This document shows, piece after piece, positions 1 to 64,000 of a DNA stretch of 64,000 nucleotides; position 1 is the stretch's first letter; the number at the start of each line of letters is the position of its first letter. The position numbers and the translations under genes are program-made. The stretch covers positions 1 through 64,000 of the forward strand of contig PMTR01000095.1 in NCBI GenBank assembly GCA_003167255.1, in the 5' to 3' direction. The notes beneath the pieces are model-generated. The model saw nothing but the letters and a program-made list of their open reading frames with translations. It searched no databases and was not told where the DNA came from. Source of the DNA: Bryobacterales bacterium. Its GTDB lineage: Bacteria > Acidobacteriota > Terriglobia > Bryobacterales > Bryobacteraceae.

Positions 1-1
1 T

Positions 2-104
2 GAGAAAACCCGTGACGATGAGAAAACCCGTGACGGAGAAAACCCGTGACAGAGGAGAAAACCCGTGACAAGGAGAAAACCCGTGACAGGAGAAAACCCG
101 TGAC
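2..104. repeat. Six-copy 15-bp direct repeat with 1-4 nt spacers
   Basis: The unit GAGAAAACCCGTGAC occurs six times without mismatch, at 2-16, 20-34, 36-50, 55-69, 73-87 and 90-104. The spacers are GAT, G, AGAG, AAG and AG. The array may continue to the left of the window. Perfect units with irregular spacing are unlike a simple tandem duplication and unlike CRISPR, whose repeats and spacers are far longer. The role is unknown; an iterated protein-binding site or a slippage-prone intergenic repeat would both fit. Confidence 0.9.
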
Positions 105-230
105 AGGCTACGTGTTTCCACTTTCCCGCCCAAGAAAATCAGCGCTCTTGCCGAAGCGCGATCACGTCCTCAGGGAACCAGGGGATGTTCACCTCGTTTC
201 CCCGTATAGCCGCCTCCAAGTGTACTGGCA

Positions 231-563
231 TCAGGAGAGCACCAGGAACGCTTTGACCGGATCCGCAAGGAATTCTGCCACTTCGTTCATCCGGCGGCGC
301 AGGAGGTCTTCAACCATGTTCGTAGAGCAGTTACCCAGTCCGATCCAGATTACTTTGGGAGGATGGCCGTGGAGAAAGCTCCTTTGGCGGAAGTCGGAAT
401 CCTTCGTCACAATCGCCAATTCATTACGAGCCGCGAACCGCCAAACATCGTCGTCGGGGGACGCCTTCAGCCCGACGTCGCGGACATGCTGACAATCGCC
501 GTAGCAGTCCGAGAGCGCCGCTGGAAGAACCGGAGACAGATTCTCGTCAAAGAGCAGTTTCAC
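231..563 (-). CDS. DUF5615 PIN-like protein (putative toxin)
   Basis: A 110-residue protein that opens with MKLLFDENLSP and carries DVGL, DDDVWRFA and IVTKDSDF, the acidic-residue layout of the DUF5615 PIN-like family. These are thought to be Mg-dependent RNase-fold toxins. The start is GTG at 563, and its GTGA overlaps the stop of the upstream DUF433 gene, so the two are translationally coupled. DUF433 next to DUF5615 is a recurrent toxin-antitoxin-type pairing. Toxicity here is inferred from the family and not shown. Confidence 0.85.
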   Translation of the reverse strand: MKLLFDENLSPVLPAALSDCYGDCQHVRDVGLKASPDDDVWRFAARNELAIVTKDSDFRQRSFLHGHPPKVIWIGLGNCSTNMVEDLLRRRMNEVAEFLADPVKAFLVLS

Positions 564-784
564 GCGGGGATGCTGGCGAGTTTGCGCTCGCGGTCAGCGG
601 CGAACGCTAGACAAGCGCGAATGTCTTCGCGGGTAAGATCGGGGAAGTCGTGTAGGATCTCGTCTTCGGTCATCCCGGCGGCAAGGTAATCGAGGACATC
701 ATAGACCGTGATACGGAGCCCACGAATGCAAGGCTTCCCACCCATCTTGCCCGGCTCGATCGTGATGATCTTGCTATATTCCAT
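560..784 (-). CDS. DUF433 antitoxin-like DNA-binding protein
   Basis: A small protein starting MEYSKIITIEP with the diagnostic GGKPCIRGLRITVYDVL segment of DUF433, a short helix-turn-helix family usually paired with DUF5615. It probably represses its own operon and neutralises the partner. I chose the ATG at 784 because family members begin close to this sequence. An in-frame start at 817 would add 11 residues (MVLFRRYQALS) with no family resemblance. The stop overlaps the toxin start by 4 nt. Confidence 0.85.
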   Translation of the reverse strand: MEYSKIITIEPGKMGGKPCIRGLRITVYDVLDYLAAGMTEDEILHDFPDLTREDIRACLAFAADRERKLASIPA

Positions 785-840
785 CGAGAGCGCTTGGTAC
801 CTTCTAAATAATACCATTCGCCGCTATTAACACCCCGCCC

Positions 841-3318
841 CTACTTCCCAAAATAACTCCTCACCGGCGGCGGAGGCGCATCCTTCCTTATCGCCCGCCA
901 CAGCAGATCGTTCAGCTCGTCATCGTCATTCGCGTCTTCCCGGTCGAAATTCATCTTCTCCGCGATGCCCGGCGCGCGCGGCGGGTTCCGTTGATCAAGC
1001 GCCGTCCGCGGCTTCTCTAACACGTACGGCGCCATGTCCGCCTTCGCCTGGAACGCCGCGTTCATCGGCAGCGAAGCGGCATCGAAGTGAGTCATGGGGT
1101 GCAGCCCCAGGATCAGCTCCATGGTGCGCAGCATCGACGTGGTGTTGTACATGTGGCTGTCCACCGCATGACGCCGCACGTACGGCGATATCAGGTACGC
1201 CGGCGAGCGGTGCGAATCCACGTGGTCGGGGCCGTTCTGCGCGTCGTCCTCCAGGATGCAGATGAGCGTGTTTGCCCAGAAGCGCGATTTCGATATCCCC
1301 TCCACAATCATCCCCACGGCCTGGTCGTTGTCGGCCGCCATGGCCAGCGGCGAGAGGCTGTTCGCCCTAAGGCCCGAGGTGTGGTCGTTAGGCAGCCGCA
1401 TCACCATCAGGCGCGGCATTTCACCGCTCTTCTCGAACTCCGCCAGGTCGGCGAGATAAATCTTGGCCCGCTCTACGTCCGGATAATTCGTGTCGAACCC
1501 GCGGTAGGTGCGGTTGGTAGCCTTCATCAGCACCGGGTCGTTGATCCCTTGTAGTTGATCCGCGCCCGTCGCTGGGATCTCGCGCTTGTTCTCCACCATG
1601 AAACCGTAATTGCGCACCGTCAGGCCGGCCTGAGCCGCGTTGGTCCAGATATAGCCCGCCGGCGGCAGCGCGCCCGGGTCCTGCTCTTCGAAGTCGTACA
1701 GCTTGTGACGCCCGGCATATTCGGTGGGCCACAGCTTCTGCACCCAGTCCGGCGCAATGGCGGCGGTGGACCAGTTGTTGCCGTCCGCGCTCACGTCCGC
1801 GTTCACGTAAAAGTTGTCCAGCAGCACAAACTCGCGCGCAATTTTGTGCAAGTTCGGAGTCACGTTTTCGCCGAACAGCACCAGCGACGCGTCGCCGTTG
1901 CCCTCTTTCATATCGCCCAGCACCTGGTCGTATGTGCGGTTCTCTTTCTCGATGTAAAGGATGTGCTGGATGGGCGGCAGCGTGTTCGGCTCGTCGAGCT
2001 TCGCGTCCTTGTACGCGGATTGCGCCAGCGCTTTCTTGGTCCAGGCGGCCAGTTGCTGATCAGTGAACAGCTCGATCCACGACGCCGTGCCGGTTTGCAG
2101 GTAGGCCACGTATCCCGGCTCGCGCACGCCGCCGTGCACCGGCGCCAGGTCCGTCCGCGGGCTCGGCCCGTTGGGGTTGGGATAGGAACGAACGCCCTTG
2201 CCGTTGAGGATCACCAGCGTGCCCGAAGGAAGCACCCGCACCGCCGTCGGATACCAGCCCGCCGGAATGAATCCGTCCACGTGGCTCACCTGACCGCTGA
2301 CGTCCACCGCCGCCGCCACGTTGCCGTCGGAGCACGCCACGTACAGGCGCTTGCCGTCGGGGCTCAGCCCCAGGCCCGATGGCGTCATGCCCAGCGGCTG
2401 GCGCGGCGTCATCGCCACATTGATGCGCTCCACCACGCTCAGTTCTTTTCCCTCCGTCACCGCCACCGAATACACGCTGTTGGTATTGGCCGCGGCCACA
2501 AACACGCGCGCCGCATAAGCCGCGGCCGGTTTGTCTCCATCTCCATCCGCGTCCGGCGGTCCCCCGTTGCGCCACACCATGTCGGTCGCGTGCGCGCCCA
2601 CCGGCACCCGCGCCAGCAGATTGCCGCTCGACGTGTCGTGGTGCTCTAGCGTGCCGTCCGCCCAAGTCGTCACAAAGAACGACTTGCCATCCGGATGAAA
2701 CAGAATCCGGTACGGCCGCCGCCCCGTCTTGATATGGTCGATCACCATGCCGGATTGCGGATTGATCACCACCACCGAATCGTGATACAGATCGGTCGCA
2801 TAGATCAGGTGTCCGTCCGGCGTCATGGCGACGTCGCCGATCATGTCGCGGTTGGTCGCCTTGTCCGCCGGCACCACCGCGAACGTGCGGCCCGCCGTCA
2901 GTTTCCCGCCGGCGAAAGTAAACTCGAAGACCGCCGCCTTCGATCCGCCGCCCACATAGACGCGGTCTCCCTGCGGCGAAAATGTGAGCCCCAACCATCC
3001 GTCAGGCACCGGCGTGGACCCAACCACGGCCGCAGTGGCCGCGTCGATCACCGTAATCGAAGGTGGCCGGTAACCGCCGTTCAGCACCAGCAAGTACTTT
3101 CCGTCCGGCGATAGCGCCGACGACATCGGCAGCGTATCGAGCGGGACCTGTTTGCCCACCGGATCCAGCACCCATCCGCTGTTCAACAGGAAGCCGCCGC
3201 CATCGAGCGGCCCGACGTGTTCCCTCGGCGCCGGCTGCGAGCTGACGAGCGCCACCACCGATACCAATGCGAGGCCGAGCGCCACGCGGGCGCCCGCCAG
3301 TCGAAATGCGCGTTTCAT
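841..3318 (-). CDS. Secreted YncE-type beta-propeller fused to an alkaline-phosphatase-superfamily phosphoesterase
   Basis: About 825 residues. The N-terminus (MKRAFRLAG, hydrophobic stretch, then SSQPAP) is a signal peptide, so the protein is exported. Residues about 50-400 hold repeated propeller blades (LSPDGKYLLVLNGG, FSPQGDRVYVGG, MTPDGHLIYATD). Residues about 450-800 resemble the phosphoesterase family: IEKENRTYDQVLGD, NFYVNADVSADGNNW, a metal-site-like EDDAQNGPDHVDSHRSP and SPYVRR. This two-domain architecture is common in acidobacteria, and its substrate is not established. An upstream TTG at 3339 is possible, but the ATG at 3318 directly precedes the signal peptide. Monocistronic, divergent from the SpoIIE gene. 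Confidence 0.85.
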   Translation of the reverse strand: MKRAFRLAGARVALGLALVSVVALVSSQPAPREHVGPLDGGGFLLNSGWVLDPVGKQVPLDTLPMSSALSPDGKYLLVLNGGYRPPSITVIDAATAAVVGSTPVPDGWLGLTFSPQGDRVYVGGGSKAAVFEFTFAGGKLTAGRTFAVVPADKATNRDMIGDVAMTPDGHLIYATDLYHDSVVVINPQSGMVIDHIKTGRRPYRILFHPDGKSFFVTTWADGTLEHHDTSSGNLLARVPVGAHATDMVWRNGGPPDADGDGDKPAAAYAARVFVAAANTNSVYSVAVTEGKELSVVERINVAMTPRQPLGMTPSGLGLSPDGKRLYVACSDGNVAAAVDVSGQVSHVDGFIPAGWYPTAVRVLPSGTLVILNGKGVRSYPNPNGPSPRTDLAPVHGGVREPGYVAYLQTGTASWIELFTDQQLAAWTKKALAQSAYKDAKLDEPNTLPPIQHILYIEKENRTYDQVLGDMKEGNGDASLVLFGENVTPNLHKIAREFVLLDNFYVNADVSADGNNWSTAAIAPDWVQKLWPTEYAGRHKLYDFEEQDPGALPPAGYIWTNAAQAGLTVRNYGFMVENKREIPATGADQLQGINDPVLMKATNRTYRGFDTNYPDVERAKIYLADLAEFEKSGEMPRLMVMRLPNDHTSGLRANSLSPLAMAADNDQAVGMIVEGISKSRFWANTLICILEDDAQNGPDHVDSHRSPAYLISPYVRRHAVDSHMYNTTSMLRTMELILGLHPMTHFDAASLPMNAAFQAKADMAPYVLEKPRTALDQRNPPRAPGIAEKMNFDREDANDDDELNDLLWRAIRKDAPPPPVRSYFGK

Positions 3319-3367
3319 AAGGATGCACCCATTGTACAAGCCATGGAGCGTGCCCTGGTTTCACGCT

Positions 3368-3387
3368 CCGTGACGATTTCGTCACGG
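3368..3387. promoter_or_regulatory. Perfect 8-bp inverted repeat between divergent genes
   Basis: The arms CCGTGACG and CGTCACGG are separated by ATTT. The palindrome lies 50 bp upstream of the propeller/phosphoesterase start (3318) and 62 bp upstream of the SpoIIE-phosphatase start (3449). The position suits an operator shared by the two divergent promoters, but no matching regulator is identifiable. Confidence 0.45.
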
Positions 3388-3448
3388 AACGGCCCACCTC
3401 CCACGCACCCGCCCGCTTCTGCTACTGTGTTCCAGATACAGGTTCCCG

Positions 3449-5986
3449 ATGCGCAAATATTACCTCTGGCTCGCCGCGATTCTGGCTCTGGTGCTGCTCG
3501 ACCAGGGCATATTCACAATCGACGTCGTGCGCGACATTGGCGGCCACTATCCGTCCAATACGATCATCCTCGGCGATCCCTGGCCCACCATCGTCTCCAT
3601 CAACGATCGCGCCAAGGAAGCTGGCCTGCTTCGAGGCGACCGCGTCGTCTCCATCGATGGCCGAATCCCCGCCGGGCAAATGGACCTCCGCGTAATCCTC
3701 CACCACAAGCACCCCGGCGATTTCCTCACCGTCTCCATCCAGCGCGGCGGCCAGGTCTCCGAACACCGCGTATCCATCGCCCCTTTGGGCCTGGTGGGCG
3801 GCGGCTGGTTCTACGCCTGCGTCATGTTCTTTCTCGTGCCGTGGCTCTCCATCGCGCTGGGGTTTTGGGTAGCGGTCCTCCGGCCCGGCGATAAGCGGGC
3901 CTGGCTCGTCTTGGGAATCCTGGTCGGCATGAGCGGGCTGGGGCGGGCCGGAATTCTCGACCCCTTCGGCTGGGGTTTGCCCGGCGTAGTGGCGGCCGTC
4001 TTCCAGGAAATCGTCTCCCCCTACGGTTGGAACGTTTGCATGATGCTGTTCGGATTTTATTTCCCGCAGCGCTGGAATCTCGACGAAAAACTTCCCTGGC
4101 TCAAGTGGGTGCTGCTCGTCCCGGCGGCCGCACTGGCCGCTCTGCATGGAACGTCACGCGCGTTCGAGGCCCTGTCTTATCCCAGTTTCGCCGCCCTGCG
4201 GGATGCGTTCCCGATTCCCGATTGGGCCCAGACCGTCTTCATGATGGTGATAGTCTGTTTCTTCTTCATCGGCCTGTCGACCAAGCTTCGAGACGCATCC
4301 GTGCCCCGCGACGACCGCCGCCGCATCGGCCTGCTCTATTTCGGCTGCACCATCGCCATGACCCCCATGTTCCTGCTGTTCATCTTCGATGGCGTGGTGA
4401 ATCACCGCCAACCTGGCGATGCCGACGGCCGGTGGCTCACCTTCTCCCTGATGATGATGTCGCTGTTCCCCATTGTGATGGCCTACGTCATCGTCGTCGA
4501 GCGCGCCATGGACGTCCGCATGTTCATCCGCCAGGGCGTGCAATACACCCTGGCCCGCCGCGGCCTGCACATCCTCACTGCTTGCATCGTAGTAGCCATC
4601 ATCTTCACCTCCGCCAACCTGCTGGAAGGCCCGCACACCTCTAGACCGCAGAAACTCGGCTTTCTGGCTGTCGGCATCGTGCTTGTGCTTCGCCTTCGCG
4701 ACGTGGCCGAGCGCGTCCGCCGCTGGCTGGACCGCCGTTTTTTCCGCGAAGCCTACAACGCCGAGAAAATTCTCGGCGATCTGAGCGAGCAGGTGCGCAC
4801 CATTCTCGACCGCAATACCCTGCTCGAAACCGTGACGCGCAAGCTCTCCGAATCCTTGCACGTGGATCGCGTCGCCGTGGTCTTGCAGGAGGGCGCTTTC
4901 TTCCGTCCGGCTTTCGCCACTGGCTACGGCAGCAAGCCCGAAGTGGCGCTTCCCGCTGAAGGCGCCATAGTGGAGGAACTGCGCCGCACGCGGGAGCCGC
5001 TCGTGGTCTCCAACTCCACGCTCCCCGCCGAACGCCAAGCCCTCGGGCCGCTCGGTGCCCAACTCCTGTTGCCGCTCGCTTCCAAGAAGGATCTGTTGGG
5101 TTTCATCAGCCTCGGCCCGAAAAAATCCGAAGAGCCTTACTCGGCGTCCGATACCAGCCTGCTCCGCACCGTGGCGGCCCAGACCGGCCTGGCGCTCGAG
5201 AACACGCGCCTCTCCGAAGCCATCGCCACCGAGGCCGCCCAGCGCGAGCGGCTCCATCGCGAGCTTGAGATCGCGCGCGAAGTGCAGGAGCGTCTCTTTC
5301 CGCAGACCATGCCGCCGGTCGCGACGCTCGAATATGCCGGCCACTGCCGCCCCGCCAGCGGCGTCGGCGGCGACTACTACGATTTCCTGGCCCTCACCAA
5401 CGGCCACCTGGGCCTCGCCATCGGCGACATTTCCGGCAAGGGCGTTCCCGCCGCGCTTCTCATGGCCAGCCTGCAAGCCTCCGTCCGCGGGCAATCGCAA
5501 GGGCTCAACGCCGATGGCCGGCCCGATATCGCCGGCCTTATAACCAACGTCAACCGCCTGGTCTTCGACGCTTCCCCGCAGAACCGTTACGCCACGTTCT
5601 TCTACGCGCAGTTCGACCCCTTGACGCGCGTCCTCACCTACACCAATGGCGGCCACAACGCCCCCATGCTGATTCGCGGCGCCGAGGTCCTGCGCCTCGA
5701 AACCGGCGGCCCGCCCGTCGGTTTGTTCCGCCCGTCCCGATACGAGCAGGCGGAACTCCGCCTCACCACCGGCGACCTGCTGATCCTCTACACCGACGGA
5801 ATCAGCGAAGCCGAAAACCCGGCCGAAGACGAATGGGGCGAAGACGCCCTGATCTCCGCCGTGCGCACCTGCGCCTCCGCCCCGCCCGCCGAGATGATCG
5901 CCACCATCATGCGCCTGGCCGACGCCTTTGCCAGCGGCGCTCCGCAGCACGACGACATGACCCTGGTAGTCGCGCGGGTGCTGTAG
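3449..5986 (+). CDS. Membrane PDZ-GAF-SpoIIE/PP2C serine phosphatase (RsbU-like)
   Basis: 845 residues. A first membrane segment (LWLAAILALVLLDQGIF) is followed by a PDZ-like domain (about 40-115, with AGLLRGDRVVSIDG). Several membrane helices follow (about 120-400), then a GAF domain (about 440-590, ending TVAAQTGLALENTRL), a coiled linker, and a C-terminal SpoIIE/PP2C phosphatase (about 620-845). The metal-binding motifs are intact: GGDYYDF, IGDISGKGVPAALLM, NGGHNAP, LYTDGISEAE and HDDMTLVV. Such proteins dephosphorylate anti-sigma-antagonist proteins in partner-switching. The input here would be an envelope signal. No anti-sigma genes are nearby. Confidence 0.9.
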   Translation: MRKYYLWLAAILALVLLDQGIFTIDVVRDIGGHYPSNTIILGDPWPTIVSINDRAKEAGLLRGDRVVSIDGRIPAGQMDLRVILHHKHPGDFLTVSIQRGGQVSEHRVSIAPLGLVGGGWFYACVMFFLVPWLSIALGFWVAVLRPGDKRAWLVLGILVGMSGLGRAGILDPFGWGLPGVVAAVFQEIVSPYGWNVCMMLFGFYFPQRWNLDEKLPWLKWVLLVPAAALAALHGTSRAFEALSYPSFAALRDAFPIPDWAQTVFMMVIVCFFFIGLSTKLRDASVPRDDRRRIGLLYFGCTIAMTPMFLLFIFDGVVNHRQPGDADGRWLTFSLMMMSLFPIVMAYVIVVERAMDVRMFIRQGVQYTLARRGLHILTACIVVAIIFTSANLLEGPHTSRPQKLGFLAVGIVLVLRLRDVAERVRRWLDRRFFREAYNAEKILGDLSEQVRTILDRNTLLETVTRKLSESLHVDRVAVVLQEGAFFRPAFATGYGSKPEVALPAEGAIVEELRRTREPLVVSNSTLPAERQALGPLGAQLLLPLASKKDLLGFISLGPKKSEEPYSASDTSLLRTVAAQTGLALENTRLSEAIATEAAQRERLHRELEIAREVQERLFPQTMPPVATLEYAGHCRPASGVGGDYYDFLALTNGHLGLAIGDISGKGVPAALLMASLQASVRGQSQGLNADGRPDIAGLITNVNRLVFDASPQNRYATFFYAQFDPLTRVLTYTNGGHNAPMLIRGAEVLRLETGGPPVGLFRPSRYEQAELRLTTGDLLILYTDGISEAENPAEDEWGEDALISAVRTCASAPPAEMIATIMRLADAFASGAPQHDDMTLVVARVL

Positions 5987-5987
5987 G

Positions 5988-6005
5988 GCGGACGCCTTCG
6001 TCCGC
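5988..6005. repeat. Hairpin element (GCGGACG / CGTCCGC, loop CCTT)
   Basis: A perfect 7-bp stem with loop CCTT starts 2 nt after the stop of the SpoIIE-phosphatase gene. It is a single-stem relative of the double hairpins at 22338-22375 and 34106-34143. It may act as a transcript-end structure, but there is no T-tract. Confidence 0.6.
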
Positions 6006-6041
6006 GCTCCTGCGCTCGCCCAGTGATAACCTGAAGCCCGT

Positions 6042-6260
6042 ATGCGCCAATTATTCGCGCTTATCGTCCTGGTGCTCGCGTCACTGCTCCATTTCGCGCA
6101 CACTTTGCGGGCTGTTCGCGATCCCGTACGCCGGCGCAAATCAGCACCGCTTGTTATCGTCGCTGTGGCGCTTCTCATCATGTGGGGGCTGATTGCCTGG
6201 ATGGTGTCCCGCCCTCCAGTCCCGAGTCTCGGCCCAGTCCCCGCTCCGCAACAAAACTAA
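6042..6260 (+). CDS. Small membrane protein, unknown function
   Basis: 72 residues with two predicted membrane segments (LFALIVLVLASLLHFAHTL and LVIVAVALLIMWGLIAWMV) separated by a basic loop (RDPVRRRK), and a short proline-rich tail. It fills the gap between the SpoIIE phosphatase and the Ppx/GppA gene on the same strand. No family is recognised. Clean two-helix topology and the positive-inside loop support a real gene. Confidence 0.5.
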   Translation: MRQLFALIVLVLASLLHFAHTLRAVRDPVRRRKSAPLVIVAVALLIMWGLIAWMVSRPPVPSLGPVPAPQQN

Positions 6261-6304
6261 ACGGCGTCAAGCCTCGACCTGCCTCCGTCGATTAGCATGG
6301 ATAC

Positions 6305-7837
6305 ATGCCCCGCTACGCGGCCATTGACATCGGCAGCAACTCCATTCGCATGGAAGCCGCCGAAGTGCTGCCGGGCGAGGCGCCCCGCGTCCTGGCCTCC
6401 GAGCGCGAAGTCACGCGGCTCGGCGAAAGCGTCTTCCGCACGGGCGCCGTCAGCGATGACGCCCTCAAGGCCACCACTACAGTGCTCGCCCGCATGGCCG
6501 CGCTCTATCGCAAGCTGGATGTCGTGGGAGTGCGCGCCGTCGCCACCAGCGCCATCCGCGACACGCAAAACCAGCAGGCGTTCCTGTCGCGCGCCACGGA
6601 AGCCGCCGGCACGCCGGTGGAAATCATCTCCGGGCGCGAAGAGGCCCGCCTCATCTACCTGGGCGTCGAAAGCACCTGGCCGCAGACGGGCAAGCGCACC
6701 CTGGTGATCGATATCGGCGGCGGCTCGGCCGAGATCATCGGCGCCGAAGACGGCCGCCTGCGTGAGGCCTATTCCAAGCCGCTCGGCGCCGTGCGTCTGC
6801 GCGAAAACTTCCTCAAAGACGACCCGCCTACGCCGCTCCAACTGCACCAACTGCACGAATACATCCGGGCCAAGCTCTATACCGCCGTCGAGCGTCTGGG
6901 CCACACCGGGTGGGATCGCGTCATCGCCACTTCCGCCACCGCCGCGGCCGTAGCCAGCGCGGTGGCCCGCATCGTGCGCTCCAAGCGCGACGGCATCGAT
7001 CGCCTCCGCGTCCCCACCCCGCAGGTTCGCAAGCTGTATAAGAAACTGGCGGTGCTCGGCCTTCCCGCCCGCCGCAAGGTCACCGGCATCGGCCCCCGCC
7101 GCGCGGAGATCATCGTCCCCGGCGTGGCCGTCCTTCTCGACTTCCTGCAGGAATTTCAGCTCCCCGCGGTGTACTATTCCCGGGCCGGCGTGCGCGATGG
7201 CATCATCGCCGATCTGGCTGCCCGCAATGTCGGCGCCGAACTCGCCCGCCTGAGCCGTGATCAGCGCCGCGAAGTGGAAGAGATGGGCCGCCGCTACGGC
7301 GTTTCGCTCGATCACGCCCGCAAAGTGGCCGCCATCTCCGCGCTGCTCTTCGCCGCGCTGCAACCGCTGCACTCCCTGCCGCCGGCCTGCGGCAAACTCC
7401 TCGAAGCCGCGGCCTACCTGGTGGATGTGGGCCACTACGTCAGCGACACCGGCCACCACAAGCATTCCTACTACGTGATATCGAATTCCGATATCGCCGG
7501 CTTCACCGCGCGCGAACGGATGCTGGTGGCCAGCCTCTGCCGCTATCACCGCAAGTCGCTGCCCAACCCGGTGCACGGCGCTTACCAGGCCCTGACCACC
7601 GACGAGAGGCGCATACTGATGTTGATGACCCCCATTTTGCGGCTGGCCGACAACCTCAACCGCAGCCGCCAGCAGCGCATCACCGGCGTCGAGTGCCGCG
7701 TGCGCGATGGCGAAGTGATACTCCAGCTCCACAGCAGCCACGACATCGACCTGGAACAATGGGCCGCCGAGCGTGCCGGCGAAGCCTTCCGCCAAATCTA
7801 CAACCGGCCGATTTCGGTGGTTCGAGCACGCGATTAA
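6305..7837 (+). CDS. Ppx/GppA-type phosphatase (exopolyphosphatase / pppGpp phosphohydrolase)
   Basis: 510 residues. The N-terminal actin-like fold has the phosphate-1 motif AIDIGSNSIRM, then AVATSAIRDTQN, the phosphate-2 motif VIDIGGGSAEI, and VYYSRAGVRDGII. The C-terminal half (about 320-500) is the HD-like domain of long Ppx proteins, seen in VDVGHYVSDTGHHKHSYYVI and LCRYHRKS. It is predicted to degrade polyphosphate and/or pppGpp in the cytoplasm. Two CHAD-domain ORFs follow immediately; CHAD proteins bind polyphosphate, which supports a polyphosphate role. Confidence 0.9.
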   Translation: MPRYAAIDIGSNSIRMEAAEVLPGEAPRVLASEREVTRLGESVFRTGAVSDDALKATTTVLARMAALYRKLDVVGVRAVATSAIRDTQNQQAFLSRATEAAGTPVEIISGREEARLIYLGVESTWPQTGKRTLVIDIGGGSAEIIGAEDGRLREAYSKPLGAVRLRENFLKDDPPTPLQLHQLHEYIRAKLYTAVERLGHTGWDRVIATSATAAAVASAVARIVRSKRDGIDRLRVPTPQVRKLYKKLAVLGLPARRKVTGIGPRRAEIIVPGVAVLLDFLQEFQLPAVYYSRAGVRDGIIADLAARNVGAELARLSRDQRREVEEMGRRYGVSLDHARKVAAISALLFAALQPLHSLPPACGKLLEAAAYLVDVGHYVSDTGHHKHSYYVISNSDIAGFTARERMLVASLCRYHRKSLPNPVHGAYQALTTDERRILMLMTPILRLADNLNRSRQQRITGVECRVRDGEVILQLHSSHDIDLEQWAAERAGEAFRQIYNRPISVVRARD

Positions 7838-7838
7838 T

Positions 7839-8240
7839 ATGCGGGACTACGCACGACTCCAGACCGCTACCTTGCTGCGCCGCCTGGCCTTCCAGTTGAA
7901 CCGCGCCGAGCGCCACACCGATCCCGATTCCGTCCACGATCTCCGCGTTGCCATTCGCCGTCTGAGCCGCTGCCTCCGCACCTTCGCGCCGCTCTATCCC
8001 GACCGCTATTGGAAAAAGATCCGCCGCGAACTCGCCGCCTTGATGGGATCTACCGCCGCCGTGCGCGACCGCGATATTGCCATCGAGCTGCTCGGGCAGG
8101 CCGGCATCTCGCGCCGCGCCGCCGTCATCACGGGCCTCCAAACCGAGCGGCGCCACACCGCCCGCGACCTGTCGCTCCAAATCCGCCGCTGGAAAAGCCA
8201 CGATACTTCGCGCAAGTGGCGCAGCCGGCTGGAGCTGTGA
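7839..8240 (+). CDS. CHAD domain protein, N-terminal half
   Basis: 133 residues starting MRDYARLQTATLLRRLAF, with the conserved CHAD helix VHDLRVAIRRLSRCLRTF and the basic patch DRYWKKIRRELAALMG. This covers one four-helix repeat of a CHAD domain, which normally has two. It starts 1 nt after the Ppx/GppA stop and ends 2 nt before the second half begins. CHAD domains bind polyphosphate granules. The split between two ORFs may be a frameshift, or a real two-subunit domain. Confidence 0.75.
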   Translation: MRDYARLQTATLLRRLAFQLNRAERHTDPDSVHDLRVAIRRLSRCLRTFAPLYPDRYWKKIRRELAALMGSTAAVRDRDIAIELLGQAGISRRAAVITGLQTERRHTARDLSLQIRRWKSHDTSRKWRSRLEL

Positions 8241-8242
8241 CC

Positions 8243-8719
8243 ATGAGCAAGCGACACGTAGCACGATGGGATGCGCGCGCCGCCGCCGCGGCGAATGCGC
8301 GCCGTGAGCTGCCGCGCCTGGTGGCAGCCTATTATGCGCGTGTACGCGACCTGCTCGCCGGCAACCCGCCACCCGCCAAACTGCACGCCATCCGCCTCGC
8401 AACCAAGCGCCTGCGCTACACCCTGGAGTTGTTTCGCCCCTGTTACGGCCCCGGACTCGACACGCGCCTGGCCGCGCTCCGCCACATCCAGCAGTTGTTG
8501 GGCGAAGTCAACGACTGCTCCACCACCGAACGATGGATCGGCCATGCCATGCAGCCTTCGCCCCTGCGCGTGCGGATCGCGAAGTTCCTCACCGCGCGAG
8601 CCGCCGCGCAAGCGCAAGTCTTTCACGCCGCCTGGACCAGCGGCTTCGACGCCCCCGGCCAGGAACTCTGGTGGACCCGTTACCTCACCCGCCACGCGCG
8701 CACGCCGGCGCGCAGGTAA
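8243..8719 (+). CDS. CHAD domain protein, C-terminal half
   Basis: 158 residues starting MSKRHVARWDARAAA. It contains the second-repeat helix LHAIRLATKRLRYTLELFRPCYG and LRHIQQLLGEVNDCSTTERWI, a strong match to the C-terminal half of CHAD domains. The ATG at 8243 is 2 nt after the stop of the first half and in a different frame. Each product alone is too small for a full CHAD fold, so they must associate or the gene is broken. Confidence 0.75.
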   Translation: MSKRHVARWDARAAAAANARRELPRLVAAYYARVRDLLAGNPPPAKLHAIRLATKRLRYTLELFRPCYGPGLDTRLAALRHIQQLLGEVNDCSTTERWIGHAMQPSPLRVRIAKFLTARAAAQAQVFHAAWTSGFDAPGQELWWTRYLTRHARTPARR

Positions 8720-8725
8720 CCACAA

Positions 8726-8813
8726 GTGGGACAGGCGATCGGTTTTTGTCGCCTGTCAGTTTTCGTGATCTGGAGAAGCCCGACAGACCACGAAACCCGA
8801 TGGTCTGTCCCAC
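8726..8813. terminator. Double hairpin element between convergent genes
   Basis: Outer 9-bp arms GTGGGACAG (8726-8734) and CTGTCCCAC (8805-8813) enclose two perfect stems: ACAGGCGA/TCGCCTGT (8731-8756) and GACAGACCA/TGGTCTGTC (8782-8809). Each stem has a 10-nt loop. It fills nearly all of the gap between the convergent CHAD and mnmA genes, so a bidirectional terminator role is likely. It resembles other hairpin elements in the window. Confidence 0.6.
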
Positions 8814-8815
8814 GT

Positions 8816-9928
8816 CTACTCGATCCAGCCGCCGCCCAGCACCAGGTCGGCATCGTAAAACACCGCGCCCTGGCCGGGCGTAACGGCCCGTTGCGGCTCG
8901 TCGAAAACCACTTCCACCCGCGCCGGATCTTGCGTCGCATATAGTGTGGAAAGCGCCCCCGAGTGCTTGTTGCGGATCTTCACTTGCGCGCGCGCCGGCG
9001 CGGTCACCCCGGCGATGGAGATCCAATTCACGTCCTTCGCGAAAAAGCGCCCGCACCACAAATCGTCGTTGCCGCCCACCACCACGCGCTGCGATGCCGC
9101 GTCGGTCGAAATCACATAGAGCGGTTCGCCGGCTGCGATGCCCAGCCCCTTCCGCTGCCCGACAGTGAAATGATGCACGCCGTCATGCTCGCCTAATTGG
9201 CGGCCATCCGTCGTGACGATGGCGCCGCGCATGCTTGGCACGTCGCGGCCGGTATCCTTTAAATATGCGTCCATGAACGCGGCGTAGTCGCCGTTCGGCA
9301 CAAAGCAGATCTCCTGGCTGTCGTGCTTGGAGGCCACCGCCAGGCCCATCGACCGCGCCAGCTCGCGGACCTCCGGCTTGGTCAGTTCCCCCAGCGGAAA
9401 CAGGGTGCGCGCCAGTTGCGTTTGCGTCAGGCCACAGAGGAAATAAGTCTGGTCCTTCGAATCGTCCACCGCCCGCAGCAACTGGTAGCGGCCCGTCGCC
9501 TCATCGAAGCGCACCCGCGCGTAGTGCCCCGTGGCGATCTGCCGGGCGCCCACCGAATCGGCCATCTCCAGGAAACGGTCGAACTTGATGTAGTTGTTGC
9601 ACAGTGTACACGGAATGGGCGTGCGGCCCGCCAGGTATTCGTCGACGAACGGCTTCACCACCTGCTCTTCAAACTGCCGCTCGAAGTTCACCACGTAGTA
9701 TGGAATGCCCACCTGTTCGGCCACGCGGCGCGCGTCGTAAACATCGTCGAGTGAGCAGCACCGGCCCACCCCGCCTTCGACGGCGAGCTCCGGCAGGCGG
9801 CGCTGGTTCCACAACTGCATCGTCATCCCGACGATCGCGTGGCCCTGGCGCACCAGCAGCGCGGCCACCGTGGAGCTATCCACTCCACCGCTCATGGCGA
9901 CCGCGATGGGGTGCTTAGGAACTGTCAT
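8816..9928 (-). CDS. mnmA: tRNA-specific 2-thiouridylase MnmA
   Basis: 370 residues. The ATP-binding P-loop is AMSGGVDSSTVAALL, the first catalytic cysteine lies in IPCTLCNNYIKFDRF, the second in SQEICFVPNGDY, and HFTVGQRKGLGI is also present. The protein makes the 2-thio group of s2U34 in tRNAs for Lys, Glu and Gln, using persulfide sulfur. It lies downstream of and in line with a cysteine desulfurase, the expected sulfur donor. Length is normal for the family. The gap between the two genes carries two copies of a 21-bp repeat. Confidence 0.97.
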   Translation of the reverse strand: MTVPKHPIAVAMSGGVDSSTVAALLVRQGHAIVGMTMQLWNQRRLPELAVEGGVGRCCSLDDVYDARRVAEQVGIPYYVVNFERQFEEQVVKPFVDEYLAGRTPIPCTLCNNYIKFDRFLEMADSVGARQIATGHYARVRFDEATGRYQLLRAVDDSKDQTYFLCGLTQTQLARTLFPLGELTKPEVRELARSMGLAVASKHDSQEICFVPNGDYAAFMDAYLKDTGRDVPSMRGAIVTTDGRQLGEHDGVHHFTVGQRKGLGIAAGEPLYVISTDAASQRVVVGGNDDLWCGRFFAKDVNWISIAGVTAPARAQVKIRNKHSGALSTLYATQDPARVEVVFDEPQRAVTPGQGAVFYDADLVLGGGWIE

Positions 9929-9952
9929 GAAATAACCAGTCCAATCGCCGCC

Positions 9953-9973
9953 AACGCTCCCTTACGGTCGCGG
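9953..9973 (+). repeat. 21-bp dispersed repeat, copy A
   Basis: One of four copies of a 21-bp element with the core CGCTCCCTTACGGTCGCGG. The others are at 10034-10054, 15609-15629 and 37037-37057. This copy lies between mnmA and the cysteine desulfurase gene. Confidence 0.85.
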
Positions 9974-10033
9974 TTCTGAAAGCACATCGGAGCCGCGCGC
10001 GTAAGCAAGCGTTCTGCAATACCAATCGCCGTC

Positions 10034-10054
10034 AACGCTCCCTTACGGTCGCGG
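10034..10054 (+). repeat. 21-bp dispersed repeat, copy B
   Basis: Identical to copy A and 81 bp from it in the same orientation. Both copies are preceded by a similar CCAATCGCCG context, so the pair may come from a local duplication. Confidence 0.85.
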
Positions 10055-10063
10055 CTCGCGTGC

Positions 10064-11209
10064 TCAGGCATGGACGGAAATTCTGCGCAGGTGCGCCACC
10101 GCAGCCTCCAGCGCGTCCACCAGGGCATCCACTTGCGCGGCGGTGTTGGAACGGCCCAGCGAGAAGCGCAGGCTCGATCTGGCACGGTCGGCCGAAAGCC
10201 CGATGGCGGTGAGCACGTGCGAAGGCGTGATGGCCCCCGAAGAACAGGCCGACCCGGTCGACACCGCGAAGCCGCGCAGATCGAGCGCAATCACCAGCGC
10301 TTCGCCATCGATGCCGTCGAAATAGAGATTGCTCGTATTGGGTGTGCGGTTCCATCGCGCGCCGTTGACGCCGGCGCCGGAAATGCGATCCATCACAGCC
10401 TTCTCCAGGCGGTCGCGCAGCGCGCCAAGGCGCGCGGATTCTTCCGCCAGCTCGCTCGCCGCCAGATCTGCCGCGGCCCCCAAGGCCACAATTCCCGGCA
10501 CGTTCTCGGTGCCCGCGCGCCGGTCGCGCTCGTGATGGCCGCCATAGGCGATGGCCGCCAGCCTGGTCCCTTTGCGTACGTAGAGCGCGCCCACTCCCTT
10601 GGGGGCGTACAGCTTGTGACCGCTCATGCTGTAGAGATCCACGCCCAGCGCTTCCACGTCCACCGGAATCTTGCCCAGCGCCTGCACGCCATCGGAATGC
10701 AGCGGCACTCCGGCCTCGCGCGTGATGCGCCCGACCTCGGCGATCGGCTGCACCACGCCCAGCTCGTTGTTGGCGTGCATGATCGAAACCAGCCCCGTAT
10801 CCGGCCGCAGCGCGCGCCGCACATCGTCGGGATTCACCAGGCCGCCCGAGCCGACCGCCAGAACCGTGACGGCCGTGCCTTGGCGCTCGAGCTGCGCGCA
10901 GGTGGCCAGCACGGCCGGATGCTCGATCGCGCTCGTGACGATGTGCGCCGGCCGCGATCCCGCCAGCGCCAGGTTGTCCGCCTCCGTGCCGCCGCTCGTG
11001 AACACCAACTCGGTGGCGCTCGCGTGGATCAGCGACGCCAGTTGCCGCCGCGCCCCTTCGAGCCGCTGCTTGGCCGCCTGGCCGAAATGATGGATGCTGG
11101 AAGCGTTACCATACACTTGACCGAGACACGTCACCAGCGTCTCCAGTACTTCGGGAGCGACCGGTGTGGTGGCGTTGTGGTCGAAATAGAAGCGCTGCAC
11201 TGAGTTCAT
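10064..11209 (-). CDS. Cysteine desulfurase (NifS/IscS family)
   Basis: 381 residues starting MNSVQRFYFDHNATTPVAPEVLE. The PLP-binding lysine is in SMSGHKLYAPKGVGALY and the catalytic cysteine loop is FAVSTGSACSSGAITPSHVL. It removes sulfur from L-cysteine as an enzyme persulfide, probably for MnmA next to it and for Fe-S cluster assembly. The ATG at 11209 is chosen because a longer frame to 11245 would run into the divergent SAM-hydrolase coding region and adds no family sequence. Only 7 bp separate it from that divergent start. Confidence 0.95.
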   Translation of the reverse strand: MNSVQRFYFDHNATTPVAPEVLETLVTCLGQVYGNASSIHHFGQAAKQRLEGARRQLASLIHASATELVFTSGGTEADNLALAGSRPAHIVTSAIEHPAVLATCAQLERQGTAVTVLAVGSGGLVNPDDVRRALRPDTGLVSIMHANNELGVVQPIAEVGRITREAGVPLHSDGVQALGKIPVDVEALGVDLYSMSGHKLYAPKGVGALYVRKGTRLAAIAYGGHHERDRRAGTENVPGIVALGAAADLAASELAEESARLGALRDRLEKAVMDRISGAGVNGARWNRTPNTSNLYFDGIDGEALVIALDLRGFAVSTGSACSSGAITPSHVLTAIGLSADRARSSLRFSLGRSNTAAQVDALVDALEAAVAHLRRISVHA

Positions 11210-11216
11210 TTTAGCA

Positions 11217-12005
11217 ATGCCGCCACCGATCCTCACTCTGACCACCGATTTCGGCCTCTCCGACCACTACGCCGGCACTATGAAAGGCGTCATTCTCGGC
11301 ATCTGCCCGCGCGCGCAACTGGTGGACATCAGCCACCAGGTGACTCCGTTCGAGACCGGCGAAGGCGCTTACCTCATCGCCCAGGCCTACCGCTATTTCC
11401 CCAGGAGGACGGTACACCTGGTGGTGGTCGATCCCGGAGTGGGATCGGCGCGCCGGCCCATTCTCATGGAGGCCGCGGGCCAGTATTTTGTGGCGCCTGA
11501 TAACGGCGTGCTGTCCATGGTTTTCTCGCGCGAGAAACATAAAATCCGCCTGATCTCGAACGATCGCTATTTCCTCCAACCCGTCAGCCGCACCTTCCAC
11601 GGGCGCGACATCTTCGCCCCGGTGGCTGCGCACCTGGCCGCGGGCGTGGCGCCCGCCCGCATCGGCAAGCTCATCTCCGACTACCTCCGGCCCGGTTTCG
11701 AGAAGCCGCAACGCACCGGCAAGCACACCTGGTCGGGGCGCATCCTGAAGATCGACCACTTCGGCAACATCGTCACCAACTTTCACGTGGACGATTTCCC
11801 GGATCTCGAACGCCGGGACTTTTCCCTGGCCATCGGCGCCGTGGAGACCGGCTCGCTGCTGCGCACCTATGCGGAGTGCGCTCCTGGAGATCTGTTCGTG
11901 ATCGCCGGCAGTTCCGGGTACCTGGAGGTTTCGGTGAGCCAGGGCTCGGCAGCCGGACGGATCGGCTGCCAGACCGGCGCCTCGGCTGAACTGACGCTGT
12001 TTTGA
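11217..12005 (+). CDS. S-adenosyl-L-methionine hydrolase (DUF62 / SAM hydroxide adenosyltransferase)
   Basis: 262 residues starting MPPPILTLTTDFGLSDHYAG, the family signature, followed by VVVDPGVGSARRPI, VAPDNGVLS and IDHFGNIVTN. Family members split SAM into adenosine and methionine and are relatives of the fluorinase/chlorinase enzymes. The start is only 7 bp from the divergent desulfurase start, so promoters must overlap the coding sequences or the mRNAs are leaderless. The TGA stop lies within the first bases of a repeat that begins at 12001. Confidence 0.93.
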   Translation: MPPPILTLTTDFGLSDHYAGTMKGVILGICPRAQLVDISHQVTPFETGEGAYLIAQAYRYFPRRTVHLVVVDPGVGSARRPILMEAAGQYFVAPDNGVLSMVFSREKHKIRLISNDRYFLQPVSRTFHGRDIFAPVAAHLAAGVAPARIGKLISDYLRPGFEKPQRTGKHTWSGRILKIDHFGNIVTNFHVDDFPDLERRDFSLAIGAVETGSLLRTYAECAPGDLFVIAGSSGYLEVSVSQGSAAGRIGCQTGASAELTLF

Positions 12006-12390
12006 CGAAACGAAGCCAATTCCTGGAGCGTGGCTGGGAGGCGGAACGGGTAAGCGGGCGGCTGGCGCGGCCAAACCTGACCAAGATGGACAGGCCAGGA
12101 GGCCTGTCCCACGGCTGCGATTTGACCGAACGAAGCCAATTCTCTGTAGCTGTCAGGTTTTTGTTTGGGTTTGGGTGGTGGGCCGGCGTTTGACGAAACG
12201 AAGCCAATTCCTGGCGGGTAGTGCTCGGCGGAGTGATCGGCGGACCGCTGGCGGTGCGAAACCTGGCTGGATGGACAGGCCAGGAGGCCTGTCCCACGGC
12301 TGCAATTTGACGAAACGAAGCCAATTTTCTGAGACTGTCAGTTTTTCTAGTGCTTGCACGGGGAACTGGCTGCTTGAAAAGAACAAAGCC
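12001..12390 (+). repeat. Composite repeat block (A and B modules)
   Basis: Module A, core GACGAAACGAAGCCAATT, occurs at 12001-12026, 12121-12142, 12189-12214 and 12306-12330, with a degenerate copy near 12376. Module B (12087-12120 and 12272-12305) contains the hairpin GACAGGCC/GGCCTGTC with loop AGGA, followed by CCACGGCTGC. B is directly followed by A both times, so B-A is the unit. Short open frames here (translating KRSQFLE, KRSQFS) are by-products of the repeat and not genes. Confidence 0.9.
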
Positions 12391-12775
12391 AATTTGATTG
12401 CGATCAGAGACTCTCATGCGATTCCACGATAGCGGGCCAGGGGGGTCGAGTCTGAAATTCGAAATTGTAAGTCAGTGAAATAAAGGGAAATTGAGGCTGA
12501 AATTCCTGTGAATGGCGGCGGGCGTGGGGTTGAAATGGGCGGGGTGCTGGCACGGCCGAATGTGGGGTCTGGTTTCAGCTTGCCGTCAGCTTCCTAAACG
12601 CCGTTTGGGGCGAGTATGCCCGGGTGTACCGCGACTAGGCGACAATACGTTTAGATCTGGGCGCTGTGTGGTTGGTTATCAGCCGATCGGTGGACGCCAG
12701 GCATTGTGCCACCGAGATGCACCACGATGAACCGGTATTCGGCGTGAACCCTCGCCGTTGAAGGATTGAATCCGT
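12391..12775. other. Gene-free gap before the HNH gene
   Basis: I see no coding signal. Base composition is more mixed than in neighbouring genes. It holds one copy of the 14-bp motif AACGCCGTTTGGGG at 12597-12610. The region marks the boundary between core genes and the atypical nuclease-like genes to the right. Confidence 0.5.
12597..12610 (+). repeat. 14-bp motif AACGCCGTTTGGGG, copy 1
   Basis: Perfect copies also occur at 13540-13553 and 43093-43106. This copy lies 166 bp upstream of the HNH gene; copy 2 lies just after that gene. Confidence 0.7.
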
Positions 12776-13507
12776 TTGAGAAGGGATTTCAAAGGCAAGC
12801 GCTGCGCCTACTGCTCGAAGGCTATGGCCGATTCGGAGGATCATGTCTTCGCTCGGCAGTTCTTCTTGGAGAAGGATCGAAAGAATTTGCCGAAGGCACC
12901 CTCCTGCCATGATTGCAACTGCAAGAAGTCCCGGCTTGAAACGTATCTAGCCGCTGTGCTGCCATTTGCCGGCAGGCACGCGCAGGCGGTGGAGAACTTG
13001 ACCACGGGCGTCCCGAAGCGATTGGACAAGAACCGGAGGGTATCACGTGAGCTATTCGGCTCGATGAAGCCTGCTTGGCTGCGAGAAGACGGCGGCATTT
13101 ACCAGCGGACGAGCGTTGTTGATTTTGACGGCGACAAACTCATCGATCTTCTCAAGTACGTCGGGCGCGGCCTCGCATGGCATCATTGGCGGCTCCATTT
13201 ACGGCCTCACGACGAAGTGAGCGTGATGCTCGCCAAAGACGTGGGAACCATGCTCTTTCAGTCACTGCTGGCCAAGATGCGCCCGGAGCGTCAGGTCGAT
13301 GAGAACCTCGGGAACGGCACGGTTCTCTATCGAGGCTTGCAGGCTCCCGACCCGCCGGAGTTGACAGTCTGGATGATCTCAATGTACGGTGGCGTCGTAC
13401 TTTCGGATGACCGGCAGCGCGCTGGGGGAGATGTCGAATCCTGCACCGTGTGGTGGATATTCACCGGGCCGTCGGAACTGAAGCAGGCATCTTCATTATT
13501 GAGGTGA
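12776..13507 (+). CDS. HNH-endonuclease-like protein
   Basis: 243 residues, TTG start at 12776; the frame is closed by a stop at 12767 just upstream. The N-terminus has a zinc-knuckle HNH layout: KRCAYCSKAMADSEDHVFARQFF, then SCHDCNCKKS. The remaining 170 residues match nothing I recognise (for example YVGRGLAWHHWRLHL, LTVWMISMYGGVVLS). It probably cuts nucleic acid. Codon use looks less GC-biased than in the flanking core genes, which suggests transfer. A PD-(D/E)XK-like gene lies 200 bp downstream on the same strand. Confidence 0.7.
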   Translation: MRRDFKGKRCAYCSKAMADSEDHVFARQFFLEKDRKNLPKAPSCHDCNCKKSRLETYLAAVLPFAGRHAQAVENLTTGVPKRLDKNRRVSRELFGSMKPAWLREDGGIYQRTSVVDFDGDKLIDLLKYVGRGLAWHHWRLHLRPHDEVSVMLAKDVGTMLFQSLLAKMRPERQVDENLGNGTVLYRGLQAPDPPELTVWMISMYGGVVLSDDRQRAGGDVESCTVWWIFTGPSELKQASSLLR

Positions 13508-13539
13508 GGGGCTCGCGTGCCAGGCGACTCGTCTCCTCG

Positions 13540-13553
13540 AACGCCGTTTGGGG
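13540..13553 (+). repeat. 14-bp motif AACGCCGTTTGGGG, copy 2
   Basis: Begins 33 bp after the HNH-gene stop. Copies 1 and 2 therefore bracket that gene in direct orientation. Confidence 0.7.
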
Positions 13554-13706
13554 ACCAGCGGTCGGAACTTGCTGCTGGTTTGGATGTGGCCGCCGGACGT
13601 GAACGATCTAGGCGAATTGGTCTGATCGACCAGTAGTGCATAATTATGAAGGAAAGGCCGAGCGCGGGATTTGTCAGATGCGTGTCGGTCAACCTAAGGA
13701 CCGGGC

Positions 13707-15428
13707 ATGGAGCCACCTGCACCATATTCAAACACCGACGCGGCAGAAATCGAAGCGATCAATACGCTTCGCTCTCTCCTTGATGTTCGCCGCGTGAAAG
13801 CGGACCTCCGAGAACGAGACAAGTTCCCAAACTTCGATGGATATCTCGAACTTGTTGATGACCAAGGACGCCCTTGCGGAAAGATCGAAGTACAGGTCAA
13901 GAGAATCGGTTCGGCAGGCATGTCGTGTCCCTGTCCTGGCGGCCTCGTGGGCTATGCAGCAGTTACGACTCTACCGGTAATTCTGGTTGGCGTCGACCCG
14001 ACGACGCCCCGCGCATACTGGGCGCACGTGTCTCAACTGATGCCCGACTACAAGGCTAATCAACATACCTTCACGGTCCACTTCACCGACGCGGTAGACT
14101 ACATCGACACAACGTCAACGTGTCCCTGCTACCACCGATGGCTTAGACTCGCGCAGGAATACCAGGAGCGCGTTCGACTGTCGCCAACCGACCGCATACA
14201 ACCTCCCTCCGTTGCATCGCTGACACCTACCCAAGTTGATGCCCTCCAACGATTCATCGACTCCGTCAACGAACTGCTTGACCGCGACTTCATAGTTGTC
14301 AAGACACTTCTATTTCCGGGCATTTGGAAATTCGGGGTCGGATGCCGACTAATGAGCCAGGATCTCGTCCTGTATCAACTCTTGCGTATTCCCCGTGGGA
14401 GACCCGCTCCTTTGGTTGTGGAACTGTCAGAGAGTGTCACCCTCCAGAAGCGAGGACAGGACATCGAGACGACCACAGTGATGTCGCGGAAGTCCTTCTT
14501 TGGCGATCCAAGTCACCACGGGCGGGAATTTGTTTTTAAGATGCTTCGACATCTCGTTCGGGCCAAGGCGTTGCCACTCTATGGCGCAGGAATGGCGGCT
14601 GACGTGGTATTTGGCTTCGTTCGGCGGTACCACCGCTGGCTAGAAATCAACCCGCACCGCGATCAGTATCGACTCGACGAACTTCGCCTGGCCTTCGGTC
14701 CTCACCTGTCAAGAACAACTGGCTCCGTGGCGGCGCGGTTGCCCAAGGGTTCAACTGGAATACGTGTGGTCGATCTTGATCTAATCAACCAAATCAGTTC
14801 CATCCCGGCTCCCGGTCACGACCAGCGCGAAACCCCAGCGGTCTTTGTTCTCTCCTCCGGTTCATTTCCACTTAAGGCATCGTTCCGGAGCATAGCACTG
14901 CTTTCCTCGTTGGCGATTTCCACTATAGAACGACGCTTTCGGATGCCCGATCTTGAGTATCAACGTCCTCCTAATAACTTCATCTGGTCTTGCTTCTCAA
15001 GAGACCGTGAAATCGAGAGCGCCAACGCGATACTCGAATGCGTCGTGAGCGAATACCAGGCCTTCATCCTTGGCTGTAAGCTTCCGCTTGAGAGCAGCCC
15101 CTATCTGGACAACGGTATAGCCATCGCGTTCCGGTACGTTTCGGCATATGACCGTCCTGCCGGCCATGGACCGACTATTCACGAATATCATCTGCGAAAT
15201 CCCCACGGGGCGCTCCCCAAGACCACCGTCTTCAGCGAAACGATGAGCCGAGAGTTCGGAGGCGCACAGGTTGTTTCCACCCTGTTGATAGACAATAAGC
15301 TCCATCAAGTCACGCAGACAATATCCCGATCCGCTGACTTCCTCTTCGGTGACACCCCCCTCCTAAACCTCATTTACGCATTCCTGGAAGGCGATCTGAA
15401 GAGCAAGTACGCCCGAGACGTTCCATGA
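13707..15428 (+). CDS. DUF4365-like (PD-(D/E)XK-type) protein with a large unknown C-terminal region
   Basis: 573 residues. Residues about 12-110 resemble DUF4365: AEIEAINTLRSLLDVRRVKADLRERDKFPNFDGYLEL, GKIEVQVKRIG, then VGYAAVTTLPVILVGVD. The spacing Asp (NFDGYLEL) ... Glu-x-Gln-x-Lys (EVQVK) fits a PD-(D/E)XK nuclease core. Residues 150-573 are unknown; they have no obvious membrane segments or P-loop. Base composition is clearly less GC-rich than in core genes. With the HNH gene upstream it may form a restriction or defence locus, which I infer only from context. Confidence 0.6.
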   Translation: MEPPAPYSNTDAAEIEAINTLRSLLDVRRVKADLRERDKFPNFDGYLELVDDQGRPCGKIEVQVKRIGSAGMSCPCPGGLVGYAAVTTLPVILVGVDPTTPRAYWAHVSQLMPDYKANQHTFTVHFTDAVDYIDTTSTCPCYHRWLRLAQEYQERVRLSPTDRIQPPSVASLTPTQVDALQRFIDSVNELLDRDFIVVKTLLFPGIWKFGVGCRLMSQDLVLYQLLRIPRGRPAPLVVELSESVTLQKRGQDIETTTVMSRKSFFGDPSHHGREFVFKMLRHLVRAKALPLYGAGMAADVVFGFVRRYHRWLEINPHRDQYRLDELRLAFGPHLSRTTGSVAARLPKGSTGIRVVDLDLINQISSIPAPGHDQRETPAVFVLSSGSFPLKASFRSIALLSSLAISTIERRFRMPDLEYQRPPNNFIWSCFSRDREIESANAILECVVSEYQAFILGCKLPLESSPYLDNGIAIAFRYVSAYDRPAGHGPTIHEYHLRNPHGALPKTTVFSETMSREFGGAQVVSTLLIDNKLHQVTQTISRSADFLFGDTPLLNLIYAFLEGDLKSKYARDVP

Positions 15429-15608
15429 TGGCGCCCCGACATCGCCGCCCAGAAACGGGCGGATTCGGGCGTTGCGGGTCGGAAGTCCTGTTCTGGGAGA
15501 CGAGTCCCTCTACAAAACCCGCCCTTTGATCTCTCCGGGCAAGCAGGCGGGTGCACTCAGACGGCTAGAGGCTACTTTCTGGCGCAAAATTCGGTTTTGC
15601 CGTTGGAA

Positions 15609-15629
15609 AACGCTCCCTGACGGTCGCGG
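15609..15629 (+). repeat. 21-bp dispersed repeat, copy C
   Basis: Differs from copies A, B and D by one base (CCCTGACGG instead of CCCTTACGG). Same orientation in the window as the other three. Confidence 0.8.
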
Positions 15630-15710
15630 CTCGGAAACGGTTCGTTGGTATAGCGGCGGAGTCGCAACCAAAAAGGTGTTACCCGAAGCCCGGAGGGCGA
15701 AACAGTATAG

Positions 15711-15874
15711 CCCAGGGCGCGAGCCCTGGGTCCGCATTGCAAGTTTGCCAGCCCCGAGACGGGGCGAAAGAAGCACTCGTCTCCAGTTCTTCCGCCCCGT
15801 TCCGGGGCTCGCCTGTCTATCACGCTGTTCCCAGTGCTTGCGCACTGGGCTATGATCCGACGCCCCTCCGGGGC
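15711..15874. repeat. Array of five short perfect hairpins
   Basis: In order: CCCAGGGC/GCCCTGGG with a GCGA tetraloop (15711-15730), GCCCCG/CGGGGC with loop AGA (15751-15765), GCCCCG/CGGGGC with loop TTC (15794-15808), CCCAGTGC/GCACTGGG with loop TTGC (15830-15849), and GCCCC/GGGGC with loop TCC (15862-15874). This is an intergenic structured repeat, not a terminator of classical type. Confidence 0.75.
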
Positions 15875-15996
15875 TAAGGCTACGGAAGAATCGGCGCGCG
15901 CTGCATTAGGAGGGCTGTAATACAGTGACCGGTCATTTCAGGGACACTACACCAGGTGAGCGGCATTGGCGTTGAGGGCAATAGGCCCGCCCTACC

Positions 15997-17784
15997 CTAC
16001 GCCGCGCCGTTCCGCGCAATCGGAACGGTGGGTTCCATATCGCGCAACAGCCGGTCCAGTTCGGCTTCCTGCACCGGCTTAGCCAGCACGTAGCAGCCGT
16101 CGCCTTCGAAATCCGCGGCCAGATCGGCGCGGTAGCCGTCGGAGAGCAGCACGAAGGCGCTCACGCGGTGCAGCATGCGCTCGCTCAGTTCCACCCAATT
16201 CAGGCCGGGCGCGCGATCCGAACAAAACGCCGCGTCGAAACGCATCCGGTTGGCTAATTCCAGACCGGTATCGGCATTGGTCACCGGGACCACGCGGTAA
16301 CCGCGCGCGGCCAGCAGGCTCAGAATCTGGCGCTGGGTGGTCTCTTCGGATTCGATCACCAACGCCGTCAAGCCGCGCGAAAAATCCGCCACCGTTCCGC
16401 CCCCGGCGCCCACGGCCACGCGTTCCTTGGGTGTAGTGGCCGGCAGCTCAATCTCGAATCGGGGATCGGCGCCGTGCTTTTCAATCAGCCGCACCTCACC
16501 GCCGTGGCCGGCGATTACGCTCCGCGTGATGCCCAGGACTCCCGCCGCCTCCTCGGGCTTGTCCGATACCGCCGGCGCCGTAAATGCGATCTCCACCAAC
16601 AGCCGCCGCGCCAGTACACTGGTGCGAACCGTAATCACTTTCTGCGGCGCGTCCGCCAGCGACTGTTCGGCATGCACCAGCAGGTTCAGAAACACTTGCT
16701 CGAGCTGGCCCTGCAACCCCATCACGAAAAGCGGCTCGCTGGTGGTGAGATCGCGCACGCGGATACCCGAAGCCTTCCAATCGCCTTCACGGAACTCCAA
16801 CAGGTTGTGCAGCAACGCGGTCACCGAGACCGGCCGCGCTTCCATCTGCTCGTTGGCGGCGAAAGAAACCAGGCGCGCCACCATGGCGGCGGCTCTCTGC
16901 GCCTCGGCCGCGATGGTTGCCACTTCCCGCTCGGCGCCCCAGGCGTGCGCCTTGTCGAGCACACGCCGCGCCAGGTCGGAGATCGAGGACAACGGAGCTT
17001 GCAGCTCGTCCACCACTCCCGAAATCAGCCGCCCTACCGCCGCCAGCTTTTCTGTCCGGAAGAGCTGTTCCTGCACCGAGCGCTGGTCCAGCAGCCGGAT
17101 CGCCACCCCGACCTGGTTCGCCAGGTGCTGCGCCAGTGTCTGTTCGTCGGGAGTGAAATCGTGGGCTCGCTCGGCGTGGTCCAGTTCCAGAATGCCCACT
17201 ACCTCGCTTTGCGCCAGCATGGGGACGAACAACAAAGACTTGGGAGCCTTCTCCCCGGTGCCCCCGGAGATAGGGAACGGGCTGCGATCGATGTCCGGAA
17301 TCGCCAACAACGTGCGGTAGTGATAGCACGCCACGGCGCCGGCATAAGTCCCGCCGGGCGGCGCGGAGAGTGAAATCGAAACCGCCTCCTCATGTTCGCC
17401 GGTCAGCGCGTCCAGCGTTTTGGCGGCGCGGTTGTACACGTACAGGTGAACCCGCGAAACCCCCAGGATGGCCACCAGGGCATCGCTGATCCGCTTGCAG
17501 ATGGCTTCGGGAGTGGGCGCGCTCAGGATTTCTTCACTCAGGTGGTAGGTCTTTCGCAACCGCTCACGCTGGCGCTGCATGCGCCGCTCGCGGCTCCAAA
17601 CAAAGAAGCAGACCATGAACAGCGTCGCCAACCCCGCCGCCAGCGCCAAAGGTTGGAAGAACTGATTCGTCTCCACGGATGCCGCGAAAAGGGATGCCGC
17701 GTGCGCCGGACGCAAGGCTCCCAGCGCCAGTGGTGCTGCCAGCCGTAGATCGCCTAGAACAACCGTCGTTGCTCCCCCAGCCAC
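15997..17784 (-). CDS. Degenerate hybrid histidine kinase (TM-GAF-pseudokinase-pseudoreceiver)
   Basis: 595 residues, GTG start at 17784, overlapping the upstream HAD gene by 31 bp. A membrane segment (about 46-63) is followed by a GAF domain (about 80-235), a dimerisation/H-box region (240-310), an ATPase-like region (320-450) and a receiver-like domain (472-590). Key catalytic positions look lost. The phospho-accepting His is Asp259 in GVVDELQAPL; the second N-box Asn is His371 in NLLVHAEQSL; the DxGxG ATP loop is FTAPAVS; the receiver Asp position is Ser522 in FCSDRAPG, with an Asp at 523. It is likely a non-catalytic scaffold or sensor. Confidence 0.8.
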   Translation of the reverse strand: MAGGATTVVLGDLRLAAPLALGALRPAHAASLFAASVETNQFFQPLALAAGLATLFMVCFFVWSRERRMQRQRERLRKTYHLSEEILSAPTPEAICKRISDALVAILGVSRVHLYVYNRAAKTLDALTGEHEEAVSISLSAPPGGTYAGAVACYHYRTLLAIPDIDRSPFPISGGTGEKAPKSLLFVPMLAQSEVVGILELDHAERAHDFTPDEQTLAQHLANQVGVAIRLLDQRSVQEQLFRTEKLAAVGRLISGVVDELQAPLSSISDLARRVLDKAHAWGAEREVATIAAEAQRAAAMVARLVSFAANEQMEARPVSVTALLHNLLEFREGDWKASGIRVRDLTTSEPLFVMGLQGQLEQVFLNLLVHAEQSLADAPQKVITVRTSVLARRLLVEIAFTAPAVSDKPEEAAGVLGITRSVIAGHGGEVRLIEKHGADPRFEIELPATTPKERVAVGAGGGTVADFSRGLTALVIESEETTQRQILSLLAARGYRVVPVTNADTGLELANRMRFDAAFCSDRAPGLNWVELSERMLHRVSAFVLLSDGYRADLAADFEGDGCYVLAKPVQEAELDRLLRDMEPTVPIARNGAA

Positions 17785-18422
17785 AATGTGAAATCCCCGC
17801 TCTTAAAATTATCCGTGTTCCAGTCGGTCCCCTGCAAGTTAACATAAGTCGTACGAAGGCCGATAACCCTCATGCCCGCCGCCTTCGCCGCGGCTACTCC
17901 CGTGGGCGAATCTTCAATCACGATGCAATTGGCCGGCGCTACTTCCAATAGGACGGCCGCACGCAGGTAGATGTCCGGATGCGGCTTGGGATGGACGGCC
18001 TGATGACCGTCCACGACAACGCGAAAGTAGGGTTTGAGGCCGGCGCGATCCAGCACGAACGCCACGTTTTCCGGCTCGGCGTTGCTGGCCACCGCCATGG
18101 GGGCGGCCCGATACCTGTCCAGAAATGCCCGCAGCCCGGGCACCAGCATCTGTTCGATCCGGCTGCCGGCCATCTCCCGGTACAGCTCCTCTTTGGCGCG
18201 GCTGCGCGCCGCCACTTCCTCCGGCCCGAGCCCGTCGCCGAAATAATCGCGGATAATCTCATCGTTGCGCTTGCCGTACATGCGCTCGAGCATCGCAGGC
18301 GTAGTTTCCAACCCATAGCGCCGGTTGAACGCGACCCAGGCTTCGCGGTGCACCGGGTTGGAGTCCACCATCACCCCATCCATATCGAAAATCAAAGCCA
18401 GGCCCTCCGCCAACGGGCTCAC
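17754..18422 (-). CDS. HAD-superfamily phosphatase (beta-phosphoglucomutase-like)
   Basis: 222 residues. Motif I is IFDMDGVMVDS, with the nucleophile Asp and general acid Asp. Motif II is AVASNAEPENV, motif III is HPKPHPDIYL, and motif IV is CIVIEDSPTGVAAAKAAGM. The helical cap between motifs I and II (HREAWVAFNRRYG) matches the PGM/phosphatase subfamily. It is a cytoplasmic sugar-phosphate phosphatase or mutase whose substrate cannot be read from sequence. GTG start at 18422 with GTGA overlap to cutA upstream, so coupled translation is likely. Confidence 0.9.
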   Translation of the reverse strand: MSPLAEGLALIFDMDGVMVDSNPVHREAWVAFNRRYGLETTPAMLERMYGKRNDEIIRDYFGDGLGPEEVAARSRAKEELYREMAGSRIEQMLVPGLRAFLDRYRAAPMAVASNAEPENVAFVLDRAGLKPYFRVVVDGHQAVHPKPHPDIYLRAAVLLEVAPANCIVIEDSPTGVAAAKAAGMRVIGLRTTYVNLQGTDWNTDNFKSGDFTLWLGEQRRLF

Positions 18423-18757
18423 TCGCCGGCTCCGGACCCACCGCGGATACTGGATTGCAGCCAGTTCAGATAATTCGGCGCGCCATCCACCACCGCCAGC
18501 GCCAGCACTTCCGGCACTTCGTAGGAATGCGCCTTCTCGATCGCCTCGCGCAGCGCGCCGAACAACGCGCGCGAGCTCTTAATCACCAGCAGGCACTCGC
18601 CCGCCGAGTCGACGGCGCCTTTCCACCGGTAGAAACTGCGCACGCCGGGAACCACGCTGACGCACGCCGCCAGTTTTTCCTCCACCAGCAGTCGCGCCAG
18701 GCGCGCGGCTTCTTCTTCGTCCGGGCATGTGCTGAGAACCACAATATTGTCGGTCAT
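18419..18757 (-). CDS. cutA: CutA1 divalent-ion tolerance protein
   Basis: 112 residues of the typical CutA length: STCPDEEEAARLARLLVEEKLAACVSVVPGVRSFYRWKG, then SYEVPEVLALAVVDGAPNYLNWL. Both the signature (E)KLAACVS and the YEVPE strand are intact. Trimeric PII-like fold, linked to copper tolerance in enterobacteria, though the real role is unclear. It is the first gene of a leftward cutA-HAD-pseudokinase operon and divergent from the DivIC/FtsB-like gene. Confidence 0.95.
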   Translation of the reverse strand: MTDNIVVLSTCPDEEEAARLARLLVEEKLAACVSVVPGVRSFYRWKGAVDSAGECLLVIKSSRALFGALREAIEKAHSYEVPEVLALAVVDGAPNYLNWLQSSIRGGSGAGE

Positions 18758-18827
18758 GTCTTCCTGAAAAAAGTGCGGAGCGAATTCGGAAAGCGATGTT
18801 ACTATTATCTTCCAGGCCCTTGTTCCA

Positions 18828-19124
18828 ATGAAAGTGCCGCTCGCTCGATTTGCCTATCTGATCGCATTCCTGGTGGTCTCGACGTATGCTTTTGTCACGT
18901 TGCGCGGGCCGCATGGCATCCACGCGTTCATGGAGAAGCAGCGCGTGATCCACGAAATGGAAAAGCGGAATTCGGATGCGGCCAAGGAAATCGAAAGGAT
19001 GCGCGAGCGTCTCCAGCGGCTCTCCAACGACCCGGCCGAGCAGGAGCTCGAAATCCGCCAGCGTCTCAAGCTGGTCCACCCCGGCGAGAAGGTCTATATC
19101 ACCGGCGATCCGGACAAGAAATAA
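18828..19124 (+). CDS. DivIC/FtsB-like septum formation initiator protein
   Basis: 98 residues. One N-terminal membrane helix (FAYLIAFLVVSTYAFVTL) is followed by a coiled coil rich in Glu/Arg (MEKQRVIHEMEKRNSDAAKEIERMRERLQRL) and the short family tail EIRQRLKLVHPGEKVYI. These bitopic proteins bridge FtsL and FtsQ/DivIB in the divisome. Gene length and topology match. It is monocistronic here, outside any division cluster. Confidence 0.88.
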   Translation: MKVPLARFAYLIAFLVVSTYAFVTLRGPHGIHAFMEKQRVIHEMEKRNSDAAKEIERMRERLQRLSNDPAEQELEIRQRLKLVHPGEKVYITGDPDKK

Positions 19125-19293
19125 TCCTTAGTATTACACCCCCTTTTGAATTCTTCTCCCGCCGCGAAGATTTCTTGACCGGCGGGGAGGCCAATCCTGA
19201 CCCGGCAAAGACCGCCGGCGCTACCAGTTCGTCTAGCTTGAAAAATGTGAAACTCCGGGGACGTGCCGAAGAAGTCCGACAGGGGCATTTTGA

Positions 19294-19367
19294 GCCGCCG
19301 ATCAACGCCGATGAACGCCGATAAAACGATTCTCTTCAATCGGCGTTTATCTGTGTTCATCGGCGGC
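19294..19367. terminator. Large imperfect inverted repeat between convergent genes
   Basis: The left arm (19294-19322) begins GCCGCCGAT and ends ACGCCGAT; the right arm (19339-19367) begins ATCGGCGTTTAT and ends ATCGGCGGC. Loop about 16 nt. It sits between the DivIC/FtsB-like gene and the convergent alcohol dehydrogenase gene, so it probably ends transcription in both directions. The ATGAACGCCGAT units also repeat within the left arm. Confidence 0.6.
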
Positions 19368-19455
19368 TAGCAATGGTTTGGCTTTTTTCATCAACATCAT
19401 TCCTGTCGGCGCTTCGGGCCATCTCACAGCCGCTTCAGCCCGCCTTTGCTTGGGG

Positions 19456-20451
19456 CTACACGCGCAGCACCGCGGCGCCGCGAATCCCGCCGCTTTTCAG
19501 CGCCATCAGTGCCTCGTTGGCTTCGTCCAGGCCGAACTCCCGAACTTCCGTGTGGATGGGAATCTCCGCCGCAATCCGCAGGAAGTCTTCGCCATCGGCA
19601 CGCGTGTTGTTGGCGACGCTGCGGATGGCGCGCTCCTGGTACAGCAGGCTGTAGTCGATCGGCGGAATGGGGCTCATGTGGATTCCGCCCAGCGCCACCG
19701 TGCCGCCCCGTTTGAGTCCGCGAAGCGCCGCGATCACCAACTCCCCCGCCGGCGCGAAAATCAGAGCGCCATCCACTTCGCGCGGCGTCGCGTCATCCGA
19801 GCCGCCCGCCCAAACCGCGCCCAAATCGAGCGCCAGTTGGCGGTGGCGCGGCTCCCGCGAAAACGCGTAGACTGCCATGCCCCAGTGGCGCGCCACCTGG
19901 ATGGCGACGTGCGCCGCCGCGCCGAAACCGTAGATGGCCACGCTGCCACCCGGCGCGACGCCCGAAATCCGCAGGGTGCGGAACCCGATGATGCCGGCGC
20001 ACAGCAGTGGCGCCGCGTGCTCGTCGGAGAACCCTTCCGGCAGTGCGTACACGAAATCCTCGGGCGCCACCACGTATTCCGCGTAGCCGCCGTCCACCGT
20101 CCAGCCCGTGAACTCGGCGCGCTCGCACAGATTCTCGCGGCCCGTGCGGCAATACGTGCAGACGCCGCACGTGTGGTGCAGCCAGGCCACGCCCACGCGC
20201 GCGCCGCGCGCGAAGCGCGTAGCCGCGGGCCCGTTGGCTTCCACCACTCCCGCCACCTGGTGGCCGGGCACCACCGGCGATTTCCGCGGCTCGAGTTCCC
20301 CCTCCACTACGTGCAGGTCCGTCCGGCAGACCCCGCAGGCGCGCACCCGCACCAGCACCTGGTTGCCGCTGGGAACCGGAGCCGCCACCTCGGTCAGGCG
20401 CAGAGGGCGCGTCTCAATTTTCGCCGGAAACGCCAGGAGGCACGCCTTCAT
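19456..20451 (-). CDS. Zinc-dependent alcohol dehydrogenase (MDR family)
   Basis: 331 residues starting [22 protein letters not shown]. Catalytic-zinc ligands lie in CGVCRTDLH and PGHQVAGVV. The structural-zinc lobe is [15 protein letters not shown]. The cofactor fold is [20 protein letters not shown]. It is predicted to oxidise alcohols or reduce aldehydes with NAD(P). The ATG at 20451 is chosen because upstream residues are basic and unlike the family. It lies 57 bp downstream of a winged-helix regulator on the same strand, which may control it. Confidence 0.92.
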
Positions 20452-20508
20452 GCTGATATTGTCGCGCCGATGGCTGAAAGTTTGTTGCGCGCTACGCGCC
20501 CGCCGCAA

Positions 20509-20877
20509 TCACTGGCTTACGCTCCCCGCTTGCATGAAACGCGGGGCATGATACGGCTGGAAGCGGTACCCGATGCCGAAGATGGTTTCGATGTACGGCT
20601 CCGCGAATCGCCCCAACTTCTTGCGCAACCGCCGGACGTGAACGTCCAGCGTGCGCGTCTTGACTTCGCCTCCGTAGCCCCAAACCTGCATTAACAAGGC
20701 TTCCCTCGGGATGATCTCGCCGGCATGTTCCACCAGCAGCGCCAGCAGAGCATATTCCTTGCGGGTGAGCGCCATCCGCCCGTCATCCAGCAGCGCGGTC
20801 TGTTGCTCGAAGTCGACCTTGAGGTGCTCGTCACGATAAGGTGGTATGGATTTGCCGGCAGCCTGTCCTGATCCCAC
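20509..20877 (-). CDS. Stand-alone OmpR/PhoB-type winged-helix DNA-binding protein
   Basis: 122 residues. The central part is a full Trans_reg_C domain: LTRKEYALLALLVEHAGEIIPREALLMQVWG, then TRTLDVHVRRLRKKLG and IETIFGIGYRFQP. No receiver domain precedes it; a GTG start at 20877 has a strong upstream ribosome-binding site (AGGAGGGA), so the short form looks genuine. It would bind DNA without phosphorylation control, and a target could be the alcohol dehydrogenase operon that follows. Confidence 0.85.
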   Translation of the reverse strand: MGSGQAAGKSIPPYRDEHLKVDFEQQTALLDDGRMALTRKEYALLALLVEHAGEIIPREALLMQVWGYGGEVKTRTLDVHVRRLRKKLGRFAEPYIETIFGIGYRFQPYHAPRFMQAGSVSQ

Positions 20878-20985
20878 GATTCCCTCCTCTACCTATCCCC
20901 TACGATTGATCCTACGGACGAGGTTCGGTAAGGTGATGCCGGAGTTGTAAAAACTTTGTAAAAAGAAACACATGTAGCCTGGTGG

Positions 20986-21028
20986 GGCAGGCCCGCAGGT
21001 CTGCGGCCGACGCCCTCGTCGGCCTGCC
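20986..21028. repeat. Three-way-junction hairpin element
   Basis: The outer stem GGCAGG (20986-20991)/CCTGCC (21023-21028) encloses two perfect stems: CCGCAG/CTGCGG with loop GT, and CCGACG/CGTCGG with loop CCCT. It is preceded by GGTGGG. The CCCT loop is shared with the elements at 22338 and 34106 although the stems differ. Confidence 0.7.
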
Positions 21029-21190
21029 GGTCTCCTTACAACTGCCCACAGAGCGAGCTAAAACCGGACTACGCCATCCCCCTTAGCCTGTGCCATAATG
21101 ACAAATCTTCGCGAAAAATCTGGCGCTCCGTGGTTGGCGGGGCTGCCCGCAAGGCGGCCCGTAACCCATTATGGCGCAAGGAGAAATCTC

Positions 21191-22306
21191 ATGTCTGGTA
21201 CCTTCAGCCGGCGGGCCGCGGTGCTGGGTGCGGCCGCGCTGCCCATAATCCAGGTCCTTAAGGGTCAGTCCAAATCCCGGCCAGTGGTGATCTCGAGCGC
21301 CAACCGCAACGACGGTGGCGTGAATTGCTGTGCCAAAGCGGCTGAGGTGATTAAGGCCGGCGGAGACACGCTGGATGCCGTGATTGCGGGTGTCAACATC
21401 GTCGAACTGGACCCGCGCGACAACAGCGTGGGATATGGCGGCCTGCCCAACGAAGACGGAGTGGTGCAACTGGACGCCAGTTGCATCCATGGGCCCACCC
21501 GCCGCATGGGTGCCGTGGGAGCCATCGAAGGCATCAAAACCCCGTCCAAGGTTGCCAAACTCGTGATGGAGCAGACCGACCACATGATGCTGGTTGGCGC
21601 CGGCGCTCTGAAGTTTGCCAAAGCCATGGGCTTCCAGGAAGAGAATCTCCTGACGGAAGAATCGCGGATTGCCTGGATTGCCTGGAAGATGTCGCTCCGG
21701 GACCGCAATGGTCACACCAACTGGGGCCCGGGTTTGGATGCCCCGCCGGAAAAACAGAAAGCCGCCGTCCTCCAGGAGTTGAAGGGCATGTTCCCGGATG
21801 CCGCCGACGACGTGCTGGCACAGGCCTGGGAGTACGCCATTCACCCGCCGCACGGCACCATCAATTGCATTTCGCTTAACGAGAAGGGCGAGATGTCGGC
21901 AGTGACTACCACCAGCGGGATGGCATGGAAGATACCCGGCCGCTGCGGCGATTCGCCCATCATCGGCGGCGGGCTCTGGCTGGATCAGGACGTCGGCGGC
22001 GCCGGCTCTACCGGCCGCGGAGAAGAGAACCTCCGAGTTTGCGGCGCGCATACCGTGGTCGAAAATATGAAGCATGGCATGCCGCCGAAAGACGCCATCC
22101 TCGATACGCTGAAACGCGTCTCTCGAAATTTCAACGATGACAAGAAGCGTCTGGCAGCCGTCGAACTGGATTTTTACGCCTTACGTAAGGATGGGGAATA
22201 CGCCGCCGGCTCGCTCTGGCAAGGTTCCCGATTTGCGGTTTCGACAGGCGATGCCGCCAGCCACACCGAGCAGTCGGTGTACTTATACGAACGGAGCCGG
22301 GCCTAG
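21191..22306 (+). CDS. N4-(beta-N-acetylglucosaminyl)-L-asparaginase-type Ntn hydrolase, Tat-exported
   Basis: 371 residues starting MSGTFSRRAAVLGAAALPII, a Tat-like signal. The ATG at 21191 has a good site (AAGGAG) 7 nt upstream. The glycosylasparaginase family is shown by DNSVGYGGLPNEDGVVQLDAS, RMGAVGAIEGIKTPSKVAKLVME, the autocleavage site HGTINCISL (new N-terminal Thr), and GRCGDSPIIGGGLW. After self-cleavage the two chains hydrolyse beta-aspartyl or glycosyl-asparagine bonds. It is likely periplasmic, and monocistronic. Confidence 0.92.
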   Translation: MSGTFSRRAAVLGAAALPIIQVLKGQSKSRPVVISSANRNDGGVNCCAKAAEVIKAGGDTLDAVIAGVNIVELDPRDNSVGYGGLPNEDGVVQLDASCIHGPTRRMGAVGAIEGIKTPSKVAKLVMEQTDHMMLVGAGALKFAKAMGFQEENLLTEESRIAWIAWKMSLRDRNGHTNWGPGLDAPPEKQKAAVLQELKGMFPDAADDVLAQAWEYAIHPPHGTINCISLNEKGEMSAVTTTSGMAWKIPGRCGDSPIIGGGLWLDQDVGGAGSTGRGEENLRVCGAHTVVENMKHGMPPKDAILDTLKRVSRNFNDDKKRLAAVELDFYALRKDGEYAAGSLWQGSRFAVSTGDAASHTEQSVYLYERSRA

Positions 22307-22608
22307 TGTCCTGTCCCTTCGATCACAGCTTTGGAGGGCGGACGCCCGCGTCCGCGCGCGGCCCCCTGGCCGCGCTCTTGCCCTGTCTGTCAACTCTTGC
22401 GTGGCACACGCCACCAGATTGTGAGGCCTCGTCTTGTAGGGGATTTCAACGATAACGCTCTCGCCGGCGCCGCGCGTCGAAACCATGAACCAAATTTTCC
22501 AATTGCCGCATCCGATACATTTAACGGCAATTGGGTGGGTAGAAGTTGCTTTTCCAACGGATGCTTGAACGGATCATGCTGAACATCGAGGCGGGACACA
22601 CTTAAGCC
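22307..22608. other. Upstream region of the respiratory operon
   Basis: No gene is supported. It contains the double hairpin at 22338-22375. The last 100 bp, which should contain the operon promoter, are relatively AT-rich (AATTTTCC, ACATTTAACGGCAATTGGG), but I cannot place -35/-10 boxes with confidence. Confidence 0.5.
22338..22375. repeat. Double hairpin element
   Basis: Stem 1 is GCGGACG/CGTCCGC with loop CCCG (22338-22355). Stem 2 is GCGCGGCC/GGCCGCGC with loop CCCT (22356-22375). Both are perfect and directly abutting. GGAGG precedes and CTCTTGCCC follows. The same design with different stems recurs at 34106-34143. Confidence 0.75.
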
Positions 22609-23268
22609 ATGTCCCAGATCTTTCACCGCAGCACCAACACTTTCGCGCGCATCACCATTTTCGGCGCGGTGTTCGTTCTGGCATTCGTCACGTGGGCCTT
22701 CACGGAGCTCGACCGCTCCACTTACAACACCCGCGCCACCGAGGCGCGCGAACAACCCGTGCCGTTCAGCCACGCGCACCACGTGGGCGGAATCGGCCTG
22801 GACTGCCGATACTGCCACACCACCGTCGAAACTTCCAGCTTCGCCAACATCCCGCCCACCAAGACGTGCATGAACTGCCACTCGCAGATCTGGCTCACCA
22901 GCCCGACCCTCGAACCCGTGCGAGCCAGCTTCCGCGAAAACAAATCGCTCGACTGGATCCGCGTGAACGATCTGCCCGACTTCGTCTATTTCAACCACAG
23001 CATTCATATCAATAAAGGGGTGGGGTGCGAGACCTGCCACGGGCGGGTGGATAAGATGCCGCTCACCTGGCAGGAAAACTCGCTGCAAATGGAGTGGTGC
23101 CTGAATTGCCACCGCCATCCCGAAAAGTTTGTGCGGCCGCGCGAATTCATCACCACCATGGGCTACCAGCCGGCCGGCGGCCAGGAAGAAATCGGGCAGC
23201 GCCTCGTCCACGAATACAACATCCAGGACGCGCGCCTGCTCACAAGCTGTTCCACGTGCCATCGATGA
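22609..23268 (+). CDS. actA: Alternative complex III subunit ActA, pentahaem cytochrome c
   Basis: 219 residues. An N-terminal membrane anchor (FGAVFVLAFVTWAFTEL) is followed by five CxxCH haem-c sites: CRYCH, CMNCH, CETCH, CLNCH and CSTCH. Length, topology and haem count match ActA, which takes electrons from the iron-sulfur subunit ActB and faces the periplasm. First gene of the operon. Its TGA overlaps the actB ATG (ATGA), so translation is coupled. Confidence 0.95.
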   Translation: MSQIFHRSTNTFARITIFGAVFVLAFVTWAFTELDRSTYNTRATEAREQPVPFSHAHHVGGIGLDCRYCHTTVETSSFANIPPTKTCMNCHSQIWLTSPTLEPVRASFRENKSLDWIRVNDLPDFVYFNHSIHINKGVGCETCHGRVDKMPLTWQENSLQMEWCLNCHRHPEKFVRPREFITTMGYQPAGGQEEIGQRLVHEYNIQDARLLTSCSTCHR

Positions 23269-26258
23269 ACGAATCGGAAAATCAACTTTCGCTCGCCTCC
23301 GTGCGAGCCCGGCTCCAAAGCGCCGGCGGCCGCGAATACTGGCGCAACCTCGAGGAACTCGCCTCCACGCCGGCGTTCCAGGATCTGGTGGAGCGCGAAT
23401 TCCCGCGCCAGGCCATCGGTTGGGCAGAAGACGAAGACGGCGTTGAAGGGCGCCGCAACTTCCTCAAGCTCATGGGCGCGTCGCTGGCGCTGGCCGGCTT
23501 GACCGCCTGCACCCGCCAACCCACCGAGCACATCATGCCCTACGTGCGGCAGCCGGAAGAACTGATCCCTGGACGTCCGCTGTTTTATGCCACCGCCACT
23601 ACCTTGAACGGCGTGGCGCAGGGCGTGCTGGCCGAGAGCCACGAAGGCCGCCCCACCAAGATCGAAGGCAATCCCGAACACCCCTCCACGCTGGGCGCGT
23701 GCGACATCTTCTCGCAGGCCTCCGTGCTCGAGCTCTACGATCCGGACCGCGCCCAGGCGGTCACCTTCCAGGGCGAGATCCGCGGCTGGAACAACTTCAT
23801 CGGCGCCCTTTTGGAAATGCTCGCCGGCCAGAAGACCAAAAACGGCGCGGGCATCCGCATCCTCACCGAAACCGTCACCTCGCCCACGCTGGCTGACCAG
23901 ATTCGCGCCATTCAAAAGCTGTATCCCGCGGCCAAGTGGCACCAGTGGGAGCCGGCCGGCCCGCACAGCGCGCGCGCCGCGGCCTTGCAGACGTTCGGTC
24001 AGCCCGTCAACACCTACTACAACCTCGAGCATGCCAACGTAGTGGTCTCGCTCGATTCCGATTTCCTGGCATCCGGCGCCGGCAGTCTGCGCTACGCGCG
24101 CCAGTTTTCCAAACGCCGCCGTGTCACGGAATCCGGCGCACCCATGAACCGCCTGTACGTCGTGGAGCCGATGCCCACACCCACCGGCGCCAAGGCCGAT
24201 CACCGCTTGCCCCTGCGGGCCGGCGATATCGAAGAGTTCGCCTGGGCCGTCGCGGTGAACCTTCACGTGGGCGCCGGCCCCAGGCAAAGCGACAACGGCG
24301 ACATCAACCGTTGGTCCGGTTCGGTGGCCGATGACCTGCTGCACAATAAGGGCGCTAGCCTGGTGATCGCCGGCGAGTGCCAGCCGCCCATCGTTCACGC
24401 GCTCGCTCACGTCATCAACGACTTCCTCGGCAACGTCGGCAAGACGGTCTTCTACACCGACCCCATCGAAGCCAATCCGGTCGACCAGGTGGCATCCTTG
24501 CAGGACCTGGCGAAAGATCTGGACTCGGGTGCGGTCGACCTGCTCCTGGTGCTGGGCGGCAACCCCGTCTTCAACGCCCCGGTCGAGCTCGGGATGCGCG
24601 ATCGCATTCAGAAGGCCACCCTGCGCGCGCACCTCAGCCAGTACGAAAACGAAACCTCGGCGGTCTGCCAGTGGCTCCTGCCCGAAACCCATTACCTGGA
24701 AACCTGGGGCGACGCCCGCGCCTTCGACGGCACCGTCACCATCCAACAGCCGCTCATCCAGCCGCTCTACGGCGGCCGCTCCGCCTGCCAGATTCTGCAA
24801 ACGCTCACCGGCTCGCCCGATGCCAGCCCCTACCAGATCGTCAAGGGGTATTGGGGCGCACAGCACAAAGGCGCGGATTTCGAAGCCTGGTGGCGCCGCG
24901 CGGTGCACGACGGCGTGGTGGAGTCGACGGCCCTCCCCACCAAGACCTGGTCCATCCACGGCGAAGCCATCTCCGAAAAGCTCCGCAGGAAAAAAATGGC
25001 CGGGAAGATGGAAGTGATCTTCCGCCCCGACCCCACCATCTACGATGGCCGCTTCTCCAACAGCGGCTGGCTGCAGGAATTGCCCAAGCCCATCACCAAA
25101 CTGACCTGGGACAATGCCGCTATTATCAGCCCGGGCGATGCGCACCGGCTGGGCGTCGAAAGCGGCAGCATGCTGGAGCTCACTTACCAGGGCCGCAAGC
25201 TGCGCGCTCCGGTCTGGGTCCAGCCCGGCCATGTGGATCAGGCCGTCACCCTGCACCTCGGCTATGGCCGCACGCGCGCCGGCCGCGCCGGCACCGGCGT
25301 GGGCTTCAACCCCTACGGCCTGCGCACCGCCTCCGCCCTGTGGCAGGACCTGGGCATGGAAGTGCACAAGATTTCCGGATCCTACGCCTTCGCCAGCACC
25401 CAGATGGATCACGTGCTCGACGCCGGCCGCCACATCATTCATAAAGGCGATATCGCCGATTACCGCAAGAATCCAGCCTCCGTCCACGAAGGCGCGGAAG
25501 CGCCGCCCCGCGCGTTGACCATGTATCCGGAATTCCCGTACCCCGGTTACGCCTGGGGTATGGCCATCGACCTCAACTCCTGCACCGGATGCAGCGCCTG
25601 CGTGATCGCCTGCCAGGCCGAGAACAATATCGCCGTGGTCGGCAAAGACCAGGTGCGCCGCGGGCGCGCCATGCACTGGATTCGCATCGACACCTACTAC
25701 AACGGCCAGCCCAATGACCCGGCCATCTACAACCAGCCGGTTCCCTGCATGCAGTGCGAGGATGCCCCGTGCGAGCTGGTCTGCCCCGTGCAGGCCACTA
25801 CCCACAGCGCCGAAGGCCTTAACGATATGGTCTACAACCGCTGCGTCGGCACTCGCTACTGTTCCAACAACTGCCCCTACAAAGTGCGGCGGTTCAATTT
25901 CTATCTGTACTCCGATTATGAAACTCCCAGCCTCAAGCTGCTGCACAACCCGGACGTGACGGTGCGCAGCCGCGGAGTCATGGAGAAGTGCACCTACTGC
26001 GTGCAGCGCATCAACTCCGCCAAAATCGACGCTGAAAAGCAGAATCGAAAAGTAGCCGACGGCGAAATCCAGACGGCCTGCCAGGCTACTTGTCCCACCG
26101 AAGCAATCATATTCGGCAATATCAACGATCCCAACAGCCGCGTCTCGAAGATGAAAGCCGAAGAGCGAAACTACGCGCTGCTGGCCGAGTTGAACACCCG
26201 GCCGCGCACCACCTATCTGGCCACACTGAGGAATCCCAATCCGGAGTTCGAGGGCTAA
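23265..26258 (+). CDS. actB: Alternative complex III subunit ActB (molybdopterin-type and Fe-S domains)
   Basis: 997 residues from the ATG overlapping the actA stop; the frame is open upstream, but that part is out of frame with real actA. An internal twin-arginine signal (GRRNFLKLMGASLALAGLTAC, Arg63-64) directs export. Residues about 90-740 form the molybdopterin-oxidoreductase-like domain, which in this complex lacks the cofactor. Residues about 755-990 are a four-cluster ferredoxin domain: CTGCSACVIAC, CMQCEDAPCELVC, CVGTRYCSNNC, CTYCVQRI and CQATC. It carries electrons from quinol sites in ActC/ActF to the haem subunits. Confidence 0.96.
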   Translation: MNESENQLSLASVRARLQSAGGREYWRNLEELASTPAFQDLVEREFPRQAIGWAEDEDGVEGRRNFLKLMGASLALAGLTACTRQPTEHIMPYVRQPEELIPGRPLFYATATTLNGVAQGVLAESHEGRPTKIEGNPEHPSTLGACDIFSQASVLELYDPDRAQAVTFQGEIRGWNNFIGALLEMLAGQKTKNGAGIRILTETVTSPTLADQIRAIQKLYPAAKWHQWEPAGPHSARAAALQTFGQPVNTYYNLEHANVVVSLDSDFLASGAGSLRYARQFSKRRRVTESGAPMNRLYVVEPMPTPTGAKADHRLPLRAGDIEEFAWAVAVNLHVGAGPRQSDNGDINRWSGSVADDLLHNKGASLVIAGECQPPIVHALAHVINDFLGNVGKTVFYTDPIEANPVDQVASLQDLAKDLDSGAVDLLLVLGGNPVFNAPVELGMRDRIQKATLRAHLSQYENETSAVCQWLLPETHYLETWGDARAFDGTVTIQQPLIQPLYGGRSACQILQTLTGSPDASPYQIVKGYWGAQHKGADFEAWWRRAVHDGVVESTALPTKTWSIHGEAISEKLRRKKMAGKMEVIFRPDPTIYDGRFSNSGWLQELPKPITKLTWDNAAIISPGDAHRLGVESGSMLELTYQGRKLRAPVWVQPGHVDQAVTLHLGYGRTRAGRAGTGVGFNPYGLRTASALWQDLGMEVHKISGSYAFASTQMDHVLDAGRHIIHKGDIADYRKNPASVHEGAEAPPRALTMYPEFPYPGYAWGMAIDLNSCTGCSACVIACQAENNIAVVGKDQVRRGRAMHWIRIDTYYNGQPNDPAIYNQPVPCMQCEDAPCELVCPVQATTHSAEGLNDMVYNRCVGTRYCSNNCPYKVRRFNFYLYSDYETPSLKLLHNPDVTVRSRGVMEKCTYCVQRINSAKIDAEKQNRKVADGEIQTACQATCPTEAIIFGNINDPNSRVSKMKAEERNYALLAELNTRPRTTYLATLRNPNPEFEG

Positions 26259-26264
26259 GGGCGG

Positions 26265-27641
26265 ATGGCTGACGAACCAAACGTACACCAACCGAAAACG
26301 GACATCGCGCCCGGTTACACCTTCGGCACGGTCACCGATCAGATCGCCTCGGTGGTCCTCACCAGGCGCACGCCGTTCTTCTGGTACGCCGCTTTCGGCG
26401 CGGGCCTGGTGCTGTTGCTGCTGTTCCTGCTCGCGGTGGGAGTGCTCTTCGTTAAAGGTACGGGCATTTGGGGATTGCGCACGCCGGTCATGTGGGGATT
26501 CGCCATCACCAACTTCGTCTGGTGGATCGGAATCGGCCACGCCGGCACGCTCATTTCGGCCATCCTGCTGCTGCTCAACCAGCGCTGGCGCAACTCCATC
26601 AACCGCTTCGCCGAAGCCATGACTCTGTTCGCGGTGGCCTGCGCCGGCATGTTCCCGGTGCTGCACCTGGGCCGCCCCTGGCTGGCCTACTGGCTCTTTC
26701 CGTATCCCAACACCATGGGCGTGCAGCCGAATTTCCGCAGCCCGCTGGTGTGGGACGTGTTTGCGGTTTCCACCTACGCCACGGTCTCGCTGATGTTCTG
26801 GTTCGTCGGCCTGATGCCGGACCTGGCCACCCTGCGCGACCGCACCCACAACCGCCTCGCACGCTTCGCGTACGGCATCCTCGCCATGGGCTGGCGCGGT
26901 TCCGCGCGCCACTGGTCCGTTTACGAAACGGCCACACTGCTTTTGGCCGGTCTTGCCACGCCCCTGGTGCTATCGGTCCATACGGTGGTCAGTTTCGACT
27001 TCACCATCGCCATCGTCCCCGGTTGGCACACCACCTTCCTGCCGCCTTACTTCGTGGCGGGCGCCATCTATTCGGGCTTCGCCATGGTTCTGGCGCTGGC
27101 CATTCCGCTGCGCTCCATCTACGGCCTGCAAGGGCTCATCACCGATCGCCATCTGGATAATTCGGCCAAGGTCATGCTGGCCACCGGACTGATTGTGGCC
27201 TACGCCTACATTTTGGAAACCTTCTCCGCCTGGTACGGCGGCAACACCTATGAGCAGGCCATGGTTTGGCATCGCATGACCGGGCCGTATGCCGTTTCCT
27301 ACTGGTCGCTCATGCTGTGCAACATCCTCGCCCCGCAGGCGCTATGGTTCAAGAGAGTTCGCAGCAAGCCGGTCTTCCTGTTTATCTCGGCCATCGTCGT
27401 CCTCGTCGGGATGTGGCTTGAGCGCTACGTCATCATCGTCAGCAGCCTGGCGCAGGATTTCCTCCCCTCGTCGTGGTCCATCTTCCAGGCCACCCGCTGG
27501 GATTGGGCCACCTACATTGGCACCATCGGCCTGTTCCTGTTCCTGTTCTTCCTGTTCATCCGCCTGCTGCCCATGATTTCCATCTTTGAAGTGCGGACGC
27601 TGCTTCCCTCAGCCAAAGTGGAAGAGGAGGCGGAGAGTTGA
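26265..27641 (+). CDS. actC: Alternative complex III subunit ActC, NrfD-like quinol-binding membrane protein
   Basis: 458 residues with about ten membrane helices. NrfD/PsrC-family sequence includes GFAITNFVWWIGIGHAGTLISAILLLL, PVLHLGRPWLAYWLFPYPNT and VHTVVSFDFTIAIVPGWHTTFLPPYFV. His and acidic residues in the first four-helix bundle form the menaquinol site and a proposed proton path. It lies 6 bp after actB and overlaps actD by 4 nt. Confidence 0.95.
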   Translation: MADEPNVHQPKTDIAPGYTFGTVTDQIASVVLTRRTPFFWYAAFGAGLVLLLLFLLAVGVLFVKGTGIWGLRTPVMWGFAITNFVWWIGIGHAGTLISAILLLLNQRWRNSINRFAEAMTLFAVACAGMFPVLHLGRPWLAYWLFPYPNTMGVQPNFRSPLVWDVFAVSTYATVSLMFWFVGLMPDLATLRDRTHNRLARFAYGILAMGWRGSARHWSVYETATLLLAGLATPLVLSVHTVVSFDFTIAIVPGWHTTFLPPYFVAGAIYSGFAMVLALAIPLRSIYGLQGLITDRHLDNSAKVMLATGLIVAYAYILETFSAWYGGNTYEQAMVWHRMTGPYAVSYWSLMLCNILAPQALWFKRVRSKPVFLFISAIVVLVGMWLERYVIIVSSLAQDFLPSSWSIFQATRWDWATYIGTIGLFLFLFFLFIRLLPMISIFEVRTLLPSAKVEEEAES

Positions 27642-28171
27642 TCAAACCGATCTACGGATTGATGGCCGAGTTCGAAACTCCCACCGCTCTGGTGGCCGCC
27701 GCGCGCGCAGCCCGCGAAAAAGGCTATCGCAAACTGGATGCCTACTCGCCGTTCCCGATCGAGGAGTTGACCGACGCGCTCCATCTGCACCACAACAAGC
27801 TGCCGCTGATCGTGCTGTTGGGCGGCATCGTCGGCGGGCTCGCAGGGTACCTGCTGCAATACTACGTCACGGTCGTCTACTTCCCCATCAACATCGCCGG
27901 CCGGCCGCTCCATAGCTGGCCGTCCTATATCGTCATCGCCTTCGAAACCACCATTCTGTTCGCGGCGATTTCCGCGGTGCTGGGCATGCTGGCGCTCTGC
28001 GGTTTGCCCATGCCCTACCATCCCACGTTTAACGTGCCGCGCTTTGCGCTGGCCTCGCGGAACCGGTTCTTCCTATGCATCGAGTCCCGCGACCCGCTGT
28101 TCGACCGCGCCAGCACCATCGAGTTTCTGGAGACTCTGGAGCCGAGAGAGGTGTCCGAAGTTGCGCCTTAA
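27638..28171 (+). CDS. actD: Alternative complex III subunit ActD (DUF3341)
   Basis: 177 residues, TTG start overlapping the actC stop (TTGA) and preceded by GGAGGCGGAGAG. The DUF3341 pattern is clear: IYGLMAEFETPTALVAAARAAREKGYRKLDAYSPFPIEEL, then two membrane helices (LPLIVLLGGIVGGLAGYLLQ and WPSYIVIAFETTILFAAISA) and LPMPYHPTFNVPRFALAS. It peripherally stabilises the complex on the cytoplasmic side. actE follows, with the disrupted 5' end described separately. Confidence 0.93.
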   Translation: MIKPIYGLMAEFETPTALVAAARAAREKGYRKLDAYSPFPIEELTDALHLHHNKLPLIVLLGGIVGGLAGYLLQYYVTVVYFPINIAGRPLHSWPSYIVIAFETTILFAAISAVLGMLALCGLPMPYHPTFNVPRFALASRNRFFLCIESRDPLFDRASTIEFLETLEPREVSEVAP

Positions 28172-28200
28172 GCACATCATCTTCGGCCATCGCCTTGTGG

Positions 28201-28391
28201 CGCGCGCACTCGTGCGTGCCGCGTCGACACTCGTGTCGACGCTTGGCTTGATCTCACATTGCTTGCGGCTCCGCCGCTCCGTGGGGCGGGCAATTTTGCC
28301 CGCAGCCGCCTTCAGGCGGCTCGGCTGCTTGGTGGGGCAGGACGCCATCCTGCGCCCCGATTGTCAATCGGTGCAGCCGGACCCAGTCCGG
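28201..28391. repeat. Cluster of at least six hairpins within the 5' part of the actE frame
   Basis: Perfect stems: GCGTCGACAC/GTGTCGACGC loop TC (28221-28242); GCGGGCA/TGCCCGC loop ATTT (28286-28303); AGCCGCC/GGCGGCT loop TTCA (28304-28321); GCAGGA/TCCTGC loop CGCCA (28337-28353); CGATTG/CAATCG loop T (28358-28370); CCGGAC/GTCCGG loop CCA (28377-28391). An imperfect stem precedes them at about 28203-28220. The ATTT/TTCA double hairpin has a relative at 35211-35250 in inverse orientation. Confidence 0.85.
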
Positions 28392-28970
28392 CCAGTCCGC
28401 CTCTCCGCCGCCATCGCTCTTCTCCTGGCCGCCCTCACGCTCACCGCCTGCCGCCAGGACATGCACGACCAGCCGCGCTTCATTCCCCTCCGCCCCAGCG
28501 GCTTCTTCGAAGATGGCCGCTCCGAACGCCCGCTGATCGAGGGCACCGTGGCGCGCGGCCATTTGAATGACGACCTGGCGCTCTATACCGGCAGAGGCCC
28601 CGACGGCAAACCCCTCGACACGTTCCCCTTCCCCGTTACCAAAGATGTAGTCGCCCGCGGCCAGGAACGCTTCAACGTCTACTGCTCGCCCTGCCACGAC
28701 CGCACCGGCAACGGCGACGGCATGGTGGTCCGCCGCGGCTACCGGCATCCGCCCTCTTATCACACCGATCAGATCCGGGACCTTGCTAACGGATACATCT
28801 TCGACGTCATCACCAACGGCTTCGGCGCCATGCCCGATTACGCCGCGCAGATTCCCGTGCGTGACCGCTGGGCCATCGTGGCCTACGTGCGCGCGCTGCA
28901 GTTGAGTGAGAACGCTTCCGTCAATGACGTGCCCGCCGAAGATCGCAGCAAACTGGGAGGCGCAAAATGA
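28371..28970 (+). CDS. actE: Alternative complex III subunit ActE, monohaem cytochrome c lipoprotein
   Basis: About 199 residues from the GTG at 28371. A lipoprotein signal (VRLSAAIALLLAALTLTAC) is followed by CRQDMHDQPRFIPLRPSGFF, the ActE lead-in, and a cytochrome c domain with CSPCHDRTGNGDG and the Met-ligand segment GFGAMPDYAAQI. The start is uncertain: the frame stays open back to a TTG at 28161 that overlaps actD, with a hairpin-repeat cluster in between. The stop overlaps actF (ATGA). The subunit passes electrons onward to the oxidase. Confidence 0.88.
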   Translation: MQPDPVRPVRLSAAIALLLAALTLTACRQDMHDQPRFIPLRPSGFFEDGRSERPLIEGTVARGHLNDDLALYTGRGPDGKPLDTFPFPVTKDVVARGQERFNVYCSPCHDRTGNGDGMVVRRGYRHPPSYHTDQIRDLANGYIFDVITNGFGAMPDYAAQIPVRDRWAIVAYVRALQLSENASVNDVPAEDRSKLGGAK

Positions 28971-30166
28971 CCGCCCAGGGCCTGGACTTCCAGGTGTCCC
29001 CCGAACTCCGCGCCGATCTCAAGAAGTGGCGCACGCGCTCTCTCGCAATCGGCATCTTTGGTGCGCTCTCGAGCGTCGCCGGACTCCTGATTTCGCCGTT
29101 CCAGTTCTACCACTCCTACCTCTGGGCTTACCTGTTCGTGGTGGCCCTCGCCGTCGGGCCCCTGGCGTGGCTGATGCTGCAGTACGTCACCGGCGGCGCG
29201 TGGGGCGTCATCATCCGCCGTCCCTGCGAGGCCGCCGCGCGCACGCTGCCGCTGGTGGCCCTGATGTTTCTGCCCATCCTGATCGGCATTCGCAACCTTT
29301 ATGAGTGGTCGCATCCCGCCAGAGTGTTGGCCGACGAAGCACTCCGCCACAAGCAGCCCTATCTCAACGTTCCGTTCTTCCTCGTTCGCACCGCCATCTA
29401 TTTCGCGGGCTGGTGGTTCCTCGGCTGGTATCTGAACCGCTGCTCCGCGCGCGAAGACTCCGAAGGCCACGCTGCCGTGCATGGCAAGATGAGCGCCATC
29501 TCCGGGCCGGGCCTGATCTTCTGGGGCCTGAGCGTCACATTCATGTCCATCGACTGGGTGCTCTCGCTTCACCCCGAGTGGTTCTCCACCATGTTCGGTC
29601 TGCTGTTCATGGCGAGCCAGGGGCTCACTTCCATGGCCTTCCTGATTGCCTTGATGGTGCTTCTCTACTACCGCCGCCCAATGTCGGATATCCTCACCCC
29701 GCGCCACCTGCATGACCTGGGAAAGTTCCTGCTGGCGCTGGTGATGGTGTGGGCCTATTTTTCTTTCTGCCAGTTTCTCATCATCTGGGCCGGCAACCTG
29801 CCCGAAGAAATTCCCTGGTACATCGCGCGCCTCAACCACGGCTGGCAATACGTGGCGCTGGCGCTGGTCATCGGCCATTTCGCCTTGCCCTTCAGCCTGC
29901 TTCTCTCGCGCGATCTGAAACGCAATTTCAAACTGCTCGCCTCCATCGCCGTCTTCATCCTTTGCATGCGCCTGGTCGACCTGTACTGGCTGGTCGCGCC
30001 CGACTTTCGCAAGGAATCCTTCGGCCTGAGCTGGATGGATTTCACCGCGCCCATGGGCCTGATCGGCATCTGGCTGGCTTACTTCCTTTACCAGTTGGAG
30101 AAGCGGCCTTTGCTGCCGCCCAATCACCCTCACCTGGAGGAGGTCTTGGAACATGGAAGAGAATAA
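28967..30166 (+). CDS. actF: Alternative complex III subunit ActF, NrfD-like membrane protein
   Basis: 399 residues with about ten membrane helices, the second quinone-type NrfD-like subunit. Typical segments are QFYHSYLWAYLFVVALAVGPLAWLMLQYVTGGAWG, FWGLSVTFMSIDWVLSLHPEWFSTMFGLLF and LWMD-type helices near the end (LSWMDFTAPMGLIGIWLAYFLY). It is thought to help form the proton-translocating core with ActC. The start ATG overlaps the actE stop. The C-terminal tail overlaps the next gene by 14 bp. Confidence 0.94.
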   Translation: MTAQGLDFQVSPELRADLKKWRTRSLAIGIFGALSSVAGLLISPFQFYHSYLWAYLFVVALAVGPLAWLMLQYVTGGAWGVIIRRPCEAAARTLPLVALMFLPILIGIRNLYEWSHPARVLADEALRHKQPYLNVPFFLVRTAIYFAGWWFLGWYLNRCSAREDSEGHAAVHGKMSAISGPGLIFWGLSVTFMSIDWVLSLHPEWFSTMFGLLFMASQGLTSMAFLIALMVLLYYRRPMSDILTPRHLHDLGKFLLALVMVWAYFSFCQFLIIWAGNLPEEIPWYIARLNHGWQYVALALVIGHFALPFSLLLSRDLKRNFKLLASIAVFILCMRLVDLYWLVAPDFRKESFGLSWMDFTAPMGLIGIWLAYFLYQLEKRPLLPPNHPHLEEVLEHGRE

Positions 30167-30617
30167 AAAACGGCCCGCGGGCTTCGAGGAGACTGACGTC
30201 AATGTCATGGCCGTCGGCAAGTTCGCCATCGCGCTGGTCATTATGACCGTGCTGGCGATGTTGCTGCTGGTGGGCGTCTTCAAATACTTCCAATCGCAGG
30301 ACGGCGGCCGGGCCGCGAGCGTGGACCCGGCCAAGGTATTCCCGCAACCGCAATTGCAGACCAAGCCGATTCCGGATTTAAAGGCCATCCGCGCCGCCGA
30401 AGACCAGATGCTCACCAGCTACGGCTGGGTGGATGCGCAGAAAGGCGTGGTGCGGATTCCCATCGCGCGCGCCATGGACATTCTCGTCCAGCGCGGTCTC
30501 CCGGTCCGCGCCGAAGCGCCGCCCGGGAGCGCCAGTAATGTCAGCGTGCCCACCGAAGCCGGGTTGGGACCTAAGATGCAACCGCCCGGCGGGCCGTTGT
30601 CGGGAGAAGGAAAATGA
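30153..30617 (+). CDS. Conserved-looking single-helix membrane protein of the ACIII-oxidase operon
   Basis: 154 residues. Acidic N-terminus, one membrane helix (FAIALVIMTVLAMLLLVGVFKYF), then a periplasmic domain with QTKPIPDLKAIRAAEDQMLTSYGWVDAQKGVVRIPIARAMDILVQRGLP and a Pro/Gly-rich tail. I know this YGWVD...VRIPI.RAMDxL segment from other bacterial oxidase operons, but no function is assigned. The position between actF and the SCO gene, with overlaps on both sides (14 bp and ATGA), argues for a structural or assembly part of the ACIII-oxidase supercomplex. Confidence 0.75.
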   Translation: MEENKKRPAGFEETDVNVMAVGKFAIALVIMTVLAMLLLVGVFKYFQSQDGGRAASVDPAKVFPQPQLQTKPIPDLKAIRAAEDQMLTSYGWVDAQKGVVRIPIARAMDILVQRGLPVRAEAPPGSASNVSVPTEAGLGPKMQPPGGPLSGEGK

Positions 30618-31477
30618 GAAGAATTCAAGGCTGCCTCATTCTCGTTGCTGCCGCCTGCGCCGCTTCCGCGCAGCCCGGCCAACCCGCGCCCGCGCAGCCG
30701 TCTTACAGCATGCAGGATTCCAACCTGCGGCCGGCGCTGCCCGGCGCGCTCCAGGGCGTGGGCATCGATCAAAAGCTCGACACGCAGGTGCCCCTCAACC
30801 TGACGTTCCGCGACGAAGCCGGCCGCACCGTTCCGTTATCGACTTACTTTCAGGCCAGGAAGCCAGTGATTCTCGCGCTGGTCTATTACGAGTGCCCCAT
30901 GCTTTGCACGCAGATCCTGAACGATCTGGAAAGCAGTCTCAAGGCCGTCTCCTTCAACCCCGGCCGGGATTTCGAAGTGGTCAGCGTCAGCTTCGACCCC
31001 AAGGACACGCCCGAGATTGCCGCCTCTAAGAAGCAATTGCTGCTCAAGCGTTACGGCCGCCCCAACACCTCGAACGGCTGGCACTTCCTGGTGGGCGACC
31101 AGCCCAACATCAAAACGCTCACCGATGCCGTGGGCTTCCACTATAAGTACGATGCGGCGACGCAGCAGTTCGCGCACGCCAGCGGCATCATGATCCTCAC
31201 TCCCGACGGCCATCTGTCGCGCTATTTTTACGGTCTCGAGTACGCGCCGCGCGACATCCGCCTGGGGCTGGTGGAGGCTTCGCAAAACAAGATCGGCAGC
31301 CCCGTCGATCAGATTCTGCTCTTCTGCTATCACTACGATCCCTCCACCGGCAAGTATGGCGCCCTGGTGATGCGGATTGTGCGTGTTTCGGGCGCCGGCT
31401 TCGTGCTGGTGTGCGGAACATTTCTCTGGATAATGTCCCGGCGCGAAAAGGCGCGCCCCATCGTTCGACATGGGTAA
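30614..31477 (+). CDS. SCO1/SenC-type copper chaperone for cytochrome oxidase
   Basis: 287 residues. A signal peptide (LILVAAACAASAQPGQ) is followed by a thioredoxin-like SCO domain with the copper-binding CPMLC motif (YYECPMLCTQIL), the DPKDTP loop and the distant His ligand in FAHASGIMIL. A C-terminal membrane helix (VSGAGFVLVCGTFLWIM) anchors it. It delivers copper to the CuA site of subunit II, encoded next and overlapping by 8 bp. Confidence 0.94.
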   Translation: MRRIQGCLILVAAACAASAQPGQPAPAQPSYSMQDSNLRPALPGALQGVGIDQKLDTQVPLNLTFRDEAGRTVPLSTYFQARKPVILALVYYECPMLCTQILNDLESSLKAVSFNPGRDFEVVSVSFDPKDTPEIAASKKQLLLKRYGRPNTSNGWHFLVGDQPNIKTLTDAVGFHYKYDAATQQFAHASGIMILTPDGHLSRYFYGLEYAPRDIRLGLVEASQNKIGSPVDQILLFCYHYDPSTGKYGALVMRIVRVSGAGFVLVCGTFLWIMSRREKARPIVRHG

Positions 31478-32432
31478 ATTTCCACTATTTCCGGAGCAGG
31501 CATCCACGTTCGCGCCCGACGTGGATCACCTGACGTACTTCCTGCTGGCTGTCGCGGTCTTCTTCACGGTGCTGATTTTCTGCAGCATCTTCTACCTGGC
31601 CATTCGCTATCGCCGCCGCTCCGATGGGGAGCTGCCGCACGTTCCCCACGGCGGACTGGCGCTCGAGATCGTCTGGTCGGTGATCCCCTTCGGCATCACC
31701 ATGGTGATGTTCACCTGGGGCGCCAGCGTATTCTTCAACGAGAGCCGGCCGCCTAACAACGCCATGCCGCTCTACGTGGTCGCCAAGCAGTGGATGTGGA
31801 AGATTGAGCACATGGAAGGGCAACGCGAAATCAACGAGCTGCACATCCCGCTCGGCCGCGCCGTGAGGCTCACCATGGCGTCGGAAGACGTGATCCACAG
31901 CTTCTATGTGCCGGCTTTCCGCGTCAAACAGGACGTGGTCCCAGGTAAGTACTCCACCATCTGGTTCCAGCCCACCAAGCCCGGCAAGTATCATCTGTTC
32001 TGCGCCGAGTTCTGCGGCACGCGCCATTCGGGAATGATCGGGTGGGTCTACGTCATGCAGCCGCGGGATTACCAGAACTGGCTGAGCGGCGGCGCGCCCG
32101 CGGGGACGCTGGCGGAATCCGGCGAGAAGCTTTTCACCGATCTGGCCTGCTCGAACTGCCACAAAGCCGACGGCACGGGGCGTTGTCCCAGCTTGGAAGG
32201 CCTCTTCGGCAAGACCGTCCAACTGGCCAACGGCGCCAAAATTGTAGCCGACGAACCTTATATTCGGGAATCCATCCTCCACCCGGCGGCCAAAATCGTA
32301 GCCGGCTACCTACCGGTGATGCCCACCTTCCAGGGCCTCGTCACCGAGGACGGCGTGCTGCAACTGATTGAATACATCAAGTCCCTCGGACCGAAGCCGA
32401 TTGTCGGCGGCGGCGGGGCTTTGGGCAAGTAA
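31470..32432 (+). CDS. coxB: Cytochrome c oxidase subunit II with fused cytochrome c (caa3-type)
   Basis: 320 residues. Two membrane helices (about 20-45 and 65-88) precede a cupredoxin domain with the complete CuA site: H in [12 protein letters not shown] and the loop [12 protein letters not shown]. The aromatic electron-entry motif is KQWMWKIEH. Residues about 215-310 are a cytochrome c domain with CSNCHKAD and the Met ligand VMPTF. This is the electron entry point of the caa3 oxidase, fed by ActE or another c-type haem. Confidence 0.95.
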
Positions 32433-32434
32433 CT

Positions 32435-34060
<1,626 letters not shown>

Positions 34061-34105
34061 CCAAACTTTCGCTGCCAACCGCTCCCACCGCTCCGCACCT
34101 GGAGG

Positions 34106-34143
34106 GCGGGCGCCCTCGCCCGCGCCGGACCCCCTGGTCCGGC
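34106..34143. repeat. Double hairpin element between coxA and coxC
   Basis: Stem 1 is GCGGGCG/CGCCCGC with loop CCCT; stem 2 is GCCGGACC/GGTCCGGC with loop CCCT. Both are perfect and abut each other. Same layout as 22338-22375, with both stems changed in compensating fashion. It occupies much of the only long gap (131 bp) within the oxidase operon, so it may reduce or process the downstream transcript. Confidence 0.75.
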
Positions 34144-34191
34144 CTTCCGCTTGCCCGATTCCAATGCCCCGCGGCAGAAACCCGGTGAGAA

Positions 34192-34875
34192 ATGCCGGCT
34201 AACGACGCTCACGCCCACGCCGAATCGCCCGCCCTCCGCGTACAGTTCGACACCGAGGCCCAGCAGAAAGATGCTTCCACGCTGGGAATGTGGCTCTTCC
34301 TCATCACCGAAGTCATGTTCTTCGGCGGCATGTTTCTGGTGTACACGGTTTACCGCAACGCCTATCCGGGAATCTTCGCCATCGCTTCCAGCAGCCTGGA
34401 CGTCTACATCGGCGCGGCCAACACGGTCGTGCTGCTCTGTAGCAGCTTCACCATGGTGCTGGCCGTGCGGGCCGCGCAGTTGGGCCAGCGTAAGGCCATC
34501 ATTCTGTTCCTGATCCTGACGCTGATTTTGGGCGGCATCTTCCTGGGCGTCAAGGCATACGAGTGGAACGAGAAATTCCAGGAGCACCACGTCCCCGGTT
34601 CATCCTTCCATTTTGAAGGCATGCAACCTGATGAGCAGGCCCACGCGCAGTTGTTCTTTTCGCTCTACTTCGCCATGACCGGCCTGCACGCTTTGCACAT
34701 GGTGATCGGCGTGGGAATGCTGCTGTTCCTGATCCGCCAGGCCCAAAAGGGCAGATATTCGGCCGAGTACATGACCCCGGTCGACCTCGGCGGCCTGTAC
34801 TGGCACTTCGTCGACATTATCTGGATTTTCCTGTTCCCGCTGTTGTATCTGATCGACCGTCACTTAAAGGGATAG
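34192..34875 (+). CDS. coxC: Cytochrome c oxidase subunit III
   Basis: 227 residues with five membrane helices. Family segments include TLGMWLFLITEVMFFGGMFLVYTVYR, YEWNEKFQEH, FFSLYFAMTGLHALHMVIG and GGLYWHFVDIIWIFLFPLLYL. It stabilises the catalytic core and may supply protons and lipids. Separated from coxA by a hairpin element, and followed 2 nt later by subunit IV. Confidence 0.95.
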   Translation: MPANDAHAHAESPALRVQFDTEAQQKDASTLGMWLFLITEVMFFGGMFLVYTVYRNAYPGIFAIASSSLDVYIGAANTVVLLCSSFTMVLAVRAAQLGQRKAIILFLILTLILGGIFLGVKAYEWNEKFQEHHVPGSSFHFEGMQPDEQAHAQLFFSLYFAMTGLHALHMVIGVGMLLFLIRQAQKGRYSAEYMTPVDLGGLYWHFVDIIWIFLFPLLYLIDRHLKG

Positions 34876-34877
34876 CC

Positions 34878-35177
34878 ATGAGCGAGCACATCGATAGCGT
34901 CAAAACCTACGCCCTGGTCTTCGCCGCGCTGATCGCCGCCACAGTAGGAACCACCGCAGTGGCATTCGTCGATCTTGGCCCCTTCAGTGTCGTCGTAGCC
35001 CTCTTAATCGCCGTCTGTAAGATGCTGTTAGTCGCTCTCTTCTTCATGCACGTACGTCACTCCACGCGACTCACGCGCCTGGTAGTCTTAGGCGGCCTGT
35101 TATGGCTCCTGATCCTGATAGCCCTGACAATGGGCGACATCCTCACCCGCAACTGGGTCGGCGTGCCAGGACGGTAG
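34878..35177 (+). CDS. Cytochrome c oxidase subunit IV (caa3-type, COX4_pro-like)
   Basis: 99 residues with three membrane helices (TYALVFAALIAATVGTTAVAF, FSVVVALLIAVCKMLLVALFFMHVR, VVLGGLLWLLILIALTMG). The segment AVCKMLLVALFFMHVRHSTRL is characteristic of subunit IV of prokaryotic oxidases. Last gene of the operon; a hairpin element and the convergent dapD follow. Confidence 0.93.
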   Translation: MSEHIDSVKTYALVFAALIAATVGTTAVAFVDLGPFSVVVALLIAVCKMLLVALFFMHVRHSTRLTRLVVLGGLLWLLILIALTMGDILTRNWVGVPGR

Positions 35178-35210
35178 GACAGACCGCCCTGTCACCAGCC
35201 GCCCCGGGGA

Positions 35211-35250
35211 ACCGCCTGAAGGCGGCTGCGGCCAGAATTGGCCGCCCCAC
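35211..35250. terminator. Double hairpin between convergent operons
   Basis: Stems ACCGCC/GGCGGC with loop TGAA, and CGGCCA/TGGCCG with loop GAAT, followed by CCCCAC. On the minus strand the order matches 28286-28321: the TTCA-loop stem is the same, and the ATTC/ATTT-loop stem differs with compensating bases. A further stem GACAG/CTGTC lies at 35178-35193. It probably ends transcription of both the oxidase and lysine operons. Confidence 0.65.
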
Positions 35251-35254
35251 TCCC

Positions 35255-36091
35255 TCACCGCAGCAAATCCTCCAACTGAATCCTTGTATCCGTCCTCGCA
35301 TCCCGATACTTCACGATCACCGGCGTATAGACCGAAATCCCCCAGTCTTTCCCCGGCCCGCTCGTGATGGCGCGCGTCCCCGCGATCACCACCGCTTCCT
35401 CGGGAATCACCAGCGGGTCGTCGCCCGTGGCGCGGTACACCGTCAGCCGCACCAGGTCGTAGACCGGCGTGGAGCGGTTGAGAATCGTGCCCGTGCCCAG
35501 CACCGCCCGCCGCTTCACCACCGTGCCTTCATAGATGCCGCAATTGCCGCCCACCAGAACCTCGTCTTCGATGATCACCGGCAGCGCACCCACCGGCTCC
35601 AGCACGCCCCCTATCTGGCTGGCCGCCGAAATGTGGCAGTTCTTCCCCACTTGCGCGCAACTCCCCACCAGGGCGTGCGAATCCACCATCGTCCCGTCGT
35701 CCACATACGCCCCGGCGTTGATGTACATCGGCGGCATGCATGTCACGCCCTGGCCGACGTAGCAACCGTCGCGGATACTCGAACCGCCGGGCACAATCCG
35801 CACCTTACTCTGCACTGTAAAGTGCTTCACCGGATAAGTAGACTTATCGAAAAACGGCATGCGGTGCGCATCCACCGACATGTCGATCACGCCGCCCATG
35901 CGGAACCCCAGCAGAATGCCCTTCTTGACCCAGGCGTTGACGCGCCACCCCGTGGGTGAGGAAGGGTCCGGCTCGGCCGCGCGGACCAGCCCTTCGTTCA
36001 GAGCCGCTTTGAATTCGGCGAAAAGCTGGAAGTGGGCATCTTCATAAAACGCCGGCTTCTCGTCGAACAGTCTCTCAATCTCAGCCCGCAA
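35255..36091 (-). CDS. dapD: 2,3,4,5-tetrahydropyridine-2,6-dicarboxylate N-succinyltransferase
   Basis: 278 residues, mostly a left-handed beta-helix of hexapeptide repeats (VRIVPGGSSIRDGCYVGQGVTCMPPMYINAGAYVDDGTMVDSHALVGSCAQVGKNC). FRMGGVIDMSVDAHRMPFFDKS is typical of the DapD N-terminal part. It succinylates tetrahydrodipicolinate in the diaminopimelate route. The TTG start at 36091 overlaps the dapA stop by 11 bp, so translation is coupled. Last gene of the lysine operon. Confidence 0.96.
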   Translation of the reverse strand: MRAEIERLFDEKPAFYEDAHFQLFAEFKAALNEGLVRAAEPDPSSPTGWRVNAWVKKGILLGFRMGGVIDMSVDAHRMPFFDKSTYPVKHFTVQSKVRIVPGGSSIRDGCYVGQGVTCMPPMYINAGAYVDDGTMVDSHALVGSCAQVGKNCHISAASQIGGVLEPVGALPVIIEDEVLVGGNCGIYEGTVVKRRAVLGTGTILNRSTPVYDLVRLTVYRATGDDPLVIPEEAVVIAGTRAITSGPGKDWGISVYTPVIVKYRDARTDTRIQLEDLLR

Positions 36092-36977
36092 CCGGCACCT
36101 TCCTGAACAGGCCCGCTGCCTCCACTACGGCCTCGATCTTCGCGAGGTTTTCCTTGCCCGGCGGGCACATCGGCAGCCGCCAGACCGCCTCGAGCAGCCC
36201 CATCAGCGCCATCGCGGCCTTCACCGGAATCGGATTTGACTCCACGAAGTTCACGTTCATGAGCGGCAGGTACCGCGCCTGCAGGCGCCGCGCCGTCTCG
36301 AAATCGCCTTCCAGGCAGGCCTGCGCCAGCAGGGTCATCTCGCCCGGAATCTCGTTAGACACCACCGACACCACGCCGCGGCCGCCCAGAGCGGCGAGCG
36401 GGATGGTGATGGCATCGTCTCCCGAGAGGACCAGGAAATGCGGCGGCACCTGGTGCAACACGTTGGCCATCTGGCCGATATTGCCGGAGGCTTCTTTCAC
36501 GCCCACAATATTCTTGATCTTCGCCAGCCGAGCCAGCGTGGCCGGTTCGACGTTGACGCCGGTGCGTCCCTGCACGCTGTAGACGACGATCGGCAACTTC
36601 ACCCCCTCGGCGATGGTTTTGTAGTGCCGGTAGAGGCCTTCCTGTGTCGGCTTGTTGTAGTACGGGGTCACGGAAAGGATGCCGTCGGCGCCGACGCGCT
36701 CGATCTCGCGCGCCAGCTCGATGACTTCCCGGGTGTCATAGCCGCCCGCGCCGGCCAGCACCGGCACTTTCCCGCGCGCTTCCTCAACCGTGATCTCGAC
36801 CACGCGCAGATGCTCTTCGCGCGAAAGCGTTGGGCTCTCGCCGGTCGTCCCGCATGGCACCAGAAAATTGATGCCCGCCGTCACCTGCCTCCGCACTAAT
36901 TTGCGCAGTGTCTCCTCATCCAGCGACAAATCCTGCCGGAACGGCGTCACCAGCGCGGTGCCACATCCTGTAAACAT
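36081..36977 (-). CDS. dapA: 4-hydroxy-tetrahydrodipicolinate synthase
   Basis: 298 residues starting MFTGCGTALVTPFRQDLSLD, with the ATG at 36977 just after a strong ribosome-binding site (GGAGGTGG). The active site is complete: CGTTGES (Thr-Thr pair), Tyr in VVYSVQGRTGVN, and the Schiff-base lysine in VGVKEASGN. The family usually reads NVPGRTG; here it is SVQGRTG. It condenses pyruvate with aspartate semialdehyde. A longer frame to 37118 runs through a repeat and is rejected. The 86-bp gap to dapB carries a hairpin and a 21-bp repeat. Confidence 0.96.
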   Translation of the reverse strand: MFTGCGTALVTPFRQDLSLDEETLRKLVRRQVTAGINFLVPCGTTGESPTLSREEHLRVVEITVEEARGKVPVLAGAGGYDTREVIELAREIERVGADGILSVTPYYNKPTQEGLYRHYKTIAEGVKLPIVVYSVQGRTGVNVEPATLARLAKIKNIVGVKEASGNIGQMANVLHQVPPHFLVLSGDDAITIPLAALGGRGVVSVVSNEIPGEMTLLAQACLEGDFETARRLQARYLPLMNVNFVESNPIPVKAAMALMGLLEAVWRLPMCPPGKENLAKIEAVVEAAGLFRKVPVAG

Positions 36978-36999
36978 GTCCCACCTCCAAAAATCGGTT

Positions 37000-37057
37000 G
37001 GCAGGCGAAAGCGCCTGCCCCACAAAATTGCGCCAAAACGCTCCCTTACGGTCGCGG
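37000..37057. repeat. Hairpin element plus 21-bp repeat copy D, between dapB and dapA
   Basis: A perfect hairpin GGCAGGCG/CGCCTGCC with loop AAAG (37000-37019) is followed by CCCCAC, the conserved flank of the hairpin family. The 21-bp repeat at 37037-37057 matches copies A and B exactly. Both lie in the transcribed leader of dapA and may modulate its expression within the operon. Confidence 0.75.
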
Positions 37058-37063
37058 CGTTGT

Positions 37064-37762
37064 TCAAGTAAATACGATTTCTGCGAACTCGTGAAAACCT
37101 TTCTTGCCGGCGACCCATTTGGCGGCCTGCAGCGCGCCGCGCGCGAATCCTTCACGGCTGCGCGCCGTGTGGCGCAGCGTAATGGTATCGGCGGAAGAAT
37201 CAAAACCAATCTCGTGCGTGCCGGGATGCGCGCCGGCCCGGTTGCTGCCGGCATCAATCGCGCGCGTGTAACCGGCCTTCTTCATTTCCTCCACCAGCTT
37301 GAGCAGCGTGCCCGACGGCGCGTCCTTCTTGGTCGAATGATGAATCTCCCACGCCCAGGCGCCATATTCCGGCTGCCCTTCGAGCAGCCGCGCGGCCTCG
37401 CTCACCAGGCGGAAGAAGGCATTCACGCCGACGGAATAGTTGGGGCTCCAGACCAGCCCGATCCCGTTCGCTTCCACCGCCCGCTTCACCGCATCCACAT
37501 GTTCCAGCCACCCCGTGGTCCCAATCACCATGTTGACGCCCAGCGCGGCGATCCCTTCCACGTTGCGGCGCACAGCCGCGGGAATCGAAAAGTCGATGGC
37601 CACGTCGATCGCGCGGAAATTGTCCGCCGTCAGTCCTTCGAAGTTGGCGTTGTTGAACTCATCCAGCTTGAGCGCTACGGCGAAACCATATTCCGGCGCA
37701 AGCTGCTCGATCAGCCGGCCCATCTTGCCGTAACCCACAATCGCCAGGCGCACATCAGGCAT
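37064..37762 (-). CDS. dapB: 4-hydroxy-tetrahydrodipicolinate reductase
   Basis: 232 residues starting MPDVRLAIVGYGKMGRLIEQ (Rossmann glycine motif). IDFSIPAAV, VIGTTGW, SPNYSVGVNAFF and the catalytic EIHHSTKKDAPSGTLLKL are all present. It reduces the dapA product with NAD(P)H. Three in-frame starts (GTG 37792, ATG 37777, ATG 37762) are produced by a 15-bp tandem duplication overlapping the lysC end. I prefer the last because the family begins there. Confidence 0.95.
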   Translation of the reverse strand: MPDVRLAIVGYGKMGRLIEQLAPEYGFAVALKLDEFNNANFEGLTADNFRAIDVAIDFSIPAAVRRNVEGIAALGVNMVIGTTGWLEHVDAVKRAVEANGIGLVWSPNYSVGVNAFFRLVSEAARLLEGQPEYGAWAWEIHHSTKKDAPSGTLLKLVEEMKKAGYTRAIDAGSNRAGAHPGTHEIGFDSSADTITLRHTARSREGFARGALQAAKWVAGKKGFHEFAEIVFT

Positions 37763-39176
37763 GCACGGCTCCGCCATGGATGGCTCCGCCACGGGTGGCC
37801 TCGTTGCGTTCGAAGACGCCGGGATCGAGCGTCGAGAAAAACTCGCGGTGCAGCGCCTCCACCGTGGGCCGCAGATCGGCTTCCGCCACCACGAAACTGA
37901 TATTGAGCAGCGAAGCCCCCTGCGAGATCATGCGGATGTTGATGCCGTCGAGGGCCATGAACACGCGGCGCGCCACTCCTGGAGTGTATCGAATATTCTC
38001 GCCCACCAGACACACAATCACATTATCGTGCTCCACCGCCGGCTCGGCGAACTGGCGGAGCTCGGCGAGAATGGCGTCGATGCTCGCGGCATTGTCGATC
38101 GTGAGCGACACGCTCACCTCCGAAGTCGCCACCATATCCACGGACGTTTCGAAACGGTCGAAGACATCGAAGATGCGCCGCAGAAATCCGTGCGCCATCA
38201 GCATGCGCGTGGACTGAATGTTCACCAGCGTGATCTTGCGTTTACAGGCGATCGACTTGACCACGTTGGCGCACGGCACCGGTTCGGCCGTGATGCGCGT
38301 GCCGGCCACATCCGGCCGCCGCGAGTTGAGGATCAGAACCGGAATGTTCTTTTCCATGGCCGGAACCACCGTGGCCGGGTGCAGCACTTTAGCGCCAAAA
38401 TAGGCCAGCTCGGCGGCTTCGGCGAAGGAGATGCTTTTGACGCGATGGCCGCCCGGCAAGATAGTCGGATCCGCCGTGAGCATGCCGTCCACATCCGTCC
38501 AGATCTGGATTTCCTCGGCGCCGATGCCCGCGCCCACGATGGAAGCGGTGAAATCGGAGCCCCCGCGTCCCAGCGTGGTCGTCACGCCTTCGAGCGTGGC
38601 GGCGATGAAGCCGCCCATCACCACCACAGACTTCTCCGCCATCGGCGGAATCGCATGCGCCAGCCGGCGATAAGTCTCCGGGAAATCCGGCGTGGCCTGC
38701 GTATGCCGCCTGTCGGTGATGACCACTTCGCGCGAATCCAGGTGCGTCGCCGCCATGCCGAAGTGGCGGAACGCGAGCGTCACGATGTAGCTCGAGAGGC
38801 GTTCGCCGTAGCTCGAAATCGCGTCCACCGAGCGTGGCGTCAGCTCGCCCAGCACCGCCAGTCCCTTGACCAACTCTGTCAACTCCTGGAACTGCTCGTC
38901 CAGGAAACGGTCGAGACCGGCGCGCTCCGCGAGCGGCACCACCTGGCGCGCTTCGCGGGAATGGTAATCGCGCAGGTCGTGGATCTGCCGGATGTAATCC
39001 TCGCGACGGCCTTCGATGGCAGCGGCGGCGATGGCCAGTAGCCGGTTGGTGGTCTTCCCCATCGCCGAGACCACCACCACCGGACGTCGCTCTTCACGCG
39101 CTTTGACAATGCCCGCGACGCGTTCGATGGCAGCCGCCGATTCCACCGACGTGCCGCCAAACTTCATGACGATCAT
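37755..39176 (-). CDS. lysC: Aspartate kinase
   Basis: 473 residues starting MIVMKFGGTSVESAAAIERV. The catalytic part has GRGGSDFTASIVGAGIGAEEIQIWTDVDGMLTADPTI. Two ACT domains follow (about 315-465, e.g. ITLVNIQSTRMLMAHGFLRRIFDVFDRF and VCLVGENIRYTPGVARRVFMAL), which suggests feedback control by lysine or threonine. The ATG overlaps the asd stop (ATGA). The C-terminus ends in the duplicated GGAIH/GGAVH, which is repeat-derived. Confidence 0.95.
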   Translation of the reverse strand: MIVMKFGGTSVESAAAIERVAGIVKAREERRPVVVVSAMGKTTNRLLAIAAAAIEGRREDYIRQIHDLRDYHSREARQVVPLAERAGLDRFLDEQFQELTELVKGLAVLGELTPRSVDAISSYGERLSSYIVTLAFRHFGMAATHLDSREVVITDRRHTQATPDFPETYRRLAHAIPPMAEKSVVVMGGFIAATLEGVTTTLGRGGSDFTASIVGAGIGAEEIQIWTDVDGMLTADPTILPGGHRVKSISFAEAAELAYFGAKVLHPATVVPAMEKNIPVLILNSRRPDVAGTRITAEPVPCANVVKSIACKRKITLVNIQSTRMLMAHGFLRRIFDVFDRFETSVDMVATSEVSVSLTIDNAASIDAILAELRQFAEPAVEHDNVIVCLVGENIRYTPGVARRVFMALDGINIRMISQGASLLNISFVVAEADLRPTVEALHREFFSTLDPGVFERNEATRGGAIHGGAVHA

Positions 39177-40222
39177 CGGTCCAACATCCCTTCCGAGCGC
39201 ATCAACTCGGCGTTCAGGACAGCGGCTCCCGCCGCGCCGCGTACCGTGTTGTGGCCTAGCGCGACGAACTTGTAATCGAGCACCGGACACGCGCGCAGGC
39301 GTCCCACACAGGCTGCCATGCCGCGGTCGCGATCGGCGTCTTTGCGCGGCTGCGGACGATTGGCTTCTTCCAGGTAGATCACCGGCCGCGGCGGCGCGCT
39401 CGGCAGCCCGCGCTGCTGCGGCAGGGCCGTGAAGACGTCAAACGCATGCCGCACGTCCGACTCAGTCGGCTTGGAAGAGAACTCCACCGAGACCGTCACC
39501 GTGTGGCCGTCCACCACCGGGACGCGGTTGCAATGCGCGCTCACCTTGGCCGCCAGCGGCTCAATGTGATCGCCCTGAAATTCGCCCAGAATCTTCTGGG
39601 TTTCCTGCTGCATCTTTTCTTCTTCGCCGCCAATGAACGGGATCACGTTGCCGACGATGTCCATCGATGGCACGCCCGGATATCCGGCGCCTGAAATGGC
39701 TTGCATCGTGGTGGTCACAATGCGCGTGATGCCGAATTGCTTCAGCGGCCCGAGGCCCATCGTGAGCACGATCGTGGAGCAGTTCGGATTGGTGACGATC
39801 TGTCCTTTCCATCCGCGCGCGCGCTGCTGGCCGGGCACCAGCTTGAGGTGGTCCGGATTGATTTCCGGAACCAGCAGCGGCACGTCTTGCTCCATGCGGT
39901 GGTTGCGCGAATTGGAGACCACCACGTGGCCGGCTTGAGCGAAGGCCCGCTCGATGTCGGTAGCGACCGCTGCATCCATTGCCGAAAAGAGCAGCTTCGG
40001 CGCATTGCCCGGCTTCGAATCCTCCACCATCAAGTCCGCGACCGAATCGGGCAGTCCGCCCGCCAGGTGCCACGTCATCGCGTCGCGGTACACCTTGCCG
40101 GCCGAGCGGTCGCTTGCGCCCAGCCACGTGAGTTTGAACCACGGGTGGCCTTGCAAGAACTTAATAAAATGTTGGCCCACCATGCCGGTGGCGCCGAGGA
40201 TGCCTACTTCGAGCGTTTGCAT
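39173..40222 (-). CDS. asd: Aspartate-semialdehyde dehydrogenase (archaeal/fungal-type subclass)
   Basis: 349 residues starting MQTLEVGILGATGMVGQHFI. The catalytic cysteine is in VTNPNCSTIVLTMGLGPL, the substrate region in AISGAGYPGVPSMDIVGNVIPFIGGEEEKMQQE and the active-site His in AKVSAHCNRVPVVDGH. The spacing is of the subclass seen in archaea and fungi. It reduces aspartyl phosphate to the semialdehyde. The start at 40222 overlaps dapE by 19 bp. Confidence 0.95.
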   Translation of the reverse strand: MQTLEVGILGATGMVGQHFIKFLQGHPWFKLTWLGASDRSAGKVYRDAMTWHLAGGLPDSVADLMVEDSKPGNAPKLLFSAMDAAVATDIERAFAQAGHVVVSNSRNHRMEQDVPLLVPEINPDHLKLVPGQQRARGWKGQIVTNPNCSTIVLTMGLGPLKQFGITRIVTTTMQAISGAGYPGVPSMDIVGNVIPFIGGEEEKMQQETQKILGEFQGDHIEPLAAKVSAHCNRVPVVDGHTVTVSVEFSSKPTESDVRHAFDVFTALPQQRGLPSAPPRPVIYLEEANRPQPRKDADRDRGMAACVGRLRACPVLDYKFVALGHNTVRGAAGAAVLNAELMRSEGMLDR

Positions 40223-41220
40223 AAGTGCCTGACGATTCGTTGATAGATTTCGACTGCTTCCACTAACTCGCGTTTGGGCACGCGCTCTTCCAGAGTGTGC
40301 GCCACATGAATCGACCCGGGACCGATCAGGAACGGTTCGCCCCATCGGCCCTTGAACGCCGGAATATCGGTGGTGAAGGCCACCACTGTCGACGGGATGC
40401 CATCCACCGCACTCAGCCGCAGGGCCGGAATCTCGATCACCTCGCGCAGTTCCGCAAGTCCCTGAACCGCCTTGGCCAGCGCCTCCTTGGTTTCGGAGGA
40501 ATCGCCCACCAGCCGGATCATGATATCGGCGTGGGCTTCGTCCGCGATGACGTTGGGCGCGCGCCCGCCGGAGATCGTGCCGATGTTGAGTGTGCTGGGC
40601 CCGAGCAGCGCGTCGACGGGCAGCGGAATGCGCCGGATGGCGCTGAGCGCCTCGATCAGTTTGTGAATGGCGGAATCGCCCAGTTCCGGGTAGGCCGAGT
40701 GCGCCATCTTTCCGCTCGCCGCCACTTCGTAACGCAGCGCGCCCTTCGAACCCAGTGCCAGCTTGTTTTCGGTGGGCTCGCCATTGATGATATAGCGGGA
40801 GCCGCGCGGATCGGCGGCCGCGCGCGCTGCGCCGGCGCTGTTGCGCTCTTCACCCACCACCAACAGCAGGCCGATGGAGCGCTGGCCCGTTTCGAGCAGC
40901 GCCTCGACCGCCGCCACCATGGAAGCGATGATGCCCTTGGTATCGCACGCGCCGCGTCCCCAGATGTTTTCCTCGTCCTCGCCCGAAGCGAAAAACGGCG
41001 GCACCGTGTCCATGTGGGTGGAGAGAGTGACGTCCAGCCGTTCGCCCCACTGCGCAAAAAGATTGAAGCGCCGGGGCTCCACTTCCACGCGCTCCACGTG
41101 GCCGTCATACTTCGCGGCCAGCGGGGCCAGGCATTCGAACAGAAAGTTGCCGATCCGTTCTTCGTTGTTGGTAATCGATTCGATATCGATCAGCGCGCGC
41201 GTGAGTTCAATGACATTCAT
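40204..41220 (-). CDS. dapE: M20-family succinyl-diaminopimelate desuccinylase / acetylornithine deacetylase
   Basis: 338 residues starting MNVIELTRALIDIESITNNEERI. Zinc ligands and catalytic residues: STHMDTVPPF, GRGACDTKGIIA, GEERNSAGAA, NGEPTENKLALGSKG and the last His in GPGSIHVAHTLEERV. The M20 family also covers ArgE-type enzymes; membership in an operon with dapD (which makes the succinylated substrate) favours DapE. First gene of the lysine operon. dapC, dapF and lysA are not in this window. Confidence 0.88.
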   Translation of the reverse strand: MNVIELTRALIDIESITNNEERIGNFLFECLAPLAAKYDGHVERVEVEPRRFNLFAQWGERLDVTLSTHMDTVPPFFASGEDEENIWGRGACDTKGIIASMVAAVEALLETGQRSIGLLLVVGEERNSAGAARAAADPRGSRYIINGEPTENKLALGSKGALRYEVAASGKMAHSAYPELGDSAIHKLIEALSAIRRIPLPVDALLGPSTLNIGTISGGRAPNVIADEAHADIMIRLVGDSSETKEALAKAVQGLAELREVIEIPALRLSAVDGIPSTVVAFTTDIPAFKGRWGEPFLIGPGSIHVAHTLEERVPKRELVEAVEIYQRIVRHLCKRSK

Positions 41221-42281
41221 TCCGTGAACCTCGACGGGGGAGACTAAAGAGAAGGATAGAGCGCCCGGCATACCGGCGCGTCTTCATTCCCGATAGCGCT
41301 CCACCCGCCTGAGAAACGAGTGACAGTGGGCAGGTATTGGCCTGACCCCCCAACCGGAAAAGGATTGAGCTTCCCTCCCGGTTTCGGCGGAAACTACCGG
41401 CCCCTTTCGCTTGAGCTTCCGAAGCGCAATCGGAATGCCAGCCCGGCTACTCATGGCCGCCGCACCTCTACCAGAAGTTTCAGAATAGCGAGGGCTGGCG
41501 AGCTAAGTCAACTTTCAACGCGGCTCATGATTCCGGGTGAGGCGCGGCTTGCCGGATATGAGACAGATGGGGAACGCAACCGAAATCGGGTTCGTTGGTG
41601 GGAAGATAGCTGGTTCGCTTTCTTAGAGTTGCCGGCAGAATTGGGTTCGTTTGGGAAAACAGGTTGGGCGGGCCTACGGGGCGGTTTCAGCGCGAGGGCC
41701 GGCGCCGAGGCCAAGTGTCCGAAATTGGGACTAGGTTCGTTTGGCATCACGGAGTGCCGGCGCGCATGGCGCCCGCTCAGCGACGTTGGCGTCGACGATC
41801 GCGGGATTTGGCGAAGCGTGCGCATCTCTTACCTGTTTCCATTATAGAACCCGGATACAAGCAAAACAGAGGCAAGTGTCTTATTCTAAAAGCGAAGAAT
41901 CTTGTGACCGGGGATCAGCGAAGGAGCAAATCTCGCAGCGACCAGGGGTGACCGGTTTCGCATTGTTGCCAACCGAGCAGGCCGGAGGCGGACGATTGGA
42001 ACTGGGGAGTTTGGTAGCCGGTCCCGAGTTTCCCCACGTTTTTCAATATCCGCTGAACACACCTTGGCCACGACTGAGCAACTAGTCTAGTCTAGTGTAG
42101 TGTCCAGGAATTAACTGGACAACTAAAGTCCAGCAAGGTGTGGCCGCTACGGCGGACCGTTCTGGCTGCCCCACTGCCAGAACTACGTCGCGGCTGGTGG
42201 TACGGAAACGGCGTTCGCGTCAACGCGATCGATGGCGCCGGTGTTCGTGGCGGCCCTCATAATCAAGGCGATCCGCGACAA
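41221..42281. other. Long gap with repeats and no intact gene
   Basis: About 1 kb upstream of the lysine operon. The first 60 bp should hold its promoter, which I cannot place exactly. 41560-41750 holds degenerate repeats. The rest contains short frames without recognisable families. Confidence 0.5.
41560..41750 (-). repeat. Degenerate copies of the 12-kb A module, reversed
   Basis: GAATTGGGTTCGTTTGGGAA (41638 onward) matches the reverse complement of module A (GAATTGGCTTCGTTTCGTCA) at most positions. Weaker copies occur at about 41588 (GGGTTCGTT) and 41733 (AGGTTCGTTTGG). The spacing of 70-90 bp resembles the block at 12001-12390. Confidence 0.65.
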
Positions 42282-42412
42282 GGACATCGAAAACGCGCCA
42301 CCGCAGGGGCAAGGACCGGAACAGCCCGCGCCGGGCACGAACTGAAGTTCTCGACCCACGGATCTCCCACGCCTTCTTTCCGTCCAGAATCAGGCCGATC
42401 CACGGATGACGA
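42282..42412 (-). pseudogene. Possible ASCH-domain remnant
   Basis: The minus strand reads HRHPWIGLILDGKKAWEIRG, which resembles the start of ASCH domains (PWIxLILxGKKTWExR). The following core segment RIALI..TNTGAIDR appears in a different frame, so at least one frameshift has occurred. It overlaps the end of the membrane-protein gene by about 23 bp. The match is short; it could be chance. Confidence 0.35.
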
Positions 42413-42884
42413 TGGGTGTGTCCTGCGACTGCAAAGATCGCAGATACGGCACGAGCGTCACGATCACTGCGATCACAAACACATCGATGAGGATGTGCAT
42501 CGCGTCGGGCGCGAGGTGATTCCCAAAGTTTGGCAGCAACTTGGTAGTGCGGCCGAAGACACGCGCATACATCCCCGCGTATTGCGGCGAGGCGCCGCGG
42601 ATGTACGGCATCCATAGGCTCATGATATGCAGGAGGAGCCAGACGGTATCGCCGAGCAGACCGAACCACAGCAACGACCTCAGCCGCCAAACTGTTCCGA
42701 TCAGCAACAATAACTGGGCACCACCGACCGCAGCGCCCAGAATGACGTTGCCGGAGCTGAATGGCACTTCATTTCCCGGCTGAGCATTCCATCTGCCCAA
42801 GGGGATGAGGACACAGAGTTCGAAGTAGGCCAGCAACACAACCTGCGCGGTGAATGCGGCCCAGTAGTGCGTAGTTCTGCACAT
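42390..42884 (-). CDS. Four-helix membrane protein, unknown function
   Basis: 164 residues with four predicted membrane segments (WAAFTAQVVLLAYFELCVLIP; VILGAAVGGAQLLLLIGTVWRL; LLWFGLLGDTVWLLLHIMSLW; AMHILIDVFVIAVIVTLVPYL). Conserved-looking polar motifs are LGRWNAQPGN and KLLPNFGNHLAPDAMH. I do not recognise a family. Codon use and helix pattern indicate a true gene. It is isolated on the minus strand, upstream of the possible ASCH remnant. Confidence 0.65.
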   Translation of the reverse strand: MCRTTHYWAAFTAQVVLLAYFELCVLIPLGRWNAQPGNEVPFSSGNVILGAAVGGAQLLLLIGTVWRLRSLLWFGLLGDTVWLLLHIMSLWMPYIRGASPQYAGMYARVFGRTTKLLPNFGNHLAPDAMHILIDVFVIAVIVTLVPYLRSLQSQDTPIVIRGSA

Positions 42885-43092
42885 GTGAGAAAGTCTACTC
42901 CTTTGGACATATCATCGTAGTGGCCAGTTTCCGCAGCCGCAAGCAACGGTCTTAAGATTGCGCCGGCAGATACGCTACCGATATCCCCACTTAACGCCCT
43001 TCCAAGAACCGCTGCCGGTGCCCTGATGGCTGTGCCCGCTAGACTCTCCGAGTGGCCGGCCATCCGACCAGAGCGGGGTGGACGCTGCCTCC

Positions 43093-43106
43093 AACGCCGT
43101 TTGGGG
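43093..43106 (+). repeat. 14-bp motif AACGCCGTTTGGGG, copy 3
   Basis: Identical to copies at 12597 and 13540. It lies 30 bp beyond the stop of the GNAT gene, about the same distance as copy 2 lies beyond the HNH gene, but inverted relative to its gene. Confidence 0.7.
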
Positions 43107-43136
43107 ATCCTGAGTGGTAAAAGTCCGAGTCGGCGA

Positions 43137-43598
43137 CTATACGTCCGCTGATATAGACATCGCCCGAGCATCTTCCCAGACCATCCAGTGATCGTTTAAC
43201 GGTTGCGCACCGTGCCTCGTGTAAAGTTTGCGCGCGGCTGAATTGTTGGGATCAACGTTTACGCAAATACGACGTGCGTCCTGATCGACAAACCATGTAC
43301 TGATCTTCGTCATCAGTTGGCTGGCAACACCCAGACCCCGTCTTTCCTTGACCACATTGATCCATTGCAACTCACCATCGCAGTTGAGGCCGCGTGTTCG
43401 ATGTCCTACAACGAAACCCACCAAATCATTACGATCTATTGCGACAAACGCTGCACGAGCCGTTAGCGCCTGTTGTGGGGAGTGTTGCCCACTCAGGTAC
43501 AAGCCGATTCGATCTTTCCAGAAGGCCGCTGTTCCCCCCTGCGCCCGAATCGCAGCCATCCAAGGAATATCGGCTTGTTCAACGGGTCTGAGTATCAT
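43137..43598 (-). CDS. GNAT-family N-acetyltransferase
   Basis: 153 residues starting MILRPVEQADIPWMAAIRAQ. The acetyl-CoA-binding motif is INVVKERRGLGVASQLMTKISTWF (RxxGxG/A), and the late motif is VNVDPNNSAARKLYTRHGAQPLNDHWMVWE. The acceptor substrate is unknown. The upstream ATG at 43610 would add four residues (MGMP). Lower GC than the core genes and next to a dispersed repeat, so it may be acquired. Confidence 0.88.
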   Translation of the reverse strand: MILRPVEQADIPWMAAIRAQGGTAAFWKDRIGLYLSGQHSPQQALTARAAFVAIDRNDLVGFVVGHRTRGLNCDGELQWINVVKERRGLGVASQLMTKISTWFVDQDARRICVNVDPNNSAARKLYTRHGAQPLNDHWMVWEDARAMSISADV

Positions 43599-43830
43599 CG
43601 GCATTCCCACATTCTATGGCGGGTGCGCCAGGTTGCCGTATCACGCCCGAGCCGTTCCGCATCGGGACAACAGCAATGGAATCTGACGATATCCGATGAC
43701 CCGTGCCGCCGCCTCACTTTGCCGCCAAGCGCGGCATACACAAGCCCGTCTCTGGTGGGATTGAAGTCTGTGTCGCGGGAGAGTATTCTGAGCGTTCCAG
43801 GAAACAATGGTGTGTCTAAGAGGAGAGAGA

Positions 43831-45357
43831 ATGGCGGATAGTTCACGCAGAGTATTCTTGAAGGCGGCTTCGGCGACTGCGGCTGCATTAGCAGTGTCGA
43901 GCCAGGGTCAGGCCTGGGCCAATTCCGCAGCGGCTTCAGGTCCGGTGCGGATTTGGGGCACGTTCCGCGACCGGCGGCATGCGCCGGGCGACGCGCTCGC
44001 ATGGAAACCCGTGACCGAGGTCGCCTCCGATGCGATCGCCCTCGATCCGGGAACAACCCGGCAGGAGATGCTGGGCTTTGGCGCCGCGATGACGGACGCC
44101 TCTTGTTGGGTGCTGAGCCAGATTCCAGCCGTGGAACGGGCGGCCCTGATGCACGAGCTTTTCGCTCCCGAAGAGATGGCGATGAACGTCTGCCGGACGT
44201 GCGTCGGGTCGAGCGACTATTCGAAAGAGCTCTTCAGCTACGACGATAGCGAACAGAACGATCCGGAGCTGAAGAAGTTCTCGATCAATCACGACAAGGC
44301 TTACGTTCTTCCCATGCTCAAGGAAGCGCGCCAGCAGAATCCGGACCTGTTCCTGTTCTCCTCGCCGTGGAGTCCTCCGGGATGGATGAAGTTCAACCGT
44401 TCCATGCTGGGCGGGACGATCAAGAAGAGCACGCTGGAGCCGTATTCGCGGTACTTTCTGAAGTTCCTTGAGGCCTACAAGGCCGAAGGCGTCCCCGTCA
44501 ATGCGATCACGGTGCAGAACGAAACCGACACCACGGTGGACGGCCGGTATGCCTCCTGCCTGTGGGCGCAGGAAGACGAGATCTTGTTCGTGGGGAAGTA
44601 CCTGGGTCCTCTGTTCCGCAAGAACAACATCCCGACCAAGATCTGGGTTCTGGACCACAACTTCACCCTGTGGGGCCGTGCGATCGCCGAACTGGCCGAC
44701 CAGCAGGCCCAAGAGTACATCGACGGTATCGCGTGGCACGGGTATGCGGGCGAGCCTTCGGCGATGACGCAGGTACACAAAGCGTTTCCTCAGAAGCACG
44801 CCTACTTTACCGAGGGTGGACCGCGGCGGGTTCCGGGGCAGGCCCCCGCCGCAGGCAACAGCCAGATGACGGCCTGGGCTCCGTGGGCGCAATGGGCGAA
44901 CGACGTGTGCAGAAACTGGTGCCGGTCGATCACCATGTGGAATATCGCGCTCGACGAGTATGGCACGCCGTATATCGGTATCCGGGAAGGGCCGGGGGGA
45001 ATGGCAGCTCCGGCAGCGGAGCAGCAGCGGGTGCTCAGGATGGGTGCCGGCGTCGTGACGGTGGAGAACGCGAACCACAAGGTAACGCGCAACGCGCGGT
45101 TCTGGGCGGTTGCGCATTACTCGAAGCACGTGAAGCGCGGCGCCAGGGTCTTCCAGACCGATGGCATAGGTGCCGACAGCGCGGCGCCAACCTCCCAGAG
45201 CGCCATCTCTCACGTTGGGTTCCGCAATCCGGATGGGGGCTATGTGGTGGTGCTCGCCAATACTGGTTCGGAGAAGCGCGTCCAACTGCTCATGGGTACG
45301 AGCGCTCTGGATGTGGATTTACCGGCGGATTCCGTGCATACGTTGCAGTGGTCGTAA
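43831..45357 (+). CDS. Glycoside hydrolase family 30 (glucosylceramidase-like), Tat-exported
   Basis: 508 residues starting MADSSRRVFLKAASATAAALA (twin-arginine signal), preceded by AGGAGAGAG. The TIM barrel shows GFGAAMTDASCWVLSQ, SPWSPPGWMK, the acid/base Glu in ITVQNETDTT and the nucleophile Glu in AYFTEGGPR. The small beta-domain is C-terminal (GFRNPDGGYVVVLANTG). It hydrolyses beta-glucosyl or xylosyl bonds in the periplasm or outside. Not in an operon. Confidence 0.92.
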   Translation: MADSSRRVFLKAASATAAALAVSSQGQAWANSAAASGPVRIWGTFRDRRHAPGDALAWKPVTEVASDAIALDPGTTRQEMLGFGAAMTDASCWVLSQIPAVERAALMHELFAPEEMAMNVCRTCVGSSDYSKELFSYDDSEQNDPELKKFSINHDKAYVLPMLKEARQQNPDLFLFSSPWSPPGWMKFNRSMLGGTIKKSTLEPYSRYFLKFLEAYKAEGVPVNAITVQNETDTTVDGRYASCLWAQEDEILFVGKYLGPLFRKNNIPTKIWVLDHNFTLWGRAIAELADQQAQEYIDGIAWHGYAGEPSAMTQVHKAFPQKHAYFTEGGPRRVPGQAPAAGNSQMTAWAPWAQWANDVCRNWCRSITMWNIALDEYGTPYIGIREGPGGMAAPAAEQQRVLRMGAGVVTVENANHKVTRNARFWAVAHYSKHVKRGARVFQTDGIGADSAAPTSQSAISHVGFRNPDGGYVVVLANTGSEKRVQLLMGTSALDVDLPADSVHTLQWS

Positions 45358-45403
45358 TGGTTTCGCCCCACCCTGGCCTTGAGAAATAAATAATACGCCT
45401 ACG

Positions 45404-45622
45404 TTAACTGTCTTCCCAGGCGTAAAGGCGGTAATCGCCCGGCGCGACGCCGGTGAAAGAGAAGCGACCCTCGTCATCGGATCGAGCAGCCTTCCAATTC
45501 GGAGAGCGCTCGGGATTCGGCACTTCCGGCACCAGATCCATGGCGCGAGTGGGCGCGGGCAGCAGGCGGCGCGTTGTATCGAGTTCCTCAGCCGCATAGG
45601 GGAAGCGCGTTCGGAACATCAT
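45404..45622 (-). pseudogene. Remnant of a carboxypeptidase-regulatory-like domain protein
   Basis: 72 codons whose second half reads RSDDEGRFSFTGVAPGDYRLYAWEDS and then stops. The segment is the end of a Cna-B/transthyretin-like fold, and family members continue beyond AWED. The N-terminal half has no domain. It is a truncated copy similar in type to the partial gene at the right edge of the window. Confidence 0.6.
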
Positions 45623-45735
45623 AAACGTGGATCAGGCCGTGCTGACTCTCGAAGCGCGCGCATCGGCCGGCCCGCTGCACTAGCGAGTTCATGGGGCAGA
45701 TCTTGCCGTCCAGAACTCCTGTAACATCGACCGCG

Positions 45736-45975
45736 CTACGCCTTGCCGGCGAAGCCTTCGTCTACCAGTTCCGAAATGTCGCCGCCCTTTCCGCGTAGTG
45801 CCGCCGGACGGCATATCATGCAAAGCGCTTGCAGGTTCGTGCGAACGTCGCGCGCATCCACCGCCTCGTCTTCACGGCAGACCTTTTCCGTATAGGACTT
45901 GAGAAACGTGAGATACAACTCCCGGCCGAAGCGGTTGATCAGGAACTGTTCCAGAGTCTCCTCGGGCTGCAAGGG
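45736..45975 (-). pseudogene. Remnant of an FAD-dependent amine-oxidase/protoporphyrinogen-oxidase-like protein
   Basis: The minus strand reads LEQFLINRFGRELYLTFLKSYTEKV, a good match to the NRFGRxLYxxFFKxYTEKVW segment of membrane-sugar FAD oxidoreductases. The FAD-binding N-terminus is absent and the sequence after SYTEKV does not continue the family. It is a decayed internal fragment between the GH30 gene and the receptor. Confidence 0.55.
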
Positions 45976-46084
45976 GCACACCGCGGGACCAGTCCCATGA
46001 TAATCGCGCGTTGTTTCCCCATTGCCTCGCTGTCCAGACTTGGAATCCGCAGATCTCTCTACTTGCGGCAGGCGATGCCGGCGG

Positions 46085-49000
46085 CTAAAAATCCAATCGC
46101 AGCGCCATCTGCATCTGCCGCGAATTGGTCGCAGTGGCGGTGATCTGGCCCGCACTGGACACCCGCTGGCCGGAAGAATTAAAGACCGCCAAGCCGCTGG
46201 GAACCTGAAAATTGGAGTGGTTGGTGACGTTGAAAGCCTCCACCCGAAGAGTCACCCGCAGCCGCTCCCCGGCCCATAGCGTCTTGTGTGTGGCCAGATC
46301 CAGGTCGAAAAGCCCCGGACCAGTGAACGTGTTGCGCCCCAGGTTCCCAAAGTACCCGGCGGGCTGTAGAGCGAATGCGTTGGGGTCAAACCAGTGCTGC
46401 GGATTGCCCAGGATTATTTTGGCATCCGGGGCAGCGATCAAATCGGGCCGCTGTCCTCCGTCGGTAGAGTCACCCAATCCGGTGCGGTCGAAACCCGTGA
46501 ACGGGTTGAAAGGGAATCCGCTTTGCAGGCGCATCAGTCCATGCAACTCCCAGGCGGCGAGGAAGCGGGCAACCGGGCCGCCGTGCAGTCTGGGCGCCGA
46601 CCATGAAGCGTTCAAGGTAGCATCGTGGCGCACGTCGAAGTCCGAACGGCCGCGATTGTCCCGGAGGCGGAACACCGGCACCAGGTCGGTGGTCAGGAAG
46701 TCGTCGAAAATCGGCGAAGACGCATCGTCGATGCTCTTGGAAAATGTGTAGCTTCCCTCCAGCCGGAATCCGTGAGCCATGCGGCGCTGCACGCTCCCTT
46801 GTAGCGAATGAGAGTATGAATCGAACTGCGTAGTGCGCATGCCGATGCGCCCAAATGCCGGATTCAGTTTTGGCGCTCCGGGCGCAAAATAAGCTGTGCC
46901 TCCGGCGGTGAAGGAAGGTACCGGCGTGTCGATGTTGCCGATATAGCCCGTCAGGTGGATGCCCCGGCTGCCGGCATATGTCACGCTTGCCATGGTATGC
47001 GGGCTAAGCTGGTGCTGCCAAGAAGCCTGGAACTGCAGCACGTAAGGCTGCTGCGGCGAGTACGTGAGCGAATCCATTGCCAGCAGCGCTGAACCGCTGC
47101 CGGCGGCATTGAGCGCGGCCACGGCATTCGGGAAAACCGGATTCGAAACGAGCGGCCGCAGATAAAATGGCGGCATGCGGACCCCGCTGATCAGCAGGTC
47201 CCGGCTGGATGGAAGATCGAAGAAGATGCCCGCGCCTGCCCGGAATACGGTCTTTCCCTTGCCGCCCACATCCCAGGCCGTCGATGCCCGCGGCGCAAAG
47301 TTGCGCTTCGAGGGGTTCTGGTACAAAGGGCCACCGACCGTTACGGTCTTGTCCTGAAGCGGATTGGGTATGGTGGCGATTTTTCCGTTCACCTCGGTGG
47401 GAACGCTAACAGCTTCATACCGTACTCCCGCCATCACCTGCCAGTTGGCGGACACCCGCCAGGTGTCCTGTACGAAGCCTGTGAATAACATGCTGCGCCA
47501 GCCGCGCACCGTGTCCGAACCCGCAGCCATGTAATCGAATTGGGACGGCTGGCCGGTAAGCAACTGGGCCACCGAGTTGAAGCGATAGAGCCCTACGGCA
47601 TCCTGGTCGGCACGCTCATTAGCCTGAATGCGGTCGAAGGATCCGCCGGCGAGGATGGTGTGCCGGCCTCGCGCGTAAGTCATCTGATGCCCCAGTTGAT
47701 AGTCGTTGTCGGCGTATTCGCGCGGCCGTTGGCGGTATTCCGTGCCGCCCACTTCGGTCAACCCCGTCACCGAGATATCCCCTATCGTCTGGCCGGGCAC
47801 TACATTCAGTCCGGCGGGAATGCGCGGCAGGTCCTGCGCGGTCTCGCCGTTCACAATCCGGCTGAAACCCGCACGAAACGTGTGGATCATGGACGGCGAC
47901 TCCTGAAACTGCAGCTCGTTGTGCGCGAACTGATACCGGGAAGAGCCGCTCAACTCCACCGTTTGCATCGGGTCCTGCGAGTTGGTGGATCCGTTATCCC
48001 ATGTGATCCGCGAGGCCAGCCGCCAGTGATCGTTTAAGATGGCGTCCAACTTGCCCGCTCCATAGTTCTCCGGGGTGACGCGCCGATCGGGTGCCAGGAA
48101 CACGGCCGTGCCATCGCTGAACTGCGGTCCGTTGGCGATGGGAAAAAGGGCCAGGAACGGCTTGACCGCGTTGGACACCGTCACCTGCGTGGTTCCCAGA
48201 TTTCCGGTTCGCCCCGCGTCGGACAGGGTGGTCGCCACGGTAGTCTGCGCCGAATCTTGGCGGATGGCTTCGTAGTTTAACAGGAAAAAGAGCCGGTTCT
48301 TTTTCAGCGGTCCGCTGAACAGACCGCCAAACTGGTTTCGCCGGAAGGGCGGAATCGGCTGGTTCTGCGGGTCGAAGAAGTTCCTGGCATCCATCGCACT
48401 GTTGCGCAGATACTCGTATGCCGAGCCGTGCCACTGGTTCGCGCCGGATTTGGACACGGCAGTCAGAATGGCCCCGGCCGCCCGCCCGTACTCCGCGCTG
48501 AACGGGCTGGTGATCAGCCGCAGCTCTTCGGTGCCCTCGATGCCCAGCAACCTTCCGCCGGCGCTGGACGGCGCCGAACCGGTAGCATCGTCCACGTAGA
48601 TTCCGTCGATGCGGAATCCGTTCTGGCTGGGCCGCAGGCCGTTTACGGACAGATGCAGCCCCCCGCCCGTTGTCATGTTCTGCTGGGACTGGGTGGTGAC
48701 CGGGCTACCCGGCTGCTGGGCCGCGAGGTCGAACATATCGCGGCCATTGAGAGGCAGGGATTCCAGCTTCTGGTTCCAGACGGTGCCGCCCCAATCGGCC
48801 GCCGACACCGCGACCAGAGGCGTTTCCGCGATCACTTGCACGGTTTCGCGCGTCTCGCCGATTGCGAGGCGCACGTTGGCGCGTACCGAGCTGCCCGCGG
48901 ATAAGAGAATGCCTCGCTGGACTTGGGTCACGAAGCCCGGTGAGGAGGCTTCCAATTCGTATTCGCCGGGCTTCATTCCGGAGGCCACGAAATAGCCCTG

Positions 49001-49921
49001 GCTGTCGGCCGGCACGGCCCTTTGCACCTGCGTGCCAATCTCCCGCAGCAGCAGCTTGGCATTCGGCACCGGCCTGCCGGCGGGATCCACAACGGTTCCT
49101 TCCACCGTTCCGGTGGTCTGGGCTTGCAGCCCCGCCGGCGCCATCGCCAGAACCAGCAACAAAGCAGTCATTGCGCCGATTCGGCTCCACGGGATCAACG
49201 CCAGCTCCAGCTTGTCGAGCAAGGTCTGAAACAAGAGGCCCAATAGGGCTGCCGCCAGAACCCCGACCAGCAGGTTGTCGATAGAAAGCGTCTGCCAGCC
49301 CATCCAGATCATGCCTCCGATCCCCGTCTCCGAGATCAACATCTCGGTGGATAGAGTCAAAACCAATCCGGCTCCCAATGCCACCCGCAAGCCGGTAAAC
49401 AGGCGCGGCAGGCTCGCCGGCAGGAATACATAGCGGACCTGCTCCCACCGGCCCGCTCCGTAGTTCCGCGCGAGTTCGACGTAGTGCCGGTCGATGCCCA
49501 GGGCCGCGTCCAAAGCGTGCAGCGCGCACACCACGAAACAGGTGGCGGTCGCGGGCATGATGAGGGCCGGCTCGCCCATGCCCAGCAGCAGCATGAACAG
49601 CGGCAGCAGGGTAACCTTCGGTATCGTCAGGCTCGCCGACAACAGCGGCTTCAAGGCGTTGCGCAACCCGCCAAACAGGCTCAGAGTCAGCCCGAAGGCG
49701 ATTCCCGAGGCGGACCCGATAAAGAACGCGGCCAGGGTTCGACCTACCGAGGCCGCAATGTGCCTTTGTAACACTCCGGCTTGCGTCAGGCGCCACGCTG
49801 CCGCCAGCAGTTTGGAAGGCGGCGGAAAGAACATCTGGTTGGTCAGGCCGGCCCAGGAAGCCGTCTGCCAGATGGTGATCAGGAGGGCCGGCGCGATCCA
49901 CGCTTTGGACCGCCGCATCAT
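46085..49921 (-). CDS. ABC permease fused in frame to a TonB-dependent outer-membrane receptor
   Basis: One open frame of 1278 codons. Residues 1-248 are a complete SsuC/TauC-type permease with about six helices and the EAA loop (HYVELARNYGAGRWEQVRYVFLPASLPRLFTGLR). Residue 251 is a Met starting a signal peptide (MTALLLVLAMAPAGLQAQ, ATG at 49171). Then come a carboxypeptidase-regulatory-like domain (about 270-350), a plug (about 370-530) and a beta-barrel ending in LRLDF. No stop separates the two. Either a signal-peptidase-cleaved polyprotein, or two proteins from two starts (GGAG lies 13 nt before 49171). The start overlaps the binding-protein gene (ATGA). Confidence 0.85.
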   Translation of the reverse strand: MMRRSKAWIAPALLITIWQTASWAGLTNQMFFPPPSKLLAAAWRLTQAGVLQRHIAASVGRTLAAFFIGSASGIAFGLTLSLFGGLRNALKPLLSASLTIPKVTLLPLFMLLLGMGEPALIMPATATCFVVCALHALDAALGIDRHYVELARNYGAGRWEQVRYVFLPASLPRLFTGLRVALGAGLVLTLSTEMLISETGIGGMIWMGWQTLSIDNLLVGVLAAALLGLLFQTLLDKLELALIPWSRIGAMTALLLVLAMAPAGLQAQTTGTVEGTVVDPAGRPVPNAKLLLREIGTQVQRAVPADSQGYFVASGMKPGEYELEASSPGFVTQVQRGILLSAGSSVRANVRLAIGETRETVQVIAETPLVAVSAADWGGTVWNQKLESLPLNGRDMFDLAAQQPGSPVTTQSQQNMTTGGGLHLSVNGLRPSQNGFRIDGIYVDDATGSAPSSAGGRLLGIEGTEELRLITSPFSAEYGRAAGAILTAVSKSGANQWHGSAYEYLRNSAMDARNFFDPQNQPIPPFRRNQFGGLFSGPLKKNRLFFLLNYEAIRQDSAQTTVATTLSDAGRTGNLGTTQVTVSNAVKPFLALFPIANGPQFSDGTAVFLAPDRRVTPENYGAGKLDAILNDHWRLASRITWDNGSTNSQDPMQTVELSGSSRYQFAHNELQFQESPSMIHTFRAGFSRIVNGETAQDLPRIPAGLNVVPGQTIGDISVTGLTEVGGTEYRQRPREYADNDYQLGHQMTYARGRHTILAGGSFDRIQANERADQDAVGLYRFNSVAQLLTGQPSQFDYMAAGSDTVRGWRSMLFTGFVQDTWRVSANWQVMAGVRYEAVSVPTEVNGKIATIPNPLQDKTVTVGGPLYQNPSKRNFAPRASTAWDVGGKGKTVFRAGAGIFFDLPSSRDLLISGVRMPPFYLRPLVSNPVFPNAVAALNAAGSGSALLAMDSLTYSPQQPYVLQFQASWQHQLSPHTMASVTYAGSRGIHLTGYIGNIDTPVPSFTAGGTAYFAPGAPKLNPAFGRIGMRTTQFDSYSHSLQGSVQRRMAHGFRLEGSYTFSKSIDDASSPIFDDFLTTDLVPVFRLRDNRGRSDFDVRHDATLNASWSAPRLHGGPVARFLAAWELHGLMRLQSGFPFNPFTGFDRTGLGDSTDGGQRPDLIAAPDAKIILGNPQHWFDPNAFALQPAGYFGNLGRNTFTGPGLFDLDLATHKTLWAGERLRVTLRVEAFNVTNHSNFQVPSGLAVFNSSGQRVSSAGQITATATNSRQMQMALRLDF

Positions 49922-50976
49922 GACTGGCCCCGGTGCGAGCGCTCCAGCCAGCGCAGATCCACCATCCCTTCGGCCTTAGCCGGCTGACTATACCCCTGCT
50001 GGTTCGCCCAGTCGATATACTTCTGCAAGTCTTCGATGCGCACGGAGCCGTCCGGGACGAGACTGGTGCGGCAGGTCTTCAGCACTAACTCGCGTTCCAG
50101 CCCGTTCTCGCGGATATATCTCTCGAAGTAATCCGGGGTGGCTCCGGCCAGGTATTCGCGGGTGCCGCGGAAATAAGCCTTCAGAAAATCCGCGCCCAGT
50201 TCCGGATCGCCGTCCAGCAGGCTCTTGGCAAACAGGATGTACGAATACTGCTGACCGGACACGAGTCGCGCCGCCGCATCGTTGCGCAGGAACTCTTGCC
50301 GCCGCGCGCCCAGGTCAATCGGGAGACCGAACCCGTTGATCATGGCATCGACGCCGCCCGACAGGAGAGCTGCCAGCGCCGCGGCTTTGTCCATATACGC
50401 CGTTTTGACTTCGCCCGCCGCCACGCCCAGGCGCCTGCGGAGCGCATCGAAAGCAAATTCGTCGATGCCCCCCCTGTTTTGCACGGCGACGTGTTTCCCG
50501 CGCCACGCCAGCGCGTCCCCATCTCCCGCCGGGAACCGGGCCGTGCGCTCGTAAAGGAAGCCAACCTCTCGACAGCCGACCACATACTCTCGCGCCGCCG
50601 CGATACGGAGCCTGGCGCCTTGCGCCAGCATGTTGAACAAGCTGGGCGCACTGCCGAGGAAGCCCACGTCAAGGGTCCCTTGAGCCAGCAGAGGCATCAC
50701 TTCGGTCGCGGAGCGCGTGACCCGGATGGCGATGTCGAATCCCGCCGAGCGAAAATAGCCCCGCTCATGGGCCAGATAGAACGGGCTCATAGCGAGGTAG
50801 GGACCCAGCGCCACCGCCAGTTTGCGCACGCCTGCCTTTCTAGCGCGGCCACAAGCCGCGGCGGCTCCCGCCGGCAACATCAGAAACCGGCGGCGGTCCA
50901 ATCCCCGCCCTAACACGCGGCTCCGGGCGGAGCCGGGCCAAGAGGGAATGCCGTCAGGGAATGGTCTCTTCGGCAT
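49918..50976 (-). CDS. SsuA/NMT1-type ABC substrate-binding protein
   Basis: 352 residues. A Tat-type lipoprotein signal, RRRFLMLPAGAAAAC, ends with a lipobox-like Cys. The NMT1/SsuA-like fold follows: LAMSPFYLAHERGYFRSAGFDI, LLAQGTLDVGFLGSAPSLFNMLAQG, WRGKHVAVQNRGGIDEFAFDALRR and ALLSGGVDAMINGF. Relatives bind sulfonates, nitrate, thiamine precursors, riboflavin or aromatic acids, so the ligand is open. It lies 4 bp from the upstream ANL gene and overlaps the permease. Confidence 0.88.
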   Translation of the reverse strand: MPKRPFPDGIPSWPGSARSRVLGRGLDRRRFLMLPAGAAAACGRARKAGVRKLAVALGPYLAMSPFYLAHERGYFRSAGFDIAIRVTRSATEVMPLLAQGTLDVGFLGSAPSLFNMLAQGARLRIAAAREYVVGCREVGFLYERTARFPAGDGDALAWRGKHVAVQNRGGIDEFAFDALRRRLGVAAGEVKTAYMDKAAALAALLSGGVDAMINGFGLPIDLGARRQEFLRNDAAARLVSGQQYSYILFAKSLLDGDPELGADFLKAYFRGTREYLAGATPDYFERYIRENGLERELVLKTCRTSLVPDGSVRIEDLQKYIDWANQQGYSQPAKAEGMVDLRWLERSHRGQS

Positions 50977-50980
50977 GTCA

Positions 50981-52576
50981 CTATCGCCTCCCCGCTTTCG
51001 CGTGCTGCCGGGCCCCCTCTCCCAGCAGATGCAGCGAAAGCACTTTGCCGGCCCTGGTTATTTCCGGTTCTTCCAGCACTACGGCCAGCGCATCACCGTG
51101 GCGCCACTCGCGCACGGTCAAAGAGCCCCCGAACAAGGCGCGCACTTCCTTCAGGAAGAACTCCCGCACGGCAGCGGCATCCTTGGCTCCGGTTCGCGGA
51201 CTCACTCGCAAGACCAGTTTGCCCAGCCCCTCGCTTTCGGCTTCCACCAGTTGATAGTCGGCCGGCGAGCCTCCGAACCGCTGCGGAAGGCCCCGCTCCA
51301 GAACGCGGAGGATGTCGCTGCCTACCAGCGTGGCCCCGTAGCCGGTCAATTTACTGAAGCTGAAGATGCCGTCGACCTGGGTCCGGTAACCCAGTCGGGA
51401 CAACACGCAGTCGCACGATGCCGGACCTACCACTCCGTGGTCGTCCATCTCCACGTTGATCAGCAGCCTGGGGTTCAGCGGCAACAGCGTGGTGAAGTGC
51501 AGCGATTGCACGGGCGCCCCGGACAACGGAGCCTCCCGTTCCACCGCAATGACGGCCACGTTATCTTCGAAGACATGGACGCAGTTGCCGCGCATCCGGC
51601 TACAGCCGTATCCAACGGTTCCCATCTCGCTGATGAAATAGTTGGGGTGCACCTCCGCGCCGCTCTGCTCGATGAGCTCGCGCTTGGCCTCGGTGAGCGC
51701 TTCTCCCCCGGTAAGGAAGATCACCCCGGCGAGCGAGACGCCCATCTCGATCGCCGCCGCGGCCACCCGCACAGTGGGGCTCACGATGCCCCAGACCACC
51801 GATTTCCGGCCGCGCGCGCTGACCTTCTCGAGGTGCCTCACCACCGGCGTAAAGTCGTTGGACGGCAGGTATTCCGGCCACGGGATGGCCGTTCCCAGTA
51901 ACTTGGCTTCCGCCACCAGGGCACGCGTCACCACCCGGTAATGGCCCGTATCGCGCATGTTGCCGCCCACCGCAAACCAGCGGCTGACGGGGAGTTCGAC
52001 GTGTTGCAACGCTCGGGCAGTGGTAAACGCGTAGGGAGCGGGAAGGATGGGAAACAATAGAATGCACTCCCGACCCGCCAGGCCAAATTCCTCCGCCAGC
52101 ACGGCCTCGTAGCAATTCCGGTATGCCCGGTATGCCGTGCTATGAGGGGTGGACGTTCCGGCGCTGCGGCTGCCCCCCGACCGCGATGTCCAATGGCCGC
52201 CGTTACCCCGTTTCAGAAAGCTGTCCCCGTTGCCGGGGATTTCCCGCCCGTGGCGCACAATCGGACGTTTGCCCTTCAACTCGGCGTGCAACAGGTACAC
52301 TCCGGAATCTCTTAACTGCCGCAGCGTTGCTTCCAGGCCTCCGCTACGCACCGAGTTCTCGAAGTCGCCGTACTGGCAGCCGGCCTGTTCGAACATGATC
52401 CGGTAGGGATGGTCCGGCGTCGCAAACACGTAGTCCCGCACCTGGGCGGCGAACCGTTCCACGCGATGTTCGATTTGATCCCGCAACCTGCCGCGGGGAT
52501 CGGCCGGCGGGGGCAGTCGCAGAATATCGAACAGCCCTCTGGCCATCCGCGTGTAGTAGACCGCCTCTTTAAGCAT
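50981..52576 (-). CDS. ANL-superfamily adenylate-forming protein (PaaK/LuxE-like), function unknown
   Basis: 531 residues. The region GHWTSRSGGSRSAGTSTP stands where ANL enzymes have their Ser/Thr/Gly phosphate loop. FLTGGEALTEAKRELIEQSGAEVHPNYFISEMGTVGYGC matches the adenylate-binding part of PaaK/LuxE-like proteins, and the C-terminal subdomain (about 420-530) follows DGIFSFSKLTGYGATLVG. It may activate a carboxylic acid as acyl-AMP, passing it to CoA or a protein. Encoded between the ABC ATPase (8-bp overlap) and binding protein, so its substrate is probably what the transporter imports. Confidence 0.75.
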   Translation of the reverse strand: MLKEAVYYTRMARGLFDILRLPPPADPRGRLRDQIEHRVERFAAQVRDYVFATPDHPYRIMFEQAGCQYGDFENSVRSGGLEATLRQLRDSGVYLLHAELKGKRPIVRHGREIPGNGDSFLKRGNGGHWTSRSGGSRSAGTSTPHSTAYRAYRNCYEAVLAEEFGLAGRECILLFPILPAPYAFTTARALQHVELPVSRWFAVGGNMRDTGHYRVVTRALVAEAKLLGTAIPWPEYLPSNDFTPVVRHLEKVSARGRKSVVWGIVSPTVRVAAAAIEMGVSLAGVIFLTGGEALTEAKRELIEQSGAEVHPNYFISEMGTVGYGCSRMRGNCVHVFEDNVAVIAVEREAPLSGAPVQSLHFTTLLPLNPRLLINVEMDDHGVVGPASCDCVLSRLGYRTQVDGIFSFSKLTGYGATLVGSDILRVLERGLPQRFGGSPADYQLVEAESEGLGKLVLRVSPRTGAKDAAAVREFFLKEVRALFGGSLTVREWRHGDALAVVLEEPEITRAGKVLSLHLLGEGARQHAKAGRR

Positions 52577-53339
52577 GCATGGCCTGCTCCTTCGCCGGCG
52601 CCAGTTGTTTGAGCACTTCCCGCTTGATGGCCACGAACTCCGGGCTAGTGAGATCCCCGGTATTGCGGGGCTGGCTCAGCGGGACCCTGAGTTGCAGTTC
52701 CATCTTGCCGCCGGAGGGCGACATCACCATCACACGATCGCTCAGCAGGATGGCTTCATCGACATCGTGCGTCACGAATATCACGGACATGGAAGTGGGC
52801 TGCCACAGCGCCAACAATTCCTGCTGTAGCTCCAGCCGCGTCTGCGCATCCAAAGCGGCGAAGGGTTCGTCCATCAGCAGCAGCGCCGGCTTGCACAGGA
52901 AGGCGCGAATCAGGGCAACGCGCTGGCGCATGCCGAGCGACAGCTCCGAGGGCCAGGCACGCTCGCGGCCCGCGAGGCCGAATTGTTTCAACAGCCGCAG
53001 CGCTTCCGGCTCCCGCTCTTCGCGCTCCACGCCTCTCATCGCCAAACCGAAAGTGGCGTTCTCCAGCACGCGCATCCAGGGAAATAGGCTGCTCTCCTGA
53101 AAGACCAGCAGCGTGTCCGAATTGGGGTCGTCGGGATGCGGAATGAGCTCGATGGTGCCGCTCGAAGGCCGCACCAACTGCGCGATGGAGCGCAGCAGCG
53201 TTGTCTTGCCGCAACCACTCGCACCGATAATGGAAACGAATTCGCCGTGGTTGGTGGCGAAGGTCACGCCGTCCAGCGCACGGGTTTCCGTTCCCTCCGA
53301 TCTAAACGTGACGCCTAGACCGTTACAGTCCGCCCTCAT
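52569..53339 (-). CDS. SsuB/TauB-type ABC transporter ATPase
   Basis: 256 residues. Walker A GASGCGKTT, Q-loop VFQESSLFPW, signature LSLGMRQRVAL (usual LSGGMRQR, so the third position is Leu), Walker B LLLMDEPFAALD and the switch His in FVTHDVDEA. It powers import with the permease domain encoded three genes downstream. First gene of the operon; the 138-bp gap to the glycosyltransferase gene should hold the promoter (AT-rich, CATATAGTTTATAAG). Confidence 0.93.
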   Translation of the reverse strand: MRADCNGLGVTFRSEGTETRALDGVTFATNHGEFVSIIGASGCGKTTLLRSIAQLVRPSSGTIELIPHPDDPNSDTLLVFQESSLFPWMRVLENATFGLAMRGVEREEREPEALRLLKQFGLAGRERAWPSELSLGMRQRVALIRAFLCKPALLLMDEPFAALDAQTRLELQQELLALWQPTSMSVIFVTHDVDEAILLSDRVMVMSPSGGKMELQLRVPLSQPRNTGDLTSPEFVAIKREVLKQLAPAKEQAMHA

Positions 53340-53477
53340 GGGCGAAAACTCACAAATCTCTGCTCATGTCGCATGCCGTAACTTTCATATAGTTTATAAG
53401 ATCCGGGGTTGTCCCGAATTCCTCGGAAGCACTATCGCAGTATAGTACTCCGGCCAGCGCCAGCCGCGCTATCCGCG

Positions 53478-54440
53478 CTATCCGGCGCTCCGGAACCTGG
53501 TCCTCCCCCATGCCAGCGCTTTCTCAAACAGGCTTCGGGGCAATAGTGCGCAACCCACAGCCGCTGCCAGGATCATCCAGTTCCTGTCGTCGGCCAATGC
53601 CCGCCGGGGTGCCCTGGAAAAGGCGGACAGGGCGAGCTTCAGGGCGTTCGCCGAGTCTCCCTGCTCGCAGGCGAGCGCCGCGAAATAGCGGCGCATGTTG
53701 CTGTCGGCCACGGGAAGAATTTGCGCCACCGAACGGGGAGCGTAGCCGGGAACCTGCCGCAGCAGATATTCCCATTCGCGCCTCACCTCCCGCCACTCTC
53801 GAGACATCTGGCCCGTATGGCGCCGGTACAGAGTAAGATAATGCGGCACCGCGCGGCAGTTGCCGGGACGCAGTGCCGCGACACGCCAGCACAGATCCGC
53901 GTCATAGACGCGGCGATACGATTCGTTGAAGGCTCCAACCTTATCCAGGGCGTTCTTGCGAACCGCGATGGCTGAGGTATTCCCCACTACGAAGTCTTCC
54001 ACCAATTGCTCGAAAGAGATGGTTCCAACCCAAGCCCGCGATGGCAGCCCCAGGTTCAGGCCATTCTCATCGATCATGCGCGACCAGTCGAAGGTAAGGT
54101 CAATCTCGCTGTGCTGCGAGAGGCATTGCGCGTGCGATGCGAGTTTCCCGGGGAGCCACAGGTCGTCGTGATCCAGGAAGGCGATCACCGAGCCGCGGGC
54201 CCGAGCCAAGCCGGCGTTCAAGGCCGCAGGCGCGCCCCGTTGCTCCTGCCGGAAGATGCGGATACGCGGGTCCCTCAGATCGCTGACGGATTCCAGGCAG
54301 CCATCGCTCGACCCGTCATCGATCAGAATTAGCTCGAAATCCGAAAACGTCTGCGCCAGGACCGAATCGACCGCCGGCCTGAGATAGGGACCGGCGTTGT
54401 GCACGGGCACCAGCACAGAGGAGAGCACCTCAGTTGCCAT
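53478..54440 (-). CDS. Family 2 glycosyltransferase
   Basis: 320 residues. GT-A fold: SSVLVPVHNAGPYLRPAVDSVLAQTFSDFELILIDDGSSDG, the metal-binding FLDHDDLW, and acceptor-side YDADLCWRVAAL. The C-terminal 100 residues are helical and may associate with the membrane (AAAVGCALLPRSLF). It transfers a sugar from a nucleotide donor, probably in cell-surface polysaccharide synthesis. Overlaps the upstream GT2-GT39-like gene by 11 bp, so the two form an operon. Confidence 0.92.
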   Translation of the reverse strand: MATEVLSSVLVPVHNAGPYLRPAVDSVLAQTFSDFELILIDDGSSDGCLESVSDLRDPRIRIFRQEQRGAPAALNAGLARARGSVIAFLDHDDLWLPGKLASHAQCLSQHSEIDLTFDWSRMIDENGLNLGLPSRAWVGTISFEQLVEDFVVGNTSAIAVRKNALDKVGAFNESYRRVYDADLCWRVAALRPGNCRAVPHYLTLYRRHTGQMSREWREVRREWEYLLRQVPGYAPRSVAQILPVADSNMRRYFAALACEQGDSANALKLALSAFSRAPRRALADDRNWMILAAAVGCALLPRSLFEKALAWGRTRFRSAG

Positions 54441-56967
54441 CTTCAGCCGGCCTGTGTTCGGTAATCACCCTCCCGATGCTGAAGCCGAGGTCGATCCGCA
54501 GCCGATCGGGGATCCTCTGCAACGGTGTCCTGCGTTGATAAACTGACAATCCCCCGGACCTCGCACACTGCCGCCATACGGGATTCTGGGACACGGTTTC
54601 CCGCAACAGGGCAAAGTCCGGGAAAACGTGAGCCCGCTCCTGGTGAGCATCCAGAACCACGGTTTCGATTCCGAAACGGTCCAGCGTGGCTTCCACAGCG
54701 ACAGGAGTTGTTGCGAGGAGGCGGTAATGGTCGCCGGTCCACCCCGAGCGCGACAGCACCTTGGTGGCCCGGACGAACAGGCTCGACGGCCGTGGCTCCC
54801 GCAGACTGCCCATCACGATCCAGGATCCTTCTTCCCACCCGTTTGAGCCCGCAACCATCAGCCTCGCCGGATAGCGGATGACCGGCGCTATCTTCTGGTA
54901 CCCCACCGGCTTCTGCCGGTGCCACTGCCACGGAAACAGTGCCAGGAGCAATCCGGCGGCAAGCACGGTAGCAGGCACACGGAAGGCTGAGCGCAGCTCC
55001 CAGACGGCCCGCAGACAGGCCAGACTGAGCAGCAATAGCGGCGGCAGCGCCATGATCCAATGCCGCGGCTCGTTCATCGCGCCCAGGAAAAACGAACTGC
55101 CAACTATAGAGAACAGCACCGCCGCGGAAGCTATCGCCATGGGCTGCCTCTGCGGCAACGTGAGGAAGAATCCGGCCACCGCCAATGCCACGGCGCCATA
55201 CCCGGCGAGGTGGCCTACACTGCCGATGTTATGTTGGTTGCCAAGGCCGGCTCCCGCCCACTTGCTAATCGTCGCCAGCGACGGATTGAACATCAGGTAC
55301 CAGCCCAGACCCGCGGCGGCCAGCAGCACCACCGAGGCCCAAAGATAGCGTCTGCGAAGCACGCTGGCGTATCCCAAAATGAGCGGCGCCAGAAACAACG
55401 CCGGAATCAGGCATACGCCTGTGCCCTTGATCATGAGGCAGGCTAAGCACAGCGCGCCCGCGGCGAGAAACGCGGCCCTCGTCCGCTGGCGGCAAAAGCG
55501 CGCCAGCGTCCCTACCAACAGCACTCCCACCAGCAACGTCAGGATATCAGCCATCACCAGCGAAACAGAGTCTTGAAACACCGGCGAAACTACCAGCAGA
55601 CAAGCCGCCAAAAATGCCACCACCCGATGCGCCAGCTCTCGCGCTAAGTGATAGAACGCCGCCGCGGCTGTCAGGCCGATCAATCCGAGCAGCAGCAGCG
55701 CGCTCGGCCGGGAAGGCGGCACAAACAGCCACCAGATTGCCTCTATCCCGTGAAACAGCGGAGGCCAATGCCCCAGCGCCACCTTCGGGTAGTGCAGATA
55801 GTATTGCTCCGCCCAGGAAATCGGATGGTGGAGGGGCCATTGCACCAAAAAGTCGCGCAGCATCAAACCGGTCATGAAGTGGGCCGCCTCATCAGGATAC
55901 CCGTCGAACTCCGCCGTGTGGGCACCCCCGGCGAGCTGGATGCCGCCGAAAATCAGCACCGCCAACGCACCCACGGCCAGGCCGAAGCGCCGATCACGCG
56001 ACGTTTCCCACTTCCAGAGCCCTATCGCCAGGCCGGCGCCCGACGCCAGCAAGTGCACCACGTAGAGCGGAACCGAAGCCAGCGAGAACCACCATCCTCG
56101 TGCCCGCGCCAGAAACCGAAACAAGGGCCACTGCAACGCCAGCATAGCCAGCGTCGCGGCTACAGCCAACCCCCACCAGACCCGTCCAAAACGCAGACCC
56201 CAGAAGAACAGGACGGGAAGCAGGACGGCCAAAACGGTGCTCCAGCGGTCCTGCCATCGGAAGTTCAGATCGTGCGGCAACCCGCGTTCCAGCAGCATCC
56301 GTGTCCACGGCACCGCCCGGTCCAGCACATCGCTGCGCAGCATCGACCGGATAGTCCACTCCTTATGGTGGGTCACCTGAATACGCGGATCCAGTGCCAG
56401 GGTGCCGCCCGCTTCGTGCAGCCGGATTCCGATTTCGACGTCTTCCAGCATTCGCTGAGACTCGTCAAACCCCCCCAGGGCCAAGAAGCGATCCCGCCGG
56501 ATCGCGCCACAACCGGCCCAGAAGGTGGTCGCCCGGGCCGACGAGCGATGGTGCACGTGGGCATGCAACAGATTCCGAAAAACCGCGACCATCCCGCGGT
56601 TGGCCGGCTGGAAATCGTAGGACCCCATCAGAGCGTCCAGGCCCGGCTCGCCAGCGAACCGTGCGGCGATGTTCGCCAGGGTGGTATCGAGGATGGTCAC
56701 GTCGGCGTCGATGAATACGAAGATGTCGCCGGTTGCCTTCCTCGCCGACGCATTGCGCGCTGCCCCGGGACCTTGGTTCCGATCGAGACGGACGACGCTT
56801 GCGCCATACTGCCCGGCGGTTCCGGCGATACCCGGCCCGTCCGGCGAATGGTCGTCGGCAACCAGGATCTCGTAGTCGGTGAAGCTCGATCGCCGGATGC
56901 TCAGCAGACAGTTTTCCAGCAGTTCGGCGGTTCCGAATACAGGGACGATCACAGAAAGCAGCGGCAT
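54430..56967 (-). CDS. Fusion of GT2 glycosyltransferase and GT39/ArnT-like membrane glycosyltransferase
   Basis: 845 residues starting MPLLSVIVPVFGTAELLENC. Residues 1-250 are a GT2 domain (ADDHSPDG, FVFIDADVTI, EDVEIGIRLHEAGG). Two helices near 260-330 and a second membrane part with about ten helices follow; the acidic motif EFDGYPDEAAHFMTG is the DE site of lipid-sugar-dependent PMT/ArnT enzymes. A periplasmic C-terminal domain (about 690-845) ends the protein. One chain may both make a polyprenyl-phosphate sugar in the cytoplasm and transfer it outside. An upstream frame to 57090 runs into other remnants and is rejected. Confidence 0.85.
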   Translation of the reverse strand: MPLLSVIVPVFGTAELLENCLLSIRRSSFTDYEILVADDHSPDGPGIAGTAGQYGASVVRLDRNQGPGAARNASARKATGDIFVFIDADVTILDTTLANIAARFAGEPGLDALMGSYDFQPANRGMVAVFRNLLHAHVHHRSSARATTFWAGCGAIRRDRFLALGGFDESQRMLEDVEIGIRLHEAGGTLALDPRIQVTHHKEWTIRSMLRSDVLDRAVPWTRMLLERGLPHDLNFRWQDRWSTVLAVLLPVLFFWGLRFGRVWWGLAVAATLAMLALQWPLFRFLARARGWWFSLASVPLYVVHLLASGAGLAIGLWKWETSRDRRFGLAVGALAVLIFGGIQLAGGAHTAEFDGYPDEAAHFMTGLMLRDFLVQWPLHHPISWAEQYYLHYPKVALGHWPPLFHGIEAIWWLFVPPSRPSALLLLGLIGLTAAAAFYHLARELAHRVVAFLAACLLVVSPVFQDSVSLVMADILTLLVGVLLVGTLARFCRQRTRAAFLAAGALCLACLMIKGTGVCLIPALFLAPLILGYASVLRRRYLWASVVLLAAAGLGWYLMFNPSLATISKWAGAGLGNQHNIGSVGHLAGYGAVALAVAGFFLTLPQRQPMAIASAAVLFSIVGSSFFLGAMNEPRHWIMALPPLLLLSLACLRAVWELRSAFRVPATVLAAGLLLALFPWQWHRQKPVGYQKIAPVIRYPARLMVAGSNGWEEGSWIVMGSLREPRPSSLFVRATKVLSRSGWTGDHYRLLATTPVAVEATLDRFGIETVVLDAHQERAHVFPDFALLRETVSQNPVWRQCARSGGLSVYQRRTPLQRIPDRLRIDLGFSIGRVITEHRPAEDGN

Positions 56968-57188
56968 CGGCCTCGAGCGTCCCAGGCGGCAGCCCTTCGT
57001 CCCGCTTCCTGCGGTGCTGCAAGGAAGCGCTTCGCCAGCGGCTGCCGTGCAATGCGGGCAAGCGAAAAATCGATGACGTCGGGGCCGCAAAACAGGTTAT
57101 AGAGGAATGGTTCGATGCTCTGGAGCGAATGCGGCCCGGCCAGTTGGAACAGCACGACGCCTAATCCTGATCTCAAAGCATCTCCCAC
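56949..57188 (-). pseudogene. hemH: Ferrochelatase N-terminal remnant
   Basis: 79 codons from a GTG at 57188. The first 53 read GVVLFQLAGPHSLQSIEPFLYNLFCGPDVIDFSLARIARQPLA, the conserved first strand-helix of ferrochelatase (typically LLxLGGPxSxxxVxPFLYNLFxDPxII). Catalytic His and Glu residues lie further on in real HemH and are missing. After about residue 55 the sequence is unrelated and enters the glycosyltransferase start. Confidence 0.75.
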
Positions 57189-57277
57189 TCTCGGAGTTTA
57201 CACCATGCGAACCTTACGCAATTCGCGTTGAACGGAACAAGGCGGCACAGAAGCAGGGCCAGTGCGCGGCCTTCTAG

Positions 57278-57385
57278 GTCGCCGCACGGGCCATGGACGC
57301 GGCGATCAACGGCGACCTGACGCACGAAGTGGTTCCGCCCCACGACCTGACGTTCTCGCTGTTGAAAGACATCGGCTGGAACTGA
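57278..57385 (+). pseudogene. C-terminal remnant of a secreted protein (PHDLT...DIGW ending)
   Basis: The frame reads AAINGDLTHEVVPPHDLTFSLLKDIGWN and stops at 57385, directly after an upstream in-frame stop at 57275. The DLTxxLLxDIGW ending is common at the C-terminus of large secreted hydrolase-like proteins of acidobacteria. Only the last 35 codons remain. Confidence 0.5.
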
Positions 57386-57387
57386 GA

Positions 57388-57675
57388 TCCACGTCCGAAT
57401 CGAAGGCCCTGGCTGAGTGGCTGTTTCATCAGTTGGGTGCGCCGGCGAGTGAGCAAATTCGTCCGACGATCTGGGAATCGCCGGCGCCGAAATTCATGAT
57501 GGGAGGTTCGGAGGAGGATAAATTCGATCATCCGACACAGAAGCCGCTGGAGTTGATGCGGCGTCCGATCGTGAACCACACCAAACGGGGCGAATGGATC
57601 TACGATCCGTTCCTGGGCAGCGGCACAACATTGATGGCCGCCGAACGGGCGGGGCGTCTATGCTGCGGTCTGCGC
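57388..57675 (+). pseudogene. DNA adenine/cytosine-N4 methylase C-terminal remnant
   Basis: The frame carries IRPTIWESPAPKFMMGG, FDHPTQKPLELMRRPIVNHTKRGEWIYDPFLGSGTTLMAAERAGRLCCG. HPTQKP and the SAM-binding DPFLGSGTT are hallmarks of beta-class N4/N6 methylases. The catalytic DPPY half is absent and the final ELDPxY helix is cut off, where another gene remnant begins. Not functional. Confidence 0.75.
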
Positions 57676-58594
57676 CGGAGAGGCCGACCCTTCTCTTTCG
57701 CCCGACGGGCGCCGAGTAGCGTTCACCGCTCGGACCGACGACCAGGACATCGTGGAGATCCCCTTGGATGGTTCGGCGATGCGCAACGTTCTGGCGACAT
57801 CGACGTTTGAACGCTGCGCCGCGTGGTCTCCCAAGGGCGACCAGTTCGTTTACGCGAATCAGCACAACGGTAGCGATGAAATCTGGATTCACAGTGTTCA
57901 CGAAGGCTGGGAACGGCCCCTGATCACGGCAGCCAGTTTCCGTGAAGGCAAGACGGATCGGCTCACCGAACCGCGTTACTCTCCGGACGGCCAGAGGATC
58001 GCTTTTACACGGGTTTCGGAAGGCGTGTTCAGTGTTTGGGTAGCGAGCGTCGCCGGTGGGCCGCCCGTCCCGCTAGGGGCAGATCATGAGCTGGTGCCGG
58101 TCTGGTCACCAGACGGAAGCTGGATCGCTTACACCTCGTTTGATGTTGCGGGGGCAGGGCTGTTCAAGGTTTCTTCCGGAGGGGGTGGCAAGCCAGTTGT
58201 GATCATCCCGCCCGGCGGCGGCGGCTCGCCAATCGTCCGTACCCAATGGTCCACTCGTGGAGACTGGCTCACCTGGCTGGGAAAGCGGGGCCTGGAAGTG
58301 GTGTCCCCTGACGGCAGCCAAAGGGAGTTGCTGAGTGAGGAGACTGGATGGCAAGAGGTCCAGGGGTTCTCAAAGGATGGCGGCACGGTCTTTGCGATTC
58401 GGGCAAATCAGGCCCGCCATTTCCTGGTTGAGGCATTCGACATTGCGACCAAGCGGGCAAGGCTGATTTCCGACCTGGGTCCCCAAATCGACATGCACGC
58501 CTTCAGCCTGGCGCCGGACGGCAAGAGTTTTCTGACTACGCTGAGCCGGCGAGGCGGGGATATTTGGATCCTCGACGGGTTTGGAGCGAGGTAA
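57653..58594 (+). pseudogene. TolB/WD40-like beta-propeller, C-terminal remnant
   Basis: About 313 codons of propeller blades: DPSLSPDGRRVAFTARTDDQD, AAWSPKGDQFVYANQHNGSDEIW, PRYSPDGQRIAFTRV, PVWSPDGSWIAYTSFD, and the end FLTTLSRRGGDIWILDGF. Such blades usually form the extracytoplasmic half of Ser/Thr kinases or transcriptional regulators in acidobacteria. The N-terminal part is missing: the frame abuts the methylase remnant near 57653 with no start codon or ribosome site in that position. A GTG at 57752 could make a shortened product. Confidence 0.65.
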
Positions 58595-58843
58595 AACCCG
58601 CAGGTCCGCTGCCGCCTGGGTACAAGCCAGTTCGCCTGCCGTTGCTGAATCAAGATTCTGAGGAGACCTGGCCACAGCCAACTCTGGGAGGGGACCAGTG
58701 CATGGATCAAGGCCTCTCCGGAAGTTGACCACGTTGCCGGTAGTCGACATGGTCAGCCGCTCGGAAACAGGCATAGTGGATGATATGTGGGCTTTCCGGA
58801 AACTTGGCTAAACGCCGCCGCGCTGTGATGGCCAATCGGCCAC

Positions 58844-59170
58844 TCATAATCCGGGGGGCTCATCGCCTTCAAAGGAAGGATCGTAGCCGGCAAAGAGCTG
58901 GCACTCCAACCTGTCCGCCTCAAACAGAATATCCCCGGGGACTCGCTTCCTCTCAACCTCCAGATACTCTCGCAGGCCGTTCACTGCGCGAGTGACGCTC
59001 TTGTGAATCAGCGTGTCGTGTTCGGTCATCTCAATGTACCGCCGCGCCGTATGCACAAAAGCTCTGAATTCCCGCACCGGGTATTTTCGCTTGTTCGAAA
59101 GCGCAAGCTCAAAGTCCCCGCGCCGCTCGACAACCTCCGCGGCCGCACGGTCCTTTTCTGTATTCGCCAT
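58844..59170 (-). CDS. Hypothetical protein, mostly helical
   Basis: 108 residues starting MANTEKDRAAAEVVERRGDFELAL. Charged, probably all-helical and soluble: EFRAFVHTARRYIEMTEHDTLIHKSVTRAVNGLREYLEVERKRVPGDILFEADRLECQLFAG. No family recognised. It stands alone between a remnant and the GH127 gene. Even codon use and lack of internal stops support it as real. Confidence 0.55.
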   Translation of the reverse strand: MANTEKDRAAAEVVERRGDFELALSNKRKYPVREFRAFVHTARRYIEMTEHDTLIHKSVTRAVNGLREYLEVERKRVPGDILFEADRLECQLFAGYDPSFEGDEPPGL

Positions 59171-59642
59171 ACCACCGTCCCATGCGATGCTGCCGTAAGC
59201 GCACTGGCGTCAAATCCACTACCGTCCGCCGGCTCCAAACGCCTCGGTCCGGCCATCGACTTCCTTAGACTTTGAAGTATACCCTCCATTGACGTGCCGA
59301 TCATGCCAATCGGCGTCAGTTCCGGCAGCGCTTTCCACGTGTCCTTTCCACGCTGACCCCGGTGTTCGGGCGCACCATCCTGTGCCCGCGTGCCGGCAAT
59401 CCGTAGAATGAACGCCGGCCCCGGCACGATCGTCGCCCCTCCTGGTGTGCGTTAAGGTTAAGGCGCGATATCGTTAGCTCATTTCGGAGTGCGCCTAACA
59501 GACAGTAATCAGGGCTTTCATGTTGCGGTCCGGGCGGGATCCGGCAACCGGGGCTGAGACGGTCGAAGTCTGGCCGGCCCAAAATCGATACAATGACCAG
59601 CAACGGAACTGTTGTCGACCATCGGCCGGGGAAAGGGACGCC
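59171..59642. other. Gene-free gap upstream of the GH127 gene
   Basis: I see no convincing gene on either strand. Frames here are not related to families I know. The last 30 bp hold the GH127 ribosome site (GGGAAAGGGA). Confidence 0.4.
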
Positions 59643-62000
59643 ATGGATATGGATAGAGAAGTGGCGCGTCGGGATTTCCTGAAAACCGCCCAGGCAGCCG
59701 TAGGCATGCTGGCATACGGCCAGGGCACGGCTGCGAATGCCGCGGACCAGCCGAAGGCCCCGGCTGCCGCCGTGATCATCTCGGGAGCCGCGTATAGCCC
59801 CGTGCTTGACTACCCGATGCAACCCAAGCGGTATTCCGAAGTAAAGCTGCAAGACGCGTTCTGGGAGCCCCGGATTGCAACCAACGCGAAAGTGACCATT
59901 CCTTTCGAAGTTCAGAAACTGACCGAATCGGGATCGCGCCGAGGATTCAGCGGCGGCGTTTTGGAGGCCGCCATCCTTTCGCTGCAGACACATGCGGATG
60001 CCAGTCTGCAGGCGCAGGTCGAGGCCAGCATTCAGAGAATGAAGCAGGCCCCGGGCAGCGGCAACTCGGGTTTTGAAATCGCCGCGGCTTACTTCAACGC
60101 AACGGGAGACCGCGGCCTGATCGACAACGCAGTCAGATCCGCCGACGCGCTGTATGAGAATTTTAGAGCGCACAACCCGCCTTTTTCCGGAGGCGAGCGG
60201 GACGCGATCAACTGCGTACAACTCTTTCGCGTAACGCACAACAAGAAACACCTGGATCTCGCAAAACACTATCTCGACATCCGCGGCCTGCCGAGCTCGG
60301 TCAATCGAAGCCGGCACAATCAATCGTATAAGCCGGTCCTGGAGCAGAGCGAAGCGGTCGGGCACGCGGTCAATTGCGTCTCGTTAATGGTGTCGCTGGC
60401 CGATGTCGGCGTGCTGACCGGACTCCATGAGTATTTAGATACCGCCTTGAGGATGTGGCAGGATACCGTAACCCGGAAACTGTACATTACCGGGGGAGTG
60501 GGGAGCACCGGCAATGAAGGATTTGGAGAACCCTATGCGCTCCCGAACATCTCAGCCTATGCGGAAACGTGCGCCGTGCTGATGTACATCACTCTGAATC
60601 ACAAGCTGTTCCTGGCGACCGGCGACAGCAGGTACATCGACGTGATGGAACGCGGTATGTACAACAATGCTGTCGATGGGGTCTCTGCTTCGGGGAACCG
60701 CTTCTTTTACGTCAATCGGCTGGCCAGCGCGGGCGACGGGCGCGACAATCGCTGGGAACGGGCCTCACTGGAATGCTGCCCTCCCAACTTGGTGCGGTTC
60801 CTGGCCGGCATGCCGGGATTGATCTACGCGCAAGACCAGAGCGGAGCGATCTACATCAACCTTTATGTTTCGAGCGAAGCGTCTTTCCAGGTAAACAATC
60901 GTGAACTGTCGCTTTCGGTCGCCAGTGAGATGCCCTGGGGCGGAAAATCCAGGATTACAATCTCGGCCAAGGAAGAGGTCAACGGCGAGATCCGGCTGCG
61001 GGTCCCCGGTTGGGCGCGGAATCAGCCCGTGCCCAGCAGTCTGTATTCATACTTGGACAAGGTCGAAAGGCAAACCAGCGTATCGGTCAACGGTAAGCCG
61101 TTTGCGGCGGCGGTGAACAAGTCCGGGTATGTTCCGCTCGACCGGAATTGGAAAGATGGCGATTTCGTGGAAATCGAATTTCCTTTTGAGGCTCGGAAGG
61201 CAATTGCCAATCCGCGCGTTAAGGAGGACCGGGGAAGGATAGCCGTGGAACGGGGGCCGGTGGTCTATTGCGCGGAATGGCCCGACGTTACGGACGGACA
61301 CGTGCTGGATCTGTTATTTGACGCCAAAGCTGAATTGAAGCCGTCGTTCGAAAAAGCGTTTTATGGCGGCGCCACCGTGATGGCCACAGAAGCTAGAAGG
61401 ATCAGCAACCCATCGGCTGAAGCGAAACCTGTGAAGCTCATTCCGTATTCCTTATGGGCCAACCGCGAAGCAGGGGAGATGAGCGTCTGGCTGTCGAAGG
61501 AGGAGTATGCGATTGGCGACACCGGCCCGGCCGGCGGAGTGATCTTCTACGAGAACCCAAACGATGCCGCGGATGGCTGGCGTTACCTGGAGGCGGCACC
61601 CTTCGACCAGAGCGCGGGCACGAAATGGGGCTGTTTCCGCAAAGCCCTCGCCGGCGCCCGTGGCACGGCGGTGGGCACCGGCAAACAGAACACGCAGGAC
61701 ATTCTCGCGGCGTGCTCGGAACCGGACACCGCCGCCGCCCTGTGCGCGAACTTGAGTGTGAACGGGGTTTGCGGGTGGTTTCTGCCGTCGAGAGACGAAC
61801 TGGCCTGGATGTACCGGAATTTGAAGACCAAGGGAGTTGGTGATTTTCGCGACGGCGGCGTAGCGGACAATTTCACGTACTGGGCATCGTCGGAGGAGAC
61901 CGCCGACATGGCGGCGCACATCGACTTTGCCGACCATGGACGCCAGCACGTCGACGATAAAGACTTCCCGAGGCGAGTGCGGGCGATCCGCGCTTTTTAG
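59643..62000 (+). CDS. GH127 (DUF1680) beta-L-arabinofuranosidase-like enzyme with C-terminal DUF1566 domain, Tat-exported
   Basis: 785 residues starting MDMDREVARRDFLKTAQAAVG (twin-arginine signal). Residues about 60-620 form the (alpha/alpha)6 GH127 core. The catalytic/zinc Glu and Cys lie in AYAETCAVLM and the adjacent Cys pair in SLECCPPNLVRFLAG. Residues about 625-785 are a DUF1566 domain, otherwise seen in lectin-like or cell-surface proteins: GDTGPAGGVIFY, WRYLEAAPFDQSAG, GTGKQNTQDIL, GWFLPSRDELAWMYRNL, YWASSEE, RVRAIRAF. The fusion suggests substrate or surface attachment. The ATG at 59643 is the closest start to the signal. Confidence 0.9.
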   Translation: MDMDREVARRDFLKTAQAAVGMLAYGQGTAANAADQPKAPAAAVIISGAAYSPVLDYPMQPKRYSEVKLQDAFWEPRIATNAKVTIPFEVQKLTESGSRRGFSGGVLEAAILSLQTHADASLQAQVEASIQRMKQAPGSGNSGFEIAAAYFNATGDRGLIDNAVRSADALYENFRAHNPPFSGGERDAINCVQLFRVTHNKKHLDLAKHYLDIRGLPSSVNRSRHNQSYKPVLEQSEAVGHAVNCVSLMVSLADVGVLTGLHEYLDTALRMWQDTVTRKLYITGGVGSTGNEGFGEPYALPNISAYAETCAVLMYITLNHKLFLATGDSRYIDVMERGMYNNAVDGVSASGNRFFYVNRLASAGDGRDNRWERASLECCPPNLVRFLAGMPGLIYAQDQSGAIYINLYVSSEASFQVNNRELSLSVASEMPWGGKSRITISAKEEVNGEIRLRVPGWARNQPVPSSLYSYLDKVERQTSVSVNGKPFAAAVNKSGYVPLDRNWKDGDFVEIEFPFEARKAIANPRVKEDRGRIAVERGPVVYCAEWPDVTDGHVLDLLFDAKAELKPSFEKAFYGGATVMATEARRISNPSAEAKPVKLIPYSLWANREAGEMSVWLSKEEYAIGDTGPAGGVIFYENPNDAADGWRYLEAAPFDQSAGTKWGCFRKALAGARGTAVGTGKQNTQDILAACSEPDTAAALCANLSVNGVCGWFLPSRDELAWMYRNLKTKGVGDFRDGGVADNFTYWASSEETADMAAHIDFADHGRQHVDDKDFPRRVRAIRAF

Positions 62001-62089
62001 TACGGGCAACGTTATTCGTTGATATCGGTAGCGCCACGCCAGCCAGGCCAGATCGGCGGTTTGGGCGTTATACACCCAAGTGGCCGGCC

Positions 62090-62834
62090 CTAGCCAGAAG
62101 TTGGTGCAGCCTTGAATGCAAGAGGTACAAACTCGAAATCTTGGAATATCTTCCCGCCCGCTACGGTCGTAATGGTTGGGTTTGACACTGCCGATCGCAG
62201 TAAACACAGTTCATATCTGTTGTCAGATGCTGCCTTTTGATGCTCCCCGTACGTCAGTCTGAAGTCAAATCCCCGGCCTCTGATACCTTTGACTTCCACG
62301 TGGCGTTCCTGGCGTTCCTTTCTGCAAAGAAGATCAAAGCCGCAATTGTCTGCCTCTACCGCTTGAACGCTTGAACGGAGCGAGTAGTTGCAGCATTCGC
62401 GTTCCTTGTTCCGGAGTCAGCGGAAATACAGTTCCGGACGGCCCAGATTTGAGGAAGGAGGCGTCACGCAGTAGGGGGTCTCGCCGAAGATCCTTAATCG
62501 TTGGACCTTCGATCAGATTCGTGGCGTACTCCACTCCGAAGTGGTAAAGGTTGTGATCCAAACCAGCGTCTGGTTCTGTAAGACGGGCACGGCCAATCAC
62601 CCTGAGTATTGGTGAGCCTGCCCATATGAACAAGGTGTCACCGGGAAACCAAGCCTTCGGTGGACGGCTGGTGTACCAACGGCCAGGTTCCCCCCTCAGC
62701 GGGAACTTGGTGAAGTCGTTTCTTTCGGGTTTAGCCTTTATGATCCAGTAGTTCGAGGAACGACCGGCCGTAGCGGATTGTGTCTGCTTGGCACCTAGGA
62801 GTCCGTCGCGTTCGCAGTGCTCACAGGGCCTAAC
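62090..62834 (-). pseudogene. EVE-domain protein broken by frameshift before a DUF3883 domain
   Basis: First frame (62834-62334): NYWIIKAKPERNDF, WYTSRPPKAWFPGDTLFIWAG, ILRVIGRARL, FLKSGPSGTVFPLTPEQGTRMLQLL, an EVE domain (modified-base binding). Second frame (to 62090): VEADNCGFDLLCRKERQERHVEVKGIRGRGFDFRLTYGEHQKAA, a DUF3883 domain with the nuclease-like EVK motif. The frames meet at a directly repeated 8-mer (GTTCAAGC twice, near 62360-62376). An added third copy would join them in frame. No good start is visible for the EVE part. Confidence 0.7.
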
Positions 62835-62844
62835 TGTGACTCCT

Positions 62845-63613
62845 CGTTCCTTAGGGTTGGATCTACCTGGTCGAAGTGCCTGACCAACAACCAGGACTAT
62901 TACGGCCGGTATGGCAACGCCGCCGCGGCCCAGACCACGGCCGACGTTGCGTTCCAATCCTATGTCTACAACATCAAACTGGACTACGGCCTGTGCGATG
63001 CCGACGTGACTCACGTGCTGACCGGCTACATGAACTACGACCTTCGGTTCGGCCGGGGCCGCGCGTTCGGCGCCAGCGCTTCGAAACCCGTGGACGCCGT
63101 ACTGGGCGGCTGGCATTTCGATTCCATCCTGACCGTTCATGGCGGTCTTCCGATCTCCATGATTCAGTTTGGCAACGATCCAACCGGGGCGTACTTCCAG
63201 CCTCGCCCGGATTGCAACTCGCCCTCGGTGGCGACGCCGTTCAAGAATTTTGTGGGCGGCGGTTACGTTTGGTTTGACCCGACCACTATGTCGATTCCGG
63301 CGGCCGGCAAGCTGGGTAACTGCCCCATATCGAGCGAGCGCGGTCCCGGATACCGGCAGATCGACATGAGGCTCTCGAAGAAGTTCTCGATCACCGAGAG
63401 TAAGTACCTGAAATTCCGATTCGATGCGATCAACGCATTCAACACGCCGATCTTCGCGGTGGGCGGCTACTCCACCGATGTGTTCCCAGGCGGGGGAATC
63501 GACAAGACCAAGTACGGCACGGACCGGATTACACTTCGAGCATCCCGAGCGGAGTTGTGAACACATCAATCGGCGGGCGCAATCTGCAGTTCGCGCTGAA
63601 GCTCCACTTCTGA
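62845..63613 (+). pseudogene. TonB-dependent receptor C-terminal barrel remnant
   Basis: Barrel strands typical of acidobacterial receptors: STWSKCLTNNQDYYGRYGN, THVLTGYMNYDLRFGRGRAFG, GWHFDSILTVHGGLPIS, GPGYRQIDMRLSKKFSI, YLKFRFDAINAFNTPIF. Near 63525 the frame shifts; the correct ending (GGRNLQFALKLHF, stop 63611-63613) continues in another frame. The N-terminal two thirds are absent, replaced by the oppositely oriented EVE remnant. Confidence 0.8.
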
Positions 63614-63685
63614 CGCCGGCTCACAACCGGCAAGCAAAGGGGCGTTCCGGCTTCGGCCGCGAGCGCTTTTTCTCGCAAAGCGGGC

Positions 63686-63744
63686 GCAAAGCGGGGACAG
63701 CTACCAATTCGAAAGGCGGGAATTGGTAGCAGTCCCCGTTTTGC
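63686..63744. terminator. Long hairpin between the receptor remnant and the right-edge gene
   Basis: Arms of about 25 nt (63686-63710 and 63720-63744) with cores GGGGACAGCTACCAATTC and GAATTGGTAGCAGTCCCC, one or two mismatches, and a loop of about 9 nt. It lies 4 bp from the end of the convergent partial gene. It may be a terminator or a small non-autonomous repeat. Confidence 0.7.
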
Positions 63745-63747
63745 GGG

Positions 63748-64000
63748 CTACTTTCGCTTCAGGTCTTTAGTGATTTTGTCGCCGGGGCGCAGGTCGACGG
63801 TTTCAGCGACGTCTTCGTAGTCTTCCAGGGCTGCGCCGGGTTCGTAACGGTTCGGGTTGAAGTCGGCGTCAGTGGCCGCCAGTTTGTATTTGCCGGGCGG
63901 AAGGGCTATGAACAAGTAGGTTCCGTCGGCTTTGACCATTCCGGATTGGAAGGACCGGCTGCTACCCGCCTCGGGTATAAGAACGACGCGGGTGTTGGCG
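63748..64000 (-). CDS. C-terminus of a carboxypeptidase-regulatory-like domain protein (partial)
   Basis: The last 83 codons of a gene that starts beyond the right edge: NTRVVLIPEAGSSRS, KADGTYLFIALPPGKYKLAATDADFN, EDVAETVDLRPGDKITKDLKRK, then a stop. DGTYxFxxLPPGKYKLxA is the transthyretin-like (Cna-B/CarboxypepD_reg) fold. Full-length relatives are secreted proteins with several such domains. The Met at 63939 is internal. Confidence 0.8.
   Translation of the reverse strand, partial: ANTRVVLIPEAGSSRSFQSGMVKADGTYLFIALPPGKYKLAATDADFNPNRYEPGAALEDYEDVAETVDLRPGDKITKDLKRK

Follow-up and report, generated by a model that had tools for sequence, protein, structure and literature searches.

An ABC permease and a TonB-dependent receptor in one open reading frame in a Bryobacterales bacterium: a plausible loss of a stop codon within a conserved gene cassette

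The joined frame and its gene cassette

The window, by which we mean the whole 64,000-nucleotide stretch analysed here (contig PMTR01000095.1 of the Bryobacterales assembly GCA_003167255.1), contains on its minus strand, where all its other features described below also lie, a single frame at 46085..49921 that opens with ATG and encodes 1278 aa (1296 aa from stop to stop) with no internal stop, as the first-pass annotation had held. Its N-terminal part is an NrtB/SsuC-like ABC permease (residues 1-247; 49181..49921) with a BPD_transp_1 domain at residues 73-239 (E = 2.8e-17). Its C-terminal part is a TonB-dependent, Oar-like receptor, the mature portion of which (46085..49120) displays a CarboxypepD_reg domain (residues 272-352, E = 6.8e-19), a plug with a weak Pfam match below its cut-off, and a full OMP_b-brl_4 barrel (residues 489-1271, covering profile positions 1-838 of 838, E = 6.8e-156). 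Each half appears intact: the permease can be aligned over its whole length with 18 relatives, and the receptor half is matched by its profiles over their full length. The two belong in different membranes, the permease in the inner and the TonB-type receptor in the outer one, as had been proposed. The permease had been delimited as residues 1-248; it is indeed complete, but its homology stops at Trp245, so that the join proper is codons 246-250. These five codons (S-R-I-G-A; 49172..49186) lead from the conserved Pro-Trp end of the permease to Met251 of the receptor, whose codon begins at 49171, just where an internal signal peptide had been said to start. The junction thus reads L-I-P-W-S-R-I-G-A, followed by the receptor signal peptide MTALLLVLAMAPAGLQA (residues 251-267; 49121..49171) and, past the predicted cleavage site, by Q-T-T-G.

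The permease resembles NrtB, CmpB and SsuC in sequence, in fold and in its cassette with an ATPase and an NMT1-type binding protein, but unlike them it counts a PaaK-like ligase and a TonB receptor among its neighbours. The BPD_transp_1 domain and the fold place it with the NrtB/SsuC type; since it reaches 90 bits against the NCBIfam equivalog cut-offs of 342-347 for SsuC or TauC, we do not call it SsuC. Similarly, the receptor shares its domain order and full barrel with Oar-like proteins (CarboxypepD_reg plus OMP_b-brl_4), but whereas these are normally free-standing, it is preceded in frame by the permease.

In transcription order, the neighbourhood comprises genes for a family-2 glycosyltransferase (53478..54440), which some relatives likewise have in their cassette, the ABC ATPase of the same transporter (52569..53339), a 531-aa protein (50981..52576), an NMT1/SsuA-like substrate-binding protein (49918..50976), whose last 4 nt are shared with the permease start (ATGA), and finally the fused frame. 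From the ATPase through the fused frame, each gene touches the next or overlaps it by a few bases. The protein of 531 aa is conserved in the cassette, with no Pfam match at E<=1 and none among PDB sequences; its structural model (pLDDT 76) suggests, with moderate confidence, the fold of a PaaK-type adenylate-forming ligase. The same gene set recurs in relatives in the same or shuffled order, and its core of ATPase, PaaK-like ligase, binding protein, permease and receptor is conserved in the Acidobacteriota (Bryobacteraceae). Given that the permease and receptor adjoin in this conserved set, the joined frame is not a chance juxtaposition. The source genome (7.35 Mb) has about 100 matches to TonB-type receptors, and among the matches listed only the receptor of the window is in frame with a permease.

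Two further observations concern this neighbourhood. Another genome (G031) has one additional copy of the PaaK-like ligase close to its cassette (L096:1245-2680, minus strand), which aligns in three frames and looks frame-broken. In the window itself, an 886-aa protein (54430-57090) combines a GT2 glycosyltransferase with a PMT_2 membrane domain; we considered it as a second stop loss and rejected it, as it is an established fusion common to at least seven family members.

Permease ends in relatives

Homologous permeases were sought in all 237 genomes of the family and all 257 of the order at E <= 1e-40, and in a phylum sample of 396 genomes at E <= 1e-35. A scan of contigs with the single permease matched no relatives, while an alignment of six closer permeases recovered 17 loci. 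The family and order searches yielded 17 other orthologous permeases, from 15 genomes, and the phylum sample added six more, every one with a stop. In none of the 23 homologues is the permease joined in frame to a receptor; all 23 instead terminate at most about a dozen codons past the terminal Pro-Trp, which is replaced by Arg-Trp in one distant homologue. The closest of them is only 46% identical, and the permease was not found in the same-genus genome G001.

A separate receptor gene lies directly downstream of the permease in 10 loci (L035, L036, L037, L038, L039, L040, L043, L044, L063 and L066), its start lying between 16 bases ahead of the permease stop codon and 9 bases beyond it. The receptor is out of the permease frame in eight of these; in L037 and L066 it is in frame with a stop between, the junctions reading PWRD[TAA]ATG and PWTH[TGA]CGCATTATG, respectively, the latter with Arg-Ile-Met after the TGA. 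With the receptor already in the permease frame, one lost stop at either locus would give a fused frame of the kind seen in the window.

Two long frames were checked and rejected as permease-receptor fusions. The 533-aa frame of L062 has a stop after the permease and a spurious upstream opening. In the 592-aa frame of L041 (G128:C138:966-4688; also L092) a stop likewise follows the permease, and the frame in fact unites the cassette glycosyltransferase with the permease. It is comparable to the frame in the window in that neighbouring genes of the same cassette are joined, in a different species of the family; it differs in involving another junction and a cytosolic enzyme plus a permease, for which a signal peptide is not needed. 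It seems that a cassette junction has here lost its stop a second time, independently.

The first-pass annotation had raised the idea of a polyprotein supplying equal amounts of the two transport parts, and had named beforehand two separate genes with an intervening stop in all relatives as a result that would refute its reading. As an evolved device, such a polyprotein is not supported, since every relative found has a stop at this place and two separate genes. We consider it quite improbable that the frame is a polyprotein in use, with one product cut by signal peptidase into the permease and receptor of the same uptake route at a fixed 1:1 ratio.

Origin of the joined frame

Between Trp245 and Met251, a single substitution can create a stop (TGA) only at codon 247 (CGA; 49181..49183), and relatives have their stop at or adjoining the same place. 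The permease of L041 ends in PWS[TGA], which is the very state expected of the window if codon 247 were TGA. Together with the PWTH[TGA] end of L066, this suggests that a single TGA to CGA transition would explain the fusion. We infer the ancestral base only from homologues no more than 46% identical, there being no closer relative with the permease. On balance, we consider it probable that the permease stop codon was lost in this lineage, joining two normally separate adjacent genes, with both proteins probably still being made. Under this proposal, loss of the stop in a tightly packed operon would have placed the neighbouring receptor gene in one frame with the permease; the transition at codon 247 is the likeliest single event, and alternatively an ATGA overlap would have been broken by a +1 indel within codons 246-250.

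The junction, however, rests on the consensus of one genome, and the fusion could reflect an error of assembly or consensus, or a mixture of strains, the real genome having two ordinary genes divided by a stop, either through one differing base or through the absence of one base, which would yield an ATGA overlap. That the fusion occurs in a single sequence and the stop in all 23 homologous permeases is in keeping with such an error, as are the sufficiency of one base, the ATGA motif at 49171, which is just out of the permease frame, and the division of the source genome into 200 contigs. Nevertheless, the assembly is 98.85% complete and 0.37% contaminated, and nearly all listed receptor matches of the genome lack internal stops, from which the error rate looks low; we accordingly regard an error as unlikely, if far from negligible. 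There is also a slight chance that stop loss harms the transporter and that the cassette is in early decay, on its way out: the permease is patchily distributed (15 of the 237 family genomes, including the source genome) and missing from G001 of the same genus, but every domain is intact and the operon carries no other lesions. Stop loss therefore remains our preferred origin for the frame, most simply as a recent, single event in one genome and not as an evolved polyprotein system.

Topology, processing and expression

The model of the permease (pLDDT 92) matches the fold of NrtB and CmpB, and both hydropathy and the model indicate six membrane segments preceded by a positive N-terminus. Taken together, these features predict a cytoplasmic C-terminus, so that a signal peptide placed there would be rightly oriented to begin translocation of the receptor. 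The earlier contention that a stable fusion is topologically impossible is hence too strong, the uncut product alone being problematic. As to processing, all 10 separate receptors of the relatives have Gln-Thr at their mature start, preceded by Ala in eight, and cleavage would accordingly be expected at Ala267-Gln268.

We therefore propose, from these predictions, that one precursor would leave the ribosome and that the permease would insert with its C-terminus remaining cytoplasmic. The receptor signal peptide would then serve as the seventh segment, oriented N-in, with signal peptidase I cutting at Ala267-Gln268; the permease would keep a short additional tail, and the receptor would be released toward the outer membrane. 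Internal starts at 49171 or 49198 may supply some receptor as a second source. Cleavage and internal initiation are the options that the first-pass annotation had itself foreseen, the latter from 49171. This start alone gives an unusual signal peptide with no Lys or Arg before the hydrophobic core, in contrast to all 17 readable receptors of the source genome (of 20 stretches compared, starts were readable in 17). The fused context would supply Arg247, as would a TTG start at 49198 (codon 242; 49196..49198), which would yield MIPWSRIGAM.... As Met251 alone lacks this residue, we favour the cut precursor, to which internal starts may add further receptor.

Alternatively, the frames may be truly joined with the receptor made mainly from TTG 49198 or ATG 49171, the read-through product being rare or degraded. 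The TTG is preceded at 6 nt by a GGAG (duplex -7.1 kcal/mol) and places an Arg in the resulting signal peptide; for the ATG, a GGAG lies 13 nt upstream, at a distance similar to that in L039 and L063. Against this, initiation at the ATG meets the above-noted want of a basic residue, the GGAG before the TTG encodes a conserved Leu-Glu and may be a coincidence, and the missing stop rules out termination-reinitiation, and translating ribosomes cover the region. We hence view predominant internal initiation as clearly unlikely, and continue to favour cleavage of the precursor. We infer its membrane orientation and cleavage, as well as the retained function of the products; a permease tailed by a cut or uncut signal peptide might work less well.

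A precedent for such an arrangement is the cytochrome b/c1 precursor FbcH of Bradyrhizobium, in which a multi-helix inner-membrane protein continues in frame into an internal signal peptide with another protein behind it, signal peptidase cutting between the two; both products are subunits of a single inner-membrane complex, and FbcH is conserved across its group. The frame in the window is built likewise, a membrane protein leading into an internal signal peptide and from there into another protein, and the first protein, in its predicted orientation, also ends on the cytoplasmic side. Unlike FbcH, its second product is destined for the outer membrane and the fusion occurs in one genome only, with none of the 23 homologues fused to a receptor; given this want of conservation, we do not class it as an evolved polyprotein system. 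A literature search found no permease-receptor fusion and no bacterial inner/outer-membrane polyprotein.

Thus, the parts are ordinary and the join is a single-genome event, which looks like a one-off accident that is probably tolerated via cutting of the joined protein. The conserved cassette, for its part, associates one specific ABC importer with a TonB-type receptor, and this connection could guide the search for the substrate. If real, the fusion would be a natural test of whether stop loss between genes for inner- and outer-membrane proteins is tolerable thanks to the cleavable signal peptide of the second gene.

Follow-up and report, generated by a model that had tools for sequence, protein, structure and literature searches.

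The stretch of DNA analyzed here, a window of 64,000 nucleotides from a Bryobacterales contig, raises the question of why the gene for an adenylate-forming enzyme should lie among those of an ABC importer and a TonB-dependent receptor, and whether these proteins serve one substrate. Our findings lead us to propose, with moderate confidence, that the genes form a self-contained uptake-and-activation module, in which a scarce carboxylate would be imported with the help of TonB and then adenylated. The set is kept in related bacteria, in some of them with a different inner transporter, and therefore looks like a genuine uptake module.

The operon consists of four minus-strand ORFs between positions 46085 and 53339 of the window, successively joined by an 8-nt overlap, a 4-nt gap, and a 4-nt overlap, exactly the spacing that the earlier note had given, and its claim that the genes are made together is borne out to the extent that a single operon with a dedicated receptor is supported. 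A scan for promoters and terminators returned counts close to those of shuffled sequences. The first gene (52569..53339) encodes a 256-aa ATPase of the SsuB/TauB/SaoA type of ABC importer (Pfam ABC_tran, 2.5e-29), whose best NCBIfam matches, SaoA (8.7e-63) and TauB (7.4e-58), are both under the family cut-offs and whose Walker A motif GASGCGKTT and signature LSLGMRQR can be read off the sequence. It is followed by the gene for the 531-aa enzyme (50981..52576), assigned to the PaaK fold from a family profile and an AF2 model, by that for a 352-aa substrate-binding protein of SsuA/NMT1 fold (49918..50976; Pfam NMT1, 3.7e-12), and by a last ORF of 1278 aa (46085-49921). Residues 1-250 of this ORF are an importer permease of the SsuC/TauC type (49172..49921; Pfam BPD_transp_1, 2.8e-17, residues 73-239), and the SsuABC-type set of ATPase, permease, and NMT1/SsuA binding protein is complete within the operon. 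The remainder is the TonB-dependent receptor (46085..49171), with a CarboxypepD_reg domain, a plug (6.7e-4, under the Pfam cut-off), and an OMP_b-brl_4 barrel (6.8e-156).

The 1278-aa frame is open and has no stop, in agreement with an earlier description as a permease-receptor ORF, and taken at face value it would encode a fusion working as a single envelope-spanning protein. We consider this extremely improbable, as a stop separates permease from receptor in all seven relatives examined (L033, L034, L036, L038, L040, L083, and L094; gene calls in the relatives' loci come from a codon-usage script), and the receptor retains its own start, M251 (base 49171), followed by a signal peptide-like stretch, MTALLLVLAMAPAGLQA. 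Independent initiation or cleavage by signal peptidase would therefore separate the two proteins. Since the receptor has its own start and the relatives have their stops, we count the ORF as two genes, and five in all, and read the joined frame as private to this genome, probably produced by faulty assembly or by the disappearance of a stop.

The enzyme matches no Pfam model at E 0.001 and no NCBIfam model, and a single-sequence search of solved structures found none. A profile built from an alignment of 29 homologues finds PaaK-type structures (4r1l, 6.6e-10), and the AF2 model (mean pLDDT 88) has a PaaK fold, with PaaK2 as its best solved relative (2y4o; Z 25.7, rmsd 4.5, 401 of 531 residues aligned) and BT_0428 as its top Foldseek match (2.2e-18). 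The match to PaaK2 is remote, at 16% identity, and this counts against the uptake-and-activation reading. Among 43 homologues, D379 and K511 are invariant (43/43 each) at the places expected for the A7 Asp and the A10 Lys, the A5 acid E317 is Glu in 37 and Asp in 6, and G135 (A3) is found in 39 of the 41 rows having a residue there, the glycine-serine P loop being nearly universal; the A3, A5, A7, and A10 names are ones that we presume for these positions, beyond what the alignments show. Because these residues are conserved, the ATP site, whose absence the earlier note had regarded as fatal to its proposal, is kept. The note's label of PaaK/LuxE-like stands in its first half, through fold and profile, and lacks support in its second, since Pfam gave no match at E 0.001 and LuxE is absent among the seven families listed for the 29 homologues at E 1. 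Fold and ATP-site motifs, which are like those of PaaK1, PaaK2, BT_0428, NatL2, and ClxA, point to a PaaK-family member of the ANL enzymes, for which adenylation is predicted. It differs from that family in its low (16%) identity, in being about 100 residues longer, and in conserved motifs of its own, DEFKG and KLTG.

The sequence of the binding protein agrees with its earlier description as Tat/lipoprotein: a twin-arginine signal and a lipobox cysteine are present in all eight Bryobacterales binding proteins whose N termini were read by eye (those of the window, L033, L034, L035, L036, L038, L040, and L044). Moreover, C135 and C302 are invariant in 11 binding-protein sequences. Its AF2 model (pLDDT 82) resembles SsuA (2x26; Z 25.5, rmsd 2.8, 280 residues aligned) and PqqT (Z 22.0), and its SsuA_fam score is 42.7 against a cut-off of 163.5. 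Folds of this kind are shared throughout the SsuA/NMT1/PqqT class, and the matches do not name a ligand.

Enzyme homologues occur in 15 of 61 near genomes and, at a strict limit, in 13 of 297 genomes across the phylum, a count that includes this genome and two weak, partial matches. The subfamily of the binding protein, delimited at 1e-15 beforehand, has 11 matches in 9 of the 61 genomes, and all 11 adjoin an enzyme gene; co-occurrence of enzyme and binding protein by genome has a Fisher value of 2.9e-7, relatedness ignored. Enzyme, binding protein, and permease are present at all 11 loci, ATPase and receptor at 9 each, and all five genes at 7, so that the conservation of the genes as a set, without which the earlier note would have given up its idea, is found in the neighborhoods of these 61 genomes. 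The exact gene order of the window recurs in L033, L034, and L038, making 4 loci of the 11, and varies elsewhere. No ATPase lies near the operon in L036 and L037 and no linked receptor in L042 and L055, while the receptor of L037 and the enzyme of L055 (G010) are in pieces; these incomplete loci, and with them a second, broken enzyme copy in G031, count against uptake and activation, as does the absence of the enzyme from the sole genome of the same genus (82% complete). In other families of the phylum, the enzyme is found with ABC genes in L083, L088, and L094 and with the binding protein only in L070. Outside the phylum, no plasmid matched, and a scan of genome contigs returned two loci only, corresponding to G005:C2 and G031:C35.

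In addition to the ABC importer, we found a second partner of the enzyme. Its more distant homologues adjoin a transporter of the Nramp fold (PF01566, 1.1e-38 in L050 and 1.3e-36 in L052), often together with a receptor (L046, L050, L052, L053, and L039). This Nramp subfamily, delimited at 39% identity or more, a limit chosen after the gap to the next matches (31-32% or less) had been seen, has eight members in the 61 genomes, and all eight adjoin the enzyme. One or both importer subfamilies are present in 13 of the 15 genomes that bear the enzyme and in none of the 46 that lack it. The receptors divide in the same way: in a tree of 30 rows, the ABC-type clade and the Nramp-type clade each have a support of 100, and the two are joined at 99, apart from 15 other receptors. 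The receptor of the window falls in one clade with nine other ABC-type receptors (SH-aLRT 100), a clade whose members include L107, an unlinked receptor of G053. That receptor (L107:6065-10487) lies away from its operon and adjoins another Nramp-like gene and an MFS-looking gene. The next-nearest receptors elsewhere (L097-L106, L109, and L110) have no enzyme or importer of the system nearby, save a weak 29-bit ATPase match in L100.

These partnerships bear on the possibility that the enzyme gene is only a passenger, which belongs to some unrelated biosynthesis, happens to lie in a transporter operon, and shares no substrate with it. The variable gene order would fit such a passenger, as would the 18 of 43 enzyme homologues in the tree that have no such importer nearby (some on short contigs; the number is 19 with L056, where the ATPase appears to be unrelated), and activation is therefore not always tied to import. 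On the other side, each of the two importer subfamilies is found, within the 61 genomes, beside the enzyme and nowhere else, and one enzyme of the ABC clade, in L039, has the other importer, an Nramp transporter with an Nramp-type receptor. We therefore regard the passenger explanation as quite improbable. Since both ABC and Nramp importers partner the enzyme and sister receptors, enzyme and receptor are the constant elements and the inner importer is the exchangeable one. This leads us to suggest, tentatively, an undescribed modular uptake system of the Acidobacteriota that has a TonB receptor and a PaaK-type enzyme as its core and, interchangeably, an ABC importer or an Nramp-fold importer devoid of a metal site. 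If so, an Nramp-fold protein would carry an organic substrate, and the imported acid would be trapped by adenylation.

While Nramp relatives carry metal ions and are in this respect a poor fit with an organic acid, the partner clade is without the usual metal ligands. The TM1 DPGN motif reads GPQD in L050 on comparison with solved Nramp chains, and Gly takes the place of the TM6 Met, with the other members looking similar in this respect; among the eight members, six have GPxD at the DPGN position, one has GTGD, and one is shortened by its called start. The Asp of DPGN and the Met of TM6 are what we take to be the metal ligands of Nramp proteins. Further noncanonical Nramp genes of these genomes likewise lack DPGN, so that this loss does not set the partner clade apart from them. 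The altered metal-ligand positions of that clade weigh against the alternative that the system takes up a metal or a metal chelate, with the PaaK-fold enzyme, and in some loci methyltransferases, building or recycling an acid-based chelator. The Nramp-fold partner itself, present at eight loci as a subfamily found nowhere else in the 61 genomes, speaks for metal uptake, and PaaK-type ligases use aryl acids in natural-product pathways (structure entries of NatL2 and ClxA). Moreover, Nramp genes are reported within lanthanide-dependent XoxF3 clusters of Acidobacteria (PMC10875860). The ABC binding protein, however, resembles binders of organic anions, and the operons hold no larger assembly line. 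We consider metal uptake unlikely.

Under uptake and activation, the substrate would be small and scarce, most probably a carboxylic acid, and the receptor would move it through the outer membrane on TonB energy. The membrane-anchored binding protein would then deliver it to the permease and ATPase of the ABC importer, whose transport is presumably directed inward. The PaaK-fold enzyme, co-translated with the importer, would adenylate in the cytoplasm the very acid that had been imported and transfer it to an acceptor such as CoA or a carrier protein, leaving it trapped; in related genomes, the Nramp-fold transporter would take the place of the ABC importer. If this is right, a single transferable set of genes joins outer membrane capture, inner membrane import, and chemical trapping, and does so in a phylum that is difficult to cultivate and has numerous TonB receptors, most of them without a known substrate. 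Through the exclusive partnership, the substrate of the enzyme, if identified in vitro, would also name those of both receptor clades and of the unusual Nramp clade.

Known systems share parts of this arrangement. The ATPase, permease, and binding protein have the families and folds of SsuABC/TauABC/NMT1-type importers, to which the module adds the PaaK-fold enzyme and a dedicated receptor, while the window operon has no sulfonate-cleaving gene. In Pseudomonas putida, the SftP receptor is paired with the SsuABC-type importer AtsRBC for sulfate esters, in the manner of the module, but is not known to include an adenylating enzyme, and sulfatases lie near few of the loci studied here. FadL and FadD, in vectorial acylation, couple outer membrane uptake to activation by an ANL-type ligase, as the module may do; the module differs in its TonB-dependent receptor, its primary active importer, and an enzyme of the PaaK rather than the FadD type. 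Operons that combine an ABC importer for aromatic acids with a CoA ligase also exist, such as the p-coumarate genes of Rhodopseudomonas palustris, and like them the module holds importer and acid ligase in one gene set, but it includes a receptor and has no degradation genes in the operon. PqqU and PqqT are described as a system for PQQ uptake (PMC12124388). Like the module, they comprise a receptor and a binding protein, the latter with the same fold in both. In sequence, the window receptor is not close to PqqU (NF041535, scoring 18.6 bits where the cut-off is 1200). We know of no adenylating enzyme in that system. Receptor with SsuABC-type importer and importer with acid ligase are thus each known in kind, and each part of the module comes from a known family. 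To our knowledge, the combination of receptor, importer, and enzyme has not been described, nor has an exchange of ABC for Nramp importers; searches of the literature on Acidobacteria, TonB receptors, PaaK, Nramp, and related subjects, mostly at the level of abstracts, returned no description of the gene set.

As to the fate of the activated acid, the flanking genes offer clues. Of 69 genes lying no more than three genes away from an ABC operon, 6 encode methyltransferases, 4 family 2 glycosyltransferases, and 3 flippases (one of 70 genes, the binding-protein piece L042:8872-9120, was excluded). None of the three is among the 25 families listed for 73 farther genes; the comparison is small and shows, out of 131 and 182 families, the 25 most frequent. 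These neighbors favor a biosynthetic over a degradative use, and the product of the module probably goes to biosynthesis. Two glycosyltransferase genes lie just upstream of the window operon, the nearer one (53478..54440, minus strand; Pfam Glycos_transf_2, 4.2e-30) 138 nt away, and in L038 a 50% identical copy of it follows the receptor gene, overlapping its end. The upstream gene is a possible partner only. The same genes could indicate salvage of surface glycoconjugates, in which an acyl or aryl group, set free at the cell surface or by neighbors, would be recovered and reactivated for attachment to a glycan exported by a flippase. Flippases adjoin the operon in L083, L088, and L094, and flavin amine-oxidase (UGM-like) genes are found in some of the same areas. 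The pattern is seen, however, in only 5 of the 15 ABC-type loci compared, with no acyltransferase identified, and we judge salvage to be rather improbable. A short minus-strand ORF in the window (45736-46155) resembles part of the flavin amine oxidase (UGM-like) beside the L088 operon; it has no Pfam match and, by eye, is probably a remnant.

Two other candidates were set aside. Sulfatases near L042, L053, and L055 had raised uptake of sulfate esters, yet they make up 2 of the 69 near genes, which is no signal given how rich in sulfatases this group of bacteria is. A methyltransferase family, c8, was considered as an obligate partner: 9 of the 11 genomes bearing it carry the enzyme (Fisher 1.3e-5, relatedness ignored), but just 4 of its 12 copies are found no more than 5 kb from the enzyme, and others adjoin different adenylating enzymes. 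Its likeness to the DVU_1556 methyltransferase is far under the NCBIfam cut-off, and we rejected that identification as well. In L119, L121, and L124, c8 adjoins adenylating enzymes with AMP-binding, carrier, and thioesterase domains or a DVU_1553-like PaaK, so that small acyl-activating clusters may perhaps form a broader family. The broken enzyme copy of G031 (L033:9241-10682) also adjoins a c8 gene; it is in three pieces and looks decayed.

Across the 16 sources scanned, no riboswitch that might name the substrate lies beside the operons: seven ABC loci gave none, and in seven Nramp-type loci together with the ABC-type L083 the matches were limited to tRNAs and one group II intron. Elsewhere in the window, two Acido-Lenti-1 RNAs, one on each strand (15687-15730, minus; 15830-15875, plus), are separated by about 100 bases. 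Far from the operon, a lysine riboswitch (41286-41478, minus strand; 76 bits) stands ahead of genes that, by eye, resemble those of lysine/diaminopimelate biosynthesis.
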